From Stutzerimonas stutzeri (GTDB lineage Bacteria > Pseudomonadota > Gammaproteobacteria > Pseudomonadales > Pseudomonadaceae): a DNA stretch of 64,000 nucleotides. Every line of letters begins with the position of its first letter. The first letter of the stretch is position 1. Shown here one piece after another: positions 1 through 64,000 of this stretch. Location: NCBI RefSeq assembly GCF_024448895.1, contig NZ_JAMOIC010000007.1:124001-188000 (forward strand), in the 5' to 3' direction. Made by a program: the position numbers and the translations under genes. Under the pieces are notes generated by a model. It had not been told where the DNA came from. It made no database searches and saw only the letters and a program-made list of their open reading frames with translations.

Positions 1-55
1 TGCAGCCATCGAGGATGCGTTGTACGGTCCCGCATGCGTTCGCGAAGCCGCCTGA
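1..55 (+). CDS. 3' end of an unidentified gene (partial)
   Basis: An open frame entering from the left edge (first whole codon at base 2) reads AAIEDALYGPACVREAA and stops at a TGA at 53-55, 39 bases before acpH. Seventeen residues are too few to assign a family. The same-strand position next to acpH would allow co-transcription, but nothing more can be said. Confidence 0.4.
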   Translation, partial: AAIEDALYGPACVREAA

Positions 56-94
56 TGCAAGCTGACCGCAAGCTAGCGCTGCTAGACTCGGCGC

Positions 95-667
95 ATGAAC
101 TATCTCGCACACCTTCACCTTGGCGGTTCGCAGCCTGGCGCGCTGCTGGGCAGCCTCTACGGTGACTTCGTCAAAGGACCCTTGCAGGGCCGCTGGCCCG
201 CCGATGTCGAGGCGGGCATACGCCTGCATCGGCAGATCGACGTTTTTACCGATAGCCATCCCGTGGTGCTGCAGGCCAAGCAGCGCTTCCCTCGTGAGCG
301 CAGACGGTACGCAGGAATTCTGATCGACCTGTTTTTCGATCACTGCCTGGCGGCCAACTGGCACGACTACGCAGACATGCCTCTCGATGCTTTCACTTCA
401 CGGTTCTACCGGATATTGCGCGAGGAAGCCGAGTTGCCCGGTTCGCTGGCACTTATCGCGCCGCGTATGGCGGCGCAGGACTGGCTCGGCAGTTATCGGG
501 AATTTTCGGTCATGGAACAGGTGGTGGCGGGCATGTGCCGACGCCTGTCTCGGCCAGAAGGACTTGCGGGCGGCGCCGCAGAGCTGGAGCAGCTATACGT
601 GCCGCTCCAGCAGGACTTCCATGAGTTCTATCCGCAGCTACAGGCGTTTGCCCGGAACGGCGGCTGA
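95..667 (+). CDS. acpH: Acyl carrier protein phosphodiesterase (AcpH)
   Basis: A 190-residue protein of the AcpH/YajB family, which removes the 4'-phosphopantetheine arm from holo-ACP in the cytoplasm. The family N-terminus MNYLAHLHL is present, followed by the metal-binding YGDFVKGP block near residues 22-29 and an RxHRxID segment (LHRQIDVFTDSH, about residues 43-54), both typical of this HD-like fold. Length matches the E. coli enzyme (about 193 residues). The start at 95 gives the conserved N-terminus, although no strong Shine-Dalgarno is visible. It converges on the flavodoxin gene, with 27 bases between the stop codons. Confidence 0.88.
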   Translation: MNYLAHLHLGGSQPGALLGSLYGDFVKGPLQGRWPADVEAGIRLHRQIDVFTDSHPVVLQAKQRFPRERRRYAGILIDLFFDHCLAANWHDYADMPLDAFTSRFYRILREEAELPGSLALIAPRMAAQDWLGSYREFSVMEQVVAGMCRRLSRPEGLAGGAAELEQLYVPLQQDFHEFYPQLQAFARNGG

Positions 668-694
668 TCAGTCAGAACAGTGGATGGCGCAGCC

Positions 695-1147
695 TCAGCC
701 GCGTAACGCTGCAGCGAATCCTTCCAGCCAGGGCTCGGCGTCGGTTTCAGGTGTTACTGTTTCGCTGGCATCCAGACGCAGCATTTCCATGACTTCCCGT
801 ACACCGAGCTCGGCGTAAAGCTCCCGGATCAGCTCGCCACCACCGCAGAAGGTGTCGCCATAGCTGGCGTCGCCCAGCGCAATGACGCCGCCAGGCAACC
901 CTTGCCAGGCTGGAAACTGATCGCGGATAGCCGAATAGAGCGGCACGAAGTTGTCGGGTAACTCGCCCATGCCGGTCGTGGCGGTAACCACCAGTAACGC
1001 TTGCGGACCGAACGCCTGGATCTGTTCAAGTTGCGCACGCGGATCGTGCCAGGCATCAAAGCCCGCCGCCTTGAGTACCGTGGCGGCATGACGAGCGACG
1101 TCTTCGGCTGTGCCGTAGACCGTACCGGAGAGGATGGCGACTTTCAT
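695..1147 (-). CDS. MioC-like flavodoxin
   Basis: A 150-residue flavodoxin-like protein. The N-terminal strand MKVAILSGTVYGTAEDVA carries the FMN phosphate-binding loop (SGTVYGTAE, residues 7-15). TATTGMGELPDNF (about 56-68) and LGDASYGDTFCGGG (about 92-105) are the two isoalloxazine-contact loops. Expected role: a cytoplasmic single-electron carrier. Length agrees with MioC/short-chain flavodoxins (about 146-150). GGAG lies about 8 bases upstream of the ATG. In P. aeruginosa a flavodoxin gene also sits near folM/folX, so the neighbourhood looks conserved. The physiological partner cannot be read from sequence. Confidence 0.85.
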   Translation of the reverse strand: MKVAILSGTVYGTAEDVARHAATVLKAAGFDAWHDPRAQLEQIQAFGPQALLVVTATTGMGELPDNFVPLYSAIRDQFPAWQGLPGGVIALGDASYGDTFCGGGELIRELYAELGVREVMEMLRLDASETVTPETDAEPWLEGFAAALRG

Positions 1148-1375
1148 GCATGGGCTCCATTGCAGATTTTAAGCGCAGCATTATGCCGCATCCGACACAT
1201 ATGGCTGGGATCGCCACCTCTACACTTTGCCACCAGTGCCGGGAATTAAATCAGAGGAATATTGTCGCAAAGCGGTCCTGGCAGAGGATCTCGCGGACCG
1301 TCTCAACAGTTGAGCGCTCCGGAGCGACAGAGGCATGGGCAGGACTGACCTGCTGCCCTTGAGAGGGAAATCGAA

Positions 1376-2023
1376 ATGCCGAAAAAGACCGTTCTGACCA
1401 GCGCCGAGCTGGCCTATATAAATGACCTGGTGAGCAGTACTTCGGCCGAGTCCGGTGAAACCCGTGCGGGCTTCAACGTCGACGGCGGCGAAAAGGCCAA
1501 CGGCCTGCTCCTGCAGCTGGCCGCCAAGGCCAACCTGACCCTCGAAGCCGAGCTCGAAGACTATTGCATGTCGTTTCCGCTGAGGCTCAATCAGGATGAG
1601 TTCCAAGCCATTCACCTGCGGCTCGCCCCGCCGACCATTTACGAACGCGGGCCAGTGCTGCGGGCTTGGCGCCTGCATCTGGACGAGCCATTGCCGCTGC
1701 TCTCGGATGACGGCAACAAGACAGCGTTGAGCGTCCACGAGTTATCCCCAAATGGCCTGTTGGTGGACGTCGGCTCGAAACAACAGGCGCCCAAACATCT
1801 GCACATGCATCTTGCGATTCCGGGTGAGGGCTCGCTCGAGATCGACGCACACCGAATCCGCGATGCCGAAGGCGGTATGACCGCATACGAGGTGGAATAC
1901 CCGCAGGACAAAGACGCCGAGCGTATTCGCTCCTATCTTTATGAACAGCATCAGCGGCTTCACCCGGACCTGCAGCCGGAACTGCCGAACGAGATGCTCA
2001 ATGGCACGCCCGAGCACTCCTGA
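1376..2023 (+). CDS. PilZ-like domain protein, degenerate c-di-GMP motif
   Basis: A 215-residue cytoplasmic protein without signal peptide or membrane segment. The middle part (about residues 95-185) reads like a PilZ beta-barrel: WRLHLDEPLPLL, then VHELSPNGLLVDVG, where the LSxxG core of the (D/N)xSxxG ligand motif is present but its first residue is Glu. No clear RxxxR motif precedes it, so c-di-GMP binding is doubtful. The N-terminal third (about 1-90) resembles no family I know. GAGGG lies about 9 bases before the ATG. It is followed by folM after about 110 bases. Family assignment is tentative. Confidence 0.6.
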   Translation: MPKKTVLTSAELAYINDLVSSTSAESGETRAGFNVDGGEKANGLLLQLAAKANLTLEAELEDYCMSFPLRLNQDEFQAIHLRLAPPTIYERGPVLRAWRLHLDEPLPLLSDDGNKTALSVHELSPNGLLVDVGSKQQAPKHLHMHLAIPGEGSLEIDAHRIRDAEGGMTAYEVEYPQDKDAERIRSYLYEQHQRLHPDLQPELPNEMLNGTPEHS

Positions 2024-2134
2024 AGGCGCTGTACCGGGGTCCGGCGCAGACTGGTGTAAGCTGGCGCACCCTGCCTGCCGCGCTTCTTTCGCTGTAGGCA
2101 AACTTCACATTCTTAATCCGACGCCGTGAAAACC

Positions 2135-2845
2135 ATGACCCAGCCATCGGCCCCGATACTGATCACCGGCGCCAGCCAGCGCATCGGCCTGCATTGCGCT
2201 GAACGCTTGCTCGACGAAGGGCAACCAGTCATCGTCAGTTACCGCACGCCGCGTGCAAGCCTGGATCAGCTCCGCGAACGCGGCGCCATAGCCGTGCCGG
2301 CAGACTTCTCGGGCGCAGCCGGCATCCTCGCCTTTATCGCTACGCTGAAGCAGCACACCACCGCGTTGCGCGCCATCGTTCATAACGCGTCGGACTGGCA
2401 CAGCGAGACGCCAGGCGAGGAAGCCGCAGTGTTCCAGCAGATGTTCGAGGTACACATGCTCGCGCCCTACCTGATCAACACCCATTGCGCCGAGCTGCTG
2501 AATCACGGCGGCCCGGCGGACATCATTCATATCAGCGATGACGTCACCCGTGTCGGCAGCAAAAAACACATCGCCTATGCGGCCAGCAAGGCCGGACTGG
2601 ACAACCTCACGCTGTCGTTCGCGGCACGCCTGGCGCCGGCCATCAAGGTCAATGGCATCGCCCCGGCCCTGATTCAGTTCAACGAAGGCGATGACGAAGC
2701 GTACCGCCGCAAGGCACTGGCAAAATCAGCCCTCGGCATCGAGCCCGGCGCCGAGGTGATCTACCAGAGCCTGCGCTATCTGCTCGATAACCCTTACGTC
2801 ACCGGCACCACCCTGAGCGTCAACGGTGGCCGCCATCTGATCTGA
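2135..2845 (+). CDS. folM: Dihydromonapterin reductase FolM
   Basis: A short-chain dehydrogenase that reduces dihydromonapterin (and weakly dihydrofolate) with NADPH, giving tetrahydromonapterin, the cofactor of phenylalanine hydroxylase in pseudomonads. The Rossmann motif is [26 protein letters not shown], the catalytic [15 protein letters not shown] (Tyr-x3-Lys) and [13 protein letters not shown] match E. coli FolM closely, as does the C-terminal VNGGRHLI. I chose the ATG at 2135 because [12 protein letters not shown] aligns with the E. coli start; an in-frame GTG at 2126 would add three residues. folX follows after 14 bases, so the two are probably one operon. FolE, which often accompanies them, is not here. 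Confidence 0.9.
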
Positions 2846-2859
2846 TACACAAGGAACCA

Positions 2860-3234
2860 ATGCCTCGACTGGAACCCACGATGGCGCGAATCCGCGTCAA
2901 AGACCTGCGCCTGCGCACTTTCATCGGCATCAAGGATGAAGAAATACGCAACAAGCAGGACGTGCTGATCAGCTTGACCATGCTCTATCCCGCCGCCGAA
3001 GCGGTGCGCGACAACGCCATCGAGCATGCGCTGAACTACCGCACCATTACCAAGGCGATCATTCAGCATGTCGAAGACAATCGCTTCGCGCTGCTCGAAC
3101 GGCTCACGCAGGAAATCCTCGATCTGATCATGCTGCATCCACAGGTGCGCTACGCCGAGGTCGAGGTCGACAAACCCCATGCCTTGCGTTTTGCCGAATC
3201 AGTATCGATCACCCTTGCTGCTCACCGTGACTGA
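2860..3234 (+). CDS. folX: Dihydroneopterin triphosphate 2'-epimerase FolX
   Basis: A 124-residue member of the FolB/FolX tunnelling fold. It epimerises 7,8-dihydroneopterin triphosphate to dihydromonapterin triphosphate, upstream of FolM in tetrahydromonapterin synthesis. [31 protein letters not shown] and [32 protein letters not shown] are nearly the same as E. coli FolX and distinguish it from FolB. The catalytic region [22 protein letters not shown] is intact. AAGGA lies about 6 bases before the ATG. It is coupled to folM. Confidence 0.93.
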
Positions 3235-3406
3235 CAGACCTCAATCCAGACGCGCTGCTCGCGGCCCGCTATAGCCCTTCGGCGGTAAACGACGTGCGGG
3301 CTCCACTGCATGACCCGACGGACGCGCTAATAGTGTTTGGTCGTATGGCCCAAGGCACCGGTCAAGGTTATGATCCGCCGACGTCTGCAACGCCGAGACC
3401 CATGTA

Positions 3407-3700
3407 ATGAATGATCAAGAACGCACCGAACTCGAAGCCGCCGCCTTCCGCCGCCTGGTTCAGCACCTGCGCAGTCGCCCGGATGCCCAGAACATCGACC
3501 TGATGAACCTGGCTGGCTTCTGCCGCAACTGCTTGTCGAAGTGGTACAAGGCCGCCGCCGATGACCTGGAGATCGAGGTCAGCATCGACGAGGCTCGCGA
3601 GGAGGTGTACGGCATGCCCTACGCGGACTGGAAGAAGCGCTACCAGAAAGAAGCGACACCCGAGCAACAGGCCGCTTTCGACAAGAGCCAGAAACCATGA
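3407..3700 (+). CDS. DUF1244 family protein
   Basis: A 97-residue acidic protein of the DUF1244 family, small helical proteins widespread in proteobacteria and without an assigned reaction. The diagnostic block is NIDLMNLAGFCRNCLSKWYKAAAD (about residues 29-52), with paired Cys residues in CRNC, then YGMPYADWKKRYQ. Cytoplasmic. Its ATGA stop/start overlap with the HopJ-family gene shows translational coupling. A role for the CxxC pair (metal or redox) is only a guess. Confidence 0.85.
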   Translation: MNDQERTELEAAAFRRLVQHLRSRPDAQNIDLMNLAGFCRNCLSKWYKAAADDLEIEVSIDEAREEVYGMPYADWKKRYQKEATPEQQAAFDKSQKP

Positions 3701-4056
3701 GCAGCCTCAGGGATTTTCGCGCCAGCCTGCGCAACCGGAACCACCCCTTCAGCGAGACGTTGGCGTTCATCTCCAACGCTTACGACTATCAGCCGAGCCG
3801 CTTCTTCAACGGCAATGTGGAAAACGCGGCCGGCGAAAACGAAGGGTCGTGCAAGGCGCTTGGACTGGCGGTTCTTGAAGGATTTTCTACCGAAGAAGCT
3901 CTGCTGGCGTTCGGCGAGCACTATCAGTCGGTCCTGGAAAATCCAAGTGGCACCGACCATCGCAACATACGCGCACTTATGGAAACCGGGCTGCCAGGCG
4001 TGCGTTTCGGCCAGCAACCGCTGAGACGCAAGCCCGTCAACTTCGAAGAGAAATAA
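3697..4056 (+). CDS. HopJ-family protein
   Basis: A 119-residue protein matching the HopJ family, named after a Pseudomonas syringae type III effector but widespread in non-pathogens as a housekeeping-like small protein. Recognisable blocks are FSETLAFISNAYDYQPSRFFNGNVENAAGENEGSCKALGLA and SGTDHRNIRALMETGLPGVRF. It has no signal peptide, and I see no hrp-box-like promoter upstream. It overlaps the DUF1244 gene by 4 bases. Function is unknown; an effector role is unlikely in this setting because no type III secretion genes are present in the window. Confidence 0.85.
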   Translation: MSSLRDFRASLRNRNHPFSETLAFISNAYDYQPSRFFNGNVENAAGENEGSCKALGLAVLEGFSTEEALLAFGEHYQSVLENPSGTDHRNIRALMETGLPGVRFGQQPLRRKPVNFEEK

Positions 4057-4279
4057 AAAAGGGCCGGCCATGCACTTGGGGAAGGCTTGATAACGGACGG
4101 CCCTGAAACCAAAGAGGCGTTTTCGAGGCCAAGTCTCGCCTTCAAACGCAACGCCGGCCATTCGGCAATCTCCATGGACCGGATAGCTGACGGCTATTGG
4201 ACTGCTTGCCTAATCCGAGCCTTTTCCCCTACGGGCAAAGCCGGTAAGGTCCGGCCCGTTCCCATCCTGAGTGAGCCCC

Positions 4280-5038
4280 ATGCCCATTACCGCCCTTTCC
4301 GGCCCGCAGTACCTGCGTGAAGGCCTGAAGCTGATCCTTAGCCCCGGGCTACGGCTGTTCGTGATACTCCCGCTTACGGTCAATCTGCTGCTGTTTGGCG
4401 GGCTGATCTACTTCGCCTTGCGTCAGTTTGGCGGCTGGGTCGATGTGTTCATGCCAAATCTGCCAGAGTGGCTGATGTTTCTGGAGTACATCCTTTGGCC
4501 GATGTTCGTAGTGCTCGTCGTGCTGATGGTGTTCTTCACCTTCACCATGCTGGCAAACATCATCGCCGCGCCGTTCAATGGGTTTCTTGCTGAAAAGGTC
4601 GAAACCGTAGCCCGTGGCGAAGACAGCTCCCCGCCTTTCAGCTGGGCCGAGCTGCTAGCGATGCTGCCACGCACGATCGGGCGAGAAGCCCGCAAGCTGG
4701 CCTATTTCGCACCGCGTGCGCTGGCATTACTGATCCTTTCATTCATTCCCGTGGTCAATCTGGTCGCCGCCCCCCTGTGGCTGTTGTTCGGGATATGGAT
4801 GATGGCGGTCCAGTACATCGACTATCCCGCGGACAACAACAAGATGAGCTGGGCGGAGATGATGGTCTGGCTTCGGCAGCGACGCTGGAAGAGCCTGAGC
4901 TTTGGAGCGGTGACTTACGCTGCGCTGCTCATTCCGGTATTGAATCTGCTGATCATGCCGGCAGCGGTTGCAGGCGCGACGCTGTTCTGGGTTCGGGAAG
5001 GCGGGAAGAAAAACCTGGTGCCGGTGAAGGGCGAGTAG
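4280..5038 (+). CDS. cysZ: Sulfate transporter CysZ
   Basis: An inner-membrane sulfate importer feeding assimilatory cysteine synthesis. It has about 252 residues from the ATG at 4280; an in-frame GTG at 4271 would add three. Hydrophobic segments lie near residues 22-45, 62-90, 145-180 and 210-235. Family signatures are [44 protein letters not shown] and [12 protein letters not shown]. The 4280 start follows a GAGTGAG element and fits the short family N-terminus. It stands alone, converging on nemA. Confidence 0.9.
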
Positions 5039-5109
5039 CCCGGCTTGATCAGGTAAAACTGCCCCGCGGCGCGAGCGGCTGAACGCACCGCGGGCAAATC
5101 GGATAACCC

Positions 5110-6219
5110 TTAGGCCAGGGTTTTCAGCGCCTCACGGCTGAACGGCAGAATGTCCTGCATGCGGCCTTCGCGCACTTTCAGTGCCCAGTCCGGATCGCAG
5201 ATCAACGCACGTCCGACCGCGACAAGGTCGAACTCTTGCTTGTTCAGCCGCTCGAGCAGGCCCTCGATATTGGCCGGCTGCGCCACCTTGTCGGTCTTGA
5301 CCATGAACTGCAGGAATTCACCGTCGAGGCCTACGCTACCCACGGTGATCGTCGGCTTGCCGGTCAGCTGGCGAGTCCAGCCGGCGAGGTTAAGCTCGGA
5401 ACCTTCGAATTCGGGTTCCCAGAACCGTCGCGTCGAGCAATGGAAGATGTCGACGCCCGCAGCCGACAATGGCGCGAGAAATTCCCCCAGCGCTTCTGGC
5501 GTTGTGACTAGGCGAGCGGTGTAGTCCTGCTGCTTCCACTGCGAAAAACGGAAGATGATCGGGAAGTCCGCGCCTACTGCAGCTCGTACGGCCTCGATCA
5601 GTTCGATTGCAAAGCGCGAGCGGTTGGCCAGACTGCCGCCGTATTCATCGGTTCGTTGATTGCTGCCCTCCCAGAAGAACTGATCGACCAGATAGCCATG
5701 CGCGCCGTGAATTTCCACGCCATCCATGCCGATTGCCTTGGCATCGGCTGCGGCTTGGGCGAAGGCAGCAATCACCTCCCGGATGTCGTCTTTGGTCATA
5801 CCATGCACGACGACCTGGCCGTCCTTGAGCTTTTCCATCGGACCGTAACCCGGGACATCGGCTTCTGGCTCGGTGCCTATCCGGCGCACATTACCCACGT
5901 GCCAGAGCTGCGGAACGATCTTGCCACCCGCGGCATGCACTGCATCGACAACGCCCTTCCAGCCGGCCAGCGCATCCTCGCCGTAGAATCGCGGCACATG
6001 GGGGTAACCATTGGCAGCCTTGTGCCCGACAGTGGTGCCCTCGGTAATAATCAAGCCGACCCCTGAGGCAGCACGACGGCGGTAATACTCGACCACGTCT
6101 GCTGTAGGCACGCCATTCGGTGAGAAGGACCGCGTCATCGGCGCCATCACCACGCGGGTAGGCAGCTGCAGGGTGCCGAGCTGGAACGGTTGGAAAAGAG
6201 CGTTTACGGCGGCAGTCAT
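5110..6219 (-). CDS. nemA: NemA-type alkene reductase (Old Yellow Enzyme family)
   Basis: A 369-residue FMN-dependent NAD(P)H oxidoreductase of the OYE family, reducing activated alkenes such as N-ethylmaleimide, quinones and nitro compounds. Visible features are the N-terminal FQPFQLGTLQLPTRVVMAPMTRS with the flavin-contacting Thr, QLWHVGNV, the substrate pair in EIHGAHGYLVDQFFWEGSNQRTDEYGGS, and the FMN-phosphate region VAVGRALICDPDWALKV. AGGAG lies about 9 bases upstream of the ATG. The TetR-family regulator lies directly upstream on the same strand, and a palindromic operator sits in the 60-base gap, so induction by electrophiles through NemR-like derepression is likely. Confidence 0.88.
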   Translation of the reverse strand: MTAAVNALFQPFQLGTLQLPTRVVMAPMTRSFSPNGVPTADVVEYYRRRAASGVGLIITEGTTVGHKAANGYPHVPRFYGEDALAGWKGVVDAVHAAGGKIVPQLWHVGNVRRIGTEPEADVPGYGPMEKLKDGQVVVHGMTKDDIREVIAAFAQAAADAKAIGMDGVEIHGAHGYLVDQFFWEGSNQRTDEYGGSLANRSRFAIELIEAVRAAVGADFPIIFRFSQWKQQDYTARLVTTPEALGEFLAPLSAAGVDIFHCSTRRFWEPEFEGSELNLAGWTRQLTGKPTITVGSVGLDGEFLQFMVKTDKVAQPANIEGLLERLNKQEFDLVAVGRALICDPDWALKVREGRMQDILPFSREALKTLA

Positions 6220-6244
6220 CGTGTTCTCCTATGGATCGAAAAAA

Positions 6245-6260
6245 AGGCGACCGGTCGTCT
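6245..6260. promoter_or_regulatory. Putative NemR operator in front of nemA
   Basis: A nearly perfect 16-base inverted repeat, AGGCGACCGGTCGTCT, centred on 6252/6253 and 26 bases upstream of the nemA start codon. The same GACCGGTCGTCT core occurs upstream of the regulator gene. E. coli NemR boxes have GACC/GGTC half-sites, so assignment to the adjacent TetR protein is reasonable, but it is inference. Confidence 0.65.
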
Positions 6261-6279
6261 AACCGTTCGCCGAAAAAAA

Positions 6280-6876
6280 TCAGCGAAACGTCAGCAGTCG
6301 CTCCAGCTGGGTCAGAAAAATTTCCAGAGGCGCGACCGAGCGGCCCACCTTCATTCGCAGCAATGCGCCTTCCCAGGCGTTGCCGATAAACTCGGCAAGC
6401 GCCTGACAGTCAGTATCGGGATCGAGCGCTCCCTCATCTCGAGCCTGCTCTAGGCAAGCCGTGAGTATGGCGACAGACCTCAGCAGAATGGATTCGACAC
6501 GCTGACCAATTGGCTGCGAAAGCTCAGCCATCTCGAAGCTCAGGCTTCCTATGAAGCAGTGATACTCCGGGCATTCCTGACGAGAGAAGTGCGCCAGCAA
6601 ATCGGTGTAATAGGCAAGGATGCACTCGCACGGGCGCAACGCCTGACCTGAAAGAGCCGCCTGATAGCGTCCGAGCCGAGGGGTGTAGATATGCTCCAGC
6701 GCCTGCAGGGCAAAATCTTCCTTGCTGGCGAAGTAATGATAGAACGACCCCTTGGGTATACCGGCGGCCTGGACGATCTCCAGCACACCGGTGCCGTGAT
6801 ATCCACGCCGGGTCATGACCTGCGCGCCTTTGGCCAGGATGAGGTCACGCTTGTCGTTTCGAGCTTGGCTGTTCAT
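6280..6876 (-). CDS. TetR-family repressor, NemR-like
   Basis: A regulator of 198 residues from the ATG at 6876. The helix-turn-helix is VMTRRGYHGTGVLEIVQAAGIPKGSFYHYFASKEDFALQAL (about 20-60). The ligand domain contains Cys in RPCECILAYY and RQECPEYHCFIG, positions comparable to the redox-sensitive cysteines of NemR, which react with electrophiles, quinones or hypochlorite. The longer frame back to 6915 would run through the palindrome at 6886-6901, so I prefer the internal ATG. Expected role: autorepression and repression of nemA. nemA follows after 60 bases. Confidence 0.82.
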   Translation of the reverse strand: MNSQARNDKRDLILAKGAQVMTRRGYHGTGVLEIVQAAGIPKGSFYHYFASKEDFALQALEHIYTPRLGRYQAALSGQALRPCECILAYYTDLLAHFSRQECPEYHCFIGSLSFEMAELSQPIGQRVESILLRSVAILTACLEQARDEGALDPDTDCQALAEFIGNAWEGALLRMKVGRSVAPLEIFLTQLERLLTFR

Positions 6877-6885
6877 CGACCGAGC

Positions 6886-6901
6886 ATATGACCGGTCGTC
6901 T
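6886..6901. promoter_or_regulatory. Putative NemR operator in front of the regulator gene
   Basis: Sequence ATATGACCGGTCGTCT, sharing the 12-base core GACCGGTCGTCT with the nemA operator. It lies about 10 bases upstream of the chosen regulator start, where bound protein would block transcription or translation start. This suggests autoregulation. Confidence 0.55.
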
Positions 6902-6995
6902 CGGGCTGACAGCATTATCCATGGCGCTTATTTTGGAGACATCGCAGTGACGATGGCGTTAGCGGGGATCTTGAATGAGGGAATGGAAGGACTGG

Positions 6996-7028
6996 AGCCA
7001 GACGCAGCGGCGAGCTTCGCGTCTGGCT
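6996..7028 (-). terminator. Hairpin downstream of glutathione peroxidase
   Basis: A perfect 10-base stem (AGCCAGACGC / GCGTCTGGCT) with a 13-base loop, just past the stop of the leftward glutathione peroxidase gene. There is no T run, so it is either a weak terminator or an mRNA 3'-end stabiliser. Confidence 0.5.
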
Positions 7029-7035
7029 GAACAGA

Positions 7036-7518
7036 TCAGGCGAGTGCGCTTTCGATCGCCTGAATCAACGCTGGATCATCCGGTGCCGTGCGGGGCGAAA
7101 ACCGAGCCAGTACGCGCCCGTCTTTGTCGACGAGAAATTTCTCGAAATTCCAGCTGATATCGCCGGGGAAATCCGCTCCCTCGCCCACCAGCAAGCGGTA
7201 CAACGGGTGCCGCTGAGGCCCATTGACCTCAAGCTTACTGCTCAGCGGAAAACCAATGCCGTACTGCTCGCTGCAAAACTGCAGAATCTCGGCATCGCTA
7301 CCTGGCTCTTGTGCGGCGAATTGATTGCACGGGATGCCCAGCACCCCGAAACCACGATCTCCATAGCGCTCGTGCAGCTCTTGCAAGCCCGCGTACTGTG
7401 GGGTCAAACCGCATTCGGAAGCGACGTTGACGACCAGCGTCAGCTGGTTCTTGAAGGGTGCAAGGGGCAGCTCCTGGCCAGCGAGGCCAGGTAGAACCAA
7501 ATCATGGAACGCGCTCAT
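7036..7518 (-). CDS. Glutathione peroxidase family protein
   Basis: A thiol peroxidase of the bacterial GPx/BtuE type, 160 residues from the ATG at 7518, which has GGAGAAGTGAG directly upstream. The peroxidatic Cys is residue 36 in NVASECGLTPQY. The catalytic Gln and Trp lie in GIPCNQFAAQEPG and SWNFEKFLVDKDG. It reduces hydrogen peroxide or organic peroxides, probably with thioredoxin as electron donor as in related bacterial enzymes. It lies downstream of slyD on the same strand but behind a strong terminator, so it probably has its own promoter. An upstream in-frame start (7572) lies inside that terminator and is unlikely. Confidence 0.88.
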   Translation of the reverse strand: MSAFHDLVLPGLAGQELPLAPFKNQLTLVVNVASECGLTPQYAGLQELHERYGDRGFGVLGIPCNQFAAQEPGSDAEILQFCSEQYGIGFPLSSKLEVNGPQRHPLYRLLVGEGADFPGDISWNFEKFLVDKDGRVLARFSPRTAPDDPALIQAIESALA

Positions 7519-7536
7519 CTCACTTCTCCAGAGGGT

Positions 7537-7568
7537 AAAAAAAGCGCTCCGGCAATACCGAAGCGCTT
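7537..7568 (-). terminator. Rho-independent terminator of slyD
   Basis: On the minus strand the stem AGCGCTTCGG / CCGGAGCGCT has a 5-base loop and is followed by seven T. It lies 60-90 bases after the slyD stop codon and separates slyD from the glutathione peroxidase gene. Confidence 0.85.
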
Positions 7569-7628
7569 CCATTGCTCGATCACCAGGATCGACGCCAGTC
7601 GCTGCCTGCTCGCCTTATCGGCGATTCA

Positions 7629-8114
7629 TCAATGGTGATGGCCACCTTCGCCATGGACGTGACCATGGGCGATTTCTTCGTCGCTGGCTTCGCGCACTTC
7701 GACGATCTTGACTTCGAAGTTGAGGCGCTGTCCAGCCAGCGGATGATTGCCGTCGACGATCACATCATCGCCTTCAACATCGCGGATAGTGACGATCTGC
7801 ATGCCGCCGTCCGGGCCTGATGCATGAAACTGCATGCCGACTTCCAGCTCGTCGACACCTTCGAACATCGCACGGTTGAGGGTGGCGACCAGCTCCGGGC
7901 TGTATTCGCCGTAGGCATCCTGCGGCTCGATGGCGACTTTCACCTCGTCACCGCCCTGCTTGCCTTCAAGGGCTTTTTCCAGACCAGCGATGATATTGCC
8001 TGCACCGTGCAGGTACACCAGCGGCGCGCCGCCGGCAGAGCTGTCGATCACTTCACCGGCATCATTGGTGAGTGTGTAGTCGATTGACACAGCCTTGTTA
8101 GCGGCGATCTGCAT
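7629..8114 (-). CDS. slyD: FKBP-type prolyl isomerase SlyD
   Basis: A 161-residue cytoplasmic peptidyl-prolyl isomerase and chaperone. The FKBP halves flank an insert-in-flap domain: AVSIDYTLTNDAGEVIDSS and YLHGAGNIIAGLEKALEGKQGGDEV (residues 8-60), then the IF domain with QDAYGEYSPELVATLNRAMF, then GNHPLAGQRLNFEVKIVEVREAS. The tail HGHVHGEGGHHH is the His-rich metal-binding end; it is short, without the Cys cluster of E. coli SlyD. It is involved in folding and possibly in nickel handling. It is monocistronic, with its own terminator downstream. Confidence 0.9.
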   Translation of the reverse strand: MQIAANKAVSIDYTLTNDAGEVIDSSAGGAPLVYLHGAGNIIAGLEKALEGKQGGDEVKVAIEPQDAYGEYSPELVATLNRAMFEGVDELEVGMQFHASGPDGGMQIVTIRDVEGDDVIVDGNHPLAGQRLNFEVKIVEVREASDEEIAHGHVHGEGGHHH

Positions 8115-8353
8115 GAGGCGAAACCTTTATTGAGGAATGTGATGCCAAAGTCTAACCGCGAGCTGCGCCGATTGCGAACCGAGCCCGGATAAACGGGACC
8201 AGCCATCGCGCTACGCACTATTCCGTCCGCCCTGCGTCGGTGGGTGTCGCATACAACCTTTGGAGAGCATCGAAACGGCTCAGTCTGTGACAGAATCCGC
8301 GACGCAAACTAAGCGATCTATATCAACAATTACCACGCACCCAAGGAGCACCG

Positions 8354-9541
<1,188 letters not shown>

Positions 9542-9572
9542 TAGCGCGCCGAACGTCATGCTCATTGCACGG

Positions 9573-9603
9573 ACCCGACGACCGCACCCGGCGTCGGGTT
9601 TCG
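9573..9603 (+). terminator. Hairpin between ackA and pta
   Basis: Stem ACCCGACG / CGTCGGGT with an 11-base loop, followed by a short T-rich stretch (TTTCGTCT). It could partly terminate ackA transcripts or stabilise the ackA mRNA end, lowering pta expression relative to ackA. Confidence 0.55.
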
Positions 9604-9641
9604 TCTACCTGGCATCCCCCTTCGCTAGATAGGAGATCATC

Positions 9642-11738
9642 ATGCATACGCTATTTCTCGCCCCCTGCGGTTTCGGTGGCGGCCTCAACTCCATCAGCCT
9701 CGGCTTGATTCGTGCTCTCGAGCGCGCCGGGCTGACGGTCGGTTTCTTCAAGCCGATAGCCCAGCCCTTCCCGCTGGACCAGGGCCATGAGCGCTCCTGC
9801 GTACTGGTGGAACGCACGCTGAACATCACATCGCCCGAACCGATCCCGCTGGAGCAGGTAGAACGTCAGCTGGCTGACGGCGAGCTCGATCTGCTGTTGG
9901 AAGACGTGGTCAGTCGCTACCAGGACGTCGCCGCAGGCAAGGACGTAGTGATTGTCGAAGGCATGGTGCCGACGCGTGAGTTCAACCACACATCGCGTAT
10001 CAACACCCATCTGGCCAAGAGCCTGGACGCCGAAGTCATCCTCATCGCCGCCCAGGGCGGCGACACCCTCAAGCGTATGGCCGAACGCATCGAGATCCAG
10101 GCGCAGCTGTTCGGCGGCGCCAAGGATGCCAAGGTTCTGGGCGTGATCCTCAACAAGGTCAAGAGCGATGGCGGCGTACCTGCTTTCGTCGAGCAGCTCA
10201 AGGCCCAGCTCCCGGTGCTGGGCACTGCGGACTTCCAGCTGCTCGGTGCGATTCCATTCGACGAGACGCTCAATGCGCTGCGTACCCGCGATATCGCCGA
10301 GCTGCTGGGTGCCAAGGTCCTTCACGCCGGCGAGGCGGAACAGCGCCGCGTCAACAAGATCGTGCTGTGCGCCCGGGCGGTTCCAAACACAGTACAACTG
10401 CTCCAGCCCGGCGTTCTGGTCGTCACACCAGGCGATCGCGACGACATCATCCTGGCAGCAAGCCTGGCTTCGCTGAATGGCGTCGAGCTGGCCGGCCTGC
10501 TGCTGTGCAGCGACTTCGCGCCTGATCCGCGCATTCTTGAACTGTGCAAGGCGGCACTCGACGGCGGTCTGCCGGTGATGACAGTGCAGACCGGCTCCTA
10601 CGATACCGCCACCAACCTATTCGGATTGAACAAGGAAACCCCGGCTGACGACATCGAGCGCGCCGGCAAGGTCACCGACTTCATCGCCCAGCACCTGCAA
10701 CCGGAGCTGCTGCAGACTCGCCTGAGCACGCCGCGTAGCGAGCTGCGCCTGTCACCTCCGGCGTTCCGCTATCAGTTGGTCAAGCGTGCCCAGCAGGCGA
10801 ACAAACGTATCGTGCTGCCCGAAGGCAACGAGCCACGCACCATTCGCGCTGCCGCGATCTGCCAGGAGCGCGGCATCGCCCGCTGTGTATTGCTGGCCAA
10901 GCCAGAGGAAGTTCAGGCAGTCGCTCGTGAGCAGGGCATCAACCTGCCGGCAGGCCTGGAGATTCTCGACCCCGACCTGATCACCAATCAGTACGTTGAG
11001 CCCATGTGCGAGATGCGCAAGGCGAAAGGCCTGACGCCTGACGATGCCCGCGAACAACTCAAGGACACCGTCGTCCTCGGCACTATGATGCTGGCTCTCG
11101 ATGAGGTGGACGGGCTGGTTTCCGGCGCTGTACACACCACCGCCAACACCATCCGCCCAGCGCTGCAGCTGATCAAGACCGCGCCGGGCTACAGCTTGGT
11201 TTCTTCGGTGTTTTTCATGCTGCTGCCTGACCAGGTGCTGGTCTATGGCGACTGCGCGGTTAACCCCAACCCGTCCGCTACCGAGCTTGCTGAGATCGCC
11301 CTGCAGAGTGCCGAGTCCGCCGTCGCCCTCGGCGTTACGCCGCGCGTGGCCATGATCAGTTACTCGACTGGCACATCGGGCAGCGGCGCGGAGGTGGAAA
11401 AGGTTGCCGAAGCCACGCGCATCGCTCAGGAACGCGCACCCCAGCTACCTATCGACGGTCCGCTGCAGTACGACGCAGCATCGGTCGCCAGCGTTGGCAA
11501 GCAGAAGGCGCCGAACAGCCTCGTCGCTGGCCAGGCCACCGTGTTCATCTTCCCCGACCTGAACACCGGCAACACGACCTACAAGGCCGTCCAGCGCAGC
11601 GCCAACGTAATCAGCGTCGGGCCGATGCTCCAGGGCTTGCGCAAGCCGGTCAACGACCTGTCACGCGGCGCCTTGGTGGACGACATTGTCTTCACCATCG
11701 CGCTGACCGCGCTGCAGGCCGATAACCAGAAAGCCTGA
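9642..11738 (+). CDS. pta: Phosphate acetyltransferase Pta (long form)
   Basis: Converts acetyl-CoA + phosphate to acetyl phosphate + CoA. 698 residues, the long three-domain form: an N-terminal P-loop/BioD-like domain (MHTLFLAPCGFGGGLNSISLGLIRAL), a DRTGG regulatory domain (about 215-330), and the C-terminal catalytic PTA domain (about 375-695) with RIVLPEGNEPRTIRAA, LVSGAVHTTANTIRPALQ, ISYSTGTSGSGAEVEKV, GPLQYDAAS and FIFPDLNTGNTTYKAVQR. AGGAG lies 7-8 bases upstream of the ATG. It works with AckA. The hairpin after the stop marks the operon end. Confidence 0.97.
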   Translation: MHTLFLAPCGFGGGLNSISLGLIRALERAGLTVGFFKPIAQPFPLDQGHERSCVLVERTLNITSPEPIPLEQVERQLADGELDLLLEDVVSRYQDVAAGKDVVIVEGMVPTREFNHTSRINTHLAKSLDAEVILIAAQGGDTLKRMAERIEIQAQLFGGAKDAKVLGVILNKVKSDGGVPAFVEQLKAQLPVLGTADFQLLGAIPFDETLNALRTRDIAELLGAKVLHAGEAEQRRVNKIVLCARAVPNTVQLLQPGVLVVTPGDRDDIILAASLASLNGVELAGLLLCSDFAPDPRILELCKAALDGGLPVMTVQTGSYDTATNLFGLNKETPADDIERAGKVTDFIAQHLQPELLQTRLSTPRSELRLSPPAFRYQLVKRAQQANKRIVLPEGNEPRTIRAAAICQERGIARCVLLAKPEEVQAVAREQGINLPAGLEILDPDLITNQYVEPMCEMRKAKGLTPDDAREQLKDTVVLGTMMLALDEVDGLVSGAVHTTANTIRPALQLIKTAPGYSLVSSVFFMLLPDQVLVYGDCAVNPNPSATELAEIALQSAESAVALGVTPRVAMISYSTGTSGSGAEVEKVAEATRIAQERAPQLPIDGPLQYDAASVASVGKQKAPNSLVAGQATVFIFPDLNTGNTTYKAVQRSANVISVGPMLQGLRKPVNDLSRGALVDDIVFTIALTALQADNQKA

Positions 11739-11747
11739 TTCGCCATA

Positions 11748-11770
11748 CGCCCGGCCGCAACGGCCGGGCG
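11748..11770 (+). terminator. Hairpin after pta
   Basis: A perfect 10-base GC stem (CGCCCGGCCG / CGGCCGGGCG) with a 3-base loop, 10 bases after the pta stop. The downstream T content is weak (TAGCGAATATTTC). It is a probable terminator of ackA-pta. Confidence 0.65.
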
Positions 11771-11860
11771 TAGCGAATATTTCAGCAACGTTTTTGCCTT
11801 GCAGTTCAGCGCGCAATCAGTACGCTTGCCGCCTTTATTGACGGATATACGAGCCGATCG

Positions 11861-12781
11861 ATGCTGAGCGTCCTTCCCGCCCCACTCAAGGGCGTCCTGG
11901 CTGGCCTGACCCTGGCACTCAATACCCTGTTCTGGTGCTGGCCGCTTTTTGCCCTTTCGCTTCTCAAGCTGGCGTTACCTGTTCCGCGTATCCAGCGCGC
12001 CTTGCGCTTTGGCATGCACTGGATCGCCGAATCCTGGATCGCGGTCAACAGCTTCTGGATGGATCAGGTCCACCGTATCGAGTGGGACGTACAGGGCCTG
12101 GACAAGGTCGACATGGGCCACTCTTACCTGGTCACCAGCAATCACCAGAGCTGGGCAGACATTCTGATGCTGCAATACCAGCTGAACCGGCGCATGCCGT
12201 TCCTGAAGTTTTTTCTTAAACAGGAGCTGATCTGGGTGCCGGTCATTGGCCTGTGCTGGTGGGCGCTTGAATTCCCCTTCATGAAGCGCTTCAGCAAGGA
12301 GTACCTGGCCAAGTACCCGGAAAAGCGTGGCGAAGACCTGGCGACCACCCGCAAGGCCTGCGAGCGCTATCGCACCAACCCGGTATCGGTCTTCAACTTC
12401 ATTGAGGGCACTCGCTTCACAGAGGACAAGCACGTCGAGCAGGGATCGCCCTACCGCTATCTGCTCAAGCCGCGCGCGGGCGGTATCGCGTTCGTGATCG
12501 ATGCCATGGGCGAGCAGCTGACCGCGCTGGTCAACGTCACCATTCACTACCCGGACGGCAATCCAAGCTTTTGGGATCTGCTTTGCGGAAGGGTCAGCCG
12601 GGTCGTGATGCGAACCGATGCACAGCCAATCCCGCCAGAGTTCCTGCGCCGCAGTTACGATCAGGACGAACGCTATCGGCTGAGCTTCCAGGAGTGGGTC
12701 AATGAGCTATGGAGCGCCAAGGATGCAGAGCTCGATCGGCTCCATCAACAATACCCGCCGAGGCGCCAGGCCTCGGACTGA
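11861..12781 (+). CDS. PlsC-like membrane acyltransferase (YihG type)
   Basis: A 306-residue lysophospholipid acyltransferase-family protein resembling E. coli YihG. One hydrophobic N-terminal segment (about residues 8-35) anchors it. The acyltransferase blocks are TSNHQSWADILMLQ (HxxxxD catalytic pair, about residue 95), FIEGTRFTEDKH (about 178-190) and YLLKPRAGGIAFVIDAM. It is expected to acylate lysophosphatidic acid or a lysophospholipid at the inner membrane. It is monocistronic; its end meets the convergent signalling gene at a palindrome. Confidence 0.85.
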   Translation: MLSVLPAPLKGVLAGLTLALNTLFWCWPLFALSLLKLALPVPRIQRALRFGMHWIAESWIAVNSFWMDQVHRIEWDVQGLDKVDMGHSYLVTSNHQSWADILMLQYQLNRRMPFLKFFLKQELIWVPVIGLCWWALEFPFMKRFSKEYLAKYPEKRGEDLATTRKACERYRTNPVSVFNFIEGTRFTEDKHVEQGSPYRYLLKPRAGGIAFVIDAMGEQLTALVNVTIHYPDGNPSFWDLLCGRVSRVVMRTDAQPIPPEFLRRSYDQDERYRLSFQEWVNELWSAKDAELDRLHQQYPPRRQASD

Positions 12782-12782
12782 G

Positions 12783-12806
12783 AGACGACCGGCTAGCTGG
12801 TCGTCT
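12783..12806. repeat. Palindrome between convergent genes
   Basis: AGACGACC and GGTCGTCT separated by 8 bases that themselves contain GCTAGC, forming a long hairpin over the last codons of the leftward GGDEF-EAL gene, just after the acyltransferase stop. It lacks T runs on either strand. The half-sites are identical to those of the ideal NemR-type box inferred at 6245 and 6886. Confidence 0.5.
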
Positions 12807-14934
12807 GGTGCTCCAGGTTGTTCCAGTCCACCTTGCGGGGAAACTCCAGAGCATCTTCGACCGCCAGACCCGGGGCCACGAGAAAGCCCTGCATCACTTG
12901 ACAGTCATGGGCCAGCAGCCAGTCGCGTTGGGCAAGGGTCTCGACCCCTTCGGCGATGACTTCCAGCCCGAGATTCCTCCCGAGATCGATGATGGTGCTG
13001 ACAACTGCGGCATCGCGCGGCGAATCGAGCATATTGGCGATGAACAACCGGTCGATCTTCAACGTGTCCAGATCGAAATGACGCAGGTAAGCCAGTGATG
13101 AATAGCCTGTACCGAAGTCGTCGACTGCTACTCTGACACCAAGCTCGCGAAGCTGGCGCAGCTTTTCGCAGCTCTGCTCCAGGTCCTGCATCAGCGCACC
13201 TTCGGTCACCTCCAGCTCCAGCTGGCGCGGATCGAGCTGGTACTCGTCAAGCAACCGGCGCAGTTCATCGATCAGCCCAGCGCGGCCGAACTGCACCGGG
13301 CTGACGTTGAAGCTCAGCACCAGCTTGTCGCCGAATCGCTCACGCCAATCCCGGCACTGAGCCAGGCCTTCACGCAGCGCCCACTCGCCAACCCGATCAA
13401 TCAGCCGAGTCTCCTCCAGCAACGGAATGAAGACGTTTGGCTCAACTACGCCGCGACCGGCGTAGTTCCAGCGCAGCAGTGCCTCGAACCCGCGCAGCTC
13501 ACCACTCTCAACCATGATCTGCGGTTGATAAGCCAAGGCGAATCCATTGCGCTCGATGGTGCTGCGCAGGTTTTCTTCCATCATCAGGCGCGCATGGGCG
13601 CGGCCGTTCATTTCGCTGGAGAAGAACCGGTACTGCTGACGCCCGTTGCGCTTGGCTTCGTACATTGCCATGTCAGCCGAGCGCAGCAGCTCTTCCACGC
13701 TCTGCCCGCAATCGGGGAAATGGGCGATTCCGATACTGGCGCCGAGCGTCACATCGGTGCCTTCAATGGTATGGCGCACCGAAATCAGTTCGATCAGCTT
13801 CTCGGCGACCTTGGCGGCATCTTCGGGATGATCCAGGGAATCCAGCAGCGCGGTGAATTCGTCCCCGCCCATGCGCGCGATGATGTCGTAGGGGCGCATG
13901 CAGGCTTCCAGCACACGTGCAACGCGGCACAGAATCTCATCGCCGGCGTCGTGCCCAAGCGAATCGTTGATGCGCTTGAAGCCGTCGAGGTCGATATAGA
14001 GGATCGCCATGCGCTTGCCGTTCCGGTCCACCCGCGCGAGTGCCGAATCAAGCGCCTGGTGGAATCCGCGCCGGTTGAGCAATCCCGTAAGCGAGTCGGT
14101 GACGGCCTGGGTTTCCAGCTGCACGTGCAGATTGCGCACCACCGACATGTCCAGCGCTATCACCACCATCGACCGCTGCTGCCGGGGCAGCGGCGACGAC
14201 GACAGGGCTACCGGCAGCGTGCCGCCATCGGCGGTGTACAGCTGTGCTTCGTGCAACCGGTAAGTGTTGCCGCTGCGCCATTGCTTGTAGAAATCAGTAT
14301 CGCGCCAGGCATCAGGCATCTGCGGAGACGCGAGGTGCTTGACCAGCGGCGTACCTTGCAGATCATCGACGCGGCTGTGCAGCATTTGCGCGATCGCCGG
14401 GTTGGCGAAGCTGATGAAACCATCCTCTCCGACCACGAGGATGCCTTCTGCAGCGTTGTTCAATACCGAAGCATTGAATGCTCGCGCACTGTCGAGTTGC
14501 TGGCTGAGCAGTTGCAGATCACGTCTGTTGTGCTCATGGCTGAGCAACGTATTGATCTTGTGCTTGAGCACCTGTGGATCGAAGGGCTTGAGAATGAAAT
14601 CAACTGCGCCCGTCGCATAACCACGCAGCACCGACTCGCGGGTATGCGCGATCGCGGATACGAAGATGATCGGCGTATACCGTGCGTGAGGACTTCCGCG
14701 CATCAGTCGCGCCACTTCGAAGCCGTCCATGCCCGGCATCTGCACATCCAGCAGCACCAACTCCACATCCAGATCGAGCAACGCCTGCAGCGCAGCCTCT
14801 CCGGAGTTCACCGTATGGACCTGCCAGTCGCCATCACCGAGCAGCGCTTCCATTGCCACCAGGTTGGCTTCTCGGTCATCGACGACGAGCAGGGTACGCG
14901 TCCGCGGTTCAGATTTGGCCTGTGCCCGAGCCAT
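12793..14934 (-). CDS. Response regulator with PAS, GGDEF and EAL domains
   Basis: A 713-residue cytoplasmic c-di-GMP enzyme. The receiver domain (about 13-130) has phospho-acceptor Asp in ELVLLDVQMPGMDG and Lys in LKPFD. A PAS domain (about 155-260) follows. The GGDEF domain (about 285-445) has an intact GGDEF and an RPYD inhibitory site five residues before it. The EAL domain (about 460-700) has FEALLRW, FNVSP, LEVTEGAL, VDDFGTGYSS, LKIDRLF and AEGVE, so the phosphodiesterase residues look intact. Both activities are possible, with the balance probably set by phosphorylation. The gene lies 96 bases downstream of the hybrid kinase on the same strand, its likely partner. Confidence 0.93.
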   Translation of the reverse strand: MARAQAKSEPRTRTLLVVDDREANLVAMEALLGDGDWQVHTVNSGEAALQALLDLDVELVLLDVQMPGMDGFEVARLMRGSPHARYTPIIFVSAIAHTRESVLRGYATGAVDFILKPFDPQVLKHKINTLLSHEHNRRDLQLLSQQLDSARAFNASVLNNAAEGILVVGEDGFISFANPAIAQMLHSRVDDLQGTPLVKHLASPQMPDAWRDTDFYKQWRSGNTYRLHEAQLYTADGGTLPVALSSSPLPRQQRSMVVIALDMSVVRNLHVQLETQAVTDSLTGLLNRRGFHQALDSALARVDRNGKRMAILYIDLDGFKRINDSLGHDAGDEILCRVARVLEACMRPYDIIARMGGDEFTALLDSLDHPEDAAKVAEKLIELISVRHTIEGTDVTLGASIGIAHFPDCGQSVEELLRSADMAMYEAKRNGRQQYRFFSSEMNGRAHARLMMEENLRSTIERNGFALAYQPQIMVESGELRGFEALLRWNYAGRGVVEPNVFIPLLEETRLIDRVGEWALREGLAQCRDWRERFGDKLVLSFNVSPVQFGRAGLIDELRRLLDEYQLDPRQLELEVTEGALMQDLEQSCEKLRQLRELGVRVAVDDFGTGYSSLAYLRHFDLDTLKIDRLFIANMLDSPRDAAVVSTIIDLGRNLGLEVIAEGVETLAQRDWLLAHDCQVMQGFLVAPGLAVEDALEFPRKVDWNNLEHQTTS

Positions 14935-15030
14935 TACCTAAGTCTCCAGGCGAGAGCAAAGCAGATTCCGACTTCGATTGTGTCCGCAAGGACACTAATC
15001 CGGCTTGAACGATGCGTCACATACTTCTCC

Positions 15031-18000
15031 TTACGGACTCTCGTGGGAACCATCATTGGGCTCCAGGCAACGCTGCAGCAGCTCAACCAGCCTAGCGCGC
15101 TCGACCGGCTTGACCAGGACGTCGTCGGCACCAGCCGCAACACTCTGGTCACGACCCTCCGAAAGGTCACCGACCACCAGCGCCACAATGGGTACCTGAC
15201 AACCATAGTCGCTTCTCAACTGACGAATCAGTGAAGGGCCGCCATTATCCGGCACTGATATGTCAACCAATGCCAAATCAAACGCGTCTTCATCGAATCG
15301 TTCAAGTGCTTCGGAACGAGTGGTCGCTGGAACTACCTGCAGGCCCTGCTCATCGAGTAGTGCACTGATCGAGTAGATTGTCCGAACGTCGGAATCCACC
15401 AACAGTACGCGCTGACCCAGCAGAGGGTGCCCTACTTCCTCCATGCCCAACGCTACGGCCTTGACCGAGTTGGGCTTCAATGCATCTTCCATATGCTCCA
15501 TTCCTTCTGTTTTTGACAACGCAACTGACGAATAGCGTTCAAGCCTCTGCAGATTCTTTTCCGACAGGGGCTCTCGGCTATTCAATACAACCCTGACATC
15601 CTTGAGTGCCCGCAGGCGGTCGAGTGCTTCGATCAGGTCCAGACCATCTTCTCCCGGCAGATCGAAATCGATGATCAGCACGGTGTAGCTATGTTCCGCA
15701 TAAGCCAGCCTGGCTTCCTCACTACGCTGGCATTCGGTCACTCGATAGCCAAGCCGCTCGAAATACTCACGCAGCTGCCTGCGTCGCTCGGCGTCGGTCT
15801 CGACCAGTAGCAACCGAGTCGAGCTGTCTTCCTGCTTTGCCAGATCGACGAATAGCCGCTCCAGCTCGGATTGCGCGACCGGCTTGAGCAGGTAACGGGC
15901 GTCGTCGTCAGACCAGCCCTGCGGCTGCGGCACGCAGGAAATGATGTAGACCGGCATGTCCTGGTGGCGCGGGTCAGCGCGCAGCGCCCGGTGGACCTGC
16001 CAGCCGCTGATATCGGGAAGCAGAATATCGAGGATGACCGCCGCAAAACGCTCCTGGCCGAGCGCATCCAGGCCCTCCTGGCCGGTGCCGCAAATCACGC
16101 TGGAAAAACCGTGGGACTGTCCCACCTCGGCAACCACGGAAGCGAAGTCGGCATCATCCTCGACAATCAACAACGAGCCACCCTGCCCGCGCCGCTGCGA
16201 TGGCCGCAGTGTCCGGACTTCAGTGGTAGCGGCCAGCTTCAACGGCAGGTCGACCGTGAAGCTCGAGCCTCTGCCGGGCGCGCTTTTAAGCCGAATGCCA
16301 CCACCCAGGACTTCCGCCAATTGGCGCGCTATGGCCAGCCCGAGCCCTGTGCCGCCGTATTGCCGACTGATGGAACCGTCAATCTGCTGGAAGGCCTGGA
16401 AAATTCTTTCGTGCTGGTCCTCGGCGATGCCGATGCCGGTATCCATGACAGCGATCTGCAGCATGTCCTCGCTAATCGGTTGTACGCCAGGCACACGCGA
16501 GACATGGATATCGACAGAGCCTTGCTCGGTAAACTTCAGGGCGTTGGTGACGAGGTTACGCAAAATCTGCTGCAGCCTCGTCCTATCGCTGACCAGCGTC
16601 TCCGGGACATCCGCATCAATCCGCGACTTTAGGCTCAGCTCGTTCTGCCGGGCCATTGGTTCAAGGCTGGTGACCAACTCGGCCAGCAGCTCGGCGAGAT
16701 TGAGCGGCTCCAGCTTGATCTGCATATGCCCGGCTTCGATCTTGGCCAGATCGAGGACGTCATTGATCAATTGCAGCAAATCGTGCCCGGCACGGTGAAT
16801 GATGTCTGCATGCCTGACCTGTTTCTCGGTCAGGTTGCTGGCCGCGTTCTGCCGCAGCTGGTCACTCAGGATCAGGATACTGTTGAGCGGCGTGCGCAGC
16901 TCATGCGACATGTTGGCGAGGAACTCGGACTTGTAGCGATTGGCGACCATCAGCTCGTTCGCCTGATCACGCAGCCGCCGCTCTGCAGCCTTGCGGTTGC
17001 CGATATCGGTAACCACCGCCTGCACAAGTTGTTCATCGCCGCTGCGCAATGGCGAGATACCCACCTCGACCGGCAGCAGATGGCCATCTCGATGCCGCCC
17101 GAACAGCTCGCGGTTCTCACCCAGACGCCGAGGCTCGGGAGTTTGACCGAAGCGGTGGCGCACTTCGATGTAGGTCTTGCGCATCGACTCGGGGATCAAC
17201 ATTTCAACCGGCTGGTCCAGCAGCTCTTGGCGGCTATAGCCGAACAGCAGCTCGGTCTGGCGGTTGACCATCACGATCCGGCCATCATGATCGAATAGCA
17301 GGAAGGCATTGGGGGAGGCTTCGACTACATTGCGGAATCGCTCTTCGTCGCGCTTTCGCTGCTGCAGGTCGACCAGGTTAAGCAGGTGATGAACCGCTTT
17401 GTCACGCTTGAAACTGGTCAGGCTCAGCGCAACCGGGATGGGCGTTCCATCCTCCCGCAATGCCTGACTTTCATGATGATTGGTTTCCACGTTCGGTCCG
17501 GCGGCAGCGCCGTCCAGGGCACCTGGCACATAGCGACTGAGTCGCTCGCCAGCGAGCAGACCTGCACTGCTGCCCAACAGAGCGGCGGCACTCTGATTGG
17601 CCAGCTCGATTCGCCCCTGGTCATTACAAAGCACTGTCGCCACTGGAAGCTGCTCGATCAACTGACGGAACCAGGCTTCGCGCTCCTGAAGCTGAGCGCC
17701 CAGGGCCTGACTACCCCGCAGCGTGCGCTCGCGTAAAAACAGATAGCCGCCAATCAACATGGAAAACAATATCGCGGCAGTGAGCGCGGCTGCGAGATTG
17801 AACGCACGCCCTACCCTGTTCAGGATCGCCTCGTACTCTGGCGTGCTGGCGACTTCCAGCTGCCAGCTGCGACCATACATGTAGATGTTACGGGTGCGAT
17901 GAAAGCCCGCGTCGGCGCTGACTGGCGCACGCCCAACCAGCAGCGGCTCGTCCGGTTCGGAGGCATCGAACAACTGAAGCTGAAACAGCTTGCTGCGCGA

Positions 18001-18741
18001 ACCCAGTACACCTTCCATCAGATCCGTTAAACGGAAGGCGCCATGCAGCGTGCCAGCGAACGCACTTTGCCGCTCCTCGAGCGTCGTCACGGGCGATCCC
18101 GCGCGGTAGAGCGGTAGATAAAGCAGGATACCGACCTGAGCGTTCTGCTCGGTTTCCTGCTTGAGTCGCAGCGGGCCGGTAAGCATCGGCGTGCCAATGT
18201 TGCGTGCGGCTGTGATGGCTTCGCGGCGCGTTTCTTCGCTGAGCATGTCGAACCCGAGGACCCGGCGGTTGCGCCAGTCCAGGGGGTGTATGTAATCGGT
18301 GATCAGATATTCATCGCGATCGCCAGGCGGATACATGCGGAAATCGCCACGGTCGTTATCGCGGATATTTGCCAGCACCTCTTGCAGGTTTTCCGCGCGC
18401 GCGTAGCGTGCTAGCGAAATCGCCTGGATACCTGGATAGAAATCCTGAAGTTGAAGCTGATCGGAAGCCCGGTTCCAATCCTGAAGACTCACGGTATCGC
18501 TGCCGACGAAAAGCCCGGCCAGACCACGCAGGACCATTTCATAAGCGCGCATGCGCTCGCGCAGATTGTTTTCGACGTCATTAACGGCCAGGTTGAACCG
18601 CTGCGCCTGCTCGGCACGCACTCGCGCTTCCTGTACCTGCCATTGCCAGACGACCCATCCCCCGAGCCCGGCCATCAAGGCCAATGTCACTACCAATGGC
18701 AGCCAAGGCTTACGAGAATGGAGAGCGGAACGATCATCCAT
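15031..18741 (-). CDS. Hybrid sensor histidine kinase: CHASE, two PAS, HisKA, HATPase, three REC
   Basis: A 1236-residue inner-membrane sensor. TM1 lies about 13-33, then a periplasmic CHASE domain (FYPGIQAISLARYARAENL, about 85-240), TM2 about 312-335, and two PAS domains (about 350-590). HisKA has the phospho-accepting His near 612 in FLANMSHELRTPLNSIL. HATPase has NALKF, DTGIGIAEDQ and GTGLGLAIARQL. Three receiver domains follow (about 856-970, 980-1095, 1115-1230), with Asp in VILDILLPD, LIIDFDLPG and LALVDISVP. No Hpt domain is visible, so relay to another Asp needs a separate Hpt protein. The last REC is followed by the GGDEF-EAL response regulator gene. The ligand is unknown. Confidence 0.93.
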   Translation of the reverse strand: MDDRSALHSRKPWLPLVVTLALMAGLGGWVVWQWQVQEARVRAEQAQRFNLAVNDVENNLRERMRAYEMVLRGLAGLFVGSDTVSLQDWNRASDQLQLQDFYPGIQAISLARYARAENLQEVLANIRDNDRGDFRMYPPGDRDEYLITDYIHPLDWRNRRVLGFDMLSEETRREAITAARNIGTPMLTGPLRLKQETEQNAQVGILLYLPLYRAGSPVTTLEERQSAFAGTLHGAFRLTDLMEGVLGSRSKLFQLQLFDASEPDEPLLVGRAPVSADAGFHRTRNIYMYGRSWQLEVASTPEYEAILNRVGRAFNLAAALTAAILFSMLIGGYLFLRERTLRGSQALGAQLQEREAWFRQLIEQLPVATVLCNDQGRIELANQSAAALLGSSAGLLAGERLSRYVPGALDGAAAGPNVETNHHESQALREDGTPIPVALSLTSFKRDKAVHHLLNLVDLQQRKRDEERFRNVVEASPNAFLLFDHDGRIVMVNRQTELLFGYSRQELLDQPVEMLIPESMRKTYIEVRHRFGQTPEPRRLGENRELFGRHRDGHLLPVEVGISPLRSGDEQLVQAVVTDIGNRKAAERRLRDQANELMVANRYKSEFLANMSHELRTPLNSILILSDQLRQNAASNLTEKQVRHADIIHRAGHDLLQLINDVLDLAKIEAGHMQIKLEPLNLAELLAELVTSLEPMARQNELSLKSRIDADVPETLVSDRTRLQQILRNLVTNALKFTEQGSVDIHVSRVPGVQPISEDMLQIAVMDTGIGIAEDQHERIFQAFQQIDGSISRQYGGTGLGLAIARQLAEVLGGGIRLKSAPGRGSSFTVDLPLKLAATTEVRTLRPSQRRGQGGSLLIVEDDADFASVVAEVGQSHGFSSVICGTGQEGLDALGQERFAAVILDILLPDISGWQVHRALRADPRHQDMPVYIISCVPQPQGWSDDDARYLLKPVAQSELERLFVDLAKQEDSSTRLLLVETDAERRRQLREYFERLGYRVTECQRSEEARLAYAEHSYTVLIIDFDLPGEDGLDLIEALDRLRALKDVRVVLNSREPLSEKNLQRLERYSSVALSKTEGMEHMEDALKPNSVKAVALGMEEVGHPLLGQRVLLVDSDVRTIYSISALLDEQGLQVVPATTRSEALERFDEDAFDLALVDISVPDNGGPSLIRQLRSDYGCQVPIVALVVGDLSEGRDQSVAAGADDVLVKPVERARLVELLQRCLEPNDGSHESP

Positions 18742-18856
18742 TCGACCTCCTCAGTGCCACAACATGGCGCGCTGTCACGAGTCTCAGAGTCGCGATTTTG
18801 CTAGAGGTTCAATGAAGGATCAGCAAAAGATATAAAGCTGGCGCCACAAAAATGGC

Positions 18857-18881
18857 AAAAGCGAGACCGTTGCGGTCTCGC
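18857..18881 (-). terminator. Rho-independent terminator of the OmpA-type lipoprotein gene
   Basis: On the minus strand GCGAGACC / GGTCTCGC with a 5-base loop is followed by TTTTGCC. It lies 16 bases past the stop codon of the leftward lipoprotein gene. Confidence 0.8.
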
Positions 18882-18896
18882 CTGTTTCAATACCGC

Positions 18897-19553
18897 TTAC
18901 AGAGGGCGCAGATTGATCTCGACGCGACGATTCTGTGCACGGCCAGAAGCTGTGTCATTGCTGGCGATCGGCTGACTTGGGCCGGCGCCGAACGACGAAA
19001 TCCGCGAACCTGGTACGCCATTGCCTTCGAGATAGGCCGCGACGCTACGGGCACGACGGTTCGAAAGATCCTGGTTGAGTTGCTGGGAACCGGTGCTGTC
19101 CGTATGGCCGACAATGTCGATGCCATTCTTGTTGAATTCCTTGAAGACCTGAACCAACGAGTTGAGCGTTGGGTAGAAGCTGCTCGAGATATCCGCTGAG
19201 TTGCTTGGGAACGTAATGTTGCCCGGCATGATCAGCGTCAGGTTGTTGCCGTCGCGCTGAACCTGGACGCCCGTGCCCTGTAGGGTCTGACGCAGCTTGG
19301 CTTCCTGAGTGTCGACGTAGTAGCCGTAACCACCGCCGGCAGCGCCGCCAACGGTCGCGCCGATCAGTGCGCCTTTTGCCCGGTCTTTCTTGCTGGAGGT
19401 TGCAGCGCCAATCACCGCTCCACTGACCGCCCCGATACCGCCATAGATGCCGGCCTTGCCCGCTTCGCGTTCACCGGTATAGGGATTGTTGGTACAGCCC
19501 GCCAACAGAGCTAGGGTGGCGGCAACTGCGGTCAGGCTACTCATCTTCTTCAT
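18897..19553 (-). CDS. OmpA-family outer-membrane lipoprotein (YiaD-like)
   Basis: A 218-residue lipoprotein. The signal peptide MKKMSSLTAVAATLALLAGC ends in a lipobox with acylated Cys20. A glycine-rich segment with Gly-zipper character follows (about 35-80, KAGIYGGIGAVSGAVIGAA ... GATVGGAAGGGYG). The C-terminal OmpA domain (about 105-215) has ITFPSNSADIS, IVGHTDSTGSQQLNQDLSNRRARSVAAYL and NRRVEINLRPL, which bind peptidoglycan. It likely tethers the outer membrane to the cell wall. The start at 19553 has AAAGGAAG upstream and gives the signal peptide; the longer frame to 19700 does not. Confidence 0.92.
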   Translation of the reverse strand: MKKMSSLTAVAATLALLAGCTNNPYTGEREAGKAGIYGGIGAVSGAVIGAATSSKKDRAKGALIGATVGGAAGGGYGYYVDTQEAKLRQTLQGTGVQVQRDGNNLTLIMPGNITFPSNSADISSSFYPTLNSLVQVFKEFNKNGIDIVGHTDSTGSQQLNQDLSNRRARSVAAYLEGNGVPGSRISSFGAGPSQPIASNDTASGRAQNRRVEINLRPL

Positions 19554-19700
19554 CGTTACTTCCTTTGATCTGCGGGACGCCAGCCTGTCGAACGACGTTC
19601 CACAGCTGGAATACCGCGACAGGTTAACACTCACCCGCATGCAGAACCGGAACGTGCCGACGAACCTGCAACGATTCCGCAAGTCACGAGGAGACCGCAC

Positions 19701-19864
19701 CGCGTCGTTGCACGGAGTGGCGCGCCAGGTCTCGGGCGGAGTGGGTTAATCAAGCGATCCCGCCCCAAAAGCGAGGGCGGTCTACTCACCTCGTTTCCGG
19801 GGCATTCTGATCATGCGGGCGCCTCACCATCATCGATGGCGAGGCCGGTGAACGGGAGGCTGTC
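19701..19864. other. Gap with no recognised element
   Basis: Together with the leader of the lipoprotein gene (19554-19700), this forms a gap of about 311 bases between two leftward genes. I see no credible reading frame, hairpin with T run or known motif. The promoter of the lipoprotein gene should lie in the part next to 19553, but I cannot place it with confidence. Confidence 0.4.
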
Positions 19865-21547
19865 CTAGACTGAAGAAATTGCGCTATTGCCCTCGTCGAG
19901 CCAACGCGCGATGTCTACCCGAATGCGCTTTTTGTCGAGCTTGCCAACGCTAGTCTTTGGAATATCTTCAACCACGGCGATCTGCTGCGGGATAGCCCAC
20001 TTGTTGATCTGCCCCTGCTCAACGGCGGGCTCTAGAAACGCCTGCAATGTCCGCGCGTCGAGTTGTTTGCCTTCGCTCAACACCAGCAAGGCGAATGGCC
20101 GCTCTCCCCAACGTTCGTCTGGTACACCTACCACAGCCACGTCACGCACGGCCTCGTGACGACTGATCAGGCCTTCGAGTGCCAGCGAGGAAACCCACTC
20201 ACCTCCGGTCTTGATCACATCCTTGATACGGTCGCGGATGTCGATATTGCCCATCGCGTCGATGGTGGCCACGTCGCCGGTATGCAGCCATCCTCCAGCC
20301 CAGAGTTCTTCGCTTTTCTCCGGGTTGCCGGCATAGCCCTGGGTCAGCCAGGGTGCGCGCAGCACCAGCTCGCCCTGAGACGCACCATCAGAAGGCAGGA
20401 AACTGCCGTCCGGCGCCTGAATCGCCGCATCTACTAGGACTACGGGCACCCCGGCCTTGAGACGGTAATTCGTCTGTTCATCCTCGCTGGCATCGCGCAG
20501 CTCATCGTTGATATGGGCACCTGCGATCAAAGGACAGGTTTCCGACATCCCATATGCGGCGACCAGTTGCATGCCACTGGCGCGGGCCGATTCATACAGG
20601 CCGCGTGTCAGCGCGCTGCCACCGATGGTGATCTTCCAGCCATTGAAGTCGGTGCCCTGCGCCGCCTTCGCTTTGAGCAGCATCTGGACGATGGTTGGCA
20701 CGCAATGGGAAAAGGTCACCTTTTCCCGACGCCATAGTTCGATCAACAGCTCGGGGTCGTAACGCCCCGGATAGACCTGCTTGAGGCCCATCATGGTTGC
20801 GACGTAGGGAAGGCCCCATGCGTGAACGTGAAACATCGGCGTGATGGGCATGTATACGTCGCCGGCTGCCATCAGCTGCGGGTTCTCGCGACACCCGACC
20901 GTGACCGCGCCAGCCAGTGTGTGCAAGACCAACTGCCGATGGGTGAAGTAGACCCCCTTGGGATCACCGGTCGTGCCGGTGGTGTAGAACGTGGTCGCTA
21001 CTGAATTTTCATCGAAATCGGGAAAGTCGTACTGTGGATTCGCGGCAGCAAGCAGACTTTCGTATTCCCCGACACAGCTGGGTAGATCAGTGCTCTTCTC
21101 CTCGGCATCGGTGATCAGTAGCGTCTTGTCGACGGTGGTGAGCTGCCCGGCGATCGCCTGATACAGCGGCAAAAACTCACTGTTGACGAGGACGAATCGG
21201 TCCTCTGCGTGGTTCATGGTGTAAAGAATCTGGTCGGGGGATAGTCGTACGTTGATGGTGTGAACCACAGCCCCGATCATCGGAATCGCGAACATGCATT
21301 CCAGGTAGCGATGACTGTCCCAGTCCATCACCGCGACGGTGTCGCCGGCCTTGACGCCAGCATCGGTCAGCACATTGGCAAGACGGGCGATGCGCTCCCC
21401 AAGGGTGCGGTAGTCGTAACGTAGCTGGTCACGATAGACGATCTCGCGGGTGCGCTCGTAGCGCTGCCCCGACAACAACAGGCTCTTGATCAGCAGAGGA
21501 TACTGGTAGGCATTGGCGGCGGGTTTGATCACACGTGTCTGCAACAT
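19865..21547 (-). CDS. Fatty acid--CoA ligase (AlkK/medium-chain type)
   Basis: A 560-residue AMP-forming acyl-CoA synthetase. It has the P-loop TTFYTTGTTGDPKGVYFTHRQ (about 182-202), PMFHVHAWGLPY, AAYGMSETCP, the hinge GWLHTGDVATIDAMGNIDIRDRIKDVIKTGGEWVSS, and the C-terminal catalytic Lys in IPKTSVGKLDKKRIR. Overall similarity to AlkK-type ligases (HTINVRLSPDQILYTMNHAEDRFVLVN) suggests medium-chain fatty acids as substrate. It activates fatty acids in the cytoplasm for beta-oxidation. The start at 21547 has AGGAAG upstream; the longer frame lacks one. It is monocistronic. Confidence 0.88.
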   Translation of the reverse strand: MLQTRVIKPAANAYQYPLLIKSLLLSGQRYERTREIVYRDQLRYDYRTLGERIARLANVLTDAGVKAGDTVAVMDWDSHRYLECMFAIPMIGAVVHTINVRLSPDQILYTMNHAEDRFVLVNSEFLPLYQAIAGQLTTVDKTLLITDAEEKSTDLPSCVGEYESLLAAANPQYDFPDFDENSVATTFYTTGTTGDPKGVYFTHRQLVLHTLAGAVTVGCRENPQLMAAGDVYMPITPMFHVHAWGLPYVATMMGLKQVYPGRYDPELLIELWRREKVTFSHCVPTIVQMLLKAKAAQGTDFNGWKITIGGSALTRGLYESARASGMQLVAAYGMSETCPLIAGAHINDELRDASEDEQTNYRLKAGVPVVLVDAAIQAPDGSFLPSDGASQGELVLRAPWLTQGYAGNPEKSEELWAGGWLHTGDVATIDAMGNIDIRDRIKDVIKTGGEWVSSLALEGLISRHEAVRDVAVVGVPDERWGERPFALLVLSEGKQLDARTLQAFLEPAVEQGQINKWAIPQQIAVVEDIPKTSVGKLDKKRIRVDIARWLDEGNSAISSV

Positions 21548-21694
21548 ATGGCTTCCTGTTATTGATGTTATGAGATGCACACCAGGCATGGGCGCGATTG
21601 CTCGCCGGGCCGGCCATACCGCTTTTTCGGACCGCTGGCGAGACAACTGTTCGATCGCCGACTGCTCACCACAAAGCGGCTAAGCGCCGAAGCG

Positions 21695-22324
21695 TCAGGC
21701 GATCTCGCTGACTGCCAGTCGAATTCCGAGCCCAATCAGCACGGCACCGGTAACCCTGTCGAACCAGTGCCCCATGCGGCTGAAACCGGCTCTTACACGC
21801 TCACGACTGAACAGCCAGGCCACCAGGCAGAACCAGAGGCCAGTGGCGAACGCCAGATATACCCCATAGCCCGCCTGAACCGCGAGCGGGGTATGGGGGT
21901 CGATAACAACCGTGAATAACGATAGAAAGAACAACGTTGCTTTTGGGTTAAGACCGTTGGTGACGAAGCCGATAGTGAACGCCCGCCGGGGCGACAGGTC
22001 TTCACTCGAGCCTGAGGGCGCAATATCGCCAACCGCGACGGGCTTGGCCCGCAGCGCCTGAAAGCCGAGGTAGAAGAGATAACCGGCTGCCAACCACTTG
22101 AAGAGGTTGAACAGCATGATCGACTGCGAGACGATCAGGCCAATGCCAAGCAACGAATAACCCACGTGCACCAGGATGCCACTGCCAACGCCTATGGCGG
22201 TCCAGCTGCCACTGCGCTGACCCCGTAACACGCTTTCCCGGACGACCACCGCAAAGTCCGGTCCCGGACTGGCGACGGCAAGCACATGTACCAGGGCCAC
22301 GGTGAGAAATTCCATCCAGTACAT
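21695..22324 (-). CDS. LysE/RhtB-family amino acid exporter
   Basis: A 209-residue inner-membrane protein with about six hydrophobic segments. It carries the LysE/RhtB signature VLAVASPGPDFAVVVRESVLRGQRSGSWTAIGVGSGILVHV near the N-terminus and FVTNGLNPKATLFFLSLF in the middle. It probably exports an amino acid such as threonine or homoserine, or a related metabolite; the substrate is not readable. GGAG lies 8 bases before the chosen ATG (22324). It is divergent from the dehydrogenase gene with 61 bases between starts, so the promoters must overlap or be close. Confidence 0.85.
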   Translation of the reverse strand: MYWMEFLTVALVHVLAVASPGPDFAVVVRESVLRGQRSGSWTAIGVGSGILVHVGYSLLGIGLIVSQSIMLFNLFKWLAAGYLFYLGFQALRAKPVAVGDIAPSGSSEDLSPRRAFTIGFVTNGLNPKATLFFLSLFTVVIDPHTPLAVQAGYGVYLAFATGLWFCLVAWLFSRERVRAGFSRMGHWFDRVTGAVLIGLGIRLAVSEIA

Positions 22325-22385
22325 CTCGACAACTCCGTATTTCCAGGGCGGGACGAACGCCCGCCGATTCGAATGAGTAAAGTCC

Positions 22386-23348
22386 ATGAGCAATCGCCGC
22401 GCCGTATTCCTTGATCTATCTCCACTCGACCAGGGCGACCTGGACCTGACGCCACTGCACTCGGCATTCACTGAACTGGTCTGCTATGAACAGACCAGCG
22501 AATCGCAAATCATCGACCGACTGGAAGGTGCTCAGGTCGCAATCGTCAATAAGGTCGCCTTGAGCGCCGACGTGCTCGCCGCCTGCCCAGAGCTCAAGTT
22601 GATTCTGGTCGCTGCCACCGGCGTAAACAACATCGATCTTGAAGCTGCGAAAAAGCGCGGCATTGCAGTGTGCAACTGCCAGGCTTACGGCACCGCCACG
22701 GTGGCGCAACACACGATAATGCTACTACTCGCGCTTGCCACGCGACTCCCCGATTACCAGGGCGCCGTTGCACGCAGCCGCTGGCAGGAAAGCGGACAGT
22801 TCTGCCTGCTGGATTTCCCCATCGTCGAGCTGGCCGGCAAGACCCTTGGCGTCCTCGGCCATGGCGAGCTGGGCAGCGCGGCGGCCAAACTGGCTGAAGC
22901 GCTTGGTATGCGCGTAGTGACCGGCAATCTGCCGGGCCGTCCGCCACGCGAGGATCGCCTGGAGCTCGATGAGCTGTTACCGCAAGTTGACGCACTGACA
23001 CTGCATTGCCCGCTTACCGAGCAGACGCGCAACCTCATCGGTGCACGGGAACTGCAGCTGATGAAGTCTTCGGCTTTCATCATCAATACTGCACGCGGCG
23101 GGCTGATCGATGAGCAGGCGCTGGCCGACACCTTGCGCAGTGGGCATCTGGGTGGCGCTGCAACCGATGTACTCACCAGCGAACCGCCGAGCAATGACAA
23201 CCCCCTGCTGGCAGCGGACGTGCCGCGCCTGATCGTGACGCCGCACAGCGCCTGGGGCAGCCGCGAAGCACGTCAACGCATCGTCGGCCAGCTGTGCGAA
23301 AACGCCGAGGCCTTCTTCGCCGGCACACCGAAGCGCCAGGTCGGCTAA
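22386..23348 (+). CDS. hprA: D-2-hydroxyacid dehydrogenase (HprA-like, glycerate dehydrogenase)
   Basis: A 320-residue NAD(P)-dependent dehydrogenase. The dinucleotide fold is LAGKTLGVLGHGELGSAAAKLAEALGMRVV (about 145-175), and the catalytic triad lies in NTARGGLIDEQAL (Arg), LTSEPP (Glu) and TPHSAWGSREAR (His). The N-terminal substrate domain has LILVAATGVNNIDLEAAKKRGIAVCNCQAYGTATVAQHT. Likely reaction: hydroxypyruvate or glyoxylate reduction to D-glycerate or glycolate. In P. aeruginosa hprA is likewise followed by the rRNA methyltransferase gene, which supports the symbol. Confidence 0.83.
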   Translation: MSNRRAVFLDLSPLDQGDLDLTPLHSAFTELVCYEQTSESQIIDRLEGAQVAIVNKVALSADVLAACPELKLILVAATGVNNIDLEAAKKRGIAVCNCQAYGTATVAQHTIMLLLALATRLPDYQGAVARSRWQESGQFCLLDFPIVELAGKTLGVLGHGELGSAAAKLAEALGMRVVTGNLPGRPPREDRLELDELLPQVDALTLHCPLTEQTRNLIGARELQLMKSSAFIINTARGGLIDEQALADTLRSGHLGGAATDVLTSEPPSNDNPLLAADVPRLIVTPHSAWGSREARQRIVGQLCENAEAFFAGTPKRQVG

Positions 23349-23405
23349 CGCTTCTGCCGCCAGGCACAACGCTGATAAGCTCGCCAGCTTTTGCCCGGAG
23401 GCATC

Positions 23406-24401
23406 ATGGATCCCCGAAGCGAAGTACTGCTGCGCCAGGCCGACCTATTCAGCGGCAACCTGTTGCTTGCCGGTCTGCCGGCCGACGATCTGCTTGGCAG
23501 GTTGCCCGACGCCGCTGGCTGGACCTGGCATGCCGGCGACCACCAGCGACTGCAGACGCGCTTCAGCGGCCGCTGCACGTTCGCCATCGAACCTCCTCCG
23601 GTTTTCGATACAGCCGTGCTGTTTTTACCCAAGTCACGGGAACTCACCGAGTATCTGCTGAACGCGCTGGCAGCCAGATTGGCAGGTGGCCTGCTCTATC
23701 TGGTAGGTGAAAAACGGGCCGGCATCGAACGAGCTGCTCGCCAGCTGGCGCCCTTTGGCGGGGCTCGCAAACTCGACAGTGCCCGCCATTGCCAGCTTTG
23801 GCAGGTCAGGGTGACGAACACGCCAGAGGTCCCCAACCTAGAGCAGCTCGCGCAACGATTCGAACTGGAACTGTCCGACGGGCCATTGCAGATCGTCAGC
23901 TTGCCAGGGGTATTCAGCCATGGCCGACTGGATCGCGGTACAGCCCTGCTCCTGGATCATCTCAATGAACTCCTGCCGGGGCGTCTGCTTGACTTCGGCT
24001 GTGGTGCCGGGATCATCGGTGCATCGCTGAAGCGGCGCTATCCCGAGAGCGAAGTGGTGATGCTGGATGTCGATGCCTTCGCGGTAGAGAGCAGCCGCAT
24101 GACTTTGCTCGCAAATCAGCTGCAAGCTGAGGTCATCGCCGGAGACGGCATTGACGCCGCACCCGGTGATTGCGCCGCCATCGTCAGCAATCCGCCGTTT
24201 CATCAGGGCGTACATACTCATTACGAAGCCAGCGAAACCCTGCTGCAACGTGCGGCTACCCATCTTCGGCCTGGCGGAGAGCTGCGCCTGGTAGCCAATA
24301 CGTTTCTTAAGTACCCACCACTCATAGAGGCCCACCTTGGCCGATGCGAGACGATGATCAGCGCAGACGGCTTTCGCATCTATCGCGCACAACGCACCTG
24401 A
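23406..24401 (+). CDS. rsmC: 16S rRNA (guanine-1207-N2)-methyltransferase RsmC
   Basis: A 331-residue two-domain SAM methyltransferase. The N-terminal half (about 1-155) is the inactive duplicated domain that helps rRNA binding. The C-terminal half has the SAM loop [38 protein letters not shown] (about 195-235) and the catalytic [19 protein letters not shown], with the NPPF motif of N-directed RNA methyltransferases. The start at 23406 is preferred over 23391 because [10 protein letters not shown] is the usual family beginning. It follows hprA after 57 bases. Confidence 0.88.
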
Positions 24402-24454
24402 GCAGACCACAGCGCGACTTGCACAACGTGCTGCCCTTGGGCAAAATCGCGCCC

Positions 24455-24635
24455 GTCCTGGGGGAGTAGTCTCCGGCGAGCGCTCAGCTCGCCCGGCATG
24501 CGTCAACATACTTGGTCCACAGACCATGGTGCATGCGACCCGCGCGACCTGCCTGCAGCTCGCGCCCGGTTTGACAAGACCCATGACACGTACACCTGAC
24601 CCGGGGCGGGCAGGCGGTGCGTGTCATGGTGATTA
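24455..24635 (+). ncRNA. yybP-ykoY (manganese) riboswitch
   Basis: The 260-base leader of the UPF0016 gene is rich in stems: GGGGGAGTAGTCTCC at 24460-24474 contains the conserved GGGGAGTAG loop of the yybP-ykoY aptamer, followed by GGCGAGC/GCTCGCC (24475-24493), GCATGC pairing at 24497/24531 around GTCAACATACTTGGTC, and CCATGACACG/CGTGTCATGG (24581/24620) enclosing CACCTGACCCGGGGC. This class binds Mn2+ and turns on Mn exporters. The gene it precedes is a Mn-exporter family member, which supports the call. Exact boundaries are uncertain. Confidence 0.75.
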
Positions 24636-24662
24636 GTCGACCCGCCCCCGCAAGGAAGTCTG

Positions 24663-25250
24663 TTGGAATCGTTCTACATCCCCACCCTGATCGTTGCGCT
24701 CGCCGAGATTGGCGACAAGACGCAACTGCTCGCCCTGCTCCTGGCCGCGCGCTATCGACGTCCCGTCCCGATCATTCTCGGCATCGTGGTTGCGACCCTC
24801 GCCAATCACGCTGCTGCCGGTGCCGTTGGCAGCTGGGTCTCTTCCCTGGTATCTCCTGCGATATTGAGCTGGATACTGGCCGCCTCCTTTGCCGCGGTAG
24901 CCCTGTGGACGCTGGTACCGGACAAGCTGGAGGAAGAAGAAGCGTCACGGGGTCGCCGCTTCGGCCCTTTTGCCGCGACGCTGATTGCGTTTTTCCTGGC
25001 AGAAATGGGCGACAAGACCCAAGTCGCCACCGTCATGCTCGCCGCGCAATACCCTGATTTCATAATGGTGATCATCGGCTCGACACTGGGCATGCTGATC
25101 GCCAACGTGCCGGTGGTGCTGGCTGGCAACTTTGCCGCTGATCGAATGCCACTCACTCTGATTCGCCGAATCGCAGCCTTCGGCTTCGCGGCACTGGCGC
25201 TGTATGCCGTCTATCAGGCCTTGAGCTTGAGCGGCACGCTTCCAGTCTGA
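24663..25250 (+). CDS. mneA: Manganese exporter, UPF0016/GDT1 family
   Basis: A 195-residue inner-membrane protein with six predicted membrane segments in two homologous halves. Each half has the family cation motif: LAEIGDKTQLLALLLAARYRR (residues 13-33) and LAEMGDKTQVATVMLAAQYP (about 111-130). Members (MneA in Vibrio, Gdt1/TMEM165) export Mn2+ or exchange it for H+. The start is TTG at 24663, 4-5 bases after AGGAAG; there is no nearer ATG. Control by the upstream Mn riboswitch would induce it when cytoplasmic Mn is high. The symbol is by family analogy. Confidence 0.85.
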   Translation: MESFYIPTLIVALAEIGDKTQLLALLLAARYRRPVPIILGIVVATLANHAAAGAVGSWVSSLVSPAILSWILAASFAAVALWTLVPDKLEEEEASRGRRFGPFAATLIAFFLAEMGDKTQVATVMLAAQYPDFIMVIIGSTLGMLIANVPVVLAGNFAADRMPLTLIRRIAAFGFAALALYAVYQALSLSGTLPV

Positions 25251-25335
25251 TACACAGCGCAAATTGCCGCGCCAAGGGTGCTGTTAGAGTGCGCGCTCTA
25301 CCGCATTCTGGCGGCACTCGAGGGGAGCAGGCGGC

Positions 25336-25779
25336 ATGTCACCGGAGGAACGAAAACGGCGGGTTCAGCAGCATATCGATCTAAGCTGGAGCAAAGGTCG
25401 ACTGGCACTGGCTGAACAGCTGCAGAGCCGTTACTTCAGCTACAGGAGTTCGTTCATTTCTCAGCCGGTAAACAGTGCCGGTTTTGGCCTGATCGTGCGG
25501 GAAATCCGTCAAGCCATCCCAGACCTGGAAGTCGCGGTGGATGAATGCCTGAGCGATGGCAACCGTGTGGTCACCTCGAGCACTCTGTTCGGAACCCTGG
25601 AGAAATCCGTGTTCGGCCTCGCGCCGAGCGGCAAGATCCTGACAGTCGCGGCGATGTCGATCTGGACGCTCAACCCGAGCGGCGACATCGAGGAAATCAA
25701 CACCTTGTTCGACCTTGAAAGCGCCCGCAGTCAGCTGGGTCTGGAAAGCCCGATCCCGGTCACCTTGCCACCAACCTGA
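25336..25779 (+). CDS. SnoaL-like ester cyclase-family protein
   Basis: A 147-residue protein with the NTF2/SnoaL-like cone fold: an N-terminal helix pair (ERKRRVQQHIDLSWSKGRLALAEQL), FGLIVREIRQAIPDLEVAVDECLSDGNRVVTSSTLFGTL and ILTVAAMSIWTLNPSGDIEEINTLFDLESARSQLG. The DGNRVV...G...G...G pattern is usual for SnoaL-type proteins. The substrate is unknown, and many pseudomonad members are uncharacterised. Cytoplasmic; it stands between the Mn exporter and the convergent M48 protease. Confidence 0.7.
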   Translation: MSPEERKRRVQQHIDLSWSKGRLALAEQLQSRYFSYRSSFISQPVNSAGFGLIVREIRQAIPDLEVAVDECLSDGNRVVTSSTLFGTLEKSVFGLAPSGKILTVAAMSIWTLNPSGDIEEINTLFDLESARSQLGLESPIPVTLPPT

Positions 25780-25801
25780 CCGGCTGGTGGCATCGCAGCC
25801 C

Positions 25802-26611
25802 TCAGCGGCGCTGCTGGTACAGCGGCATCACCTTCGGGATGGTTTGCTGCAGGGCCTGGGTCCGACTACTTGACGAAGGGTGAGTGCTGAGGAATTCCGG
25901 TGGCGCCGAGCCACCCGCAGCGCCCATCTTCTGCCACAGACTCACCGCAGCATTGGGATTGTATCCTGCACGCGCCGACAGCTCCAGACCAATAAGGTCA
26001 GCCTCGTTTTCGTTGCTGCGGCTGTTGGGCAGCGTCATCAGATACTGCACGCCCATGTTGGCCAGCTGCAGGCTGCCGTCACCGATACCGACCGCGGAAC
26101 CGATCTGCGTGGCCATTTGAACGCCATAGGCCTTGGACATCGCTTCACGGCCGTGCTCGCGCAAAGCATGAGCGATCTCGTGACCCATCACGGCGGCGAT
26201 CTCGTCATCGGTCAGCTTCAGTTTTTCGATCAGCCCTGTGTAGAAGATGATCTTGCCTCCCGGTCCGCAGTTGGCATTCAACTCCGGGCTGTCGATCACG
26301 TTGACCTCCCAGGCCCACTGCGCCGCATCGGGACGGAATGCCGGCACCTCGGCTATCAGCCGCTGGGCGATGGTGTTGACACGCTTGGTCACCGCGCTGC
26401 TTTTCTCCAGCTCACCTTTCTTAGACGCTTCGCTCAGGGTCTGCTGGTAGGACTGGGCATACATCTGGTTGACCTGTTCGGTCGACAGCATGCTGAACAT
26501 GTACTGCTTGCGCTCGACCCCGACTGCACCGCCGCTGGTGGTGTTGACGGCCTGACAACCTGCCAGCAGAGAGGCTGCCAGAAAAATAGCTAATGGATGC
26601 GGCTTGAGCAT
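25802..26611 (-). CDS. M48-family metalloprotease lipoprotein (LoiP/YggG-like)
   Basis: A 269-residue lipoprotein: MLKPHPLAIFLAASLLAGC with lipobox Cys19. The mature part has the zinc motif AAVMGHEIAHALREHGRE (HExxH) and the third-ligand region SRSNENEADLIGLELSARAGYNP, typical of M48 periplasmic proteases such as LoiP and BepA. HPSSSSRTQALQQ near the end is also a family block. Likely role: outer-membrane protein quality control, with the enzyme anchored to the inner face of the outer membrane. It converges on the SnoaL-like gene. Confidence 0.88.
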   Translation of the reverse strand: MLKPHPLAIFLAASLLAGCQAVNTTSGGAVGVERKQYMFSMLSTEQVNQMYAQSYQQTLSEASKKGELEKSSAVTKRVNTIAQRLIAEVPAFRPDAAQWAWEVNVIDSPELNANCGPGGKIIFYTGLIEKLKLTDDEIAAVMGHEIAHALREHGREAMSKAYGVQMATQIGSAVGIGDGSLQLANMGVQYLMTLPNSRSNENEADLIGLELSARAGYNPNAAVSLWQKMGAAGGSAPPEFLSTHPSSSSRTQALQQTIPKVMPLYQQRR

Positions 26612-26765
26612 GTCGCGTCTCCCATGAATTCAGCGCCGTATGCTAGAGCCAGGCTGCGCGTCGGGCAACTGGCGTTGAAGTGCCGGGCCGCCGCATCTCG
26701 CGTGCTGAAACGCAACAACCAGAACTTCAGCCTGGATGATCAACCGAGAGTTCCCCAGGGCGCGG

Positions 26766-27386
26766 TCAGTTGACGGGTGTCAGGCACTCCGGCGCGTCCA
26801 GCTTGGGGTCATTCACGAATGTCGCCAGCGGGCGCTCACGCAGCACCGGCTGCGGTGCATTCAGCAACGACTGCAGTGTTTCCACCGGAGTTTGCGGGTC
26901 GAGCCAGGCGGCCATGGCAGCCTGGTCCAGCATCAGCGGCCTTCGCTGATTTGCAGCTGAACGCGTAACCACTGCCGCACTGAGGTAGGTACGGCCCTCC
27001 ACCGGGTAGGCTTCCCAGATCGCAGCGAAATACATCAGCGAGTCTTCCGCCGTCATCCAGTAGGGACGCTTGCGCGCTGTGCCGCGCCATTCGTAGAAGC
27101 CATTGGCCGGCAACGCGCCTCGGCGCAGGCGAAAAGCGTCACGAAACATCGGTTGCTCGGCCAGCGTTTCGGCACGGGCCTGGGCGGGCGTTCTGGTGAA
27201 ATCAGCGAGCCAGGGGGGAGTCAGCCCCCAGCGCACGTCGCTCAGCTGCAGCTCCTGCTCGACTTGTCGGAGCATCAGCACCGTCGCACCCGGCGCCAGA
27301 CTCCAGTGAGGTTGTTGATCGGCAGGGAAACCGGGCAGAGCGGCGAAGGTGGGACTCCAACGGAACAGGGCATAACGGCCACACAT
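26766..27386 (-). CDS. SRAP-family protein (YedK/HMCES-like), divergent active site
   Basis: A 206-residue member of the SOS-response-associated peptidase family, whose proteins cross-link abasic sites in single-stranded DNA through Cys2. The start at 27386 yields MCGRYALF, so the nucleophilic Cys2 would be exposed after Met removal. WSLAPGATVLML, WGLTPPWL and NGFYEWRG (Glu) match. However, the position of Asn in E. coli YedK NARVET is Gln here (QARAET), and the segment bearing the catalytic His (DIHDRRPLVL in YedK) is shortened to AANQRRPLML, so the His is missing. It may be a DNA-binding or altered-activity branch of the family. Confidence 0.85.
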   Translation of the reverse strand: MCGRYALFRWSPTFAALPGFPADQQPHWSLAPGATVLMLRQVEQELQLSDVRWGLTPPWLADFTRTPAQARAETLAEQPMFRDAFRLRRGALPANGFYEWRGTARKRPYWMTAEDSLMYFAAIWEAYPVEGRTYLSAAVVTRSAANQRRPLMLDQAAMAAWLDPQTPVETLQSLLNAPQPVLRERPLATFVNDPKLDAPECLTPVN

Positions 27387-27445
27387 AAACACTAAACTCA
27401 TTTGAAAAGGGCCGGATTACCATTGCTGCACTCGCCGAGGCGATA

Positions 27446-27706
27446 TCAGCAGATCAGTTCGCCAGGGTAACTTTCGGGTTCATCGCCAGGCAGCGGCTCG
27501 GCGCCATTGTACTCAGCGATCAGCTGCCGCGCGCGCTCGGCCTCCGTATCAGCCACCATCAGGCTGAGCAAGCCGGCAACGGGCAGTTCACCGACGGCGC
27601 CAATCAGGTGCCGTCCGTTGAGGTACACCTCGATGCCCTCTGCGACCAGCATGCCGCGCAGCATTTCCGCTTCGAGTAGATCCCGGGGCTCGTATATCCG
27701 CTGCAT
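27446..27706 (-). CDS. DUF2007 family small protein
   Basis: An 86-residue cytoplasmic protein of the DUF2007 (putative signal-transducing, PII-like fold) family: RIYEPRDLLEAEMLRGMLVAEGIEVYLNGRHLIGAVGELPVAGLLSLMVADTEAERARQLIAEY. Function is unknown. Its ATG immediately follows the stop codon of the CPxCG gene (no gap), so the two are translated together. Confidence 0.8.
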   Translation of the reverse strand: MQRIYEPRDLLEAEMLRGMLVAEGIEVYLNGRHLIGAVGELPVAGLLSLMVADTEAERARQLIAEYNGAEPLPGDEPESYPGELIC

Positions 27707-27889
27707 CTACTCATCCTCCCGCAGCACATCCAGCTGCCAGTCACAGCCATCGGTCCGCAGGTCGAAAACAATCGGCCGGCAGCACACCGAACAGTCTTCG
27801 ATATAGCGCTGGTCGCCGCCACTCAGATCAAGCAGCGCCTCAACCACTTCGCCACAATAGGGGCATTGATAATCCTGTGATTCGAGCAT
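27707..27889 (-). CDS. CPxCG-motif cysteine-rich protein
   Basis: A 60-residue protein with two Cys pairs, YQCPYCGE (CPxCG) and EDCSVCCRP, expected to bind one zinc ion. It belongs to a family of small gammaproteobacterial proteins with no proven role. The start at 27889 has GGAGAC 4 bases upstream; the frame could extend six residues to 27907 but without a ribosome site. It is coupled to the DUF2007 gene. Confidence 0.82.
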   Translation of the reverse strand: MLESQDYQCPYCGEVVEALLDLSGGDQRYIEDCSVCCRPIVFDLRTDGCDWQLDVLREDE

Positions 27890-28092
27890 CAGCGTCTCCT
27901 GCTTCACTTGCCGCTATAATCGCCGCCAGTCTGTTGAATCGGCCCGGCGAATTGCCTTCCGCGCTGCGGAGTCCGCCTGGCGCTACGCCGTGATTCGTCG
28001 CAGCTTGCGGCACCGTGTTGACTACAACTGCACAGACATCCAATTCGACCCGAAACCACCGGGGTTATTCAGTTGTTACCCTTACAGAGAGC

Positions 28093-29259
28093 ATGATGGA
28101 CGAATTCGAAGCCATCCGACCTTATGCCGACGCGGAAGTCCCTGCTGTGATGGCGCGACTGTTCGCTGATCGGGAATTTCTCGACATCCTGGCGCACTTC
28201 CGGTTTCCCCGGCTGGCCGGCCCGATGGGCTGGATGCTTAAACCTCTTATAGCTCAACGACTGCGCCGTGAGTTCGCCAGCATTCATTCGGTCGATACGC
28301 TGCAGGCGCGGATCGAGATGTACCTCGATCGCACCATCGAGCGTGCCACCGACGGCATCACCTATTCGGGGCTGGAGAAGCTGCAGCCCGGCTGTGCCTA
28401 CCTGTTCATAGCGAATCATCGCGATATCGTAATGGACCCGGCCTTCGTCAACTACGCGCTGTATCAGACCAAGATGCGTACACCGCGTATCGCCATTGGC
28501 GACAATCTGCTGCAACGGCCTTTCGTCAGCGACCTGATGCGCCTGAACAAGAGCTTCATCGTTCGGCGCTCTGTTACTGGCCGCAGAGAGAAGCTCGCCG
28601 CTTATCAGGTCCTCTCCGCCTATATCAATCACTCGATTCGCAACGATGGCGAGTCGATCTGGATTGCCCAGGCCGAGGGCCGCGCCAAGGATGGAGACGA
28701 CCGCACCGACTCGGCGATCCTGAAGATGCTGCACATGAGCCGCAAGGAAGAGCCCTTCGCAGATGCACTGGCGTCGCTAAGGCCGACACCCGTATCCATC
28801 AGCTATGAGTACGACCCATGCGATCAGGCCAAGGCTCGGGAACTCTATATTCGCGCCACGACCGGCGGCTACACCAAGGCCCCCGGTGAAGATGACACCA
28901 GCATCGCACTGGGGATAACAGGCTACAAAGGCCGGGTGCACGTCGGTTTTGGCAAACCAATCACCGAGGTGGCGGAGGATGCCAAGCAACTGGCAATCGA
29001 TATCGACCAACAAATTCTCGGTGGCTATCGCCTGTTCCCGGTGAATTACCTGGCGTATCGGATCTGGGACGCTCGTGACCCGGAAATCACGATCCCCGAT
29101 ATCAGCGAGCTATTCACGCCGGCAGAGATCGAGCGGGCCGAAGCTGAATGGGGCAAGCGTCTGGCGGCATGCCCAAGCGTCCAGCAGCCTTATCTGATTC
29201 AGCAGTACGCTACACCGGTTCGTAATCAATACCGGTTGAAGGCTGGCCTGAGCCTCTGA
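28093..29259 (+). CDS. Lysophospholipid acyltransferase-family protein
   Basis: A protein of 388 residues from the double ATG at 28093/28096 (AGAGAG upstream). A PlsB/PlsC-like acyltransferase block is visible: GCAYLFIANHRDIVMDPAFVNYAL (about 108-131), then IAIGDNLLQRPFVSDLMRLNKSFIVRRS and WIAQAEGRAKDGDDRTD. The substrate is not known; it is probably a glycerolipid or related lipid acylation at the inner membrane face. No membrane anchor is obvious. The N-terminal MMDEFEAIRPYADAEVPAVMARL is conserved in pseudomonads as I recall. It is monocistronic. Confidence 0.8.
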   Translation: MMDEFEAIRPYADAEVPAVMARLFADREFLDILAHFRFPRLAGPMGWMLKPLIAQRLRREFASIHSVDTLQARIEMYLDRTIERATDGITYSGLEKLQPGCAYLFIANHRDIVMDPAFVNYALYQTKMRTPRIAIGDNLLQRPFVSDLMRLNKSFIVRRSVTGRREKLAAYQVLSAYINHSIRNDGESIWIAQAEGRAKDGDDRTDSAILKMLHMSRKEEPFADALASLRPTPVSISYEYDPCDQAKARELYIRATTGGYTKAPGEDDTSIALGITGYKGRVHVGFGKPITEVAEDAKQLAIDIDQQILGGYRLFPVNYLAYRIWDARDPEITIPDISELFTPAEIERAEAEWGKRLAACPSVQQPYLIQQYATPVRNQYRLKAGLSL

Positions 29260-29280
29260 TCATTTGCAATCGCCCGGCGG

Positions 29281-29556
29281 CTAGACCAGCCGGGTGAGCG
29301 ACGACAACAGCCAGGCCAGCGCAAGGCTGCCAAGGCCGAAGCCATAGAAGAAGCGATCGATGCGCTGAGTAGCTGCGCTGGGCGACCTGTCGATGGCGCC
29401 CTGGCCTCCAGCCAGTTGCCCCGCATGACTTGCGAGCTGCCGACGCCAGCGCGTTGCCAATAACAGCCAGCCGCCTCCCAGCGCTATCAGCAGCGCCATC
29501 GAATTGAGCAGCGAAGCGACATTCGCCAGCCCGGAAAAATCGATATTCAGTGACAA
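29281..29556 (-). CDS. Small inner-membrane protein of unknown function
   Basis: A protein of about 91 residues with two hydrophobic segments (VASLLNSMALLIALGGGWLLLA and FFYGFGLGSLALAWLLSSLTRLV) separated by a polar, positively charged loop (TRWRRQLASHAGQ), so both ends are on the same side. The start is most likely TTG at 29556, because a perfect GGAGG lies 7 bases before it; a GTG nine codons upstream has no such site. The 20 bases after its stop separate it from the convergent acyltransferase gene. No family is recognised. Confidence 0.6.
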   Translation of the reverse strand: MSLNIDFSGLANVASLLNSMALLIALGGGWLLLATRWRRQLASHAGQLAGGQGAIDRSPSAATQRIDRFFYGFGLGSLALAWLLSSLTRLV

Positions 29557-29794
29557 CCGAACCTCCACGAACACTGAAAGCACAAGCTCGGCGGTGGGCG
29601 CCGATGCGGTTGCGGAGTCTATCGAAGCGCCGCGGCCAGCTCAGCCAAATTCCGACCAAACGAAGCGCAACAGACAGATGGCAATTTGCCGGGTATTTGC
29701 GCCATTTATGCAGATGGGCACCGTCTCGATTGTTGACTTATAGTCCCTCGCAGCTTCACCCTCGCCTTGTCTCGAACAACCGAAATAGAGCGTG

Positions 29795-29817
29795 CGCCTG
29801 GTTCGAACAACCAGGCG
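29795..29817. repeat. Inverted repeat in the leader region of the DUF1329 gene
   Basis: A perfect 9-base stem (CGCCTGGTT / AACCAGGCG) with 5-base loop CGAAC, lying in the 424-base gap between the divergent small membrane protein and the DUF1329 gene, about 165 bases before the latter. There is no T run. The motif TCGAACAAC occurs in the loop and again at 29772-29780. It could be an operator or an mRNA leader hairpin; nothing else in this gap is recognised. Confidence 0.5.
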
Positions 29818-29980
29818 GGACTGCCGCGGACTCGGGCAAACGGCAACTTGTAATAGCTGCATCTCTGGCGTGATTACCGGGCTATCGGCCCGCCACCTTT
29901 CGTGGAAGTTGCCACTGGCAAGCGTCGCGCTTACGGCATCGCTAGCCGGTAATCCGTTACTAGATCAACAGGACCGAACA

Positions 29981-31357
29981 ATGAATAAAAACAAGTTTAA
30001 GTCGGGGGCCCTCACACTCTCTTTGCTGGCAAGCGCCGTGCTGGCAAGTGGAGCCATGGCGGCAGTATCTGAATCGGAAGCAGCGAAGTTGGGCGACAGC
30101 CTGACTCCGATCGGCGCGGAGAAAGCCGGAAACGCCGCGGGTACTATCCCGGCCTGGACAGGTGGCCTGGCTGCGGACGCAGCAGCCGTCGGATCGGACG
30201 GCTTCGTCAGCGACCCCTACCCGGACGACAAGCCGAAATTCACCATCACCGCGCAGAACTATGAGCAGTACAAGGACAACCTGAGCCCTGGCCAGATCGC
30301 CATGCTCAAGCGCTATCCAGACACCTATCGCCTGCCCGTCTTCGAAACCCGTCGCAGTGCGGCGGTGCCTCAGCGCATCTACGAGGCCGCAGGCAAGAAC
30401 GCCACACAAACCAAACTGGTCCGTGGCGGCAACGGTCTTGAGAACTTCGATACGGCCGTTGCCTTCCCGATTCCCCAGGACGGCATGGAAGTGATCTGGA
30501 ACCACATTACCCGCTACCGGGGCGGTTCTGCCCGTCGCACCGTGGCACAAGCGACGCCACAGGTGAACGGCAGCTACAGCCTGGTCAAGTTCGTCGACGA
30601 AGTGGTCTATACCGATACCCTGACCGACTACAACCCCGAGAAGCACGGCAACGTGCTGTTCTACTTCAAGCAGCAGGTGACCGAGCCGTCGCGGCTGGCC
30701 GGCAACGTCCTACTGGTTCACGAGACCCTCGATCAGGTCAAAGAGCCGCGCATGGCTTGGATCTACAACGCTGGCCAACGACGCGTCCGCCGCGCGCCAC
30801 AGGTGGCCTATGACGGCCCGGGTACTGCAGCAGATGGCCTGCGCACCTCTGACAATCTGGACATGTTCAACGGCGCGCCGGACCGTTATGACTGGAAGCT
30901 GGTGGGCAAGAAGGAAATGTACATTCCGTACAATGCCTATCGCCTGGACTCTCCACAGCTCAAGTACGACGACATCATCAAGGCCGGCCACATCAACCAG
31001 GATCTGACCCGTTACGAGCTGCACCGTGTATGGGAAGTCGAGGCAACGCTGAAGAAAGGCGAACGCCACATCTATGCCAAGCGTAACTTCTTCATCGATG
31101 AAGACACCTGGCAGGCTGCGGTGATCGACCACTACGACGGTCGCGACTCACTGTGGCGCGTGGCTGAAGCACACGCCGAGTACATCTACAACGACCAGGT
31201 GCCGCTGTATGCCATGGAAACGCTGTACGACCTGATCTCAGGCCGCTACCTGGTGATGGGCATGAAGAACGAGGAAAAGAACCCCTACACCTATAACTAC
31301 AAGGCCAACTCCAACCAGTACACACCGGCCGCACTGCGTAACTCCGGCGTACGCTGA
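29981..31357 (+). CDS. DUF1329 family exported protein
   Basis: A protein of 458 residues with a cleavable signal peptide (MNKNKFKSGALTLSLLASAVLASGAMA, cleavage after AMA). The DUF1329 fold resembles LolB/LolA-type lipid carriers, and members in pseudomonads often occur with a DUF1302 outer-membrane partner and RND transporters; no such partner is here. Family blocks include GTIPAWTGG, YPDTYRLPVFETRRSAAVPQRIYEA, DKPKFTITAQNYEQYKDNLSPGQIAMLKRYP and RNFFIDEDTWQAAVIDHYDGRDSLWRV. Periplasmic. AGGA lies 7 bases before the ATG. The first codons are A-rich, similar to Hfq/Crc target sites. A strong terminator follows. Confidence 0.88.
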   Translation: MNKNKFKSGALTLSLLASAVLASGAMAAVSESEAAKLGDSLTPIGAEKAGNAAGTIPAWTGGLAADAAAVGSDGFVSDPYPDDKPKFTITAQNYEQYKDNLSPGQIAMLKRYPDTYRLPVFETRRSAAVPQRIYEAAGKNATQTKLVRGGNGLENFDTAVAFPIPQDGMEVIWNHITRYRGGSARRTVAQATPQVNGSYSLVKFVDEVVYTDTLTDYNPEKHGNVLFYFKQQVTEPSRLAGNVLLVHETLDQVKEPRMAWIYNAGQRRVRRAPQVAYDGPGTAADGLRTSDNLDMFNGAPDRYDWKLVGKKEMYIPYNAYRLDSPQLKYDDIIKAGHINQDLTRYELHRVWEVEATLKKGERHIYAKRNFFIDEDTWQAAVIDHYDGRDSLWRVAEAHAEYIYNDQVPLYAMETLYDLISGRYLVMGMKNEEKNPYTYNYKANSNQYTPAALRNSGVR

Positions 31358-31386
31358 GTCCTTACCTTCGGCATTCACGTGCCGCG

Positions 31387-31416
31387 AACGCCCCGCATCG
31401 TCGGGGCGTTTTTATT
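31387..31416 (+). terminator. Rho-independent terminator of the DUF1329 gene
   Basis: Stem AACGCCCCG / CGGGGCGTT with a 6-base loop, followed by TTTTATT, about 30 bases after the stop codon. Confidence 0.92.
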
Positions 31417-31520
31417 GGTAGCCCGGACACCCACCGATCGCGGCACTGAGCGACGCCGGGCAGCAAAGGTGGATCGTTCTACGCAGCGCGGACCCTCACT
31501 CGCCTGGTTTCGATAGCCAG

Positions 31521-31547
31521 AAAAAAACCCGCACCAGGGTGCGGGTT
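31521..31547 (-). terminator. Rho-independent terminator of the YajG-like gene
   Basis: On the minus strand AACCCGCACC / GGTGCGGGTT with a tiny loop is followed by seven T. It lies about 35 bases after the lipoprotein gene stop. The plus strand has only TTCTTCT after the stem, so it is mainly leftward. Confidence 0.88.
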
Positions 31548-31580
31548 CTTCTAACTGCCAGACGCTTGGCGCTACGCGTA

Positions 31581-32165
31581 TTACTGCGACAGAACCTGAC
31601 CGATGTTCTGATCACGGAAGGCGCGGCTCAATGCATCACTCAAGACATCGCTGACCAGCTTGGTGTTGGTCTGCTCGTTCGGCGCCATGCCGAAACGCTG
31701 ATTCAGCGAAGCGCCGTAACGCCCCGTATAGCGACGACCGCCGTTTTGCACTTCAACGCGGAATGTCGCGCCAATGGTCGCCTCAGTGACATACAAGCCT
31801 TCCTTGGGCGACTGGTACTTAAGCTCGGCGAGCGTCAATGTCAGCTGCGGGGCGTTATAGGCGTTAGGCGAAGGGGTGAAACCAAGCAGACGGACAGCTG
31901 CCTCGGCTTGCGCCTGAAGCTTGGGCACCACTCTGTCTTTCGGGACGATCACGGCGCTGGTCTCAGGATAAAGACCACCGCGCGTGCCCAGCGTTGGAGA
32001 GGAGCGACCATCCACAACCCTGACCGATACAGGCTGACCCTGGCCAACGGGATTGATGGTGCCATCGATTTTTGGATTGGGGTCTAACTGCTGAGGGCTG
32101 TGAGCACAACCGGCCAGAGCCAGGGCCGATACGGCGGCAAGACTGAACAACAGGCGTTTCAGCAT
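31581..32165 (-). CDS. YajG-family lipoprotein
   Basis: A 194-residue lipoprotein: MLKRLLFSLAAVSALALAGC with lipobox Cys20. The mature sequence has the YajG blocks VRVVDGRSSPTLGTRGG, VPKLQAQAEAAVRLLGFTP and LTLAELKYQ, ending with LVSDVLSDALSRAFRDQNIGQVL. It belongs to a family of outer-membrane-associated lipoproteins with no established activity. The start at 32165 follows GGAGAAAG and yields the signal peptide. It is divergent from the small PA4639-like gene. Confidence 0.82.
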   Translation of the reverse strand: MLKRLLFSLAAVSALALAGCAHSPQQLDPNPKIDGTINPVGQGQPVSVRVVDGRSSPTLGTRGGLYPETSAVIVPKDRVVPKLQAQAEAAVRLLGFTPSPNAYNAPQLTLTLAELKYQSPKEGLYVTEATIGATFRVEVQNGGRRYTGRYGASLNQRFGMAPNEQTNTKLVSDVLSDALSRAFRDQNIGQVLSQ

Positions 32166-32330
32166 GCTGTCTTTCTCCAGATCAAAGGGATGAATGGCGC
32201 GCAGTATAACCACCCGTGCAAGCGCCTGACAGCGGATGCGAAAAAGACCTGCAATGCGGCGATTCTGCGCATTCATCTGACGGTAACGCAGGTGTGCGAT
32301 AACCCGGGCATTCCCTCAGGACAGATTCCC

Positions 32331-32534
32331 ATGTCGCTCCTCACTGCACTGTTTCAACGCCCGGCGCGGCGCCATTATGCTCTGCTCGATGAGGACCAAT
32401 GCTGCCGCATGCTGCTGACCTCCGAGCAGCCGCCTCGAAGCGGGCATTGGGTGCAGGTCGATGAAGTATGCCTGGGCTGGATCGGCCGGCCCTTGCCGCA
32501 CCAAGCTCGCCAAATCGGGCATAGCCAAACCTAA
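32331..32534 (+). CDS. Small hypothetical protein, conserved next to mqo
   Basis: A 67-residue protein, MSLLTALFQRPARRHYALLDEDQCCRMLL..., with no membrane segment. A small gene at the same place, convergent with mqo, exists in P. aeruginosa as I recall (PA4639), which is why I report it. AGGA lies about 10 bases before the ATG. Function is unknown. Longer in-frame upstream extensions overlap the divergent lipoprotein gene and are not credible. Confidence 0.6.
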   Translation: MSLLTALFQRPARRHYALLDEDQCCRMLLTSEQPPRSGHWVQVDEVCLGWIGRPLPHQARQIGHSQT

Positions 32535-32546
32535 TTGAAATCCAAT

Positions 32547-32581
32547 GAAAAAGCCGCGCGGCTATTGAAGCGGCGCGGCTT
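32547..32581 (-). terminator. Rho-independent terminator of mqo
   Basis: On the minus strand AAGCCGCGC / GCGCGGCTT flanks a 13-base centre that can pair further, followed by TTTTTCATT. It lies 20 bases after the mqo stop codon and also separates mqo from the convergent small gene. Confidence 0.82.
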
Positions 32582-32602
32582 CTGGTGCAGCCGAGGCCTG
32601 GC

Positions 32603-34093
32603 TTAATCAGCCAGCCCCAGTCGCTTGTCGACCATCGTGGACACTTCGCGATAAGCCACTGCGTCGGCTTCCAGAACCTTCTCACGAGCCGGGAAGATCT
32701 CGGCTAGCTTGTTGGTCCAGGCTTCGCTCCTGGCTTGCTCCGGGAAACAGCGTTCGATCAGGTCGAGCATGATCGAGACGGTGACCGAAGCACCTGGCGA
32801 TGCACCCAACAGCGCGGCGATCGAACCATCTTTGGCCGAAACCAGTTCGGTACCGAACTGCAGGATGCCGCCCTTCTTCGGGTCTTTCTTGATGATTTGC
32901 ACGCGCTGGCCAGCCACTTCCAGACGCCAGTCCTCGGCTTTGGCTTCCGGGTAGAAGCTGCGCAGGGTTTCCAGCCGGTCTTCCATGGACTGCCGGACTT
33001 CCTTGATCAGGTAGCGGGTCAGATCCATGTTGTCACGCGCCACGGCAAGCATCGGCTTGAGGTTGCCTGGGCGAATTGACATCGGCAGATCAAGCGGCGA
33101 GCCATGCTTGAGGAATTTGGTGGTGAATCCGGCATAGGGCCCGAACAACAGCGATTTCTTGCCGTCGACGACACGTGTATCGAGGTGCGGGACCGACATC
33201 GGCGGCGCGCCTACTGCAGCCAGGCTGTAGACCTTGGCCTGGTGGTGCTTGACGACGTCCTGATTGTCGCAGCGCAACCACTGGCCGCTGACCGGGAAGC
33301 CGCCGTAACCCTTCCCTTCTTCGATATCCGACATCTGCAGCAGCGGCAGCGCCGCGCCGCCTGCACCGAGGAAGACGAAACCGGCGTCCAGCTCACGGGC
33401 GCCACCGTCGCGGGTATTCTTGATCTCGACGCGCCAGCCTTTGCCGTGGCGCGCAAGGCCGGTGACCTTTTGGAAATAGGACATCTTCACGCCTGGCTTG
33501 GCCGCCAGATAATCCAGCATCTGCCGCGTCAGCTCACCGAAATTGACGTCGGTGCCGTTCATCGCTCGGGTCGCGGCGATCGGCTCGTCGGCGGCGCGGC
33601 CGGGCATCATCAGCGGCATCCACTCCTGCATGGTTGCCCGATCTTCGGTGTAAACCATGTTTTCGAACGCGTGATGCGTTTTCAGCGCGTTGAAGCGACG
33701 CTTGAGGTAGTCGATGTTCTTGGTGCCACGGACGAAGCTCAGGTGCGGTACGACGTTAAGGAAGTCGCGCGGACTGCCGAAACCTTCGCGTCCCGTCAGA
33801 TAGGCCCAGAACTGCTTGGAGACCTCGAACTGCGTATTGATGGTGACGGCTTTCTTGATATCGATCGAGCCGTCTTTGCTGTCCGGTGTGTAGTTCAGTT
33901 CACACAGGCCTGCGTGACCGGTGCCGGCATTGTTCCAGGGATTGGAGCTCTCAACCGCCCCGGACTCCTGCAGTTCTACAATTTCCAGCCTGATGTCGGG
34001 ATCGAGCTCTTTAAGCAGTACGGCCAGAGTCGCACTCATGATGCCGGCTCCCACCAGCACCAAATCCACGGCTTCGCTATCGTGTTGCGTCAT
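32603..34093 (-). CDS. mqo: Malate:quinone oxidoreductase Mqo
   Basis: A 496-residue FAD-dependent membrane-associated enzyme oxidising malate to oxaloacetate with electron transfer to quinone; pseudomonads rely on it in the TCA cycle. The FAD fold is [36 protein letters not shown] (about 8-45). Other blocks are [56 protein letters not shown] and [17 protein letters not shown]. The start at 34093 is preceded by GGAG. The unusually structured 320-base region upstream may be part of its leader. Confidence 0.95.
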
Positions 34094-34157
34094 TAACGCG
34101 TTCTCCAGAATCACAGCATTAAACTGTCACGACCGCAGTACGCGATCATGTAGAACC

Positions 34158-34245
34158 ACCAGCCAGGCGGCTGGAAACGGAGGGGTTTCCATGCCGCTGC
34201 TCGGGCTTGTGCCCGAAGGCAGGCACACGAGGCGCCTGCCCGCTG
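34158..34245. repeat. Run of four hairpins upstream of mqo
   Basis: In the 319-base gap between mqo and the next leftward gene I see four consecutive inverted repeats: CCAGCC/GGCTGG (34158-34173), GGAAAC/GTTTCC (34172-34189), TCGGGC/GCCCGA (34202-34218) and GGCAGGC/GCCTGCC (34220-34242). On the minus strand they would lie in a 5' leader of mqo, 65-150 bases before its start. No known riboswitch class is recognised. The rest of the gap (34246-34412) shows nothing clear. Confidence 0.5.
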
Positions 34246-34412
34246 TCGGGAGAACGGCTTTTGGCCTCCTCCCTCTCGCTCCTAAGCCTCCCGGAGCAGG
34301 GCCACAGGCCAGGGCTCAACGGGACGCGTACAGCGAGAAAATCTTTGTGGCCGCCGGTTACTCGGCCAGTGCGGTTTCGCCAGCCTCGGGTATACCAACA
34401 GAGCGACTGAAA

Positions 34413-34700
34413 TCAGCCGCGCGCGGCCTTGATCAGTTCGATGTAGGGCGCGGCGCGGCGTTGATCTGCTATCAAGTCAACGAAGTCATGCCCATTGGCG
34501 TCCTTCGCATTCAGATCCAGTCCGGCTTCGACAAAGAATCCGAGAAAACGCTCGAAATCATCAACACGCAATCCACGATAAGCCTTGATCAGCTTGTGCA
34601 GCGACCGCGGTGTTTCGTCAGCAGGCTCCGGTTCGAGAAACAATTTGATCGACTCATCGCTGACTTCTTCGCCGATCACTTTCTGCTTGTCTTTGCGCAT
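34413..34700 (-). CDS. Conserved hypothetical protein (PA4642-like)
   Basis: A 95-residue cytoplasmic protein beginning MRKDKQKVIGEEVSDESIKLFLEPEPADETPRSLHKLIKAYRGLRVDDFERFLGFFVEAGLDLNAKDANGHDFVDLIADQRRAAPYIELIKAARG. The last third, LDLNAKDANGHDFVDLI, looks like a single ankyrin-type helix-loop-helix unit; this family (PA4642 in P. aeruginosa, as I recall) has no assigned function. GGAGA lies 5 bases before the ATG at 34700. The longer frame to 34760 has no ribosome site. Confidence 0.78.
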   Translation of the reverse strand: MRKDKQKVIGEEVSDESIKLFLEPEPADETPRSLHKLIKAYRGLRVDDFERFLGFFVEAGLDLNAKDANGHDFVDLIADQRRAAPYIELIKAARG

Positions 34701-34894
34701 GGTTTCTCCGGTCCGACGGGCCTTACGGGGGCGGCAGTTTACTCCGCGGGACGGGCGCACTCAACGCGTCAGGCGCCGATGCGACCAAGGTCGTACACGA
34801 AAATCCGCGAATTGACCGCGATGTTGCGCTCAGCCGGTCCGACACCGTCAGGCCTGTGCTTATACTGGCGCTTTGCGCACATGGAGTGTCTGGG

Positions 34895-36625
34895 ATGAAG
34901 CTTCCGCCGCTGTTCGCCGCCTGGCGTCAGGCCCTGAGTTCAGGCTACGGAGGCCTGGCGCTGCGTGGCGACATCACGGCAGGACTGACGGTGGGCATCA
35001 TCGCCATCCCGTTGGCGATGGCGCTTGCGATCGCGGTTGGAGTCGCACCGCAGCACGGCCTCTACACGGTGCTGGTTGCTGCACCATTGATTGCTCTAAC
35101 AGGAGGCTCCCGATTCAACGTATCCGGGCCCACGGCGGCTTTCGTGGTCATCCTGTTGCCGATCACCCAGCAGTTCGGCCTCGGCGGCCTGCTGCTCTGT
35201 ACCATGCTGGCTGGCCTGATCCTCATCACTCTTGGGCTGCTGCGCGCGGGCAGGCTGATCGCCTTCGTGCCCTACCCCGTCACGCTAGGCTTTACCGCTG
35301 GCATCGGCATCGTCATTGCGACCTTGCAGCTCAAGGACGTCTTCGGCCTGACCCTGACCGAGCAGCCCCAGCATTACGTGGAGCAGCTGGGCCTGCTGGC
35401 TCGTGCAATGCCCAGCGCCCAGCTGGGGGACGCACTGATTGCCGCACTCTGCCTCGGCGTACTGATCCTCTGGCCGCGCCTTGTACCGAAGGTGCCCGGC
35501 CATCTGGTTGCACTGGTGGTCGGCGCGCTGGCCGGCATGCTGCTCGAGTCGTCAGGCATTGAGGTCGCCACCCTGGGCGAGCGCTTCAGCTACATCGTCG
35601 ATGGCGTTTCGCACCCCGGCATACCACCCTTTCTTCCGGACTTCTCCTGGCCCTGGCTCTTGCCCGGCCCGGACGGTCAACCATTGGTGCTCAGCTTCGA
35701 ACTATTTCATCAACTGCTGGCGCCTGCATTCGCCATTGCCATGCTTGGTGCCATCGAGTCGTTGCTTTGCGCAGTGGTCGCCGACGGCATGACCGGCAGC
35801 AACCATGACCCGAATGCAGAACTTCTGGGACAAGGCATTGGCAATCTGGTCGCTCCGCTGTTTGGCGGCATCACCGCCACCGCAGCGATTGCCCGAACCG
35901 CGACCAACGTGCGTGCCGGCGCCTTCTCGCCGTTGGCGGCAATCATCCACGCCGGTGTTGTGCTGGTCGCCATTCTCTGGCTGGCACCGTTGTTCAGCTA
36001 TCTGCCGATGGCCGCGCTCGCAGCGCTGCTGTTGATGGTGGCGTGGAACATGAGTGAGGCACCGCATGTGGTCAAGACGTTAAGAATCGCGCCCCGCAGC
36101 GACGTGCTGGTGTTGCTGACATGCCTGGTCCTGACAGTGCTCTTCGACATGGTCCTGGCAGTCGGCGTCGGCCTGCTTCTGGCTGCGGGACTGTTCATCA
36201 AGCGCATGAGCGAACTGACCGACACCACCAGCTTGCGTGAAGGCCAGAGCCGGTTGCTGCAGGACCTGCCCGAGCACGTCGCGGCCTACGCGATTCGTGG
36301 GCCGTTGTTTTTCGGCGCGGCCGAGAAGGCACTTAGCGTGCTGCGGCGTTTTAATCCGGACGTGAGGATCGTAATCGTCGACATCAGTGCCGTGCCGATG
36401 CTCGACATGACTGCCCTGGCAGCGTTGGAGAACGTGCTGCTGGACTATCGCAAGCAGGGCATCGCCTTGATCCTGTGCGGCAGCAGTGCGCGCTTGCGGC
36501 TCAAGCTGCGCCGAGCCGGTATCCACACGCTGGAAGGGCATCTGTACCACGTGCGCAATCTCGCCCAGGCTCGGGCAAAAGCTTTACGCCTGTTGCCCGG
36601 TGACGCCCAGGAGACCGCCCATTGA
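34895..36625 (+). CDS. SulP-family anion transporter with STAS domain (DauA-like)
   Basis: A protein of 576 residues. About eleven to twelve membrane segments occupy residues 20-430, with the SLC26/SulP signature DITAGLTVGIIAIPLAMALAIAVGVAPQHGLYTVLVA and TGGSRFNVSGPTAAFVVIL. The C-terminal STAS domain (about 455-560) has VAAYAIRGPLFFGAAEKALSVLRRFNPDVRIVIVDISAVPMLDMTALAALENV. E. coli DauA carries C4-dicarboxylates, and others carry sulfate or bicarbonate; the substrate here is not settled by sequence. The ATG at 34895 gives the usual N-terminus; the frame extends 13 codons further but this is unlikely to be coding. Confidence 0.88.
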   Translation: MKLPPLFAAWRQALSSGYGGLALRGDITAGLTVGIIAIPLAMALAIAVGVAPQHGLYTVLVAAPLIALTGGSRFNVSGPTAAFVVILLPITQQFGLGGLLLCTMLAGLILITLGLLRAGRLIAFVPYPVTLGFTAGIGIVIATLQLKDVFGLTLTEQPQHYVEQLGLLARAMPSAQLGDALIAALCLGVLILWPRLVPKVPGHLVALVVGALAGMLLESSGIEVATLGERFSYIVDGVSHPGIPPFLPDFSWPWLLPGPDGQPLVLSFELFHQLLAPAFAIAMLGAIESLLCAVVADGMTGSNHDPNAELLGQGIGNLVAPLFGGITATAAIARTATNVRAGAFSPLAAIIHAGVVLVAILWLAPLFSYLPMAALAALLLMVAWNMSEAPHVVKTLRIAPRSDVLVLLTCLVLTVLFDMVLAVGVGLLLAAGLFIKRMSELTDTTSLREGQSRLLQDLPEHVAAYAIRGPLFFGAAEKALSVLRRFNPDVRIVIVDISAVPMLDMTALAALENVLLDYRKQGIALILCGSSARLRLKLRRAGIHTLEGHLYHVRNLAQARAKALRLLPGDAQETAH

Positions 36626-36674
36626 AGAGGCGGGCTAATTCGGAGGGCACCTGCCGCGCCGTCCGACCCAAGTT

Positions 36675-37586
36675 CTAGCCTGCGTACTTCTGCAGATTGG
36701 CCATCATTTCCTTCAACGCTTCCATGTTGTCAGCCGGGTGCGCTGCGTTTTCGAAATCACAGATCTGTTGCCAACTGGCCGCGACATCTTCCGCGTCGAA
36801 CCCAGTCTTGGGGTCGAAGCCGGCACCGAGGCTGCGCTCCCAGCGCACCTTGCCCATCCAGCCACCGCCGACCTCGAACAGGCCGGAGGTTTCCTGACAT
36901 TGCTCACTGGCCAGGAACACCACCAACGGACTTACCAGCTCGGGCTTGAGCTGCTCGAACACCTGCGGCGGGATCAGACCTTCGGTCATGCGCGTGCCGC
37001 CAGTTGGCGCAATGGCGTTGACCAGAATGTTGTTCTTGCGCCCCTCAAGCGCCAGCGTGCGCGTCAGACCATACAGCCCCAGTTTCGCCATACCGTAGTT
37101 GGACTGACCGAAGTTGCCGTAGATGCCGGAGGTCGACGCCGTGAAAATTACCCGGCCATAACCCTGCTCGCGCATGTGCGGCCAAGCGGCTCGGGTCACC
37201 TTATAGGCGCCTTCGACGTGCACCCGGTAGACCAGATCCCAGTCGGCGTCATCCATCTTGTGAAAAGTCTTGTCGCGCAGAATGCCGGCATTGTTCACCA
37301 CCACGTCTATGCGGCCAAAGCTGTCCAACGCGTGCTGGATCACCTTGTCGCCCTCGGTCACCGAATCATGGTTGGCCACCGCAGTGCCGCCGGCCTGACG
37401 GATCTCCTCGACGACGCGATCAGCAGCCGAGGCGTTGGCTCCCTCGCCTTGGGCGCTTCCGCCGAGGTCGTTGACCACGACCTTCGCGCCATGACGGGCA
37501 AACAGCAGCGCGTGGGCGCGGCCGAGACCGCCTCCTGCGCCGGTCACGACGACCACCTTGTCTTCGAAGCGAATGGCTTCACTCAT
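36675..37586 (-). CDS. SDR-family 3-hydroxyacyl-CoA dehydrogenase-like protein
   Basis: A 303-residue short-chain dehydrogenase similar to the dehydrogenase part of peroxisomal multifunctional enzyme 2. The Rossmann motif is VVVVTGAGGGLGRAHALLFARHGAKVVVNDLGG, with VNNAGILRDKTFHKMDDADWDLVYRVHVEGAYKV and the catalytic Ser-Tyr-Lys in TASTSGIYGNFGQSNYGMAKLGLYGLTRTLALEG. The C-terminal extension (GGGWMGKVRWERSLGAGFDP...) is also MFE-type. Probable role: oxidation of 3-hydroxyacyl-CoA esters. The acyltransfer or hydratase partner is not adjacent. Confidence 0.83.
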   Translation of the reverse strand: MSEAIRFEDKVVVVTGAGGGLGRAHALLFARHGAKVVVNDLGGSAQGEGANASAADRVVEEIRQAGGTAVANHDSVTEGDKVIQHALDSFGRIDVVVNNAGILRDKTFHKMDDADWDLVYRVHVEGAYKVTRAAWPHMREQGYGRVIFTASTSGIYGNFGQSNYGMAKLGLYGLTRTLALEGRKNNILVNAIAPTGGTRMTEGLIPPQVFEQLKPELVSPLVVFLASEQCQETSGLFEVGGGWMGKVRWERSLGAGFDPKTGFDAEDVAASWQQICDFENAAHPADNMEALKEMMANLQKYAG

Positions 37587-37719
37587 CGGGATTCCTCCAG
37601 CAGATTGTTTTTGGATGGGTAATTCGATCTGTACCGAGTCTCGACGAGGCCGGACTGCCCCACAATCAAACCGCCACGACTGAATGCCCGGGCATAAGGC
37701 GGCGGGATGATGTCAGCCC

Positions 37720-38670
37720 TCAAGGACGGGTCAGAAACGTCTTGACGGCCTCGGTGACTCGCGCCGGGTCTTCTTCCTGCGGCACGTGCCCGAGGTCGTC
37801 AAAAATGACCACCTGACTACCGGCAATGTCCTGTTCGAAACGGCGTGCATTGTGCGGCGGGATAAGCCCGTCGCGACCGCCCCAGATGATCAGCGTTGGC
37901 GTCTGAATCGATGCAATCCGACCGGAATTATCGACGGCTGGTACCTGCTTGAAGCGCTCACGAAGCGCCTCGCGGTTACCTTCGCGCAACGTCAGTTCGT
38001 AGTAACGATCGACCAGATCGGGCGTTACCCTGTCAGGATCACCGTAAACATTGCGGGTGCTGGACTCCACCAGCCGACGCGGCAAGATGTTGGCCATCAA
38101 AGGCGCCAGGCCCGGAATGGCCGCCAGCTTGAAACCGATAGGCACGGAAGTCGATTGACGCGGGTAGCCTGCTGCGTCGATCAGCACCAGCTGCGCCACC
38201 CGCTGCGGTTGGTCCAGCGCCATTTCCCAGGCCAGCTGACCACCAAAGCTGTTGCCGACCAGCACCGTGCGCCCGACATCCAGACGGTCGAGCACTGCCG
38301 ATAGAAACTCGACGTAATGGGTCATGCGGTAGTTGCCGTCAGGAAAGGGACCGGTGAGGCCGAACCCTGGCAGATCGAGACTGATGACCCTCCGCTGCTG
38401 GCGCAACTCAGCAACCATGGCTTCCCAGGTATGCAGGCTTGCCGAGGTGCCGTGCAGCAGTACCAGTGGAACGGGATCGTCACGCCTGCCTTCGTCGCGG
38501 ACGTGGACTTGCATGCCGGCAATCTCGATGAACCTTGACGGCTCCGGCGCCCACCGCTCGGTGAGACTTTCAACGGGCCGTGGCGGAGCCCAGCTGATCG
38601 TTACAAGCACTGCAACGGCAATAACCAGCAGCGCCGCGATGGCGAGCAGGAGTTTCATTAAGGTCTTCAC
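37720..38670 (-). CDS. Alpha/beta hydrolase, membrane-anchored
   Basis: A protein of about 316 residues. A hydrophobic N-terminus (LMKLLLAIAALLVIAVAVLVTISW) suggests an inner-membrane anchor or uncleaved signal. Fold elements are VLLHGTSASLHTWE (oxyanion region), nucleophile Ser in LVGNSFGGQLAWEMAL, Asp in LIIWGGRDGLIPP and His in DDLGHVPQEEDPARV. Substrate unknown, an esterase or lipase-like activity being likely. The GTG start at 38670 has AAGGA with 8-base spacing; an ATG four codons in (38658) is the alternative. Confidence 0.82.
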   Translation of the reverse strand: MKTLMKLLLAIAALLVIAVAVLVTISWAPPRPVESLTERWAPEPSRFIEIAGMQVHVRDEGRRDDPVPLVLLHGTSASLHTWEAMVAELRQQRRVISLDLPGFGLTGPFPDGNYRMTHYVEFLSAVLDRLDVGRTVLVGNSFGGQLAWEMALDQPQRVAQLVLIDAAGYPRQSTSVPIGFKLAAIPGLAPLMANILPRRLVESSTRNVYGDPDRVTPDLVDRYYELTLREGNREALRERFKQVPAVDNSGRIASIQTPTLIIWGGRDGLIPPHNARRFEQDIAGSQVVIFDDLGHVPQEEDPARVTEAVKTFLTRP

Positions 38671-38802
38671 GGCCTGGATCCTTGATTTAGCGAGTGGCAG
38701 CGCCAGATTGAGACAGGTTCTCTGTCGCGGCAAAACCATTCACCACTTGAATTGCCCCTGATGGCAGGGTGATGTTGTATGCAGAACGGCGTTGGTCACT
38801 AA

Positions 38803-39090
38803 TTGATCAACATCCCACAAGCCACTGCGGCAGCGGCCTGGCGCTTCGTTTCCCCACGTTATCCACAGACCACCACACAGATATCTTGGACAAGTTACAT
38901 GCAGCGAAGACGGCTTCGCTCGTTCCTCGAGCGGAGAAGATATCCCCAGAAAAACAGCGAGTTATAGAGCAAGCTGACATTCTGATCAATATTTGAACAA
39001 CCTTAGCAGAGCCCCGGTGCTTGTGGCCTGCAGACAGTCATGAATAGCTTATCCACAGCACCGTGCACAGCTAATGGGTATAACTATGAC
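38803..39090. repeat. DnaA-box-containing array, left copy
   Basis: This is the main content of the gap between the hydrolase and the LOG gene (38671-39316). In order: TTGATCAA (38803-38810), perfect DnaA box TTATCCACA (38859-38867), TGATCAATATTTGAACA (38983-38999), perfect DnaA box TTATCCACA (39049-39057) and GGGTATAACT (39076-39085). The stretch is noticeably richer in A/T than the genes around it. The same order is found on the other side of the LOG gene. The rest of the gap (39091-39316) shows only the LOG gene ribosome site. Confidence 0.7.
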
Positions 39091-39316
39091 GGATCGACTG
39101 TCGATGCTATGTGAAGAGCTTCGAGCCCTCTGTTCGGGGGGGTCGCTTAGCTTAGTAACTGACCAACCAACGTAGAGCCGCGTGCGAACCCGACATAGGC
39201 AGTATTGGCCGATTAGACTGGGCTCAAGCCAAGGTCTCCCAGCCGAACACAGCTAATGCTTGGTCATCATTCCCCGCAGCGCTACGCTTCCATCCCCGTT
39301 ACAGATGGAGAGGATG

Positions 39317-39904
39317 ATGACCCTGACTTCGATATGCGTCTTTTGCGGCGCTAGTGCCGGCCTCGACCCGGCTTATACACAAGCCGCCAAGACGCTCGGC
39401 CAGACGCTGGCCGAGAACGGCGTTCGACTTGTCTATGGTGGCGGCGCGGTAGGTCTCATGGGGGTCGTTGCCGATGCAGCCATGGCGGCGGGCGGCGAGG
39501 TCATCGGGGTCATTCCGCAGAGCCTCAAAGACGCCGAGGTGGGTCACTCCGGGCTTACGCGTCTCGAAGTGGTCGACGGCATGCACGCGCGCAAGGCGCG
39601 AATGGCTGAGCTGTCGGACGCATTCATTGCCCTCCCCGGCGGCCTGGGTACCTTGGAGGAGCTGTTCGAGGTATGGACCTGGGGCCAGCTTGGCTACCAC
39701 CAAAAGCCTCTCGGATTGCTCGACGTCAACCGCTTCTACAGCAAGCTCAGCCACTTTCTCGATCATCTGGTAGAAGAAGGCTTCGTCCGCTTACCACACC
39801 GCGCCATGCTTCAGCGCAGCGATAGCGCATCGGAGCTGTTGCAGCTGCTCAATCAGTGGCAGCCCAGCGGCGAAATACGCTGGAGTGGTCAAAGCAACGG
39901 ATAG
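39317..39904 (+). CDS. LOG-family protein (TIGR00730; YvdD-like)
   Basis: A 195-residue Rossmann-fold protein, [60 protein letters not shown], with the LOG signature [38 protein letters not shown] (Arg, PGGxGTxxE). Many members release cytokinin-type bases from nucleoside 5'-monophosphates; in bacteria they act as nucleotide 5'-monophosphate phosphoribohydrolases. Three ATGs are close; the one at 39317 has GGAG at the best distance (6 bases). Flanked on both sides by DnaA-box arrays, which may affect its expression. Confidence 0.87.
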
Positions 39905-39938
39905 GCCTTCGAAGTAGTCCGATGCGCACACTCGCACA

Positions 39939-40240
39939 TTGATCAAAAACTGCACATTCGAGGCCAGGGCAGGCGCAGCGCAGCTCCACGCCCGCCCACC
40001 AGCTGTTATCCACAGGGCCTTCCACAGAGACCGTGGATAACATATGACTCTGCCATACAACGCCTGAAAAATTAGCTGTTATCGGTTGTAAGGCAGCGCT
40101 AAGTATGCTCTTCCGATGTGCCAAGAAATATTGAACAGCATTTGATCAGCAGCCTGGAATGTAAGCTGCGCGAGGCTTGCAGATGAAAGCCCCTATCTTA
40201 TCCACAGATTGACCCACATAAATCCGGGATAACTCAACGG
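39939..40240. repeat. DnaA-box-containing array, right copy
   Basis: This is the main content of the gap between the LOG and DUF2726 genes (39905-40421). In order: TTGATCAA (39939-39946), perfect DnaA box TTATCCACA (40006-40014), a one-mismatch box on the opposite strand CGTGGATAA (40032-40040), AATATTGAACA with TTTGATCA (about 40128-40149), perfect DnaA box TTATCCACA (40198-40206) and CGGGATAACT (40225-40234). Order and spacing follow the left copy. From 40241 to 40421 I see nothing further. Confidence 0.7.
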
Positions 40241-40421
40241 CCGTCTGAACATCTGTTGCTTCCGATAGGACACATAGATGTTTACAGGGGAGTTAGCGAA
40301 CTCTCCCGCTCTGGACGGGCTCAAACTTCCTATAAAGCAATCAGCGGACGCGCGGAGTTCTCATGTCAGTTCAATACCCGGTCACCCCCGGCTTGTCGAA
40401 GGCCGCCGGAACAATCGCGCA

Positions 40422-40925
40422 ATGATGGCTTTTCTAGGGTTGGTCTTAGCCGCATTCATCTGCTTTTCGCTGGTTTTCTTCGTGAAACAGCGCCAATACA
40501 ACCACCCAGCGCTGCGCATGCCGTACCAGTTAAAAAAACCTTTGTTCGAGCCTGCTGAACGCAACCTATTGGGGCTCTTGCAACAGGCGGTGGGTAACGA
40601 ATACCGGATTCTCAGTAAAGTGAGGCTCGCCGACGTCATTGAGGTCACTGCCATTCCCCGGCGAGCCCCTTGGTATAGAGCACACAATCGGATCTCCGCG
40701 GCCCGTATCGATTTCCTACTCTGCCATCCGGACACACTTGAGCCAGTCTGCGCTATCGAGATGGAGCCAGCGACAGAAGCCAATGCCTTCCTCGACGAGT
40801 TGTGCAACACGGTGGGCCTGCCGCTGGTGCGCCTGAGCCCGGAACGTGCTCGAGCTTATGACGAGGTGTGCGCAGACATCGAACAAGCTCTGGCGAACCA
40901 CTCTCCAGCCGAACCACCCGTCTAG
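40422..40925 (+). CDS. DUF2726 domain protein with N-terminal membrane anchor
   Basis: A protein of about 167 residues. One N-terminal membrane segment (MAFLGLVLAAFICFSLVFFV) is followed by the DUF2726 domain: KPLFEPAERNLLGLLQQAVGNEYRILSKVRLADVIEV and ARIDFLLCHPDTLEPVCAIEMEP. The Asp...Glu-x-Glu arrangement resembles PD-(D/E)xK nuclease-like cores, but catalysis is unproven for this family. The start is one of two adjacent ATGs (40422/40425); the longer frame to 40278 runs into the A/T-rich intergenic region. Its position after a DnaA-box array is notable. Confidence 0.8.
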   Translation: MMAFLGLVLAAFICFSLVFFVKQRQYNHPALRMPYQLKKPLFEPAERNLLGLLQQAVGNEYRILSKVRLADVIEVTAIPRRAPWYRAHNRISAARIDFLLCHPDTLEPVCAIEMEPATEANAFLDELCNTVGLPLVRLSPERARAYDEVCADIEQALANHSPAEPPV

Positions 40926-41031
40926 CGCCGAGAATCGCGCCTGCCTCTCGTGGTCGAAACAGACAATCGGTGAATAAGCCCATCGCCGGTGCGCGCACGC
41001 GCTGTTTCTGACGAATCACAAGGGGACTGCC

Positions 41032-41511
41032 ATGAAATACCCACTCGTGTTGCTGTTGGCTGGCGCCAGCACGGTTTCAATCATGACCCAGGCGGCAGAA
41101 GGTACTGAACAGTGCCAGACCGCAGATGAAGCCCAGGTGTCCGCACTCTTTCAACGCTGGAACGACGACCTCGCCAGCGGCGACCCTAAACAAGTCGTGG
41201 AAAACTATGCCGACGAGTCCATTCTGTTGCCCACACTGTCGAATGTGCCCCGGCGGACAGCAGAGGAAAAGCAGGACTACTTCGTCCACTTCCTGGAAAA
41301 AAAGCCCAGCGGCACAATCGATGAGAGGATGATCCAGATCGATTGCAACACCGCGCTGGATGCCGGGATCTACACTTTCTCATTCGCTGACGGCAACAAA
41401 GTGAAGGCCCGCTATACCTTTACCTACAAATGGTATCCGGAGAAGGATCAGTGGTTGATCACCAGCCACCATTCGTCCGCGATGCCGGAAATCATTCCAG
41501 TGCTCGATTGA
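41032..41511 (+). CDS. SgcJ/EcaC-family (DUF4440) exported protein
   Basis: A 159-residue protein. The signal peptide MKYPLVLLLAGASTVSIMTQAA is followed by an NTF2-like domain: DEAQVSALFQRWNDDLASGDPKQVVENYADESILLPTLSN, RRTAEEKQDYFVHFLEKKPSGTID and YTFSFADGNKVKARYTFTYKWYPEKDQWLITSHHSSAMPE. This is the SgcJ/EcaC or CaMKII-association-type fold, named after an enediyne cluster gene but common in bacteria with unknown role. Periplasmic. AAGGGG lies about 9 bases upstream of the ATG. Monocistronic. Confidence 0.82.
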   Translation: MKYPLVLLLAGASTVSIMTQAAEGTEQCQTADEAQVSALFQRWNDDLASGDPKQVVENYADESILLPTLSNVPRRTAEEKQDYFVHFLEKKPSGTIDERMIQIDCNTALDAGIYTFSFADGNKVKARYTFTYKWYPEKDQWLITSHHSSAMPEIIPVLD

Positions 41512-41647
41512 GCATTCAGGCTGCCGGTCGCACCGGCAGCCTGCTCCAAAGGCATGAAGCCAGCCGAGCAGCTGCTGGCGGACAAAACTGGCAATCCTGA
41601 GGTGAGCCACCTGCATCACCACCCTTTTCTTCTGACGTGAACACTCA

Positions 41648-42670
41648 ATGCTGCTGAAATCGCGGATAACCGCCCTGATCGAACTCGTTTCACGATTGAT
41701 CCGCCGCTATCCCGGCACCGTCGCGCTCTTCGGTTTTTGTTCAGGTATCGCCAGTTTCGTGCTGGTGGAACGTCACGCCGGGCTGGCCAAGGTCATCGCG
41801 GTAATCATGCTGGTCAGCTGGCTCTGGCTGATGCTGGAGAACAGCCTGCGTCAGGGACTCGAGCGATGGTTCGGCTGGAAAGTACCGCCCCCTCTGCTGC
41901 GCTACGTGACGCAGATGGTCCATCAGGAAAGTCTGTTCTTCATCATCCCGTTCTTTTTCATCACGACCACCTGGAACAGCGGCCAGTCTGTCTTCACCGT
42001 GCTTCTTGGCGTCGCTGCGCTGGTTTCGCTGGTCGACCCGCTCTACTACAAATGGCTTGCGCCCCGTCGCTGGGTCTATCTCGCCTTCCACGCACTGACC
42101 CTGTTTGCCGTCCTGCTCACGGCCTTGCCGATCATCTTTCACCTGTCCACACCGCAAAGCTATCAATGGGCCTTGGGCATCGCCGTCGCGCTCGCACTAC
42201 CGAGCCTTAGCGGCTTGTTCGCAACCTGGAACTGGAAAAGCGTGCTGGGCATGTTGACGCTCGCAGCCGTGGTGGGCCTCGCCGGCTGGATGGGGCGCAC
42301 CTGGGTGCCGCCCGCGACGCTGTGGCTGACGGATGTGGCCGTCACTACCACACTGGACAATGACTCACGCGAACCCGGCAATCGCCTGCGCCAGCTGACC
42401 AATCAGGAGCTGCATGGCAATGGGCTGTATGCGTTCACCGCAATCAACGCGCCTCGTGGCCTGAAGGAGCGGATCTACCACGAGTGGACGCACAACGGTC
42501 GCAGGGTCGACCGCATACCGTTGGACATCAGCGGTGGACGCGAAGCGGGCTATCGGGCATGGACCCACAAGCGCAATTTCCCGGAGCATGCCGAAGGCCG
42601 GTGGCGGGTGCGGGTGGTGACCGAAGCCGGACAGATGATCGGCATGCTGCGCTTCCGCGTTGTCGAATGA
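41648..42670 (+). CDS. DUF5924 / DUF2914 integral membrane protein
   Basis: A 340-residue protein. The N-terminal 230 residues form about seven membrane segments (VALFGFCSGIASFVLV, VIAVIMLVSWLWLML, LFFIIPFFFITTTW, VFTVLLGVAALVSLV, WVYLAFHALTLFAVLLTALPIIF, LGIAVALALPSLSGLF, VLGMLTLAAVVGLAGWM). The C-terminal part (about 240-340) is a DUF2914 beta domain, with LYAFTAINAPRGLKERIYHEWTHNGRRVDRIPLDISGGREAGYRAWTHKRNFP and GRWRVRVVTEAGQMIGMLRFRVVE, likely periplasmic. Function unknown. MgtC follows after 65 bases in the same direction. Confidence 0.82.
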   Translation: MLLKSRITALIELVSRLIRRYPGTVALFGFCSGIASFVLVERHAGLAKVIAVIMLVSWLWLMLENSLRQGLERWFGWKVPPPLLRYVTQMVHQESLFFIIPFFFITTTWNSGQSVFTVLLGVAALVSLVDPLYYKWLAPRRWVYLAFHALTLFAVLLTALPIIFHLSTPQSYQWALGIAVALALPSLSGLFATWNWKSVLGMLTLAAVVGLAGWMGRTWVPPATLWLTDVAVTTTLDNDSREPGNRLRQLTNQELHGNGLYAFTAINAPRGLKERIYHEWTHNGRRVDRIPLDISGGREAGYRAWTHKRNFPEHAEGRWRVRVVTEAGQMIGMLRFRVVE

Positions 42671-42735
42671 ACCGCTGAAGCCGGACGGCACTCGAAACGG
42701 CAGACGTCCGTCGCCAAAACCCAGGGAGGAAACGC

Positions 42736-43263
42736 ATGGAGTTGTGGGAAATTTTCAGCCGCGTTGTGGCATCGGAATTCTCCGACATTCCTGACTTCGA
42801 GCACGCTGTTCGGGTCTCCGTGCGGCTGATTCTGGCGGCCTTTCTCGGTGGCGTGCTGGGCTACGAGCGCGAATACAAGGGCAAGGCGGCCGGACTTCGT
42901 ACTCACATGCTGGTATCGCTCGGCGCTGCGCTTTTCGTACTCGTGCCCCTGGAAGCCGGCATGGAAATCGACGACCTGTCACGGGTGATGCAAGGCATCG
43001 TCACCGGGATCGGCTTTCTCGGCGCAGGGACTATCCTTAAAGGGAGTTCGGTTCAGGATGTCAAAGGCCTCACCACTGCGGCCGGCATATGGCTCACAGC
43101 GGCAATTGGTGTCGCCGCTGGGCTTGGACATGAATCCACGGCAGTGCTGACCACAGTCTTTGCACTGGTCATATTTCTGCTGATGCCCGGACTGGAACAG
43201 CACGCGGCGCACCGGTCGGCCGGCATCACCAAAAAAGGTCGCGATCAGGACGGAGCCCCCTGA
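42736..43263 (+). CDS. MgtC/SapB-family membrane protein
   Basis: A 175-residue inner-membrane protein with the MgtC N-terminal domain: VRLILAAFLGGVLGYEREYKGKAAGLRTHMLVSLGAALFVLVPLEAG, then IVTGIGFLGAGTILKGSSVQDVKGLTTAAGIWLTAAIGVAAGLGHESTAVLTTVFALVIFLLMPGLE. The conserved Arg/Glu of YERE and GxGFLGAGTI are present. It lacks the long C-terminal cytoplasmic domain of Salmonella MgtC. Linked in other bacteria to adaptation to low magnesium, although here its role is not known. AGGAGG lies about 10 bases upstream of the ATG. Confidence 0.9.
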   Translation: MELWEIFSRVVASEFSDIPDFEHAVRVSVRLILAAFLGGVLGYEREYKGKAAGLRTHMLVSLGAALFVLVPLEAGMEIDDLSRVMQGIVTGIGFLGAGTILKGSSVQDVKGLTTAAGIWLTAAIGVAAGLGHESTAVLTTVFALVIFLLMPGLEQHAAHRSAGITKKGRDQDGAP

Positions 43264-43299
43264 GTGCGACCGAAACGCTACCTGCGACAGGAGCAAACC

Positions 43300-44616
43300 A
43301 TGCGAAACCTTCCGGCCTGACTGACGACAGGGACTTTCATACTTATCCTGGCCGGCTGCGGAGACACCGCCACGTTGCCGGTCGAAGCTGGCTATGGGCC
43401 GAATCCCGAGCTGCCCGCACCGAAGACGTCATTGGTCCCCACGGTCAACATTGCCGAAGCCACCGGTTGGCCCGACGGCCAGCAGCCGCACGCGGCGCAG
43501 GGTTTTCAGGTGCAGGCATTCGCGCGCGACCTCGATCATCCGCGTTGGCTGCATGTGCTCCCCAACGGGGACGTTCTGGTGGCGGAAAGCGATGCACCGC
43601 CCAAGCCAGAGGGCCAGGGCATTCGCGGCTGGATCATGAAAAAGGTCATGGCACGGGCAGGCTCGGGCGTTAAAAGCGCCAACCGTATAATGCTGCTACG
43701 CGACAGCGATGGCGACGGCACGCTGGAATATCGGAAGGTGTTTCTAGACGGGCTGAATTCGCCGTTCGGCATGGCGCTCGTCGGTGATCAGCTCTATGTC
43801 GCGAACACCGACGCTCTGATGCGCTTTCCCTATGAGGAAGGCACAACCCGAATCGAAGACCCAGGTGAAAAGATCGTCGACCTCCCCGCCGGGCCGATCA
43901 ACCACCATTGGACCAAGAACGTCATTGCCAGCCCTGACGGATCTCGCCTCTATGTCACCAGTGGCTCCAACAGCAACATCGCCGAGAACGGCATGGAGGC
44001 AGAGGAAAATCGCGCGGCGATCCTGGAAGTTGACCCGGAGCGCAAAACGCTGCGGTTGTTCGCCTCCGGCTTGCGCAACCCCAACGGGCTGGCCTGGCAG
44101 CCAGACAGCGGAGAGCTGTGGACCACCGTCAACGAGCGGGATCTGATCGGCAGTGATCTGGTTCCCGACTACATGACTTCGGTGAAGGACGGTGGCTTCT
44201 ATGGTTGGCCCTACAGTTACTTCGGTCAGCATCAGGACGACCGGGTGAAGCCACCGCGGCCGGATCTCGTGGAACAGGCCATCATCCCGGATTACGCGCT
44301 TGGCGCGCATACCGCGTCTCTTGGCCTCACCTTTTATGAAGGCACGTTGCTGCCGGAGCGTTACCGAAATGGCGCCTTCATCGGCCAGCACGGTTCCTGG
44401 AACCGCAAGCCGCGCAGCGGCTACAAGGTTGTCTTCGTACCTTTCCGGAATGGCGAGCCGAACGGCGCGGCTGAAGATGTATTGACCGGGTTTCTCAGCA
44501 GCGATGAGCAGGCCATGGGACGCCCGGTCGGCGTCGCCGTGGACAAGGCAGGGGCGCTGCTCGTCGCCGACGATGTCGGGAACGTGATCTGGCGTGTGAC
44601 GCCTGATACTGATTGA
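43300..44616 (+). pseudogene. Sorbosone dehydrogenase-like (PQQ-type) lipoprotein with in-frame TGA in the signal peptide
   Basis: The ATG at 43300 has a good ribosome site (AGGAG) and the frame reads MRNLPA, then TGA at 43318-43320, then [13 protein letters not shown], a complete lipobox, continuing without break to 44616. The rest is a six-bladed propeller of the sorbosone/glucose dehydrogenase type: [113 protein letters not shown] and [19 protein letters not shown]. Without readthrough, only a start after the TGA (CTG 43321 or TTG 43375) could express it; from TTG, 413 residues lack a signal. A nonsense mutation or sequencing error is possible. Confidence 0.7.
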
Positions 44617-44682
44617 CCTTGGGCACAGCCTGGCGCGGCGTGGCTTTTCCGCGCGCCGCCTCGCGCCCGCAAAGCGCGACGA

Positions 44683-45390
44683 TCAGATCATCACCGGCAA
44701 TGGATGAGACAAACGTATCTCCTCTGGTGACAGTTCCACGCCGTACGCCAGGACCTCGACGCCCGCCTCCACCGCGTCGCGCAAAGCTGCGGCATAAAGC
44801 GGATCGATTTCGCTGGCAGGGCGAACAGCCTCGATACCTGTGAGATTCACGCAATACAGTTGCACTGCCCGCACGCCCTGGCGGGCCAGCGCCGCTAATT
44901 CGCGCAGATGACGAGCGCCGCGGGTCGTCACTGCATCTGGGAAGGCGGCCACAGCGGTATCACCAAAGCCCAGGGTCACGCTTTTGACTTCAACGAATGC
45001 CGGCCCGGCGGGATAGTCCAGCCGAAAATCTACGCGACTGTTTTCCACGCCGTAGGCCACCTCACGCTTGAGCGCGGTGAAGCCGTTCAACTCCTTGATA
45101 ACGCCGGCCAGCAGTGCCTCTTCCACCAGCCGATTGGCTCTGGCCGTATTAACGCAGGCAAGCCGCCCCTGGGGGGTTTCCACCAGCTCCCAGGTGCCTG
45201 GTAGCTTGCGCTTGGGGTCGCTGTTGCGCTGAAACCAGACGCGCGCACCTTCGCCCATGCAATTGAGCATCGAGCCGGTGTTTGGGCAATGGATGCAGAG
45301 CGCCTCGCCGGTATTGGTGACGATGTCAGCGAGGAAGCGCTTGTAGCGCCGTACTAACGTGCCCTGCTCCAGCGGAGTGACGAATCGCAT
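44683..45390 (-). CDS. sfsA: DNA/RNA nuclease SfsA
   Basis: A protein of 235 residues from the ATG at 45390 ([24 protein letters not shown]). SfsA proteins have an OB-fold plus a PD-(D/E)xK-like nuclease domain: the core is [22 protein letters not shown] (Asp, Glu-x-Lys), with [10 protein letters not shown] near the N-terminus and [33 protein letters not shown]. Named for sugar fermentation stimulation in E. coli; nuclease activity is reported for that protein. Its ATG overlaps the aminotransferase stop (TGATG), so it is translationally coupled to it. Confidence 0.93.
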
Positions 45391-46562
45391 CAGCCAGCCC
45401 AACTCTGCAGCCCGCGGGCGATACGCTCAACGGCCTGCTCCAGTAGCGGCAGACTCTGGGTATAGGCGAAACGCACATGGTGCCCGGCCTGGTAACGACC
45501 GAAGTCCAGCCCTGGGGTAATGGCGACGAATTCGGTTTCCAGCATGTGCTGGCAGAAGGCATAGGCGTCTCCGCCAAAGGCGCTGATGTCGGCATACAGA
45601 TAAAAGGCGCCTTCGGGTTCTACGGCGATGCCGAAGCCAAGCTCGCGCAGGGCAGGCAGGAGGAAATCGCGGCGCTTGGCAAACTCGCCGCGACGGGCTT
45701 CGAGGATGTCCAGCGTAGCCGGCTCGAAACACGCCAGCGCGGCGTGCTGGGCCATGGTCGGCGCACTGATGTAGAGGTTCTGCGCGAGCTTCTCCAGCTC
45801 GCTCACAGCCTCCGGCGGCGCGACCAGCCAGCCGAGCCGCCAGCCCGTCATGCCGAAGTACTTCGAGAAGCTGTTGAGCACGAAAGCCGCATCGTCGACC
45901 TCAAGCACACTCGTCGCATCGGTGCCGTAGGTCAGACCGTGGTAGATCTCGTCCACCACCAGATGCCCGCCGCGTTCCTTCAGTGCCGAGGAAAGGCCGG
46001 CCAGGTCGGCCCGACTCAACAGCGTTCCGGTGGGGTTGGCCGGTGAAGCAACCAGCGCGCCCACGCTGTCCTTGTCCCAGTAACGCTCGACCAGATCCCC
46101 TGTCAGCTGATAGCGCACGTCCGGGCCCACTGGCACCAGCTGGGCGGCACCTTCGATCAGGCGCAGGAAGTGCCGGTTGCACGGATATCCGGGGTCCGCC
46201 AGCAGCCAGTGCTTACCGGGATCGACCAACAAGCTGCTGGCCAGCAGAAGCGCACCGGATCCGCCGGGAGTAATCAGCACGCGTTCGGGGTCAATAGACA
46301 GTTGATATCGCTCGGCGTAGAAACCGGCAATCGCTTCGCGCAGTTGCGGCAGACCTCGGGCGGCGGTGTAGCGGGTATGGCCCGCCGCGAGGGCAGCCTG
46401 ACCGGCCGCCACGATGGGGGCAGCGGTGGTGAAGTCCGGCTCACCGATTTCAAGGTGAATCACATCACGTCCCGAAGCTTGAAGTTCGTTGGCCCGCGCC
46501 AGCAACGCCATGACGTGAAAAGGTTCGATTGCACGGCTACGCGCGCTATATGACGAGGTCAT
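45390..46562 (-). CDS. Pyridoxal phosphate-dependent aminotransferase (class I)
   Basis: A 390-residue fold-type I aminotransferase. N-terminal [82 protein letters not shown], and the PLP-binding Lys in [23 protein letters not shown] (about residue 232). The C-terminal Arg is in HHVRFAYTQ. Substrate not certain; similar proteins transaminate aspartate, alanine or aromatic amino acids. The start at 46562 has AGGAAGG 8 bases upstream. The upstream frame to 46736 lacks this. sfsA is coupled downstream, and dksA diverges 192 bases away. Confidence 0.9.
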
Positions 46563-46754
46563 CTGACCTTCCTGATGAGTACAAAGCGTGAATTCTACCC
46601 AAGGTCCCTCTGACACCGCAGCCACCGTGATATTCGGGAGTAGCGCACCCCGATACGATCTGGTAAGTTCGCCCGCTTGCAGCCGCAGGGCCGGCACGGG
46701 CCGGCAGAGGGATTCACTATCCTGCGCAATGGACATAGCGAGAGGCGTTCATCC

Positions 46755-47198
46755 ATGCCCATTACCAAAACGACAAACAGCAACCAACTGATTCGCGCCT
46801 TCGTGCCCTATAAAGAGTCCAAGGGCGAGGAATACATGAGCGACAACATGCGCGCTCATTTCAGCGGCATCCTCAACAAGTGGAAGCTGGAGCTGATGGA
46901 GGAAGTCGATCGCACCGTGCACCACATGCAGGACGAAGCGGCCAATTTCCCCGATCCAGCGGACCGCGCCAGCCAGGAAGAAGAATTCAGCCTGGAACTG
47001 CGCGCCCGTGATCGCGAGCGCAAGCTGATCAAGAAGATCGACGAGACGCTGCAGCTGATCGAAGACAACGAATACGGCTGGTGCGATTCGTGCGGCGTCG
47101 AGATCGGCATCCGCCGGCTGGAAGCCCGCCCCACTGCTACGCTGTGCATTGACTGCAAGACGCTGGCGGAGATCAAGGAAAAGCAGATCGGTTCCTGA
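46755..47198 (+). CDS. dksA: RNA polymerase-binding transcription factor DksA
   Basis: 147 residues, the canonical DksA. A long coiled-coil (about 35-105) carries the tip residues in [17 protein letters not shown] ([10 protein letters not shown]), and the zinc finger has four Cys: [31 protein letters not shown]. It enters the RNA polymerase secondary channel and, with ppGpp, represses rRNA and activates amino acid synthesis promoters. The start at 46755 is preferred; the longer frame back to 46677 overlaps the divergent promoter region. A hairpin terminator follows. Gene order dksA-gluQ-cbrA is as in other pseudomonads. Confidence 0.96.
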
Positions 47199-47205
47199 TC
47201 CCGAA

Positions 47206-47225
47206 CGGGGCGCTACGGCGCCCCG
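47206..47225 (+). terminator. Hairpin terminator after dksA
   Basis: Perfect stem CGGGGCGC / GCGCCCCG with a 4-base loop, 8 bases after the stop codon, followed by CTTCATTT, a moderate T content. Confidence 0.75.
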
Positions 47226-47288
47226 CTTCATTTCAGCCCCTGGCTGGCCGCATCATCCCGCCTCGATGTCTCTCCCCCGAGCCGGCTC

Positions 47289-48179
47289 ATGTCCATACCC
47301 TCCTCTTATATAGGCCGTTTCGCGCCAACGCCGAGTGGCTACTTGCACTTTGGCTCGCTGATCGCTGCCCTCGCATCCTATCTCGATGCCCGTGCCGTCG
47401 GTGGCCGCTGGCTGTTGCGCATGGAAGACCTCGACCCACCTCGGGAAATGGCTGGGGCCCAAGCGGCTATTCTGCAGGCGCTCGAAGCTTACGGGTTCGA
47501 ATGGGACGGGCAAATGGTTCGCCAGAGCGAACGACTCGATGTCTATAACAGCGTGATCGACCGGCTCCTGCGTGACGGCCATGCGTACGCCTGCACCTGT
47601 TCACGCAAGCAACTGGAGCCTTTTAACGGACTCTATCCCGGCTTCTGTCGGGAAGCCGGACGCGCTCCCAGCGGCGCCGCCATTCGCGTGCGCGTTCCGG
47701 ACCGCGAATACGGATTCTGCGATCGCACCCAGGGTGAATACCACCAGCGCCTAACCCGCGAGGTCGGCGACTTCGTAATTCGTCGCCGCGATGGGCTGAT
47801 CGCCTACCAGTTGGCCGTGGTACTGGACGATGCCTGGCAGGGCATCACCGACATCGTTCGCGGTGCCGACCTGCTCGACTCCACACCGCGCCAGCTCTAT
47901 CTGCAGGAACTTGTCGGCCTGGCAAGACCGCGTTATCTGCACGTCCCGCTGATCATTCAGCCCAACGGCCACAAGCTGGGCAAGCGCTATCGTTCGCCGC
48001 CACTACAACCCGCCGAGGCCACCCCGCTGCTGCTCCGGGCGCTGCGCGCCCTCGGTCAGACAACCCCATGCGAACTGGAAGATGCGCTACCAACCGAAGT
48101 CCTGACCTGGGCCATTTCAAGCTGGGACGCCAAGCGTATTCCACAGTGCCGCACACTGCCCGAAGCCCAGCTGCGCTAA
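47289..48179 (+). CDS. gluQ: Glutamyl-Q tRNA(Asp) synthetase GluQRS
   Basis: A 296-residue paralogue of the catalytic domain of glutamyl-tRNA synthetase that attaches Glu to queuosine in the anticodon loop of tRNA-Asp. YIGRFAPTPSGYLHFGSLIAALASYLDARAVGGRWLLRMEDLDPPRE has the HIGH-like motif, zinc ligands lie in YACTCSRKQLEPFNGLYPGFCRE, and the KMSKS-like segment is GHKLGKRYRSPPL. No anticodon-binding domain, as expected. In P. aeruginosa it also lies between dksA and cbrA. Confidence 0.93.
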   Translation: MSIPSSYIGRFAPTPSGYLHFGSLIAALASYLDARAVGGRWLLRMEDLDPPREMAGAQAAILQALEAYGFEWDGQMVRQSERLDVYNSVIDRLLRDGHAYACTCSRKQLEPFNGLYPGFCREAGRAPSGAAIRVRVPDREYGFCDRTQGEYHQRLTREVGDFVIRRRDGLIAYQLAVVLDDAWQGITDIVRGADLLDSTPRQLYLQELVGLARPRYLHVPLIIQPNGHKLGKRYRSPPLQPAEATPLLLRALRALGQTTPCELEDALPTEVLTWAISSWDAKRIPQCRTLPEAQLR

Positions 48180-48285
48180 CGTTCCTCCTGGCTGCGCCGG
48201 TGGAAACATCGCTCATTACCCGCCGATGTGGCTTGTGGCGTGCCGCTTCCTTTACCATCCGCGTACTTTCGACACGAGTTCCAGC

Positions 48286-48462
48286 ATGTATATCTACCGA
48301 CTGGTGCTGCTCCTGGTGGTGGGGATCTATTTGTTTTCCCCCGCGATCATGGACTGGTGGATCGACCCCAATGGCGCCTGGTACCGGCCCTATCTGCTGT
48401 GGCTGATCCTCATCGTGGTGACTTTCATTCTCCAGAGCCAGCGCGATGCCGACGAGCTTTAG
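48286..48462 (+). CDS. cbrX: CbrX-like small membrane protein
   Basis: A 58-residue protein with two membrane segments (YIYRLVLLLVVGIYLFSPAIM and YLLWLILIVVTFIL). Its last 17 bases overlap the start of cbrA, so translation is coupled. In P. putida an equivalent small reading frame, cbrX, is co-transcribed with cbrA and influences its translation; I assign the symbol on position, size and topology. The frame extends upstream to 48226, but the ATG at 48286 gives the compact membrane protein. Confidence 0.78.
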   Translation: MYIYRLVLLLVVGIYLFSPAIMDWWIDPNGAWYRPYLLWLILIVVTFILQSQRDADEL

Positions 48463-51400
48463 CCTCAGCCACCTGATCCTGATCAGCGTTGCCTACCTGC
48501 TGGTGCTGTTCAGCGTGGCATGGGTCAGCGAGCGCGGGCTGATTCCGCGCTGGATCATTCGCCATCCTCTGACCTACACCCTGTCACTCGGCGTTTACGC
48601 CAGCGCCTGGGCGTTCTATGGCACCGTTGGCCTCGCCTATCAGTACGGTTACGGCTTCCTGGCCACCTATCTCGGCGTCTGCGGCGCCTTCCTGCTCGCG
48701 CCGGTACTGCTCTACCCGATTCTGAGGATCACCCGCACTTATCAATTGGCCTCGCTCGCGGATCTGTTCGCTTTTCGCTTCCGCAGTACCTGGAGCGGCG
48801 CGCTGACCACCATCGTCATGTTGATTGGCATGCTTCCGCTGCTGGCGCTGCAGATACAAGCAGTGGCCGATGCGATTGGCATCCTCACACTCGAGCCGCT
48901 GCAGGAGCGAGTCGCGCTGGGCTATTGCGTGATGATCATGCTGTTCACCATTCTCTTTGGTGCCCGACATATCGCCACGCGGGAAAAGCACGAGGGACTG
49001 GTATTCGCCATCGCCTTCGAGTCGGTGGTCAAGCTGCTGACCTTTGGCGCCATCGGCCTGTATGCGCTCTTCGTGGTGTTCGGCGGCCCGCACCAACTCG
49101 AGATCTGGTTGCTGCAGAACCAGTCCGCGCTGCAGGCTTTGCATACGCCCCTGCAGGAAGGTCCGTGGCGAACCCTGCTGCTGGTGTTTTTTGCCTCGGC
49201 CATCGTCATGCCGCACATGTACCACATGACTTTCACCGAGAATCTCAACCCGCGCGCCCTGGTCAGCGCCAGCTGGGGCCTGCCGCTGTATCTGCTGCTG
49301 ATGAGCCTGGCAGTGCCACTGATTCTCTGGGCGGGCCTCAAACTTGGTGTCAGCACCAATCCTGAATATTTCACCCTGGGCCTTGGCATTACGGCGCAGA
49401 GCGAGACCCTTACCTTGCTTGCCTTCGTCGGCGGACTGTCGGCATCCAGCGGCCTGATCATCGTCAGCACCCTGGCACTGTCGGGCATGGCGCTCAACCA
49501 TCTGGTGCTGCCGCTGTACCAGCCACCAACCGAAGGCAACATCTACCGCTGGCTCAAGTGGACTCGCCGCAGCCTGATCCTGGCGATCATCATGGCCGGC
49601 TATGGCTTCTATTTGCTCCTGGGTGCCGAGCAGGACCTTTCCAACCTGGGCATCGTCGCGTTCGTTGCGACGCTGCAGTTTCTTCCCGGTGTCCTGTCGG
49701 TACTCTACTGGCCGACCGCCAACCGTCGCGGGTACATTGTCGGTCTGCTGTCCGGCATCGCCGTCTGGGTCGTTACCATGCTGCTACCGCTGGTGGGCAA
49801 TCTCGATGGCTTCTACATTCCTCTGTTCAACGTCGTCTACGTACTCGATGACACCAGTTGGCACCTGGCGGCAATCGCCTCGCTGGCGGTCAACGTGCTG
49901 GCGTTCTCGCTGTTCTCGCTATTCACTGAAACCAGCGCCGAGGAACAGGCTGCAGCCGAAGCCTGTGCAGTGGAAAACGTCCGTCGCCCTCAGCGACGTG
50001 AACTGGCTGCCGCCTCGCCGCAGGAATTTGCCACGCAGCTGGCGAAACCGCTGGGAGCCAAGACCGCGCAGCGCGAGGTCGAACAGGCGCTGCGGGACCT
50101 GCAATTGCCCTTCGACGAGCACCGGCCTTACGCATTGAGACGCCTGCGTGATCGTATCGAGGCGAACCTGTCCGGGCTGATGGGCCCGAGCGTGGCTCAG
50201 GACATTGTGGAGAATTTCCTTTCCTACAAGAACGGTGCAGACGGCTATGTCACCGAAGATATTCACTTTATCGAGAGCCGCCTGGAGGACTACCACTCCC
50301 GCCTGACCGGCCTGGCAGCCGAACTCGACGCGCTGCGCCGCTATCACCGGCAGACATTGCAGGAACTGCCCATGGGCGTCTGCTCGCTGGCCAAGGATCA
50401 GGAGATCCTGATGTGGAACAGGGCTCTGGAAGAACTCACTGAGATCCCGGCGCTTCAGGTCGTAGGCTCACGGCTCTCCACTATCGCCGAACCCTGGCAG
50501 AGCCTGCTCAGCGGTTTTACCCAGCAGGGTGAAGAACACTTGCATAAGCAGCGACTTCAACTGGACGGCCACAGCCGCTGCCTGAACCTGCACAAAGCCG
50601 CCATCGCCGAACCGCTTGCGCCAGGCAACAGCGGCCTGGTGTTACTGATCGAGGACCTTACCGAGACCCAGCAACTGGAAGACCGGCTGGTCCACTCTGA
50701 ACGCCTCGCCAGCATCGGTCGACTGGCCGCAGGCGTGGCGCATGAAATTGGCAACCCGATCACCGGCATCGCCTGCCTGGCGCAGAATCTGCGTGAGGAG
50801 CGCGAAGCCGACAATGAGATCAGCGAGATCAGCAATCAGATCGTCGAGCAGACCAAGCGCGTCTCACGCATCGTCCAATCCCTGATGAGTTTTGCCCACG
50901 CCGGCGGGCGGCAGCAGGACCTCTACCCGGTCAGCCTGGCCGAAGTGGCACAGGATGCGATCGCCCTGCTTTCGCTCAATCGCCGCGGCACCGATGTTCG
51001 CTTTTTCAACCTCTGTGACCCTGACCATCTGGCCGAAGGTGACCCACAGCGCCTGGCTCAGGTACTGATCAACCTGCTGTCCAACGCCCGCGATGCATCG
51101 GAACCCGGTGGCGCGATCAGGGTACGCAGCGAGGTATCCGAACAGACCGTCTACCTGATCGTCGAAGACGAAGGCAGCGGTATTCCGCAATCGATTCAGG
51201 ACCGACTGTTCGAACCCTTCTTCACCACCAAGGACCCGGGCGAAGGGACCGGGCTGGGCCTTGCACTGGTCTATTCGATCGTGGAAGAGCATTATGGCCA
51301 GATCAATATCGACAGCCCGGCAGACCTGGAAACCCAACGCGGCACGCGTTTCCGCATCACCCTGCCGCGGCATGTCGAGGCGACAGGTGCCCGTGAGTAA
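48446..51400 (+). CDS. cbrA: Sensor histidine kinase/transporter-like CbrA
   Basis: A 984-residue sensor with an unusual plan: residues 1 to about 500 are a sodium:solute symporter (SLC5-type) domain of about 13 membrane segments, followed by a STAC linker region (about 545-625), a PAS domain (about 635-735), HisKA with His near 766 in GVAHEIGNPITGIACLAQNL, and HATPase with LLSNARDASEP, VEDEGSGIPQS and GEGTGLGLALVY. It governs use of amino acids and other carbon sources by phosphorylating CbrB; in P. putida the transporter part carries histidine. It overlaps cbrX and is followed by a disrupted small frame before cbrB. Confidence 0.96.
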   Translation: MPTSFSLSHLILISVAYLLVLFSVAWVSERGLIPRWIIRHPLTYTLSLGVYASAWAFYGTVGLAYQYGYGFLATYLGVCGAFLLAPVLLYPILRITRTYQLASLADLFAFRFRSTWSGALTTIVMLIGMLPLLALQIQAVADAIGILTLEPLQERVALGYCVMIMLFTILFGARHIATREKHEGLVFAIAFESVVKLLTFGAIGLYALFVVFGGPHQLEIWLLQNQSALQALHTPLQEGPWRTLLLVFFASAIVMPHMYHMTFTENLNPRALVSASWGLPLYLLLMSLAVPLILWAGLKLGVSTNPEYFTLGLGITAQSETLTLLAFVGGLSASSGLIIVSTLALSGMALNHLVLPLYQPPTEGNIYRWLKWTRRSLILAIIMAGYGFYLLLGAEQDLSNLGIVAFVATLQFLPGVLSVLYWPTANRRGYIVGLLSGIAVWVVTMLLPLVGNLDGFYIPLFNVVYVLDDTSWHLAAIASLAVNVLAFSLFSLFTETSAEEQAAAEACAVENVRRPQRRELAAASPQEFATQLAKPLGAKTAQREVEQALRDLQLPFDEHRPYALRRLRDRIEANLSGLMGPSVAQDIVENFLSYKNGADGYVTEDIHFIESRLEDYHSRLTGLAAELDALRRYHRQTLQELPMGVCSLAKDQEILMWNRALEELTEIPALQVVGSRLSTIAEPWQSLLSGFTQQGEEHLHKQRLQLDGHSRCLNLHKAAIAEPLAPGNSGLVLLIEDLTETQQLEDRLVHSERLASIGRLAAGVAHEIGNPITGIACLAQNLREEREADNEISEISNQIVEQTKRVSRIVQSLMSFAHAGGRQQDLYPVSLAEVAQDAIALLSLNRRGTDVRFFNLCDPDHLAEGDPQRLAQVLINLLSNARDASEPGGAIRVRSEVSEQTVYLIVEDEGSGIPQSIQDRLFEPFFTTKDPGEGTGLGLALVYSIVEEHYGQINIDSPADLETQRGTRFRITLPRHVEATGARE

Positions 51401-51610
51401 CGGGGCGATGTTCGCTTTTCGCCGCGTTCCGGCGACCACTGGCACAGCGCATAGCTGGGCCTTTGACGACCAGGACGCCGACACGACAATGCCCTGCACT
51501 GGCACACCTACGCCGCACTGCGGCAGCTTGCACAGCCTTGGGAACTATCGCCAGATGATTTCGGTTCCCACCCGCTCATAGCCGCCTTCAGCCCGTCGAG
51601 AGAGTACTGA
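51393..51610 (+). pseudogene. Small reading frame between cbrA and cbrB, broken by a frameshift
   Basis: A GTG at 51393 overlaps the cbrA end (GTGAGTAA) and opens a frame reading SNGAMFAFRRVPATTGTAHSWAFDDQDADT. A second frame shifted by one base reads [40 protein letters not shown] and stops at the TGA at 51608-51610, which overlaps the cbrB ATG (TGATG). The second frame is closed upstream by a TGA at 51464-51466, so the shift must fall at about 51467-51500. Together they would make about 72 residues filling the whole cbrA-cbrB gap with overlaps at both ends. Mutation, sequencing error or frameshifting are all possible; no slippery heptamer is obvious. Confidence 0.5.
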
Positions 51611-53037
51611 TGTCCCATATTCTGATCGTCGAAGACGAAACCATCATCCGCTCCGCCTTGCGTCGACTGCTCGAACGCAACCAGTACGAGGTCAGCGAGG
51701 CCGGCTCGGTACAGGAAGCCCAGGAGCGCTTCAGCATTCCGGGCTTCGACCTCATCGTCAGCGACCTGCGCCTACCCGGCGCGCCTGGCACCGAGCTGAT
51801 CAAGCTTGCCGAAGGCACGCCAGTGTTGATCATGACCAGTTATGCGAGTCTGCGCTCAGCGGTGGACTCGATGAAAATGGGCGCGATGGACTACATCGCC
51901 AAACCCTTCGACCACGACGAAATGCTTCAGACCGTGGCCCGCATCCTCAATGACCGACAGCAATCAGCCGCGACGCCGGCAGCAACTGCGCGCACGACAG
52001 CCACAGCGGCAGGCGCAGCCACGCAGGACGGTTCGGCCAGCGGCGAAATAGGCATCATCGGGCGCTGCGGTCCGATGCAGGATCTGTTCGGCAAGATCCG
52101 CAAGGTCGCCCCGACCGACTCCAACGTACTTATTCAGGGCGAATCAGGCACGGGCAAGGAGCTGGTTGCCCGCGCATTGCACAACCTCTCGCGGCGCGCC
52201 AAGGCCACGATGATCTCGGTCAACTGCGCTGCGATTCCAGAATCTCTGATCGAGTCCGAACTCTTCGGGCATGAGAAAGGTGCCTTCACGGGCGCCAGCG
52301 CCGGGCGCGCCGGCCTGGTTGAAGCAGCGGATGGCGGCACACTGTTCCTCGACGAGATTGGTGAACTTCCGCTGGAAGCTCAGGCCCGCCTGCTGCGCGT
52401 CCTGCAGGAAGGCGAGATTCGGCGTGTCGGTTCGACGCAGTCACAGAAGGTCGATGTGAGGCTGATCGCCGCGACCCACCGAGATCTGAAAACCCTGGCC
52501 AAGAACGGACAGTTCCGCGAAGACCTCTATTACCGGCTCCATGTGATTGCTCTAAAACTACCGCCCCTGCGCGAGCGTAGTGCCGATGTTCTGGAGATCG
52601 CGCGAGCATTCCTCGCGCGGCAAGGCGAGCGCATGGCCAAGGAAGACCTACACTTTTCCCGGGAAGCCGAGCAGGCCGTACGGCATTACACCTGGCCGGG
52701 CAATGTGCGAGAACTGGAGAACGCCATCGAGCGGGCAGCGATTCTCAGTGACAGTGAAGAAATCAGTGCCGAGCTGCTGGGCATCGATATCGAGCTCGAT
52801 AACCTCGATGACGACTTCGACGAGCCTTGCGCTGCGCTTGGTACCTCGATCTCTACCAGCAATGAGCCAACCGAAGATCTTTCGCTGGAAGACTACTTCC
52901 AGCATTTCGTACTCGAGCACCAGGATCACATGACCGAGACCGAGCTCGCTCGCAAGCTCGGGATCAGCCGCAAGTGTCTGTGGGAACGCCGTCAGCGGCT
53001 GGGCATTCCGCGGCGCAAATCGGCTACCGCTGGGTAG
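51610..53037 (+). CDS. cbrB: NtrC-family response regulator CbrB
   Basis: A 475-residue sigma-54 activator. Receiver domain (1-115) with phospho-Asp in [15 protein letters not shown] and Lys in [12 protein letters not shown]+ domain (about 150-385) with Walker [15 protein letters not shown], sigma-54 contact loop [13 protein letters not shown], Walker [14 protein letters not shown] and sensor II region [14 protein letters not shown]; and a C-terminal Fis-type HTH ([28 protein letters not shown]). It activates crcZ, whose sigma-54 promoter lies 130 bases downstream. The Ala/Thr-rich linker at about 120-145 is variable. Confidence 0.96.
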
Positions 53038-53042
53038 TGCGC

Positions 53043-53079
53043 TGTTACCGCCACTACCTAGACGTAACAAAATGCGGGG
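53043..53079. promoter_or_regulatory. Putative CbrB binding sites upstream of crcZ
   Basis: TGTTAC (53043-53048) and GTAACA (53064-53069) form an inverted repeat with a 15-base spacer, followed by GGTAAC (53075-53080). These lie 85-125 bases upstream of the sigma-54 promoter, the normal place for an NtrC-type enhancer. CbrB sites in pseudomonads contain TGTTAC/GTAACA half-sites, so this is a good candidate. Confidence 0.65.
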
Positions 53080-53165
53080 TTATCGGTAACGAACACCTGC
53101 CGACATTTGGACCATCCGCAGCAACAGAATCCTCAAGCTATTGATTTAAAAGAGTTTTCAAAAAC

Positions 53166-53182
53166 TGGCACGGCGAATGCTT
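53166..53182 (+). promoter_or_regulatory. Sigma-54 promoter of crcZ
   Basis: TGGCACGGCGAATGCTT: GG at 53167-53168 (-24) and GC at 53179-53180 (-12) with exactly 10 bases between, the invariant sigma-54 spacing. It predicts transcription from about 53192. Confidence 0.85.
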
Positions 53183-53191
53183 TATATCTGG

Positions 53192-53557
53192 CACAACAAC
53201 AATAACAAGCAGACCCACAATAAGAACAAGACGTACCGGCTCTAGCAAAATAAAGACAATAAGGCAGAGACGTAGCTAACTGATTCTTTTGGAGAGGAAG
53301 TGCCAAATGGGGTTTTGCCCCGCGACCAGGCTGAGAACAACAAAAACTGCATAAGCAGCGCCTGAACTGGTTGGATCAATGATCGATGGCAAATCAGCGA
53401 CCAAAGAAATCCGTTTGCTCTTTGCTCCCAACGTAGGAGCGATTCCCGGACGCAGTAGCGGAAGGGAACGGGTGATCAAACAAAAACAACACGCCCGAAA
53501 TACTAATAACAACAAAGCACGCGACATCATTTAAAGGGGGAGCTTAGGCTCCCCCTA
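53192..53557 (+). ncRNA. crcZ: CrcZ small RNA (Hfq/Crc titrating)
   Basis: The roughly 650-base gap between cbrB and pcnB has no credible reading frame but contains a region of about 365 bases starting after the sigma-54 promoter. It carries six A-rich AAnAAnAA-type motifs, at 53195-53208, 53219-53229, 53247-53262, 53336-53346, 53478-53489 and 53505-53515, the Hfq distal-face sites that define CrcZ in pseudomonads. It ends in a hairpin AGGGGGAGC/GCTCCCCCT (53535-53556). CrcZ relieves carbon catabolite repression by sequestering Hfq/Crc. Length is close to the P. aeruginosa RNA (about 407). Ends are inferred. Confidence 0.88.
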
Positions 53558-53562
53558 GTGCT
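53535..53562 (+). terminator. Terminator of crcZ
   Basis: Nine-base stem AGGGGGAGC / GCTCCCCCT with loop TTAG, followed by AGTGCTTTCTGG. The T run is short, but the stem is strong and it marks the end of the A-rich RNA. Confidence 0.7.
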
Positions 53563-53693
53563 TTCTGGCTTCGGCCGTTGCTTTGACACCTCCCCGCGCT
53601 TCGTTCACCATCCCGGTTCCCGGTGCTAGAATCCACGCTCGTTTCGTGGCAATTCCCTTCGCCACCTTGTCATTTCGCCACACAGTGCCTCTC

Positions 53694-55091
53694 ATGCTGA
53701 AAAAGCTGTTCCAGTCTTTTCGATCTCCTCTGCGCCGCTTCCCGCATCCTCGTCGCACACCCGAAATACTGTCCAGCCGGCAGCATTCGCTGCACCGTGA
53801 TGACCTCAGCCGGCATGCCGTCAGTGTGGTCGAGCGTCTCCAGCAGGCGGGTTACGAGGCTTATGTCGTCGGCGGGTGCGTCCGCGATCTGCTGCTGGAT
53901 CTGGACCCCAAGGATTACGATGTCGCGACCAGTGCTACCCCCGAGCAGGTTCGAGCTGAATTTCGCAACGCGCGGGTGATCGGCCGCCGTTTCAAGCTGG
54001 TCCACGTGCATTTCGGGCGGGAAATCATCGAGGTCGCAACGTTCCGCGCCAATCACCCGGAAGTAGACGACGATGACGCCAGCCATCTGGCCTCACGTAA
54101 CGAGAGCGGTCGCATCCTGCGTGACAACATCTACGGAACGCTCGAGGACGATGCCCAGCGCCGCGATTTCACCATCAACGCGCTGTACTACGATCCATCC
54201 AGCGAACGCATCCTCGACCATACTCACGGCGTCAAGGACATCCGCAACCGCCTCATTCGCCTGATCGGCGACCCCGAGCAGCGTTACCAGGAAGACCCTG
54301 TGCGCATGCTTCGCGCCGTTCGCTTCGCCGCAAAGCTGGACTTCGAGATCGAACAGCATAGCGCCGAGCCCATCGCTGACCTGGCCGACCTGCTGAACGA
54401 CGTCCCCGCGGCGCGACTCTTCGACGAGATCATCAAGCTATTCCTTAGCGGCAAGGCCGAACGCACCTTCGAACTGCTGCTGGAATACGACCTGTTTGCC
54501 CCGCTGTTTCCGGCCAGCGCCGAAGCACTGGAAGACAACCCGGAGTACGCCGGCACACTGATTCGCAATGCCCTGGCCAACACCGACCAGCGTATCGCTC
54601 AAGGCAAGCCCGTCACGCCCGCGTTCCTGTTTGCCGCCCTGCTCTGGCCCGCCCTTCCTGCCCGCATCGCCGAGGTTCAGGCACGAGGCCTGCCGCCGAT
54701 CCCAGCCGCTCAGGAAGCCGCTCACGACATCATCTGGGAGCAGTGCCAGCGCACGGCGATCCCGAAGCGATTCACCATGCCCATGCGAGAAATCTGGGAC
54801 ATGCAGGAGCGCCTGCCGCGTCGCCAGGGCCGTCGCGCAGATCAGTTGCTGGACAACCCGCGGTTCCGTGCCGGTTACGATTTCCTCCTGCTGCGTGAGA
54901 GCGCTGGCGAAGAGACCGATGGGCTGGGCGAGTGGTGGACCGAGTATCAGGAGGCCAATGAAAGCGAACGTCGCACCATGATTCGTGGCCTCACCAGCAA
55001 GGACGACGGCAGCGGCGCGCCGCGCAAGCGTCGCCGCAGTAACCGCCGCAAGCGGGGCCCGAACGAAAACGCGCCTGCTTCTACAGACTGA
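53694..55091 (+). CDS. pcnB: Poly(A) polymerase I PcnB
   Basis: A protein of 465 residues from the ATG at 53694. Class II nucleotidyltransferase with YEAYVVGGCVRDLLLDLDPKDYDVATSATPEQV (GG, Arg, DxD-type acidic pair, about 62-95), the template-independent domain RRDFTINALYYDPSSERILDHTHGVKDIRNRLIRLIGDPEQRYQEDPVRMLRAVRFAAKL, and a basic tail (APRKRRRSNRRKRGPNE) typical of bacterial PAPs and absent from CCA-adding enzymes. It polyadenylates RNA 3' ends and promotes decay. folK starts one base after its stop. The frame extends upstream to 53583, but the ATG at 53694 gives MLKKLFQSFRSPLRR, the normal N-terminus. Confidence 0.93.
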   Translation: MLKKLFQSFRSPLRRFPHPRRTPEILSSRQHSLHRDDLSRHAVSVVERLQQAGYEAYVVGGCVRDLLLDLDPKDYDVATSATPEQVRAEFRNARVIGRRFKLVHVHFGREIIEVATFRANHPEVDDDDASHLASRNESGRILRDNIYGTLEDDAQRRDFTINALYYDPSSERILDHTHGVKDIRNRLIRLIGDPEQRYQEDPVRMLRAVRFAAKLDFEIEQHSAEPIADLADLLNDVPAARLFDEIIKLFLSGKAERTFELLLEYDLFAPLFPASAEALEDNPEYAGTLIRNALANTDQRIAQGKPVTPAFLFAALLWPALPARIAEVQARGLPPIPAAQEAAHDIIWEQCQRTAIPKRFTMPMREIWDMQERLPRRQGRRADQLLDNPRFRAGYDFLLLRESAGEETDGLGEWWTEYQEANESERRTMIRGLTSKDDGSGAPRKRRRSNRRKRGPNENAPASTD

Positions 55092-55092
55092 C

Positions 55093-55587
55093 ATGGAACG
55101 CGTATACATCGGCCTCGGCAGCAATCTGGCCGAGCCACGACAGCAACTGCGCGGTGCGCTTGACGCTTTGGCGAGCATCGCCGATTCGCAGCTATCCGCA
55201 GTTTCTTCTCTATATCTGAGCGATCCGCTCGGCCCTCCCGAGCAGCCACGTTACAACAATGCCGTCGCAGCGCTGGACACCTCGCTGTCACCGCTGGATC
55301 TGCTCGATGCGTTACAGGCCATCGAACGGGCTCAGGGCCGCGAACGCAAAGCCGAGCGCTGGGGACCGCGGACACTTGACCTCGATATCCTGCTATTCGG
55401 CGATCGCTTGATCGATGAGCCCCGCCTTACGGTCCCGCATTACCACCTGCATGCCAGAGCCTTCGTCCTCTATCCGCTCGCTGAAATAGCACCGCAGGAT
55501 CTGCGCCTGGCCGATGGCCGTGCGCTTTCCGAGCTACTTGCAGCATGCCCATTCGCAGGCCTCGAGCGCCTCGACGTGCCGCTGTAA
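55093..55587 (+). CDS. folK: 6-hydroxymethyl-7,8-dihydropterin pyrophosphokinase FolK
   Basis: A 164-residue folate synthesis enzyme transferring pyrophosphate from ATP to hydroxymethyldihydropterin. VYIGLGSNLAEPRQQLRGALDAL, SLYLSDPLGPPEQPRYNNAVAALDT, and the signature RERKAERWGPRTLDLDILLFGD (RWGPRTLDLD) followed by LTVPHYHLHARAFVLYPLAEIAP. One base separates it from the pcnB stop, so both are in an operon. Its TAA is part of the first GTAAC repeat upstream of panB. Confidence 0.95.
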   Translation: MERVYIGLGSNLAEPRQQLRGALDALASIADSQLSAVSSLYLSDPLGPPEQPRYNNAVAALDTSLSPLDLLDALQAIERAQGRERKAERWGPRTLDLDILLFGDRLIDEPRLTVPHYHLHARAFVLYPLAEIAPQDLRLADGRALSELLAACPFAGLERLDVPL

Positions 55588-55620
55588 CCGGCGGGTAACA
55601 GGTGTAACGCACGGGTAACA
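55584..55620. repeat. Four GTAAC repeats upstream of panB
   Basis: GTAAC occurs at 55584, 55595, 55604 and 55615, spacings 11, 9 and 11 bases, in the same orientation (contexts TGTAACC, GGGTAACA, TGTAACG, GGGTAACA). They end 8 bases before a possible promoter. The same pentamer is the half-site of the CbrB-type elements at 53043-53080, so the binding protein could be CbrB or another direct-repeat activator. Confidence 0.55.
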
Positions 55621-55627
55621 CTCGCGA

Positions 55628-55659
55628 TTGACTTAGCCCCCCGCCATCAGGACTATAAG
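55628..55659 (+). promoter_or_regulatory. Possible panBCD promoter
   Basis: TTGACT at 55628-55633 and TATAAG at 55654-55659. The 20-base spacer is longer than ideal for sigma-70, so activation by a protein at the GTAAC repeats would make sense. Tentative. Confidence 0.4.
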
Positions 55660-55759
55660 CGCCCTCTGCCGGCACGCATCGACCTGAGGCCAACCCGCCT
55701 CACCGCTGACGCTCCGACTGCAATGGTGATTCTTCAGAGGCTCTAGGAGGACGGCTTTC

Positions 55760-56560
55760 ATGCCAGACGTAACCCTGACAACCCTGCAAAGCCTCAAGCA
55801 GAAGGGCGAGAAGATCGTCATGCTCACCTGCTACGACGCGACTTTTGCCAAGACCGCCTGCGAAGCAGGTGTCGAAATGCTGCTGATCGGCGATTCTCTG
55901 GGCATGGTCCTGCAAGGCCACGACAGTACGCTCCCAGTCTCGGTCGACGAGATGGCTTACCACACGGCCTGCGTCAAGCGCGGCAACCGTGGGGCCATGA
56001 TCGTCGCCGATCTGCCCTTCATGGCCAACGCGACCATCGAGCAGACGCTGGATAACTCGGCGACGCTGATGAAGGCCGGCGCACACATGGTCAAGGTGGA
56101 AGGCGCCGCCTGGTTGGCCGAGTCCATTCGATTGCTCGCCGAACGCGGCATTCCGGTCTGCGCGCACATGGGGTTGACCCCCCAGGCGGTCAACATCTTT
56201 GGCGGTTACAAGGTTCAGGGCCGCCAGGAAGCTCAGGCGCAGCAGATGATCGCTGACGCCAAGGCACTCGAGGAAGCCGGTGCGGCGATGTTGCTTCTCG
56301 AATGCGTACCCAGCGAGCTGGCTGCGCGGATCACCCAGGCGGTGACGGTTCCGGTAATCGGCATAGGTGCCGGCAGCGACACGGACGGACAGGTGCTGGT
56401 GCTGCACGACATGCTTGGCTTGTCACTCACTGGCCGTGCACCGAAGTTCGTCAAGAACTTCATGCACGAGCATGGCGATATTCACGCTGCCATCGCTGCC
56501 TACGTCAACGCCGTGAAAGCCGTTGAATTCCCGGCGGCCGAACATGGGTTTTCCGCATGA
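55760..56560 (+). CDS. panB: 3-methyl-2-oxobutanoate hydroxymethyltransferase PanB
   Basis: 266 residues; transfers a hydroxymethyl group from methylene-THF to 2-ketoisovalerate to give ketopantoate, first step of pantothenate synthesis. [79 protein letters not shown] and [26 protein letters not shown] are family motifs including Mg ligands and the catalytic Glu. AGGAGG lies 10 bases before the ATG. panC overlaps by 4 bases. Confidence 0.97.
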
Positions 56561-57420
56561 AAGTGGTCACCACCGTAGCGGACCTGCGCGCCGCAGTAAC
56601 GCGCGCGCACGGCGAAGGCAAGCGCATCGGCTTCGTACCGACCATGGGCAACCTGCACGCCGGCCATATGGCGCTGGTGGAGACTGCCGGCCAGCGCGCC
56701 GACTTCGTTGTTGCCAGCATCTTCGTCAACCCGTTGCAGTTCGGCGCGAACGAGGACCTTGCCAGCTATCCGCGGACTTTGGCTGCCGACCAGGAAAAGC
56801 TGATCGAGACTGGCTGCCATCTACTGTTTACCCCCACCGTCGAAGAGATGTACCCCAACGGCCAAGCGATGCAAACCATCGTTCGCGTGCCGGGTGTGTC
56901 CGAAGGGTTGTGTGGCGGTAGCCGCCCAGGGCATTTCGATGGTGTCTCCACGGTGGTCAGCAAGCTGTTCAACATGGTGCAGCCGGATCTCGCGGTATTC
57001 GGCGAAAAGGATTTCCAGCAGTTGGCGGTCATCCGCACCATGGTGCGCGACCTGAATATGCCGATCCAGATCATCGGCGAACCCATCGTACGGGCCGACG
57101 ACGGGCTGGCGCTTTCATCGCGCAATGGCTACCTGAGTGCTGAAGAGCGCGCCGCTGCTCCCGTGCTTCATCACACCCTGTTGCAAATGGCTGATGCGAT
57201 TCGCCAGGGTGAGCGCGACTACCCTGCCCTGCTTGCCTCTGGCAAACAGGCGCTGCAGATAGCAGGGCTTCGCCCGGACTACCTGGAGCTTCGCAATGCC
57301 CTGGATCTTCAGGCGGCGACCACCGAACATCGCGAGCTGGTGATCCTGGCCGCAGCCTTCCTCGGCAAAACTCGTCTGATCGACAATCTCTTAGTGGAAA
57401 CCGGCCCAGCCGCTTCCTGA
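56557..57420 (+). CDS. panC: Pantothenate synthetase PanC
   Basis: 287 residues; condenses pantoate and beta-alanine using ATP. The HIGH-type motif is [16 protein letters not shown], followed by [70 protein letters not shown] (pantoate and ATP sites) and [21 protein letters not shown] (KMSKS-like region). Starts in the ATGA overlap with panB. Confidence 0.97.
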
Positions 57421-57523
57421 CCACAAGCCGATTATCGGCACCAACTGCGCCCAACTCCGGTATTGATCGCACTCCGGGGTTCGGGCACACTCTGCGCCGC
57501 TTGCGCACCCGGAGGACCCCGCC

Positions 57524-57904
57524 ATGCACGCCATCATGCTCAAGGCTAAACTGCACCGCGCCCAGGTGACCCACTCGGTACTGGACTACGAAGGCTCCTG
57601 CGCCATCGACGGTGACTGGCTCGATCTGGCCGGAATTCGCGAATACGAGCAAATCCAGATCTATAACGTCGACAACGGCGAACGCTTCACCACCTACGCC
57701 ATCCGCGGCGAGGAAGGCTCGAAAATCATTTCCGTCAACGGCGCGGCTGCCCACAAGGCTGGCGTCGGACATCGCCTGATCATCTGCGCTTACGCGCATT
57801 ACAGCGAGGCCGAACTGGCCAGCTTCAAGCCACACGTACTGTATATGGGCGCAGACGGCGAGCTGAGCCACACCAGCAACGCTATTCCGGTTCAGGTTGC
57901 CTGA
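57524..57904 (+). CDS. panD: Aspartate 1-decarboxylase PanD
   Basis: 126 residues; makes beta-alanine from aspartate with a pyruvoyl cofactor. The self-cleavage site is between Gly24 and Ser25 in [33 protein letters not shown] and [24 protein letters not shown]-like segments follow. GGAGGACC lies about 9 bases before the ATG. It follows panC after 103 bases and is terminated by a strong hairpin, ending the pantothenate operon. Confidence 0.97.
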
Positions 57905-57923
57905 GCGACCTGATGCTCCCAGA

Positions 57924-57957
57924 AGCCCGCAACGCCATTCGCGCTGCGGGCTTTTTT
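57924..57957 (+). terminator. Rho-independent terminator of panBCD
   Basis: Stem AGCCCGCA / TGCGGGCT with a 13-base loop, followed by six T, 20 bases after the panD stop. From here to the pgi start at 58237 I see only the pgi ribosome site (AAGGAAG about 12 bases upstream) and no clear promoter. Confidence 0.92.
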
Positions 57958-58236
57958 GTGCCCGAGGGCTTTCCCTTGAAGGCCTAAATCTGCAATGGTC
58001 CGGTTGTTCCGAGCGCGATCGATGTCGCACGTCAAACGCTTCGGAACGCCGCGCGTTTTTGCCAGTCAGACCAATCTTGGTGGTGCAGGATGCACCGCCG
58101 CCGTTGCGGTCCATCCGCAGCGGTACGCGCCTGCTGCATTCAGGACGAATGCGAGCGTGCCAGCATGATCGAATGACTGTCCCAACGAATTGCCGAGCCG
58201 CAGACAGTCCGCCAAAGCAAAGGAAGCCGCACACCC

Positions 58237-59901
58237 ATGAGCTACTACCAGAACCCTCTCGATGCCACCGGCCTGTCGTCCTGGAAGGCCTTGGAAGATC
58301 ACCGCCTGTCCATGCAGAAGTTCAGCATGCGTGAGGCATTCAAGGCCGACCCGACCCGCTTCGATGACCTCTCGGTTTCCTGCTGCGGTCTGTTCCTCGA
58401 CTATTCGAAGAACCTGATCACTCCGGAAACCCGCACGCTGCTCGTCAACCTGGCCCGTGAAGCCGGGGTCGAGCAGGCCGCACGTGCCATGTTCGAAGGT
58501 GAGCGGATCAACGGCTCGGAAAACCGTCCGGTTCTGCATACCGCCCTGCGCCGCCCAATGGGTGACTCGGTCATGGTCGACGGGCAAAACATCATGCGCG
58601 ACGTGCATGCTGCTCTGGCTCAGATGACCGATATCGTTACCCGCATCCACAACAATCTGTGGCGCGGCTTCAGTGACAAGACCATCACAGACGTAGTGAA
58701 CATCGGTATCGGCGGTTCATTCCTCGGTCCTCAGCTGGTCTCCGAGGCGCTCCTGCCATTCACCCAGCACGGGGTACGCACGCATTATCTGGCGAACATC
58801 GACGGTAGCGAGTTCCGCGAGGTGACTGCCAAGCTGAACGTCGAGACCACGCTATTCATCATTTCCAGCAAGACCTTCGGCACGCTGGAGACACTGAAAA
58901 ATGCCCAGGCCGCACGCACCTGGTACCTGGGCAAGGGCGGCACCGAGGAAAAGCTCTACCGCCACTTCATAGCCGTCACGAGCAACAAAAAAGCCGCGGT
59001 CGAGTTCGGTATTCGCGAAAAGAATATCTTCCCGATGTGGGACTGGGTCGGCGGCCGTTACTCCCTGTGGTCGGCGATCGGTCTGCCGATCGCGCTGGCC
59101 ATCGGCATGTCCAACTTCAAGGATCTGCTCTCCGGCGCATACAGCATGGACCAGCATTTCCTCAATGAACCGTTCGAAAGCAACATGCCGGTCCTGCTGG
59201 CGATGCTGGGTATCTGGTATCACAACTTCTGGGACGCCCAGAGTTATGCCTTCCTGCCGTACGACCATTACCTGCGCAATTTCGTGAAGCACCTGCAGCA
59301 GATGGACATGGAGTCCAACGGCAAGAGCGTGCGTCAGGACGGTACACCCGTTTCCTGCACCACGGGCCCGGTAATCTGGGGTGGCGTCGGTGCCAACGGT
59401 CAGCACGCCTACCACCAGCTGCTGCATCAAGGCACCCCGCTGATCCCTGCTGATTTCATCGTGCCAGTCGTCAGCCACAATCCGGTTGCCGATCACCACG
59501 AATGGCTCTATGCGAACTGCCTGTCGCAGAGCCAGGCGCTGATGCGTGGCAAAACCCGTGAGGAAGCCGAAGCCGAGCTGCGTGCCAAGGGCCTGAGCGA
59601 AGCCGAGATCGAGCGACTGGCACCACACAAGGTGATTCCAGGCAATCGTCCGAGCAACACCGTGGTGATGGAAACCATCAGTCCCGGCCGTCTCGGCGCG
59701 CTGATCGCACTCTACGAACACAAGGTCTTCGTTCAGGGCGTGATCTGGGGCATCAACTCCTTCGACCAGTGGGGCGTGGAGCTGGGCAAGGATCTGGGCA
59801 AGGCCGTTTATGGCCAGATGACCAGCTTCGACGGACAACCCGCCGAGGACGCTTCGACCCAGGGCCTGATCGACTTCTTCCGCGGACGTCATCGCGGCTA
59901 G
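58237..59901 (+). CDS. pgi: Glucose-6-phosphate isomerase Pgi
   Basis: 554 residues; interconverts glucose-6-phosphate and fructose-6-phosphate. Sugar isomerase domains with [35 protein letters not shown], the signature [53 protein letters not shown] (catalytic Glu/His region) and [15 protein letters not shown] (catalytic Lys). In P. aeruginosa, as I recall, an acetyl-CoA synthetase gene follows pgi; here a DUF2236 gene follows instead. Confidence 0.97.
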
Positions 59902-59910
59902 ATTCGACTC

Positions 59911-59938
59911 GCCGGACAGCGCACAGCCGCTGTCCGGC
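59911..59938 (+). terminator. Hairpin after pgi
   Basis: Perfect 10-base stem GCCGGACAGC / GCTGTCCGGC with an 8-base loop, about 10 bases after the stop; no T run. Probable transcript end or 3' stabiliser. Confidence 0.55.
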
Positions 59939-60061
59939 ACCCTTCGCCCCACCTCTCTCCGCCATCTCGCGTAGCCCAGCAGCTGAAAGCTAGTCGGTCA
60001 AGACCGGGTAACAGCAGCACTTCAGGTAACATCTGCGGCCCAAACCTCCCGAGAAATCTCC

Positions 60062-60937
60062 GTGGATTTCATTCGTCGACATATCGAGTCGCAGGTGCTG
60101 AGCCTCACAGGCCTGGCGATTGGAGGCGTCGACTACGAAAACCCGCCAGGTGACCCAGGGCTGTTCGGACCCGACTCTGTCTGCTGGCGCGTGCATGGCG
60201 ACTTCACCTCGATGCTGGTAGGCGGCATCGCCGCGCTGCTACTGCAAGCGTTGCATCCGCTCGCCCTGTCGGGGGTCTGGGACCATTCGAACTTTCGTGA
60301 AGATTTGCTCGGCCGACTGCGCCGTACCGGTCAGTTCATATCCGCGACAACCTTTGGAAGCCAAGCCGACGCAGAGCGATTGATCGAGCGCGTCAAGGCA
60401 ATCCACCTGAAGGTCACCGGACATGCTTCGGATGGCCGACCTTACGCCGCCTACGACGCGAAACTGCTGACCTGGGTGCATGTAGCCGAAGTCAGCTCTT
60501 TCATGAAAGCTCACCTGCTCTACCTGAACCCCTCGTTGTCGTCCGCCGATCAGGATCGTTATTACGCCGAGGTGGCGCGGATTGCCGAAGCATTAGGCGC
60601 GCGAGACGTGCCGCGCTCGCGTCAGCAAATCGCGGACTACTTGCACGCAGTTCGCCCGCAACTGCTGTGCGATGAGCGCTCCCGGGAGATCGTGCGAATC
60701 TTGTTCGAAGCGCCTGCGCCCAGCCGCCTCGCAGTCCCCTTCGGCGCACTGATGATGCGGGCTGGCGTGGATCTTCTACCCGACTGGGCCAGCGCAATGC
60801 TTGAGCTAAGCCAACCCCAGCGCGAACGCCAGCTTATCCGTGTCGGTGTCTCCCGAACCGCGCCCGTGCTGCGATGGGCCGTCCGCAGTGGCTCGGTGCA
60901 TAGAGCCCGGCGGCGCATGGGTTTGCCGATTCGCTAG
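60062..60937 (+). CDS. DUF2236 (MpaB/latex-clearing-like) family protein
   Basis: A 291-residue protein starting at GTG. The DUF2236 domain occupies most of it: DSVCWRVHGDFTSMLVGGIAALLLQALHPLALSGVWDHSNFREDLLGRLRRTGQFISATTFGSQADAERLIERVKAIHLKVTG and YAAYDAKLLTWVHVAEVSSFMKAHLLY. Relatives include latex-clearing protein Lcp and fungal MpaB, some of which bind heme b and act as oxygenases; the substrate is unknown here. His and Arg residues of QALHP, HxxV and TWVH are kept, suggesting a functional heme pocket. No signal peptide. Confidence 0.82.
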   Translation: MDFIRRHIESQVLSLTGLAIGGVDYENPPGDPGLFGPDSVCWRVHGDFTSMLVGGIAALLLQALHPLALSGVWDHSNFREDLLGRLRRTGQFISATTFGSQADAERLIERVKAIHLKVTGHASDGRPYAAYDAKLLTWVHVAEVSSFMKAHLLYLNPSLSSADQDRYYAEVARIAEALGARDVPRSRQQIADYLHAVRPQLLCDERSREIVRILFEAPAPSRLAVPFGALMMRAGVDLLPDWASAMLELSQPQRERQLIRVGVSRTAPVLRWAVRSGSVHRARRRMGLPIR

Positions 60938-61029
60938 CGTGACCGGCAGGTTCCACGTGTGGAGGCAGGTCCAGGGCTGTGCCAACATGTTCGCCCCGCG
61001 GTCGCCCGCCCCGTCACGAGGTCAATCAG

Positions 61030-62208
61030 ATGCAGGAAGTCGTCATCGTCGCCGCCACCCGTACTGCCGTCGGTAGTTTTCAGGGGGCGCTGGCCAGCAT
61101 CCCAGCCACCGCACTCGGCGCCGCTGTGATCCGCCGCCTGCTCGACCAGACTGGAATCGAGCCAGCAGAGGTGGATGAAGTAATCCTGGGTCAGGTGCTA
61201 ACAGCAGGCTCTGGCCAGAATCCGGCTCGTCAGGCGGCCATTCATGCTGGCCTGCCTCACGCGGTTCCAGCGCTGACACTGAACAAGGTTTGCGGCTCCG
61301 GACTCAAGGCATTGCATCTTGGCGCGCAAGCGATCCGCTGCGGCGATGCCGAGGTGATCATCGCCGGCGGCATGGAAAACATGAGCCTGGCCCCCTACGT
61401 CATGCCTGCCGCCCGTACCGGGTTGCGCATGGGCCACGGCCAGCTGATCGACAGCATGATCCAGGATGGCCTGTGGGATGCGTTCAACGACTATCACATG
61501 GGCATCACCGCGGAAAACCTCGTGGAGAAGTACGACATTTCCCGCGTAGAGCAGGACGGGTTCGCCGCCGCTTCGCAGCAGAAAGCCGTAGCGGCAATCG
61601 AGGCGGGACGCTTTCAGAATGAAATCGCACCAATTGAAATCCCTCAGCGAAAGGGCGATCCGCTGATCTTCGATACCGACGAACAACCGCGAGCCGGCAC
61701 CACTGCTGAAGGCCTGGCCAGGCTCAAGCCGGCATTCAAAAAAGACGGCAGCGTAACGGCAGGCAATGCTTCGAGCCTCAATGACGGCGCTGCTGCCGTG
61801 CTGCTGATGAGCGCTGCAAACGCAAAGGCGCTGGGCCTGCCCGTACTGGCGCGCATCGCCGGTTACGCCAATGCCGGTGTCGACCCGGCGATCATGGGCG
61901 TCGGCCCGGTATCGGCTACTCGCCGCTGCCTGGAAAAGGCCGGCTGGACGCTCGACGAACTCGACCTGATCGAAGCCAATGAGGCCTTCGCCGCCCAGGC
62001 CCTGGCGGTTGGCAAGGAGCTCGGTTGGGACGCGCAGAAGGTCAACGTCAACGGCGGCGCGATCGCAATCGGTCATCCTATCGGCGCCTCGGGCTGCCGC
62101 ATTCTGGTGACGCTCTTGCACGAAATGATCCGTCGCGATGCCCATAAGGGGTTGGCGACGCTGTGCATCGGCGGCGGCCAGGGTGTTGCGCTGGCTATCG
62201 AGCGCTGA
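61030..62208 (+). CDS. Acetyl-CoA acetyltransferase (thiolase)
   Basis: A 392-residue thiolase. Nucleophilic Cys88 in [21 protein letters not shown], the second block [29 protein letters not shown] (active-site His) and [17 protein letters not shown] (second Cys). [17 protein letters not shown] and [13 protein letters not shown] are also characteristic. Size and sequence fit biosynthetic or degradative acetoacetyl-CoA thiolases (AtoB/PhbA type); which one is not determined. The start at 61030 gives [19 protein letters not shown], the usual beginning. The RlmI-like gene follows after 67 bases. Confidence 0.93.
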
Positions 62209-62275
62209 TCGCTCCGCCATCCGTGCGGCAGCGATTTCCGATAAACTGCGCGGCCACCTTTCCGAGTCGCCGCGC

Positions 62276-63292
62276 ATGCCTTCTCTCCAACAGGCGCTGC
62301 GCGCCGCCATTAACGAGCGTGAAGCCCTGCTGGCCGAGCTGCATGCCCAGGGCACCGACTGCTACCGACTGTTTCACGGCAGCCAGGAAGGCGCCCCAGG
62401 CCTGACCGCCGACCGTTACGGCCCGCTGTTGTTGGTTCAGAGCTTTCATCAGCCCCTCGAGCGCGACGCGCTCCTGGCCATGCATCAGCAGGTGTGCAAC
62501 AGCCTCGGTGAACCCTTGTTGCTCGTTTACAACGACCGCTCCCAGGGCAACTCACGTATCGATCGCGACGACTCGGTGTATCGCGCCGATCCCGCCGCGC
62601 TTGGCGAACAGATTGGCCATGAGTGGGGCCTCCGCTATCGGATTCGCGCGCGTCATAGCGGTCAGGATCCCTTGCTGTTTCTCGACCTGCGAGAAGTTCG
62701 CGGGTGGATCAAGGGCAACAGCGCTGGCAAGTCGGTACTGAACCTCTTCGCTTACACCTGTGGCGTGGGTCTGTGCGCGGCAGCGAGTGGCGCTCGTGAG
62801 GTGGTCAATCTCGATTTCGCCGAGAGCAATCTTGCGGTGGGCCGAGAAAACGCTGCACTCAACCCTGAGCTGACACCGATGCAGTTCATCCAGTCGGACT
62901 ATTTCCCTGCAATCCGCCAGCTAGCCGGCATGCCGATCCCGCAGCGTCGTGGGCGGGCGCTTCCAGACTATCCGGAACTGACACCCAAGCAGTTCGACCT
63001 GGTGCTGCTCGATCCGCCGGCATGGTCGAAAAGCGCGTTTGGTACGGTCGATCTGCTGCGTGACTACCAGAGTTTGCTCAAGCCTGCGCTGCTTGCGACC
63101 ACGGACGGCGGCACGCTGGTGTGCTGCAACAACCTGGCGAAGGTCAGCCTGGAAGACTGGCGCGAACAGGTGTTGCGGTGCGCGACGAAGACCGGTAAAC
63201 CCGTACGCGATTGCCAGGTGCTGTCACCGGGCCTCGACTTCCCGTCCGCCGATGGCCGACCGCCATTGAAGGTGCTGCTGCTGCAGCTGTGA
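62276..63292 (+). CDS. Class I SAM-dependent rRNA methyltransferase (RlmI-like)
   Basis: A protein of 338 residues. The N-terminal part (1-110) has TDCYRLFHGSQEGAPGLTADRYGPLLLVQSFH, typical of the PUA-linked RlmI/RlmK group though shortened. The SAM domain has SVLNLFAYTCGVGLCAAASGAREVVNLDFAESNLAVGRENAALN and the catalytic-loop DLVLLDPPAWSKSAFGTVDLLRDYQSLLKPAL, then LVCCNNLAKVSLEDWREQ. Probably methylates 23S rRNA cytosine; the site is not determined. The DUF748 gene follows after 84 bases. Confidence 0.87.
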   Translation: MPSLQQALRAAINEREALLAELHAQGTDCYRLFHGSQEGAPGLTADRYGPLLLVQSFHQPLERDALLAMHQQVCNSLGEPLLLVYNDRSQGNSRIDRDDSVYRADPAALGEQIGHEWGLRYRIRARHSGQDPLLFLDLREVRGWIKGNSAGKSVLNLFAYTCGVGLCAAASGAREVVNLDFAESNLAVGRENAALNPELTPMQFIQSDYFPAIRQLAGMPIPQRRGRALPDYPELTPKQFDLVLLDPPAWSKSAFGTVDLLRDYQSLLKPALLATTDGGTLVCCNNLAKVSLEDWREQVLRCATKTGKPVRDCQVLSPGLDFPSADGRPPLKVLLLQL

Positions 63293-63376
63293 CTTGCGGC
63301 CGCAACCGGTACCTCAGAGGAACCCAGGTGCCGTGCCATACTCCAAGGCAATCCACCGCCCGGAATGTAGGTCCGC

Positions 63377-64000
63377 ATGCCCAATGGAATGAAGCGCGTG
63401 TTCATCGGCCTGATGACCGCACTGGTCGTTTACTGCCTGCTCGGCTTTCTGATCCTGCCCGGCGTCGCCCAACGCGTCGTCAATCAACAGCTGATCCAAT
63501 ATGCAACCGTTCCGGCACGCCTGGAGCGGATCGAGTTCAATCCTCTCAGTCTCGAACTGAGCCTGTACGATCTGCACCTCGGCGAAGCGGATCAGCCGCA
63601 ACTCGGCTTCGAACGCCTTTATGTCGATCTGCAGTGGAGCAGCCTGTGGCGCCGTGCTCTGCAGATCGAAAACATCGAGCTTGTGCAGCTACACACGGAA
63701 GTCGTGTTCGACAAGAATGGCTCGCTCAACCTGGCGCGACTATTCGACCTGCCCGCTAGCGAAAAAGAACCTGCCGAGACCGAAGGCGACCCTTTTGCCT
63801 TGCGCATCGGCCGCCTGCAGCTCGTAGAGGGCTCGGTGCGTTTTGCCGATCAACGCCCTGCCGAGCCCATCGACTTCCTCCTCGATTCTCTCAACTTCGA
63901 GCTGCTGAACTTCGCTACAAGGTCCGATGACGCCGCCGACGCTGTGCTGGTTGCAACCGGCCCCAGCGGCGCGCGCGTTGACTGGAACGGGCAGATCAAT
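63377..64000 (+). CDS. DUF748 (AsmA-like) protein, 5' part
   Basis: The first 208 codons of a gene running off the right edge. One N-terminal membrane segment (VFIGLMTALVVYCLLGFLILPGVAQRVVNQQL) anchors a periplasmic AsmA/DUF748-type repetitive beta domain: VPARLERIEFNPLSLELSLYDLHLGEADQPQLGFERLYVDLQWSSLWRRALQIENIELVQLHTEVVFDKNGSLNLARLF. Such proteins bridge the periplasm for lipid transport or outer-membrane maintenance. In P. aeruginosa a DUF748 gene (PA4735, as I recall) lies in the same area past pgi. Confidence 0.83.
   Translation, partial: MPNGMKRVFIGLMTALVVYCLLGFLILPGVAQRVVNQQLIQYATVPARLERIEFNPLSLELSLYDLHLGEADQPQLGFERLYVDLQWSSLWRRALQIENIELVQLHTEVVFDKNGSLNLARLFDLPASEKEPAETEGDPFALRIGRLQLVEGSVRFADQRPAEPIDFLLDSLNFELLNFATRSDDAADAVLVATGPSGARVDWNGQIN

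Follow-up and report, generated by a model that had tools for sequence, protein, structure and literature searches.

The closest match to the locus described here is the DARS type of DnaA control site of Escherichia coli, a system which the sequence-only reading of this DNA had left unnamed. In E. coli a head-to-head pair of DnaA boxes releases ADP from DnaA, as given in the available portions of PMC10380432, PMC5742627 and PMC8682772, and this pair, formed by boxes I and II, is presented as the essential hallmark of DARS in the same portion of PMC10380432. The available text of PMC5742627 states that the DARS1 flank boosts ADP release in vitro, its role in vivo being undetermined there, and that minimal datA contains an IHF site. 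Many proteobacteria have conserved DARS1- and DARS2-like sequences, according to a passage of PMC10380432 that cites earlier work. The titles and abstract openings of the literature searched held no description of DARS-type sites or of such arrays in pseudomonads. Since DARS-like sequences are already reported in many proteobacteria, novelty is claimed for the composite module, its arrays and its copy number, and not for DARS-like sites outside the enterics. The earlier work on conservation is presumably the 2009 DARS paper, and pseudomonads may have been included in it.

The perfect DnaA box TTATCCACA was identified four times in the window (the whole stretch of DNA that was analysed, 64 kb, both strands), at 38859, 39049, 40006 and 40198, always on the + strand and twice on each side of a LOG-family gene; dinucleotide shuffles of the window gave a mean of 0.12 and a largest count of 1. 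A repeat search of the window recovered a 36-base stretch in four copies with spacings of 190, 957 and 192 bp. The motifs listed by the sequence-only reading are present where it placed them, but the locus consists of four copies of one module of about 100 bases, two either side of LOG, and not of two arrays; the collinear pairing of copies 1-3 and 2-4 that it described is real and is half of this pattern. All four share a common register relative to the perfect DnaA box: the Fis-consensus 15-mer starts at -65, the arms of the dyad span -45..-36 and -24..-15, and DnaA boxes stand at 0 (+), +12 (+) and +26 (-), separated by gaps of 3 bp and 5 bp (Table 1). R1, a sequence-only model of 84 modules from Pseudomonadaceae only, whose E-values are rough, matched exactly these four modules in the window (58.7-66.9 bits, the four being among its training rows) and nothing else at E<=1.

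The register also accounts for the unequal distances, 56 vs 67, reported earlier between TTGATCAA and the first box. The TTGATCAA sites are real, but they fall on opposite halves of the Fis site, the one at 38803 being the right half of Fis site 1 and the one at 39939 the left half of Fis site 3; if the start of the Fis site is taken as the reference, all four modules give 65 bp. The element GGG(T)ATAACT is the inverted third DnaA box. Sites for Anr/Fnr, LexA, parS and matS were weighed for TTGATCAA and not adopted. Next to the modules lie genes of the alpha/beta hydrolase, LOG and DUF2726 kinds. Ten proteins were named through Pfam, and the labels flg, ComEA, YhiN, urt, ure, glpQ, HDAC, YigZ, FKBP and ankyrin are our assumption from the look of the translations.

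Table 1. Features of the four-module array, in window positions.
Feature	Position	Strand	Basis or detail
Module 1, whole	38787..38898	+	R1 66.7 bits (training row)
Fis-consensus 15-mer, module 1, GGTCACTAATTGATC	38794..38808	+	consensus GNNYRN5YRNNC at -65
Dyad position, module 1	38814..38844 (arms 38814-38823, 38835-38844)	.	dyad statistic
DnaA triad, module 1	38859..38893	+	boxes 38859 (+), 38871 (+, degenerate), 38885 (-)
Module 2, whole	38979..39089	+	R1 66.9 bits (training row)
Fis-consensus 15-mer, module 2, GATCAATATTTGAAC	38984..38998	+	register
Dyad position, module 2	39004..39034	.	dyad statistic, register
DnaA triad, module 2	39049..39083	+	boxes 39049 (+), 39061 (+), 39075 (-)
LOG-family gene	39317..39904	+	Pfam Lysine_decarbox PF03641, SLOG cluster PF18306; splits array 2+2
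Module 3, whole	39935..40043	+	R1 59.4 bits (training row)
Fis-consensus 15-mer, module 3, GATCAAAAACTGCAC	39941..39955	+	register
Dyad position, module 3, arms poorly matched	39961..39991	.	dyad statistic, register
DnaA triad, module 3	40006..40040	+	boxes 40006 (+), 40018 (+), 40032 (-); exact triad-pattern match
Module 4, whole	40129..40239	+	R1 58.7 bits (training row)
Fis-consensus 15-mer, module 4, GAACAGCATTTGATC	40133..40147	+	register
Dyad position, module 4, arms poorly matched	40153..40183	.	dyad statistic, register
DnaA triad, module 4	40198..40232	+	boxes 40198 (+), 40210 (+), 40224 (-); exact triad-pattern match

The triad pattern was written as TTATCCACA N8 CACA N7 KGGATAA, that is, a (+) box, 3 bp, a (+) box, 5 bp and a (-) box, and similarity to it with at most 4 mismatches called 99 modules in 27 genus genomes, bearing in mind that genomes within a genus are not independent samples. 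Against the consensus of 8 bases the first box of these modules averages 7.69, the middle box 5.27 and the inverted box 6.29, with random sites at 1.80; under this calling threshold exact GGATAA stands at +29 in 84/99 and CACA at +17 in 93/99. The Fis consensus GNNYRN5YRNNC lies within -72..-55 in 96 of the 99 and exactly at -65 in 91; composition shuffles gave a mean of 6.6 and at most 14 of 99, and the background rate in these loci is 0.6% per position. With an all-A/T core required, 68/99 modules retain the Fis consensus vs 0.2 in shuffles. A Fis orthologue was identified in the window's genome (58% identity), with matches in 10/10 genomes searched. The IHF consensus WATCAANNNNTTR, scanned over -130..+80, was identified in 1/99 genus modules only.

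Between the Fis site and the triad lies a dyad of consensus GCTGCAAGCC-N11-GGCCTGCAGC. In register it pairs 4.32 of 10 positions across the 99 genus modules, vs 2.21-3.28 at 20 slid registers, and 4.75 of 10 across 44 modules of other genera, vs 2.30-3.11 when slid. The dyad is weak in each copy and clear in aggregate; in the window it is clear in modules 1 and 2 only. The best inverted repeat in the spacer of each module scores 5.22 vs 4.62 shuffled, a slight excess, and because the single modules stay this near to shuffle level the dyad is claimed as a family average and a stable hairpin per module was dropped. A rho-independent terminator was likewise dropped, since the A/T run occurs on either strand depending on the module. 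As for a small RNA, an Rfam scan of 38600-40500 gave two matches, both far under their gathering scores.

In the 21 genomes with four modules the identity outside the motifs is 34.8% between modules 1 and 3 and 35.4% between modules 2 and 4, at the background of 32.6% (sd 7.3) obtained from different-position modules of different genomes, and the diverged duplication proposed by the sequence-only reading is not supported at sequence level. Its broader suggestion, co-selected cis elements of one DnaA-responsive system, finds support in an order and spacing of elements that hold across genera, DnaA responsiveness itself being predicted from these motifs.

The E. coli sites used for comparison were taken from MG1655, with DARS1 in what we take to be the bioD-uvrB gap, and 22 kb were searched with R1, a model without enterobacterial sequence. 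The best place in these 22 kb was DARS1 (28.0 bits at E 3.9e-8, with an ungapped match to model positions 28-115, 88 in all), the second was the DARS2 core (15.4 bits, E 3.1e-4) and the third, of 13.0 bits, lies within the DARS2 region. The second place is equated with the published DARS2 core on the strength of the deletion primers in the available part of PMC4585315, which leave 35 bases between their arms; these 35 bases coincide with the triad (L061 1136-1170). At datA, located as in the available part of PMC5742627, the best R1 score was 5.9 bits (E 0.3); E. coli oriC reached 9.2 bits and pseudomonad oriC regions at most 12.4, and unrelated E. coli DNA (98 kb) did not exceed 5.1. The upstream-only model R2, whose E-values are likewise rough, gave at DARS1 a weak match in register (7.7 bits, E 0.2), outranked in E. 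coli by two other places, the top one out of register (10.9 bits, E 0.019).

The region is read, with a probability of roughly 0.6, as an array in which four modules of DARS type control DnaA, the LOG gene lying between them by coincidence. In each module the inverted box stands 5 bp past the middle one and head to head with it, as boxes I and II of DARS do, the middle box being degenerate; box III lies beside box II in the same orientation and at the same 3-bp spacing as in DARS1 and DARS2; and a sequence relationship to known DARS is provided by the R1 matches to DARS1 and to the DARS2 core. The element is best read as a multi-copy, Fis-associated site of DARS type that would reactivate DnaA, and its modules probably bind up DnaA as well. 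A plain DARS is weakened as a description by the degenerate middle box, which weighs more given that the middle box of DARS2 is 7/8, by the near absence of the IHF consensus from the 99 modules and by the high copy number; further points against it are that the E. coli sites have no Fis consensus at -65, the weakness of R2 there, two LOG-bearing genus genomes without the array and the R1 matches outside the class.

In the mechanism proposed, DnaA would bind the high-affinity first box and then pass to its two weaker neighbours, the inverted last box facing the middle one. This head-to-head pair would pull ADP from DnaA, as in E. coli, and apo-DnaA would reload ATP. Fis, placed 65 bp upstream on a fixed helix face, may bend or brace the complex and position the DNA for DnaA, and its abundance would tie the module to growth, making it active mainly in fast growth. 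A further, hypothetical protein would use the dyad between the Fis site and the triad. Four repeats at mid-arm would raise the output, and their copy number would shift as the fork passes.

Modules of this kind are spread over the whole family. With one mismatch the triad pattern was identified in 88/148 family genomes from 12/19 genera, and R1 at E<=0.01 in 119/119 Pseudomonadaceae genomes from 19/19 genera, with 2 to at least 30 matches per genome, at most 30 candidates having been scored in each. A deeper R1 search of 12 genomes gave 9-13 matches in each of nine genus genomes; the window's genome has 11, two genomes of genus g22 have 23 and 24, and one g25 genome has 33. Modules of other genera were mostly located in other neighbourhoods, beside other genes (twenty loci with 44 modules, at most 2 mismatches), and in 33 of these 44 a Fis consensus lies at -67..-63. 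A pair of exact modules at a distance of 172-202 bp was identified in 28 stretches of the named collection: 21 are labelled Stutzerimonas and 5 Pseudomonas, one is from a gammaproteobacterial MAG and one from a Flavobacteriales MAG, which may be misbinned.

In the class, the exact triad with CACAG was identified in 10/370 genomes, two of them of the genus and the other eight loci from six families. In six of these eight, spread over five of the six families, a Fis consensus falls at -65..-67, where chance would place it in 1.1% each (P about 5e-11 if the loci are independent). The pairing of a Fis site with a triad of DARS type is thus older than Pseudomonadaceae, and the recurrence of a Fis consensus some 65 bp ahead of the triad in five gammaproteobacterial families besides this one suggests a Fis control that is older and wider than that of DARS2. 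On the same eight loci R2 matched in register in four at E<=2 (L123 0.016, L122 0.03, L120 0.16, L117 1.2), the best R2 hit in L120 being the same place on the opposite strand; on loci chosen by R1, a choice that biases the result, it did so in 7/11 at E<0.09. At E<=1e-3 R1 matched 86/115 class genomes, mostly with 1-3 matches each, and 62/110 phylum genomes; outside the class the matches often cover the triad end alone, some being near full length. R1 counts beyond the family are consequently not clean module counts, and the triad itself is wider than the class.

The main rival, which the high copy number would also suit, is titration, in which the modules are a DnaA sponge that delays initiation until enough has been made: the four strong boxes here, with dozens more across the origin-proximal half, would soak up DnaA, and Fis and the dyad would only modulate the loading. 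Chromosomal position also speaks for it. The best 110 of 163 R1 matches were placed in 11 genomes having dnaA on the same long contig, and 97 of these modules, or 41/51 when merged as clusters, fall in the half of the arm nearer the origin; the binomial P for the clusters, 1.5e-5, is too small because the genomes are related, and one genome length was approximated. In one family genome, G139, eight modules lie within 1.2 kb at about 49 kb from dnaA, and in E. coli a build-up of DnaA boxes towards the origin favours titration, according to the available part of a 2025 study (PMC12371093). However, a sponge needs strong boxes only. These modules also conserve a middle box that is weak, a dyad, a box inverted across a fixed gap of 5 bp and a Fis site at a constant 65 bp, which calls for a specific complex; besides, the triad is arranged as in the two DARS cores of E. 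coli. Titration as the whole explanation is thus held to be unlikely, yet deserving serious attention, and it may act together with reactivation. The many copies make the two directly testable against each other.

The array itself occupies a mid-arm position, at 0.435-0.508 of the arm from dnaA in 7/7 genus genomes with the array and dnaA on one long contig. A module pair was also identified at 0.31-0.42 of the arm in the same 7 genomes, on the other arm from the array in 6; in G017 the second member of this pair is known from the full match list and falls outside the best 110.

A second site of DARS type was recognized with the strict pattern GTTATCCACAGN6KGGATAA, which occurs at least once in 51/56 genus genomes, although some of these occurrences belong to the array, as its module 1. 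Of 10 loci examined, 8 have it as a single site, CTGTTCACA-3-TTATCCACA-5-TGTGGATAA or a close variant, one per locus, with the same geometry as the modules, adjoining flagellar genes and a DUF1232 gene (Pfam for two neighbours) at 0.59-0.78 of the arm by arithmetic on coordinates. Its middle and inverted boxes are strong and its first box weak, whereas the array modules have a strong first box and a weak middle one. R2 matched beside it at E<0.002 in 3/6 loci. The remaining two loci, with other surroundings, are a second site of G003 and that of the window's own genome, where C10 carries two strict sites at a distance of 1.5 kb and the strict pattern finds none at the usual flagellar place. 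Module 1 takes a DARS1-like form with a strong middle box in four closely related genomes, and this ties the array modules to the canonical core.

Local transcription control, with DnaA and Fis regulating LOG or a neighbouring gene, is improbable in view of the distribution of the array in the genus. The exact triad pattern was identified in 23/25 genus genomes (own included), there only at the array locus, in 0/13 genomes of other families of the order, and a reversed control pattern gave 0 matches in the same search; the motifs are thus more than chance. A close LOG orthologue was identified in 19 of the 25, and the array is kept in 17 of these and in 6/6 genomes without LOG, so it does not depend on that gene. 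In the LOG-less genomes 3 or 4 modules form one run with gaps of 151-329 bp, a continuity that rules against two separate arrays, and they adjoin relatives of the genes that neighbour the array in the window (in L088 on a single side); in LOG-bearing genomes with four modules 927-1005 bp separate modules 2 and 3. Two LOG-bearing genus genomes, G008 and G009, lack the array, and G009 has nine R1 matches elsewhere in its genome. Modules 1 and 2 do lie upstream of LOG, as do the sole two modules called in G163 and G130 of the genus, and modules again enclose a LOG relative (70%) in a pair of genomes from another genus (L065, L066). Against this, modules 3 and 4 lie downstream of LOG and other genera carry modules beside other genes; in G047, of another genus, two modules have a relative of orf340 on one side and one of the small gene preceding mqo on the other, with no LOG in the stretch read.

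A datA-like inactivation (DDAH), in which the modules stimulate ATP hydrolysis and not ADP release, is less probable still: datA is likewise a DnaA-box cluster outside oriC, and one family genome has a module cluster near dnaA, but R1 does not match datA and the IHF site that the available part of PMC5742627 includes in minimal datA has its consensus in a single one of the 99 modules. That the modules are remnants of a mobile or REP-like repeat, with DnaA boxes by descent, would agree with their dispersed, multi-copy occurrence and is very improbable, since modules of one array share motif positions only and are at background identity elsewhere. A secondary or cryptic replication origin, close to the origin-like element suggested earlier, is scarcely credible: oriC too has DnaA boxes, but the oriC regions searched stay at or below 12.4 bits with R1, and hold no triad within two mismatches, and the modules are numerous and dispersed.

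The reading as DARS-type modules provides exact, conserved candidate sites in pseudomonads, which may help to time the replication of their chromosome. A larger proposal is put forward tentatively and may well prove wrong. Pseudomonadaceae would time replication by a distributed, Fis-gated, multi-copy control of DnaA, with up to tens of Fis-dyad-DnaA modules, mostly in the origin-proximal half and including the mid-arm four-module array, covering the jobs of E. coli DARS1, DARS2 and datA, and with a hypothetical protein reading the dyad; the flank of DARS1, itself poorly explained, has this dyad too.

Compared with the E. coli sites one by one, the modules share with datA an intergenic DnaA-box cluster outside oriC, and differ from it in that datA is IHF-dependent and has no R1 match. 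The DARS2 core reads TTCTTCACA-3-CTATCCACA-5-GGTGAATAA, in the geometry of the modules, and DARS2 is mid-arm too, at about 0.41 of the arm by coordinates. Its surroundings are different: DARS2 lies upstream of mutH and needs the IHF sites IBS1-2, whereas the array has other neighbours and 98/99 modules have no IHF consensus. DARS2 has Fis sites in its regulatory part and the modules have a candidate Fis site, by consensus, at -65 in 91/99; no Fis consensus was identified at -65 in DARS1 or the DARS2 core, the nearest upstream of DARS2 being at -125. The middle box matches 8/8 in DARS1 and 7/8 in DARS2, compared with a mean of 5.3/8 in pseudomonad modules, and the modules are far more numerous than the DARS sites of E. 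coli, of which two are named. DARS1 is a single site with other genomic neighbours, whereas four modules stand in tandem here. In module register DARS1 reads TAATACACA-3-TTATCCACA-5-AGTGGATAA, with the same (+)-3-(+)-5-(-) geometry. Its dyad pairs 6/10 in register vs 0-5 at 20 slid registers (4/10 in DARS2), and its flank carries GCAAGCC/GCTTGC at an offset of 19 bp, equal to that of the dyad in pseudomonads, which makes the dyad a concrete candidate within the DARS1 flank.

The repertoire of modules in the window's genome (G000) comprises 11 matches to R1, the sequence-only model built from 84 Pseudomonadaceae modules, and seven of these lie outside the array of four modules flanking the LOG-family gene. 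Six of the seven were listed, two of them forming a tandem pair, and a similar pair was identified in relatives.

Array neighbour in the window and R1 matches listed outside the array in G000
Feature	Position	Remark
DUF2726 gene	window 40278-40925	directly after module 4
R1 match	C19:66125-66231	
R1 match	C19:66339-66447	
R1 match	C6:57028-57138	
R1 match	C15:40933-41039	
R1 match	C10:25186-25294	
R1 match	C10:26679-26790	

Relatives of the DUF2726 gene adjoin the array in most of the Stutzerimonas stretches compared, exceptions including L086, where none is present at that place. LOG is found without the array in two members of the genus, G009 (stretch L089) and G008 (L090). The first of these genomes contains, among the R1 matches listed, three module pairs outside the array locus, spaced 113-214 bp apart. 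In another genus, g28, two genomes (L065 and L066) again present a LOG relative (70%) between module groups, in a neighbourhood different from that of the window.

Dense clusters were identified in genome G139, with at least 8 modules inside 1.2 kb (C1 6007333-6008548, ~49 kb from dnaA) and at least 10 inside 7.3 kb on the other arm (C1 445480-452771). A tandem module pair was also present in L168, a contig labelled as a Flavobacteriales MAG, possibly a misbinned gammaproteobacterial contig.

In E. coli MG1655, a further inverted pair, TTATCCACA-5-CTGGGATAA (L061 1448-1483, minus strand), is located ~300 bp off the core of the DnaA-reactivating sequence DARS2 and scored 13.0 bits with R1, in an alignment with a 12-base deletion. 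E. coli DARS1 (L062 5103-5190, minus strand) contains in its flank a GCAAGCC/GCTTGC dyad which aligns with the dyad of the pseudomonad module.
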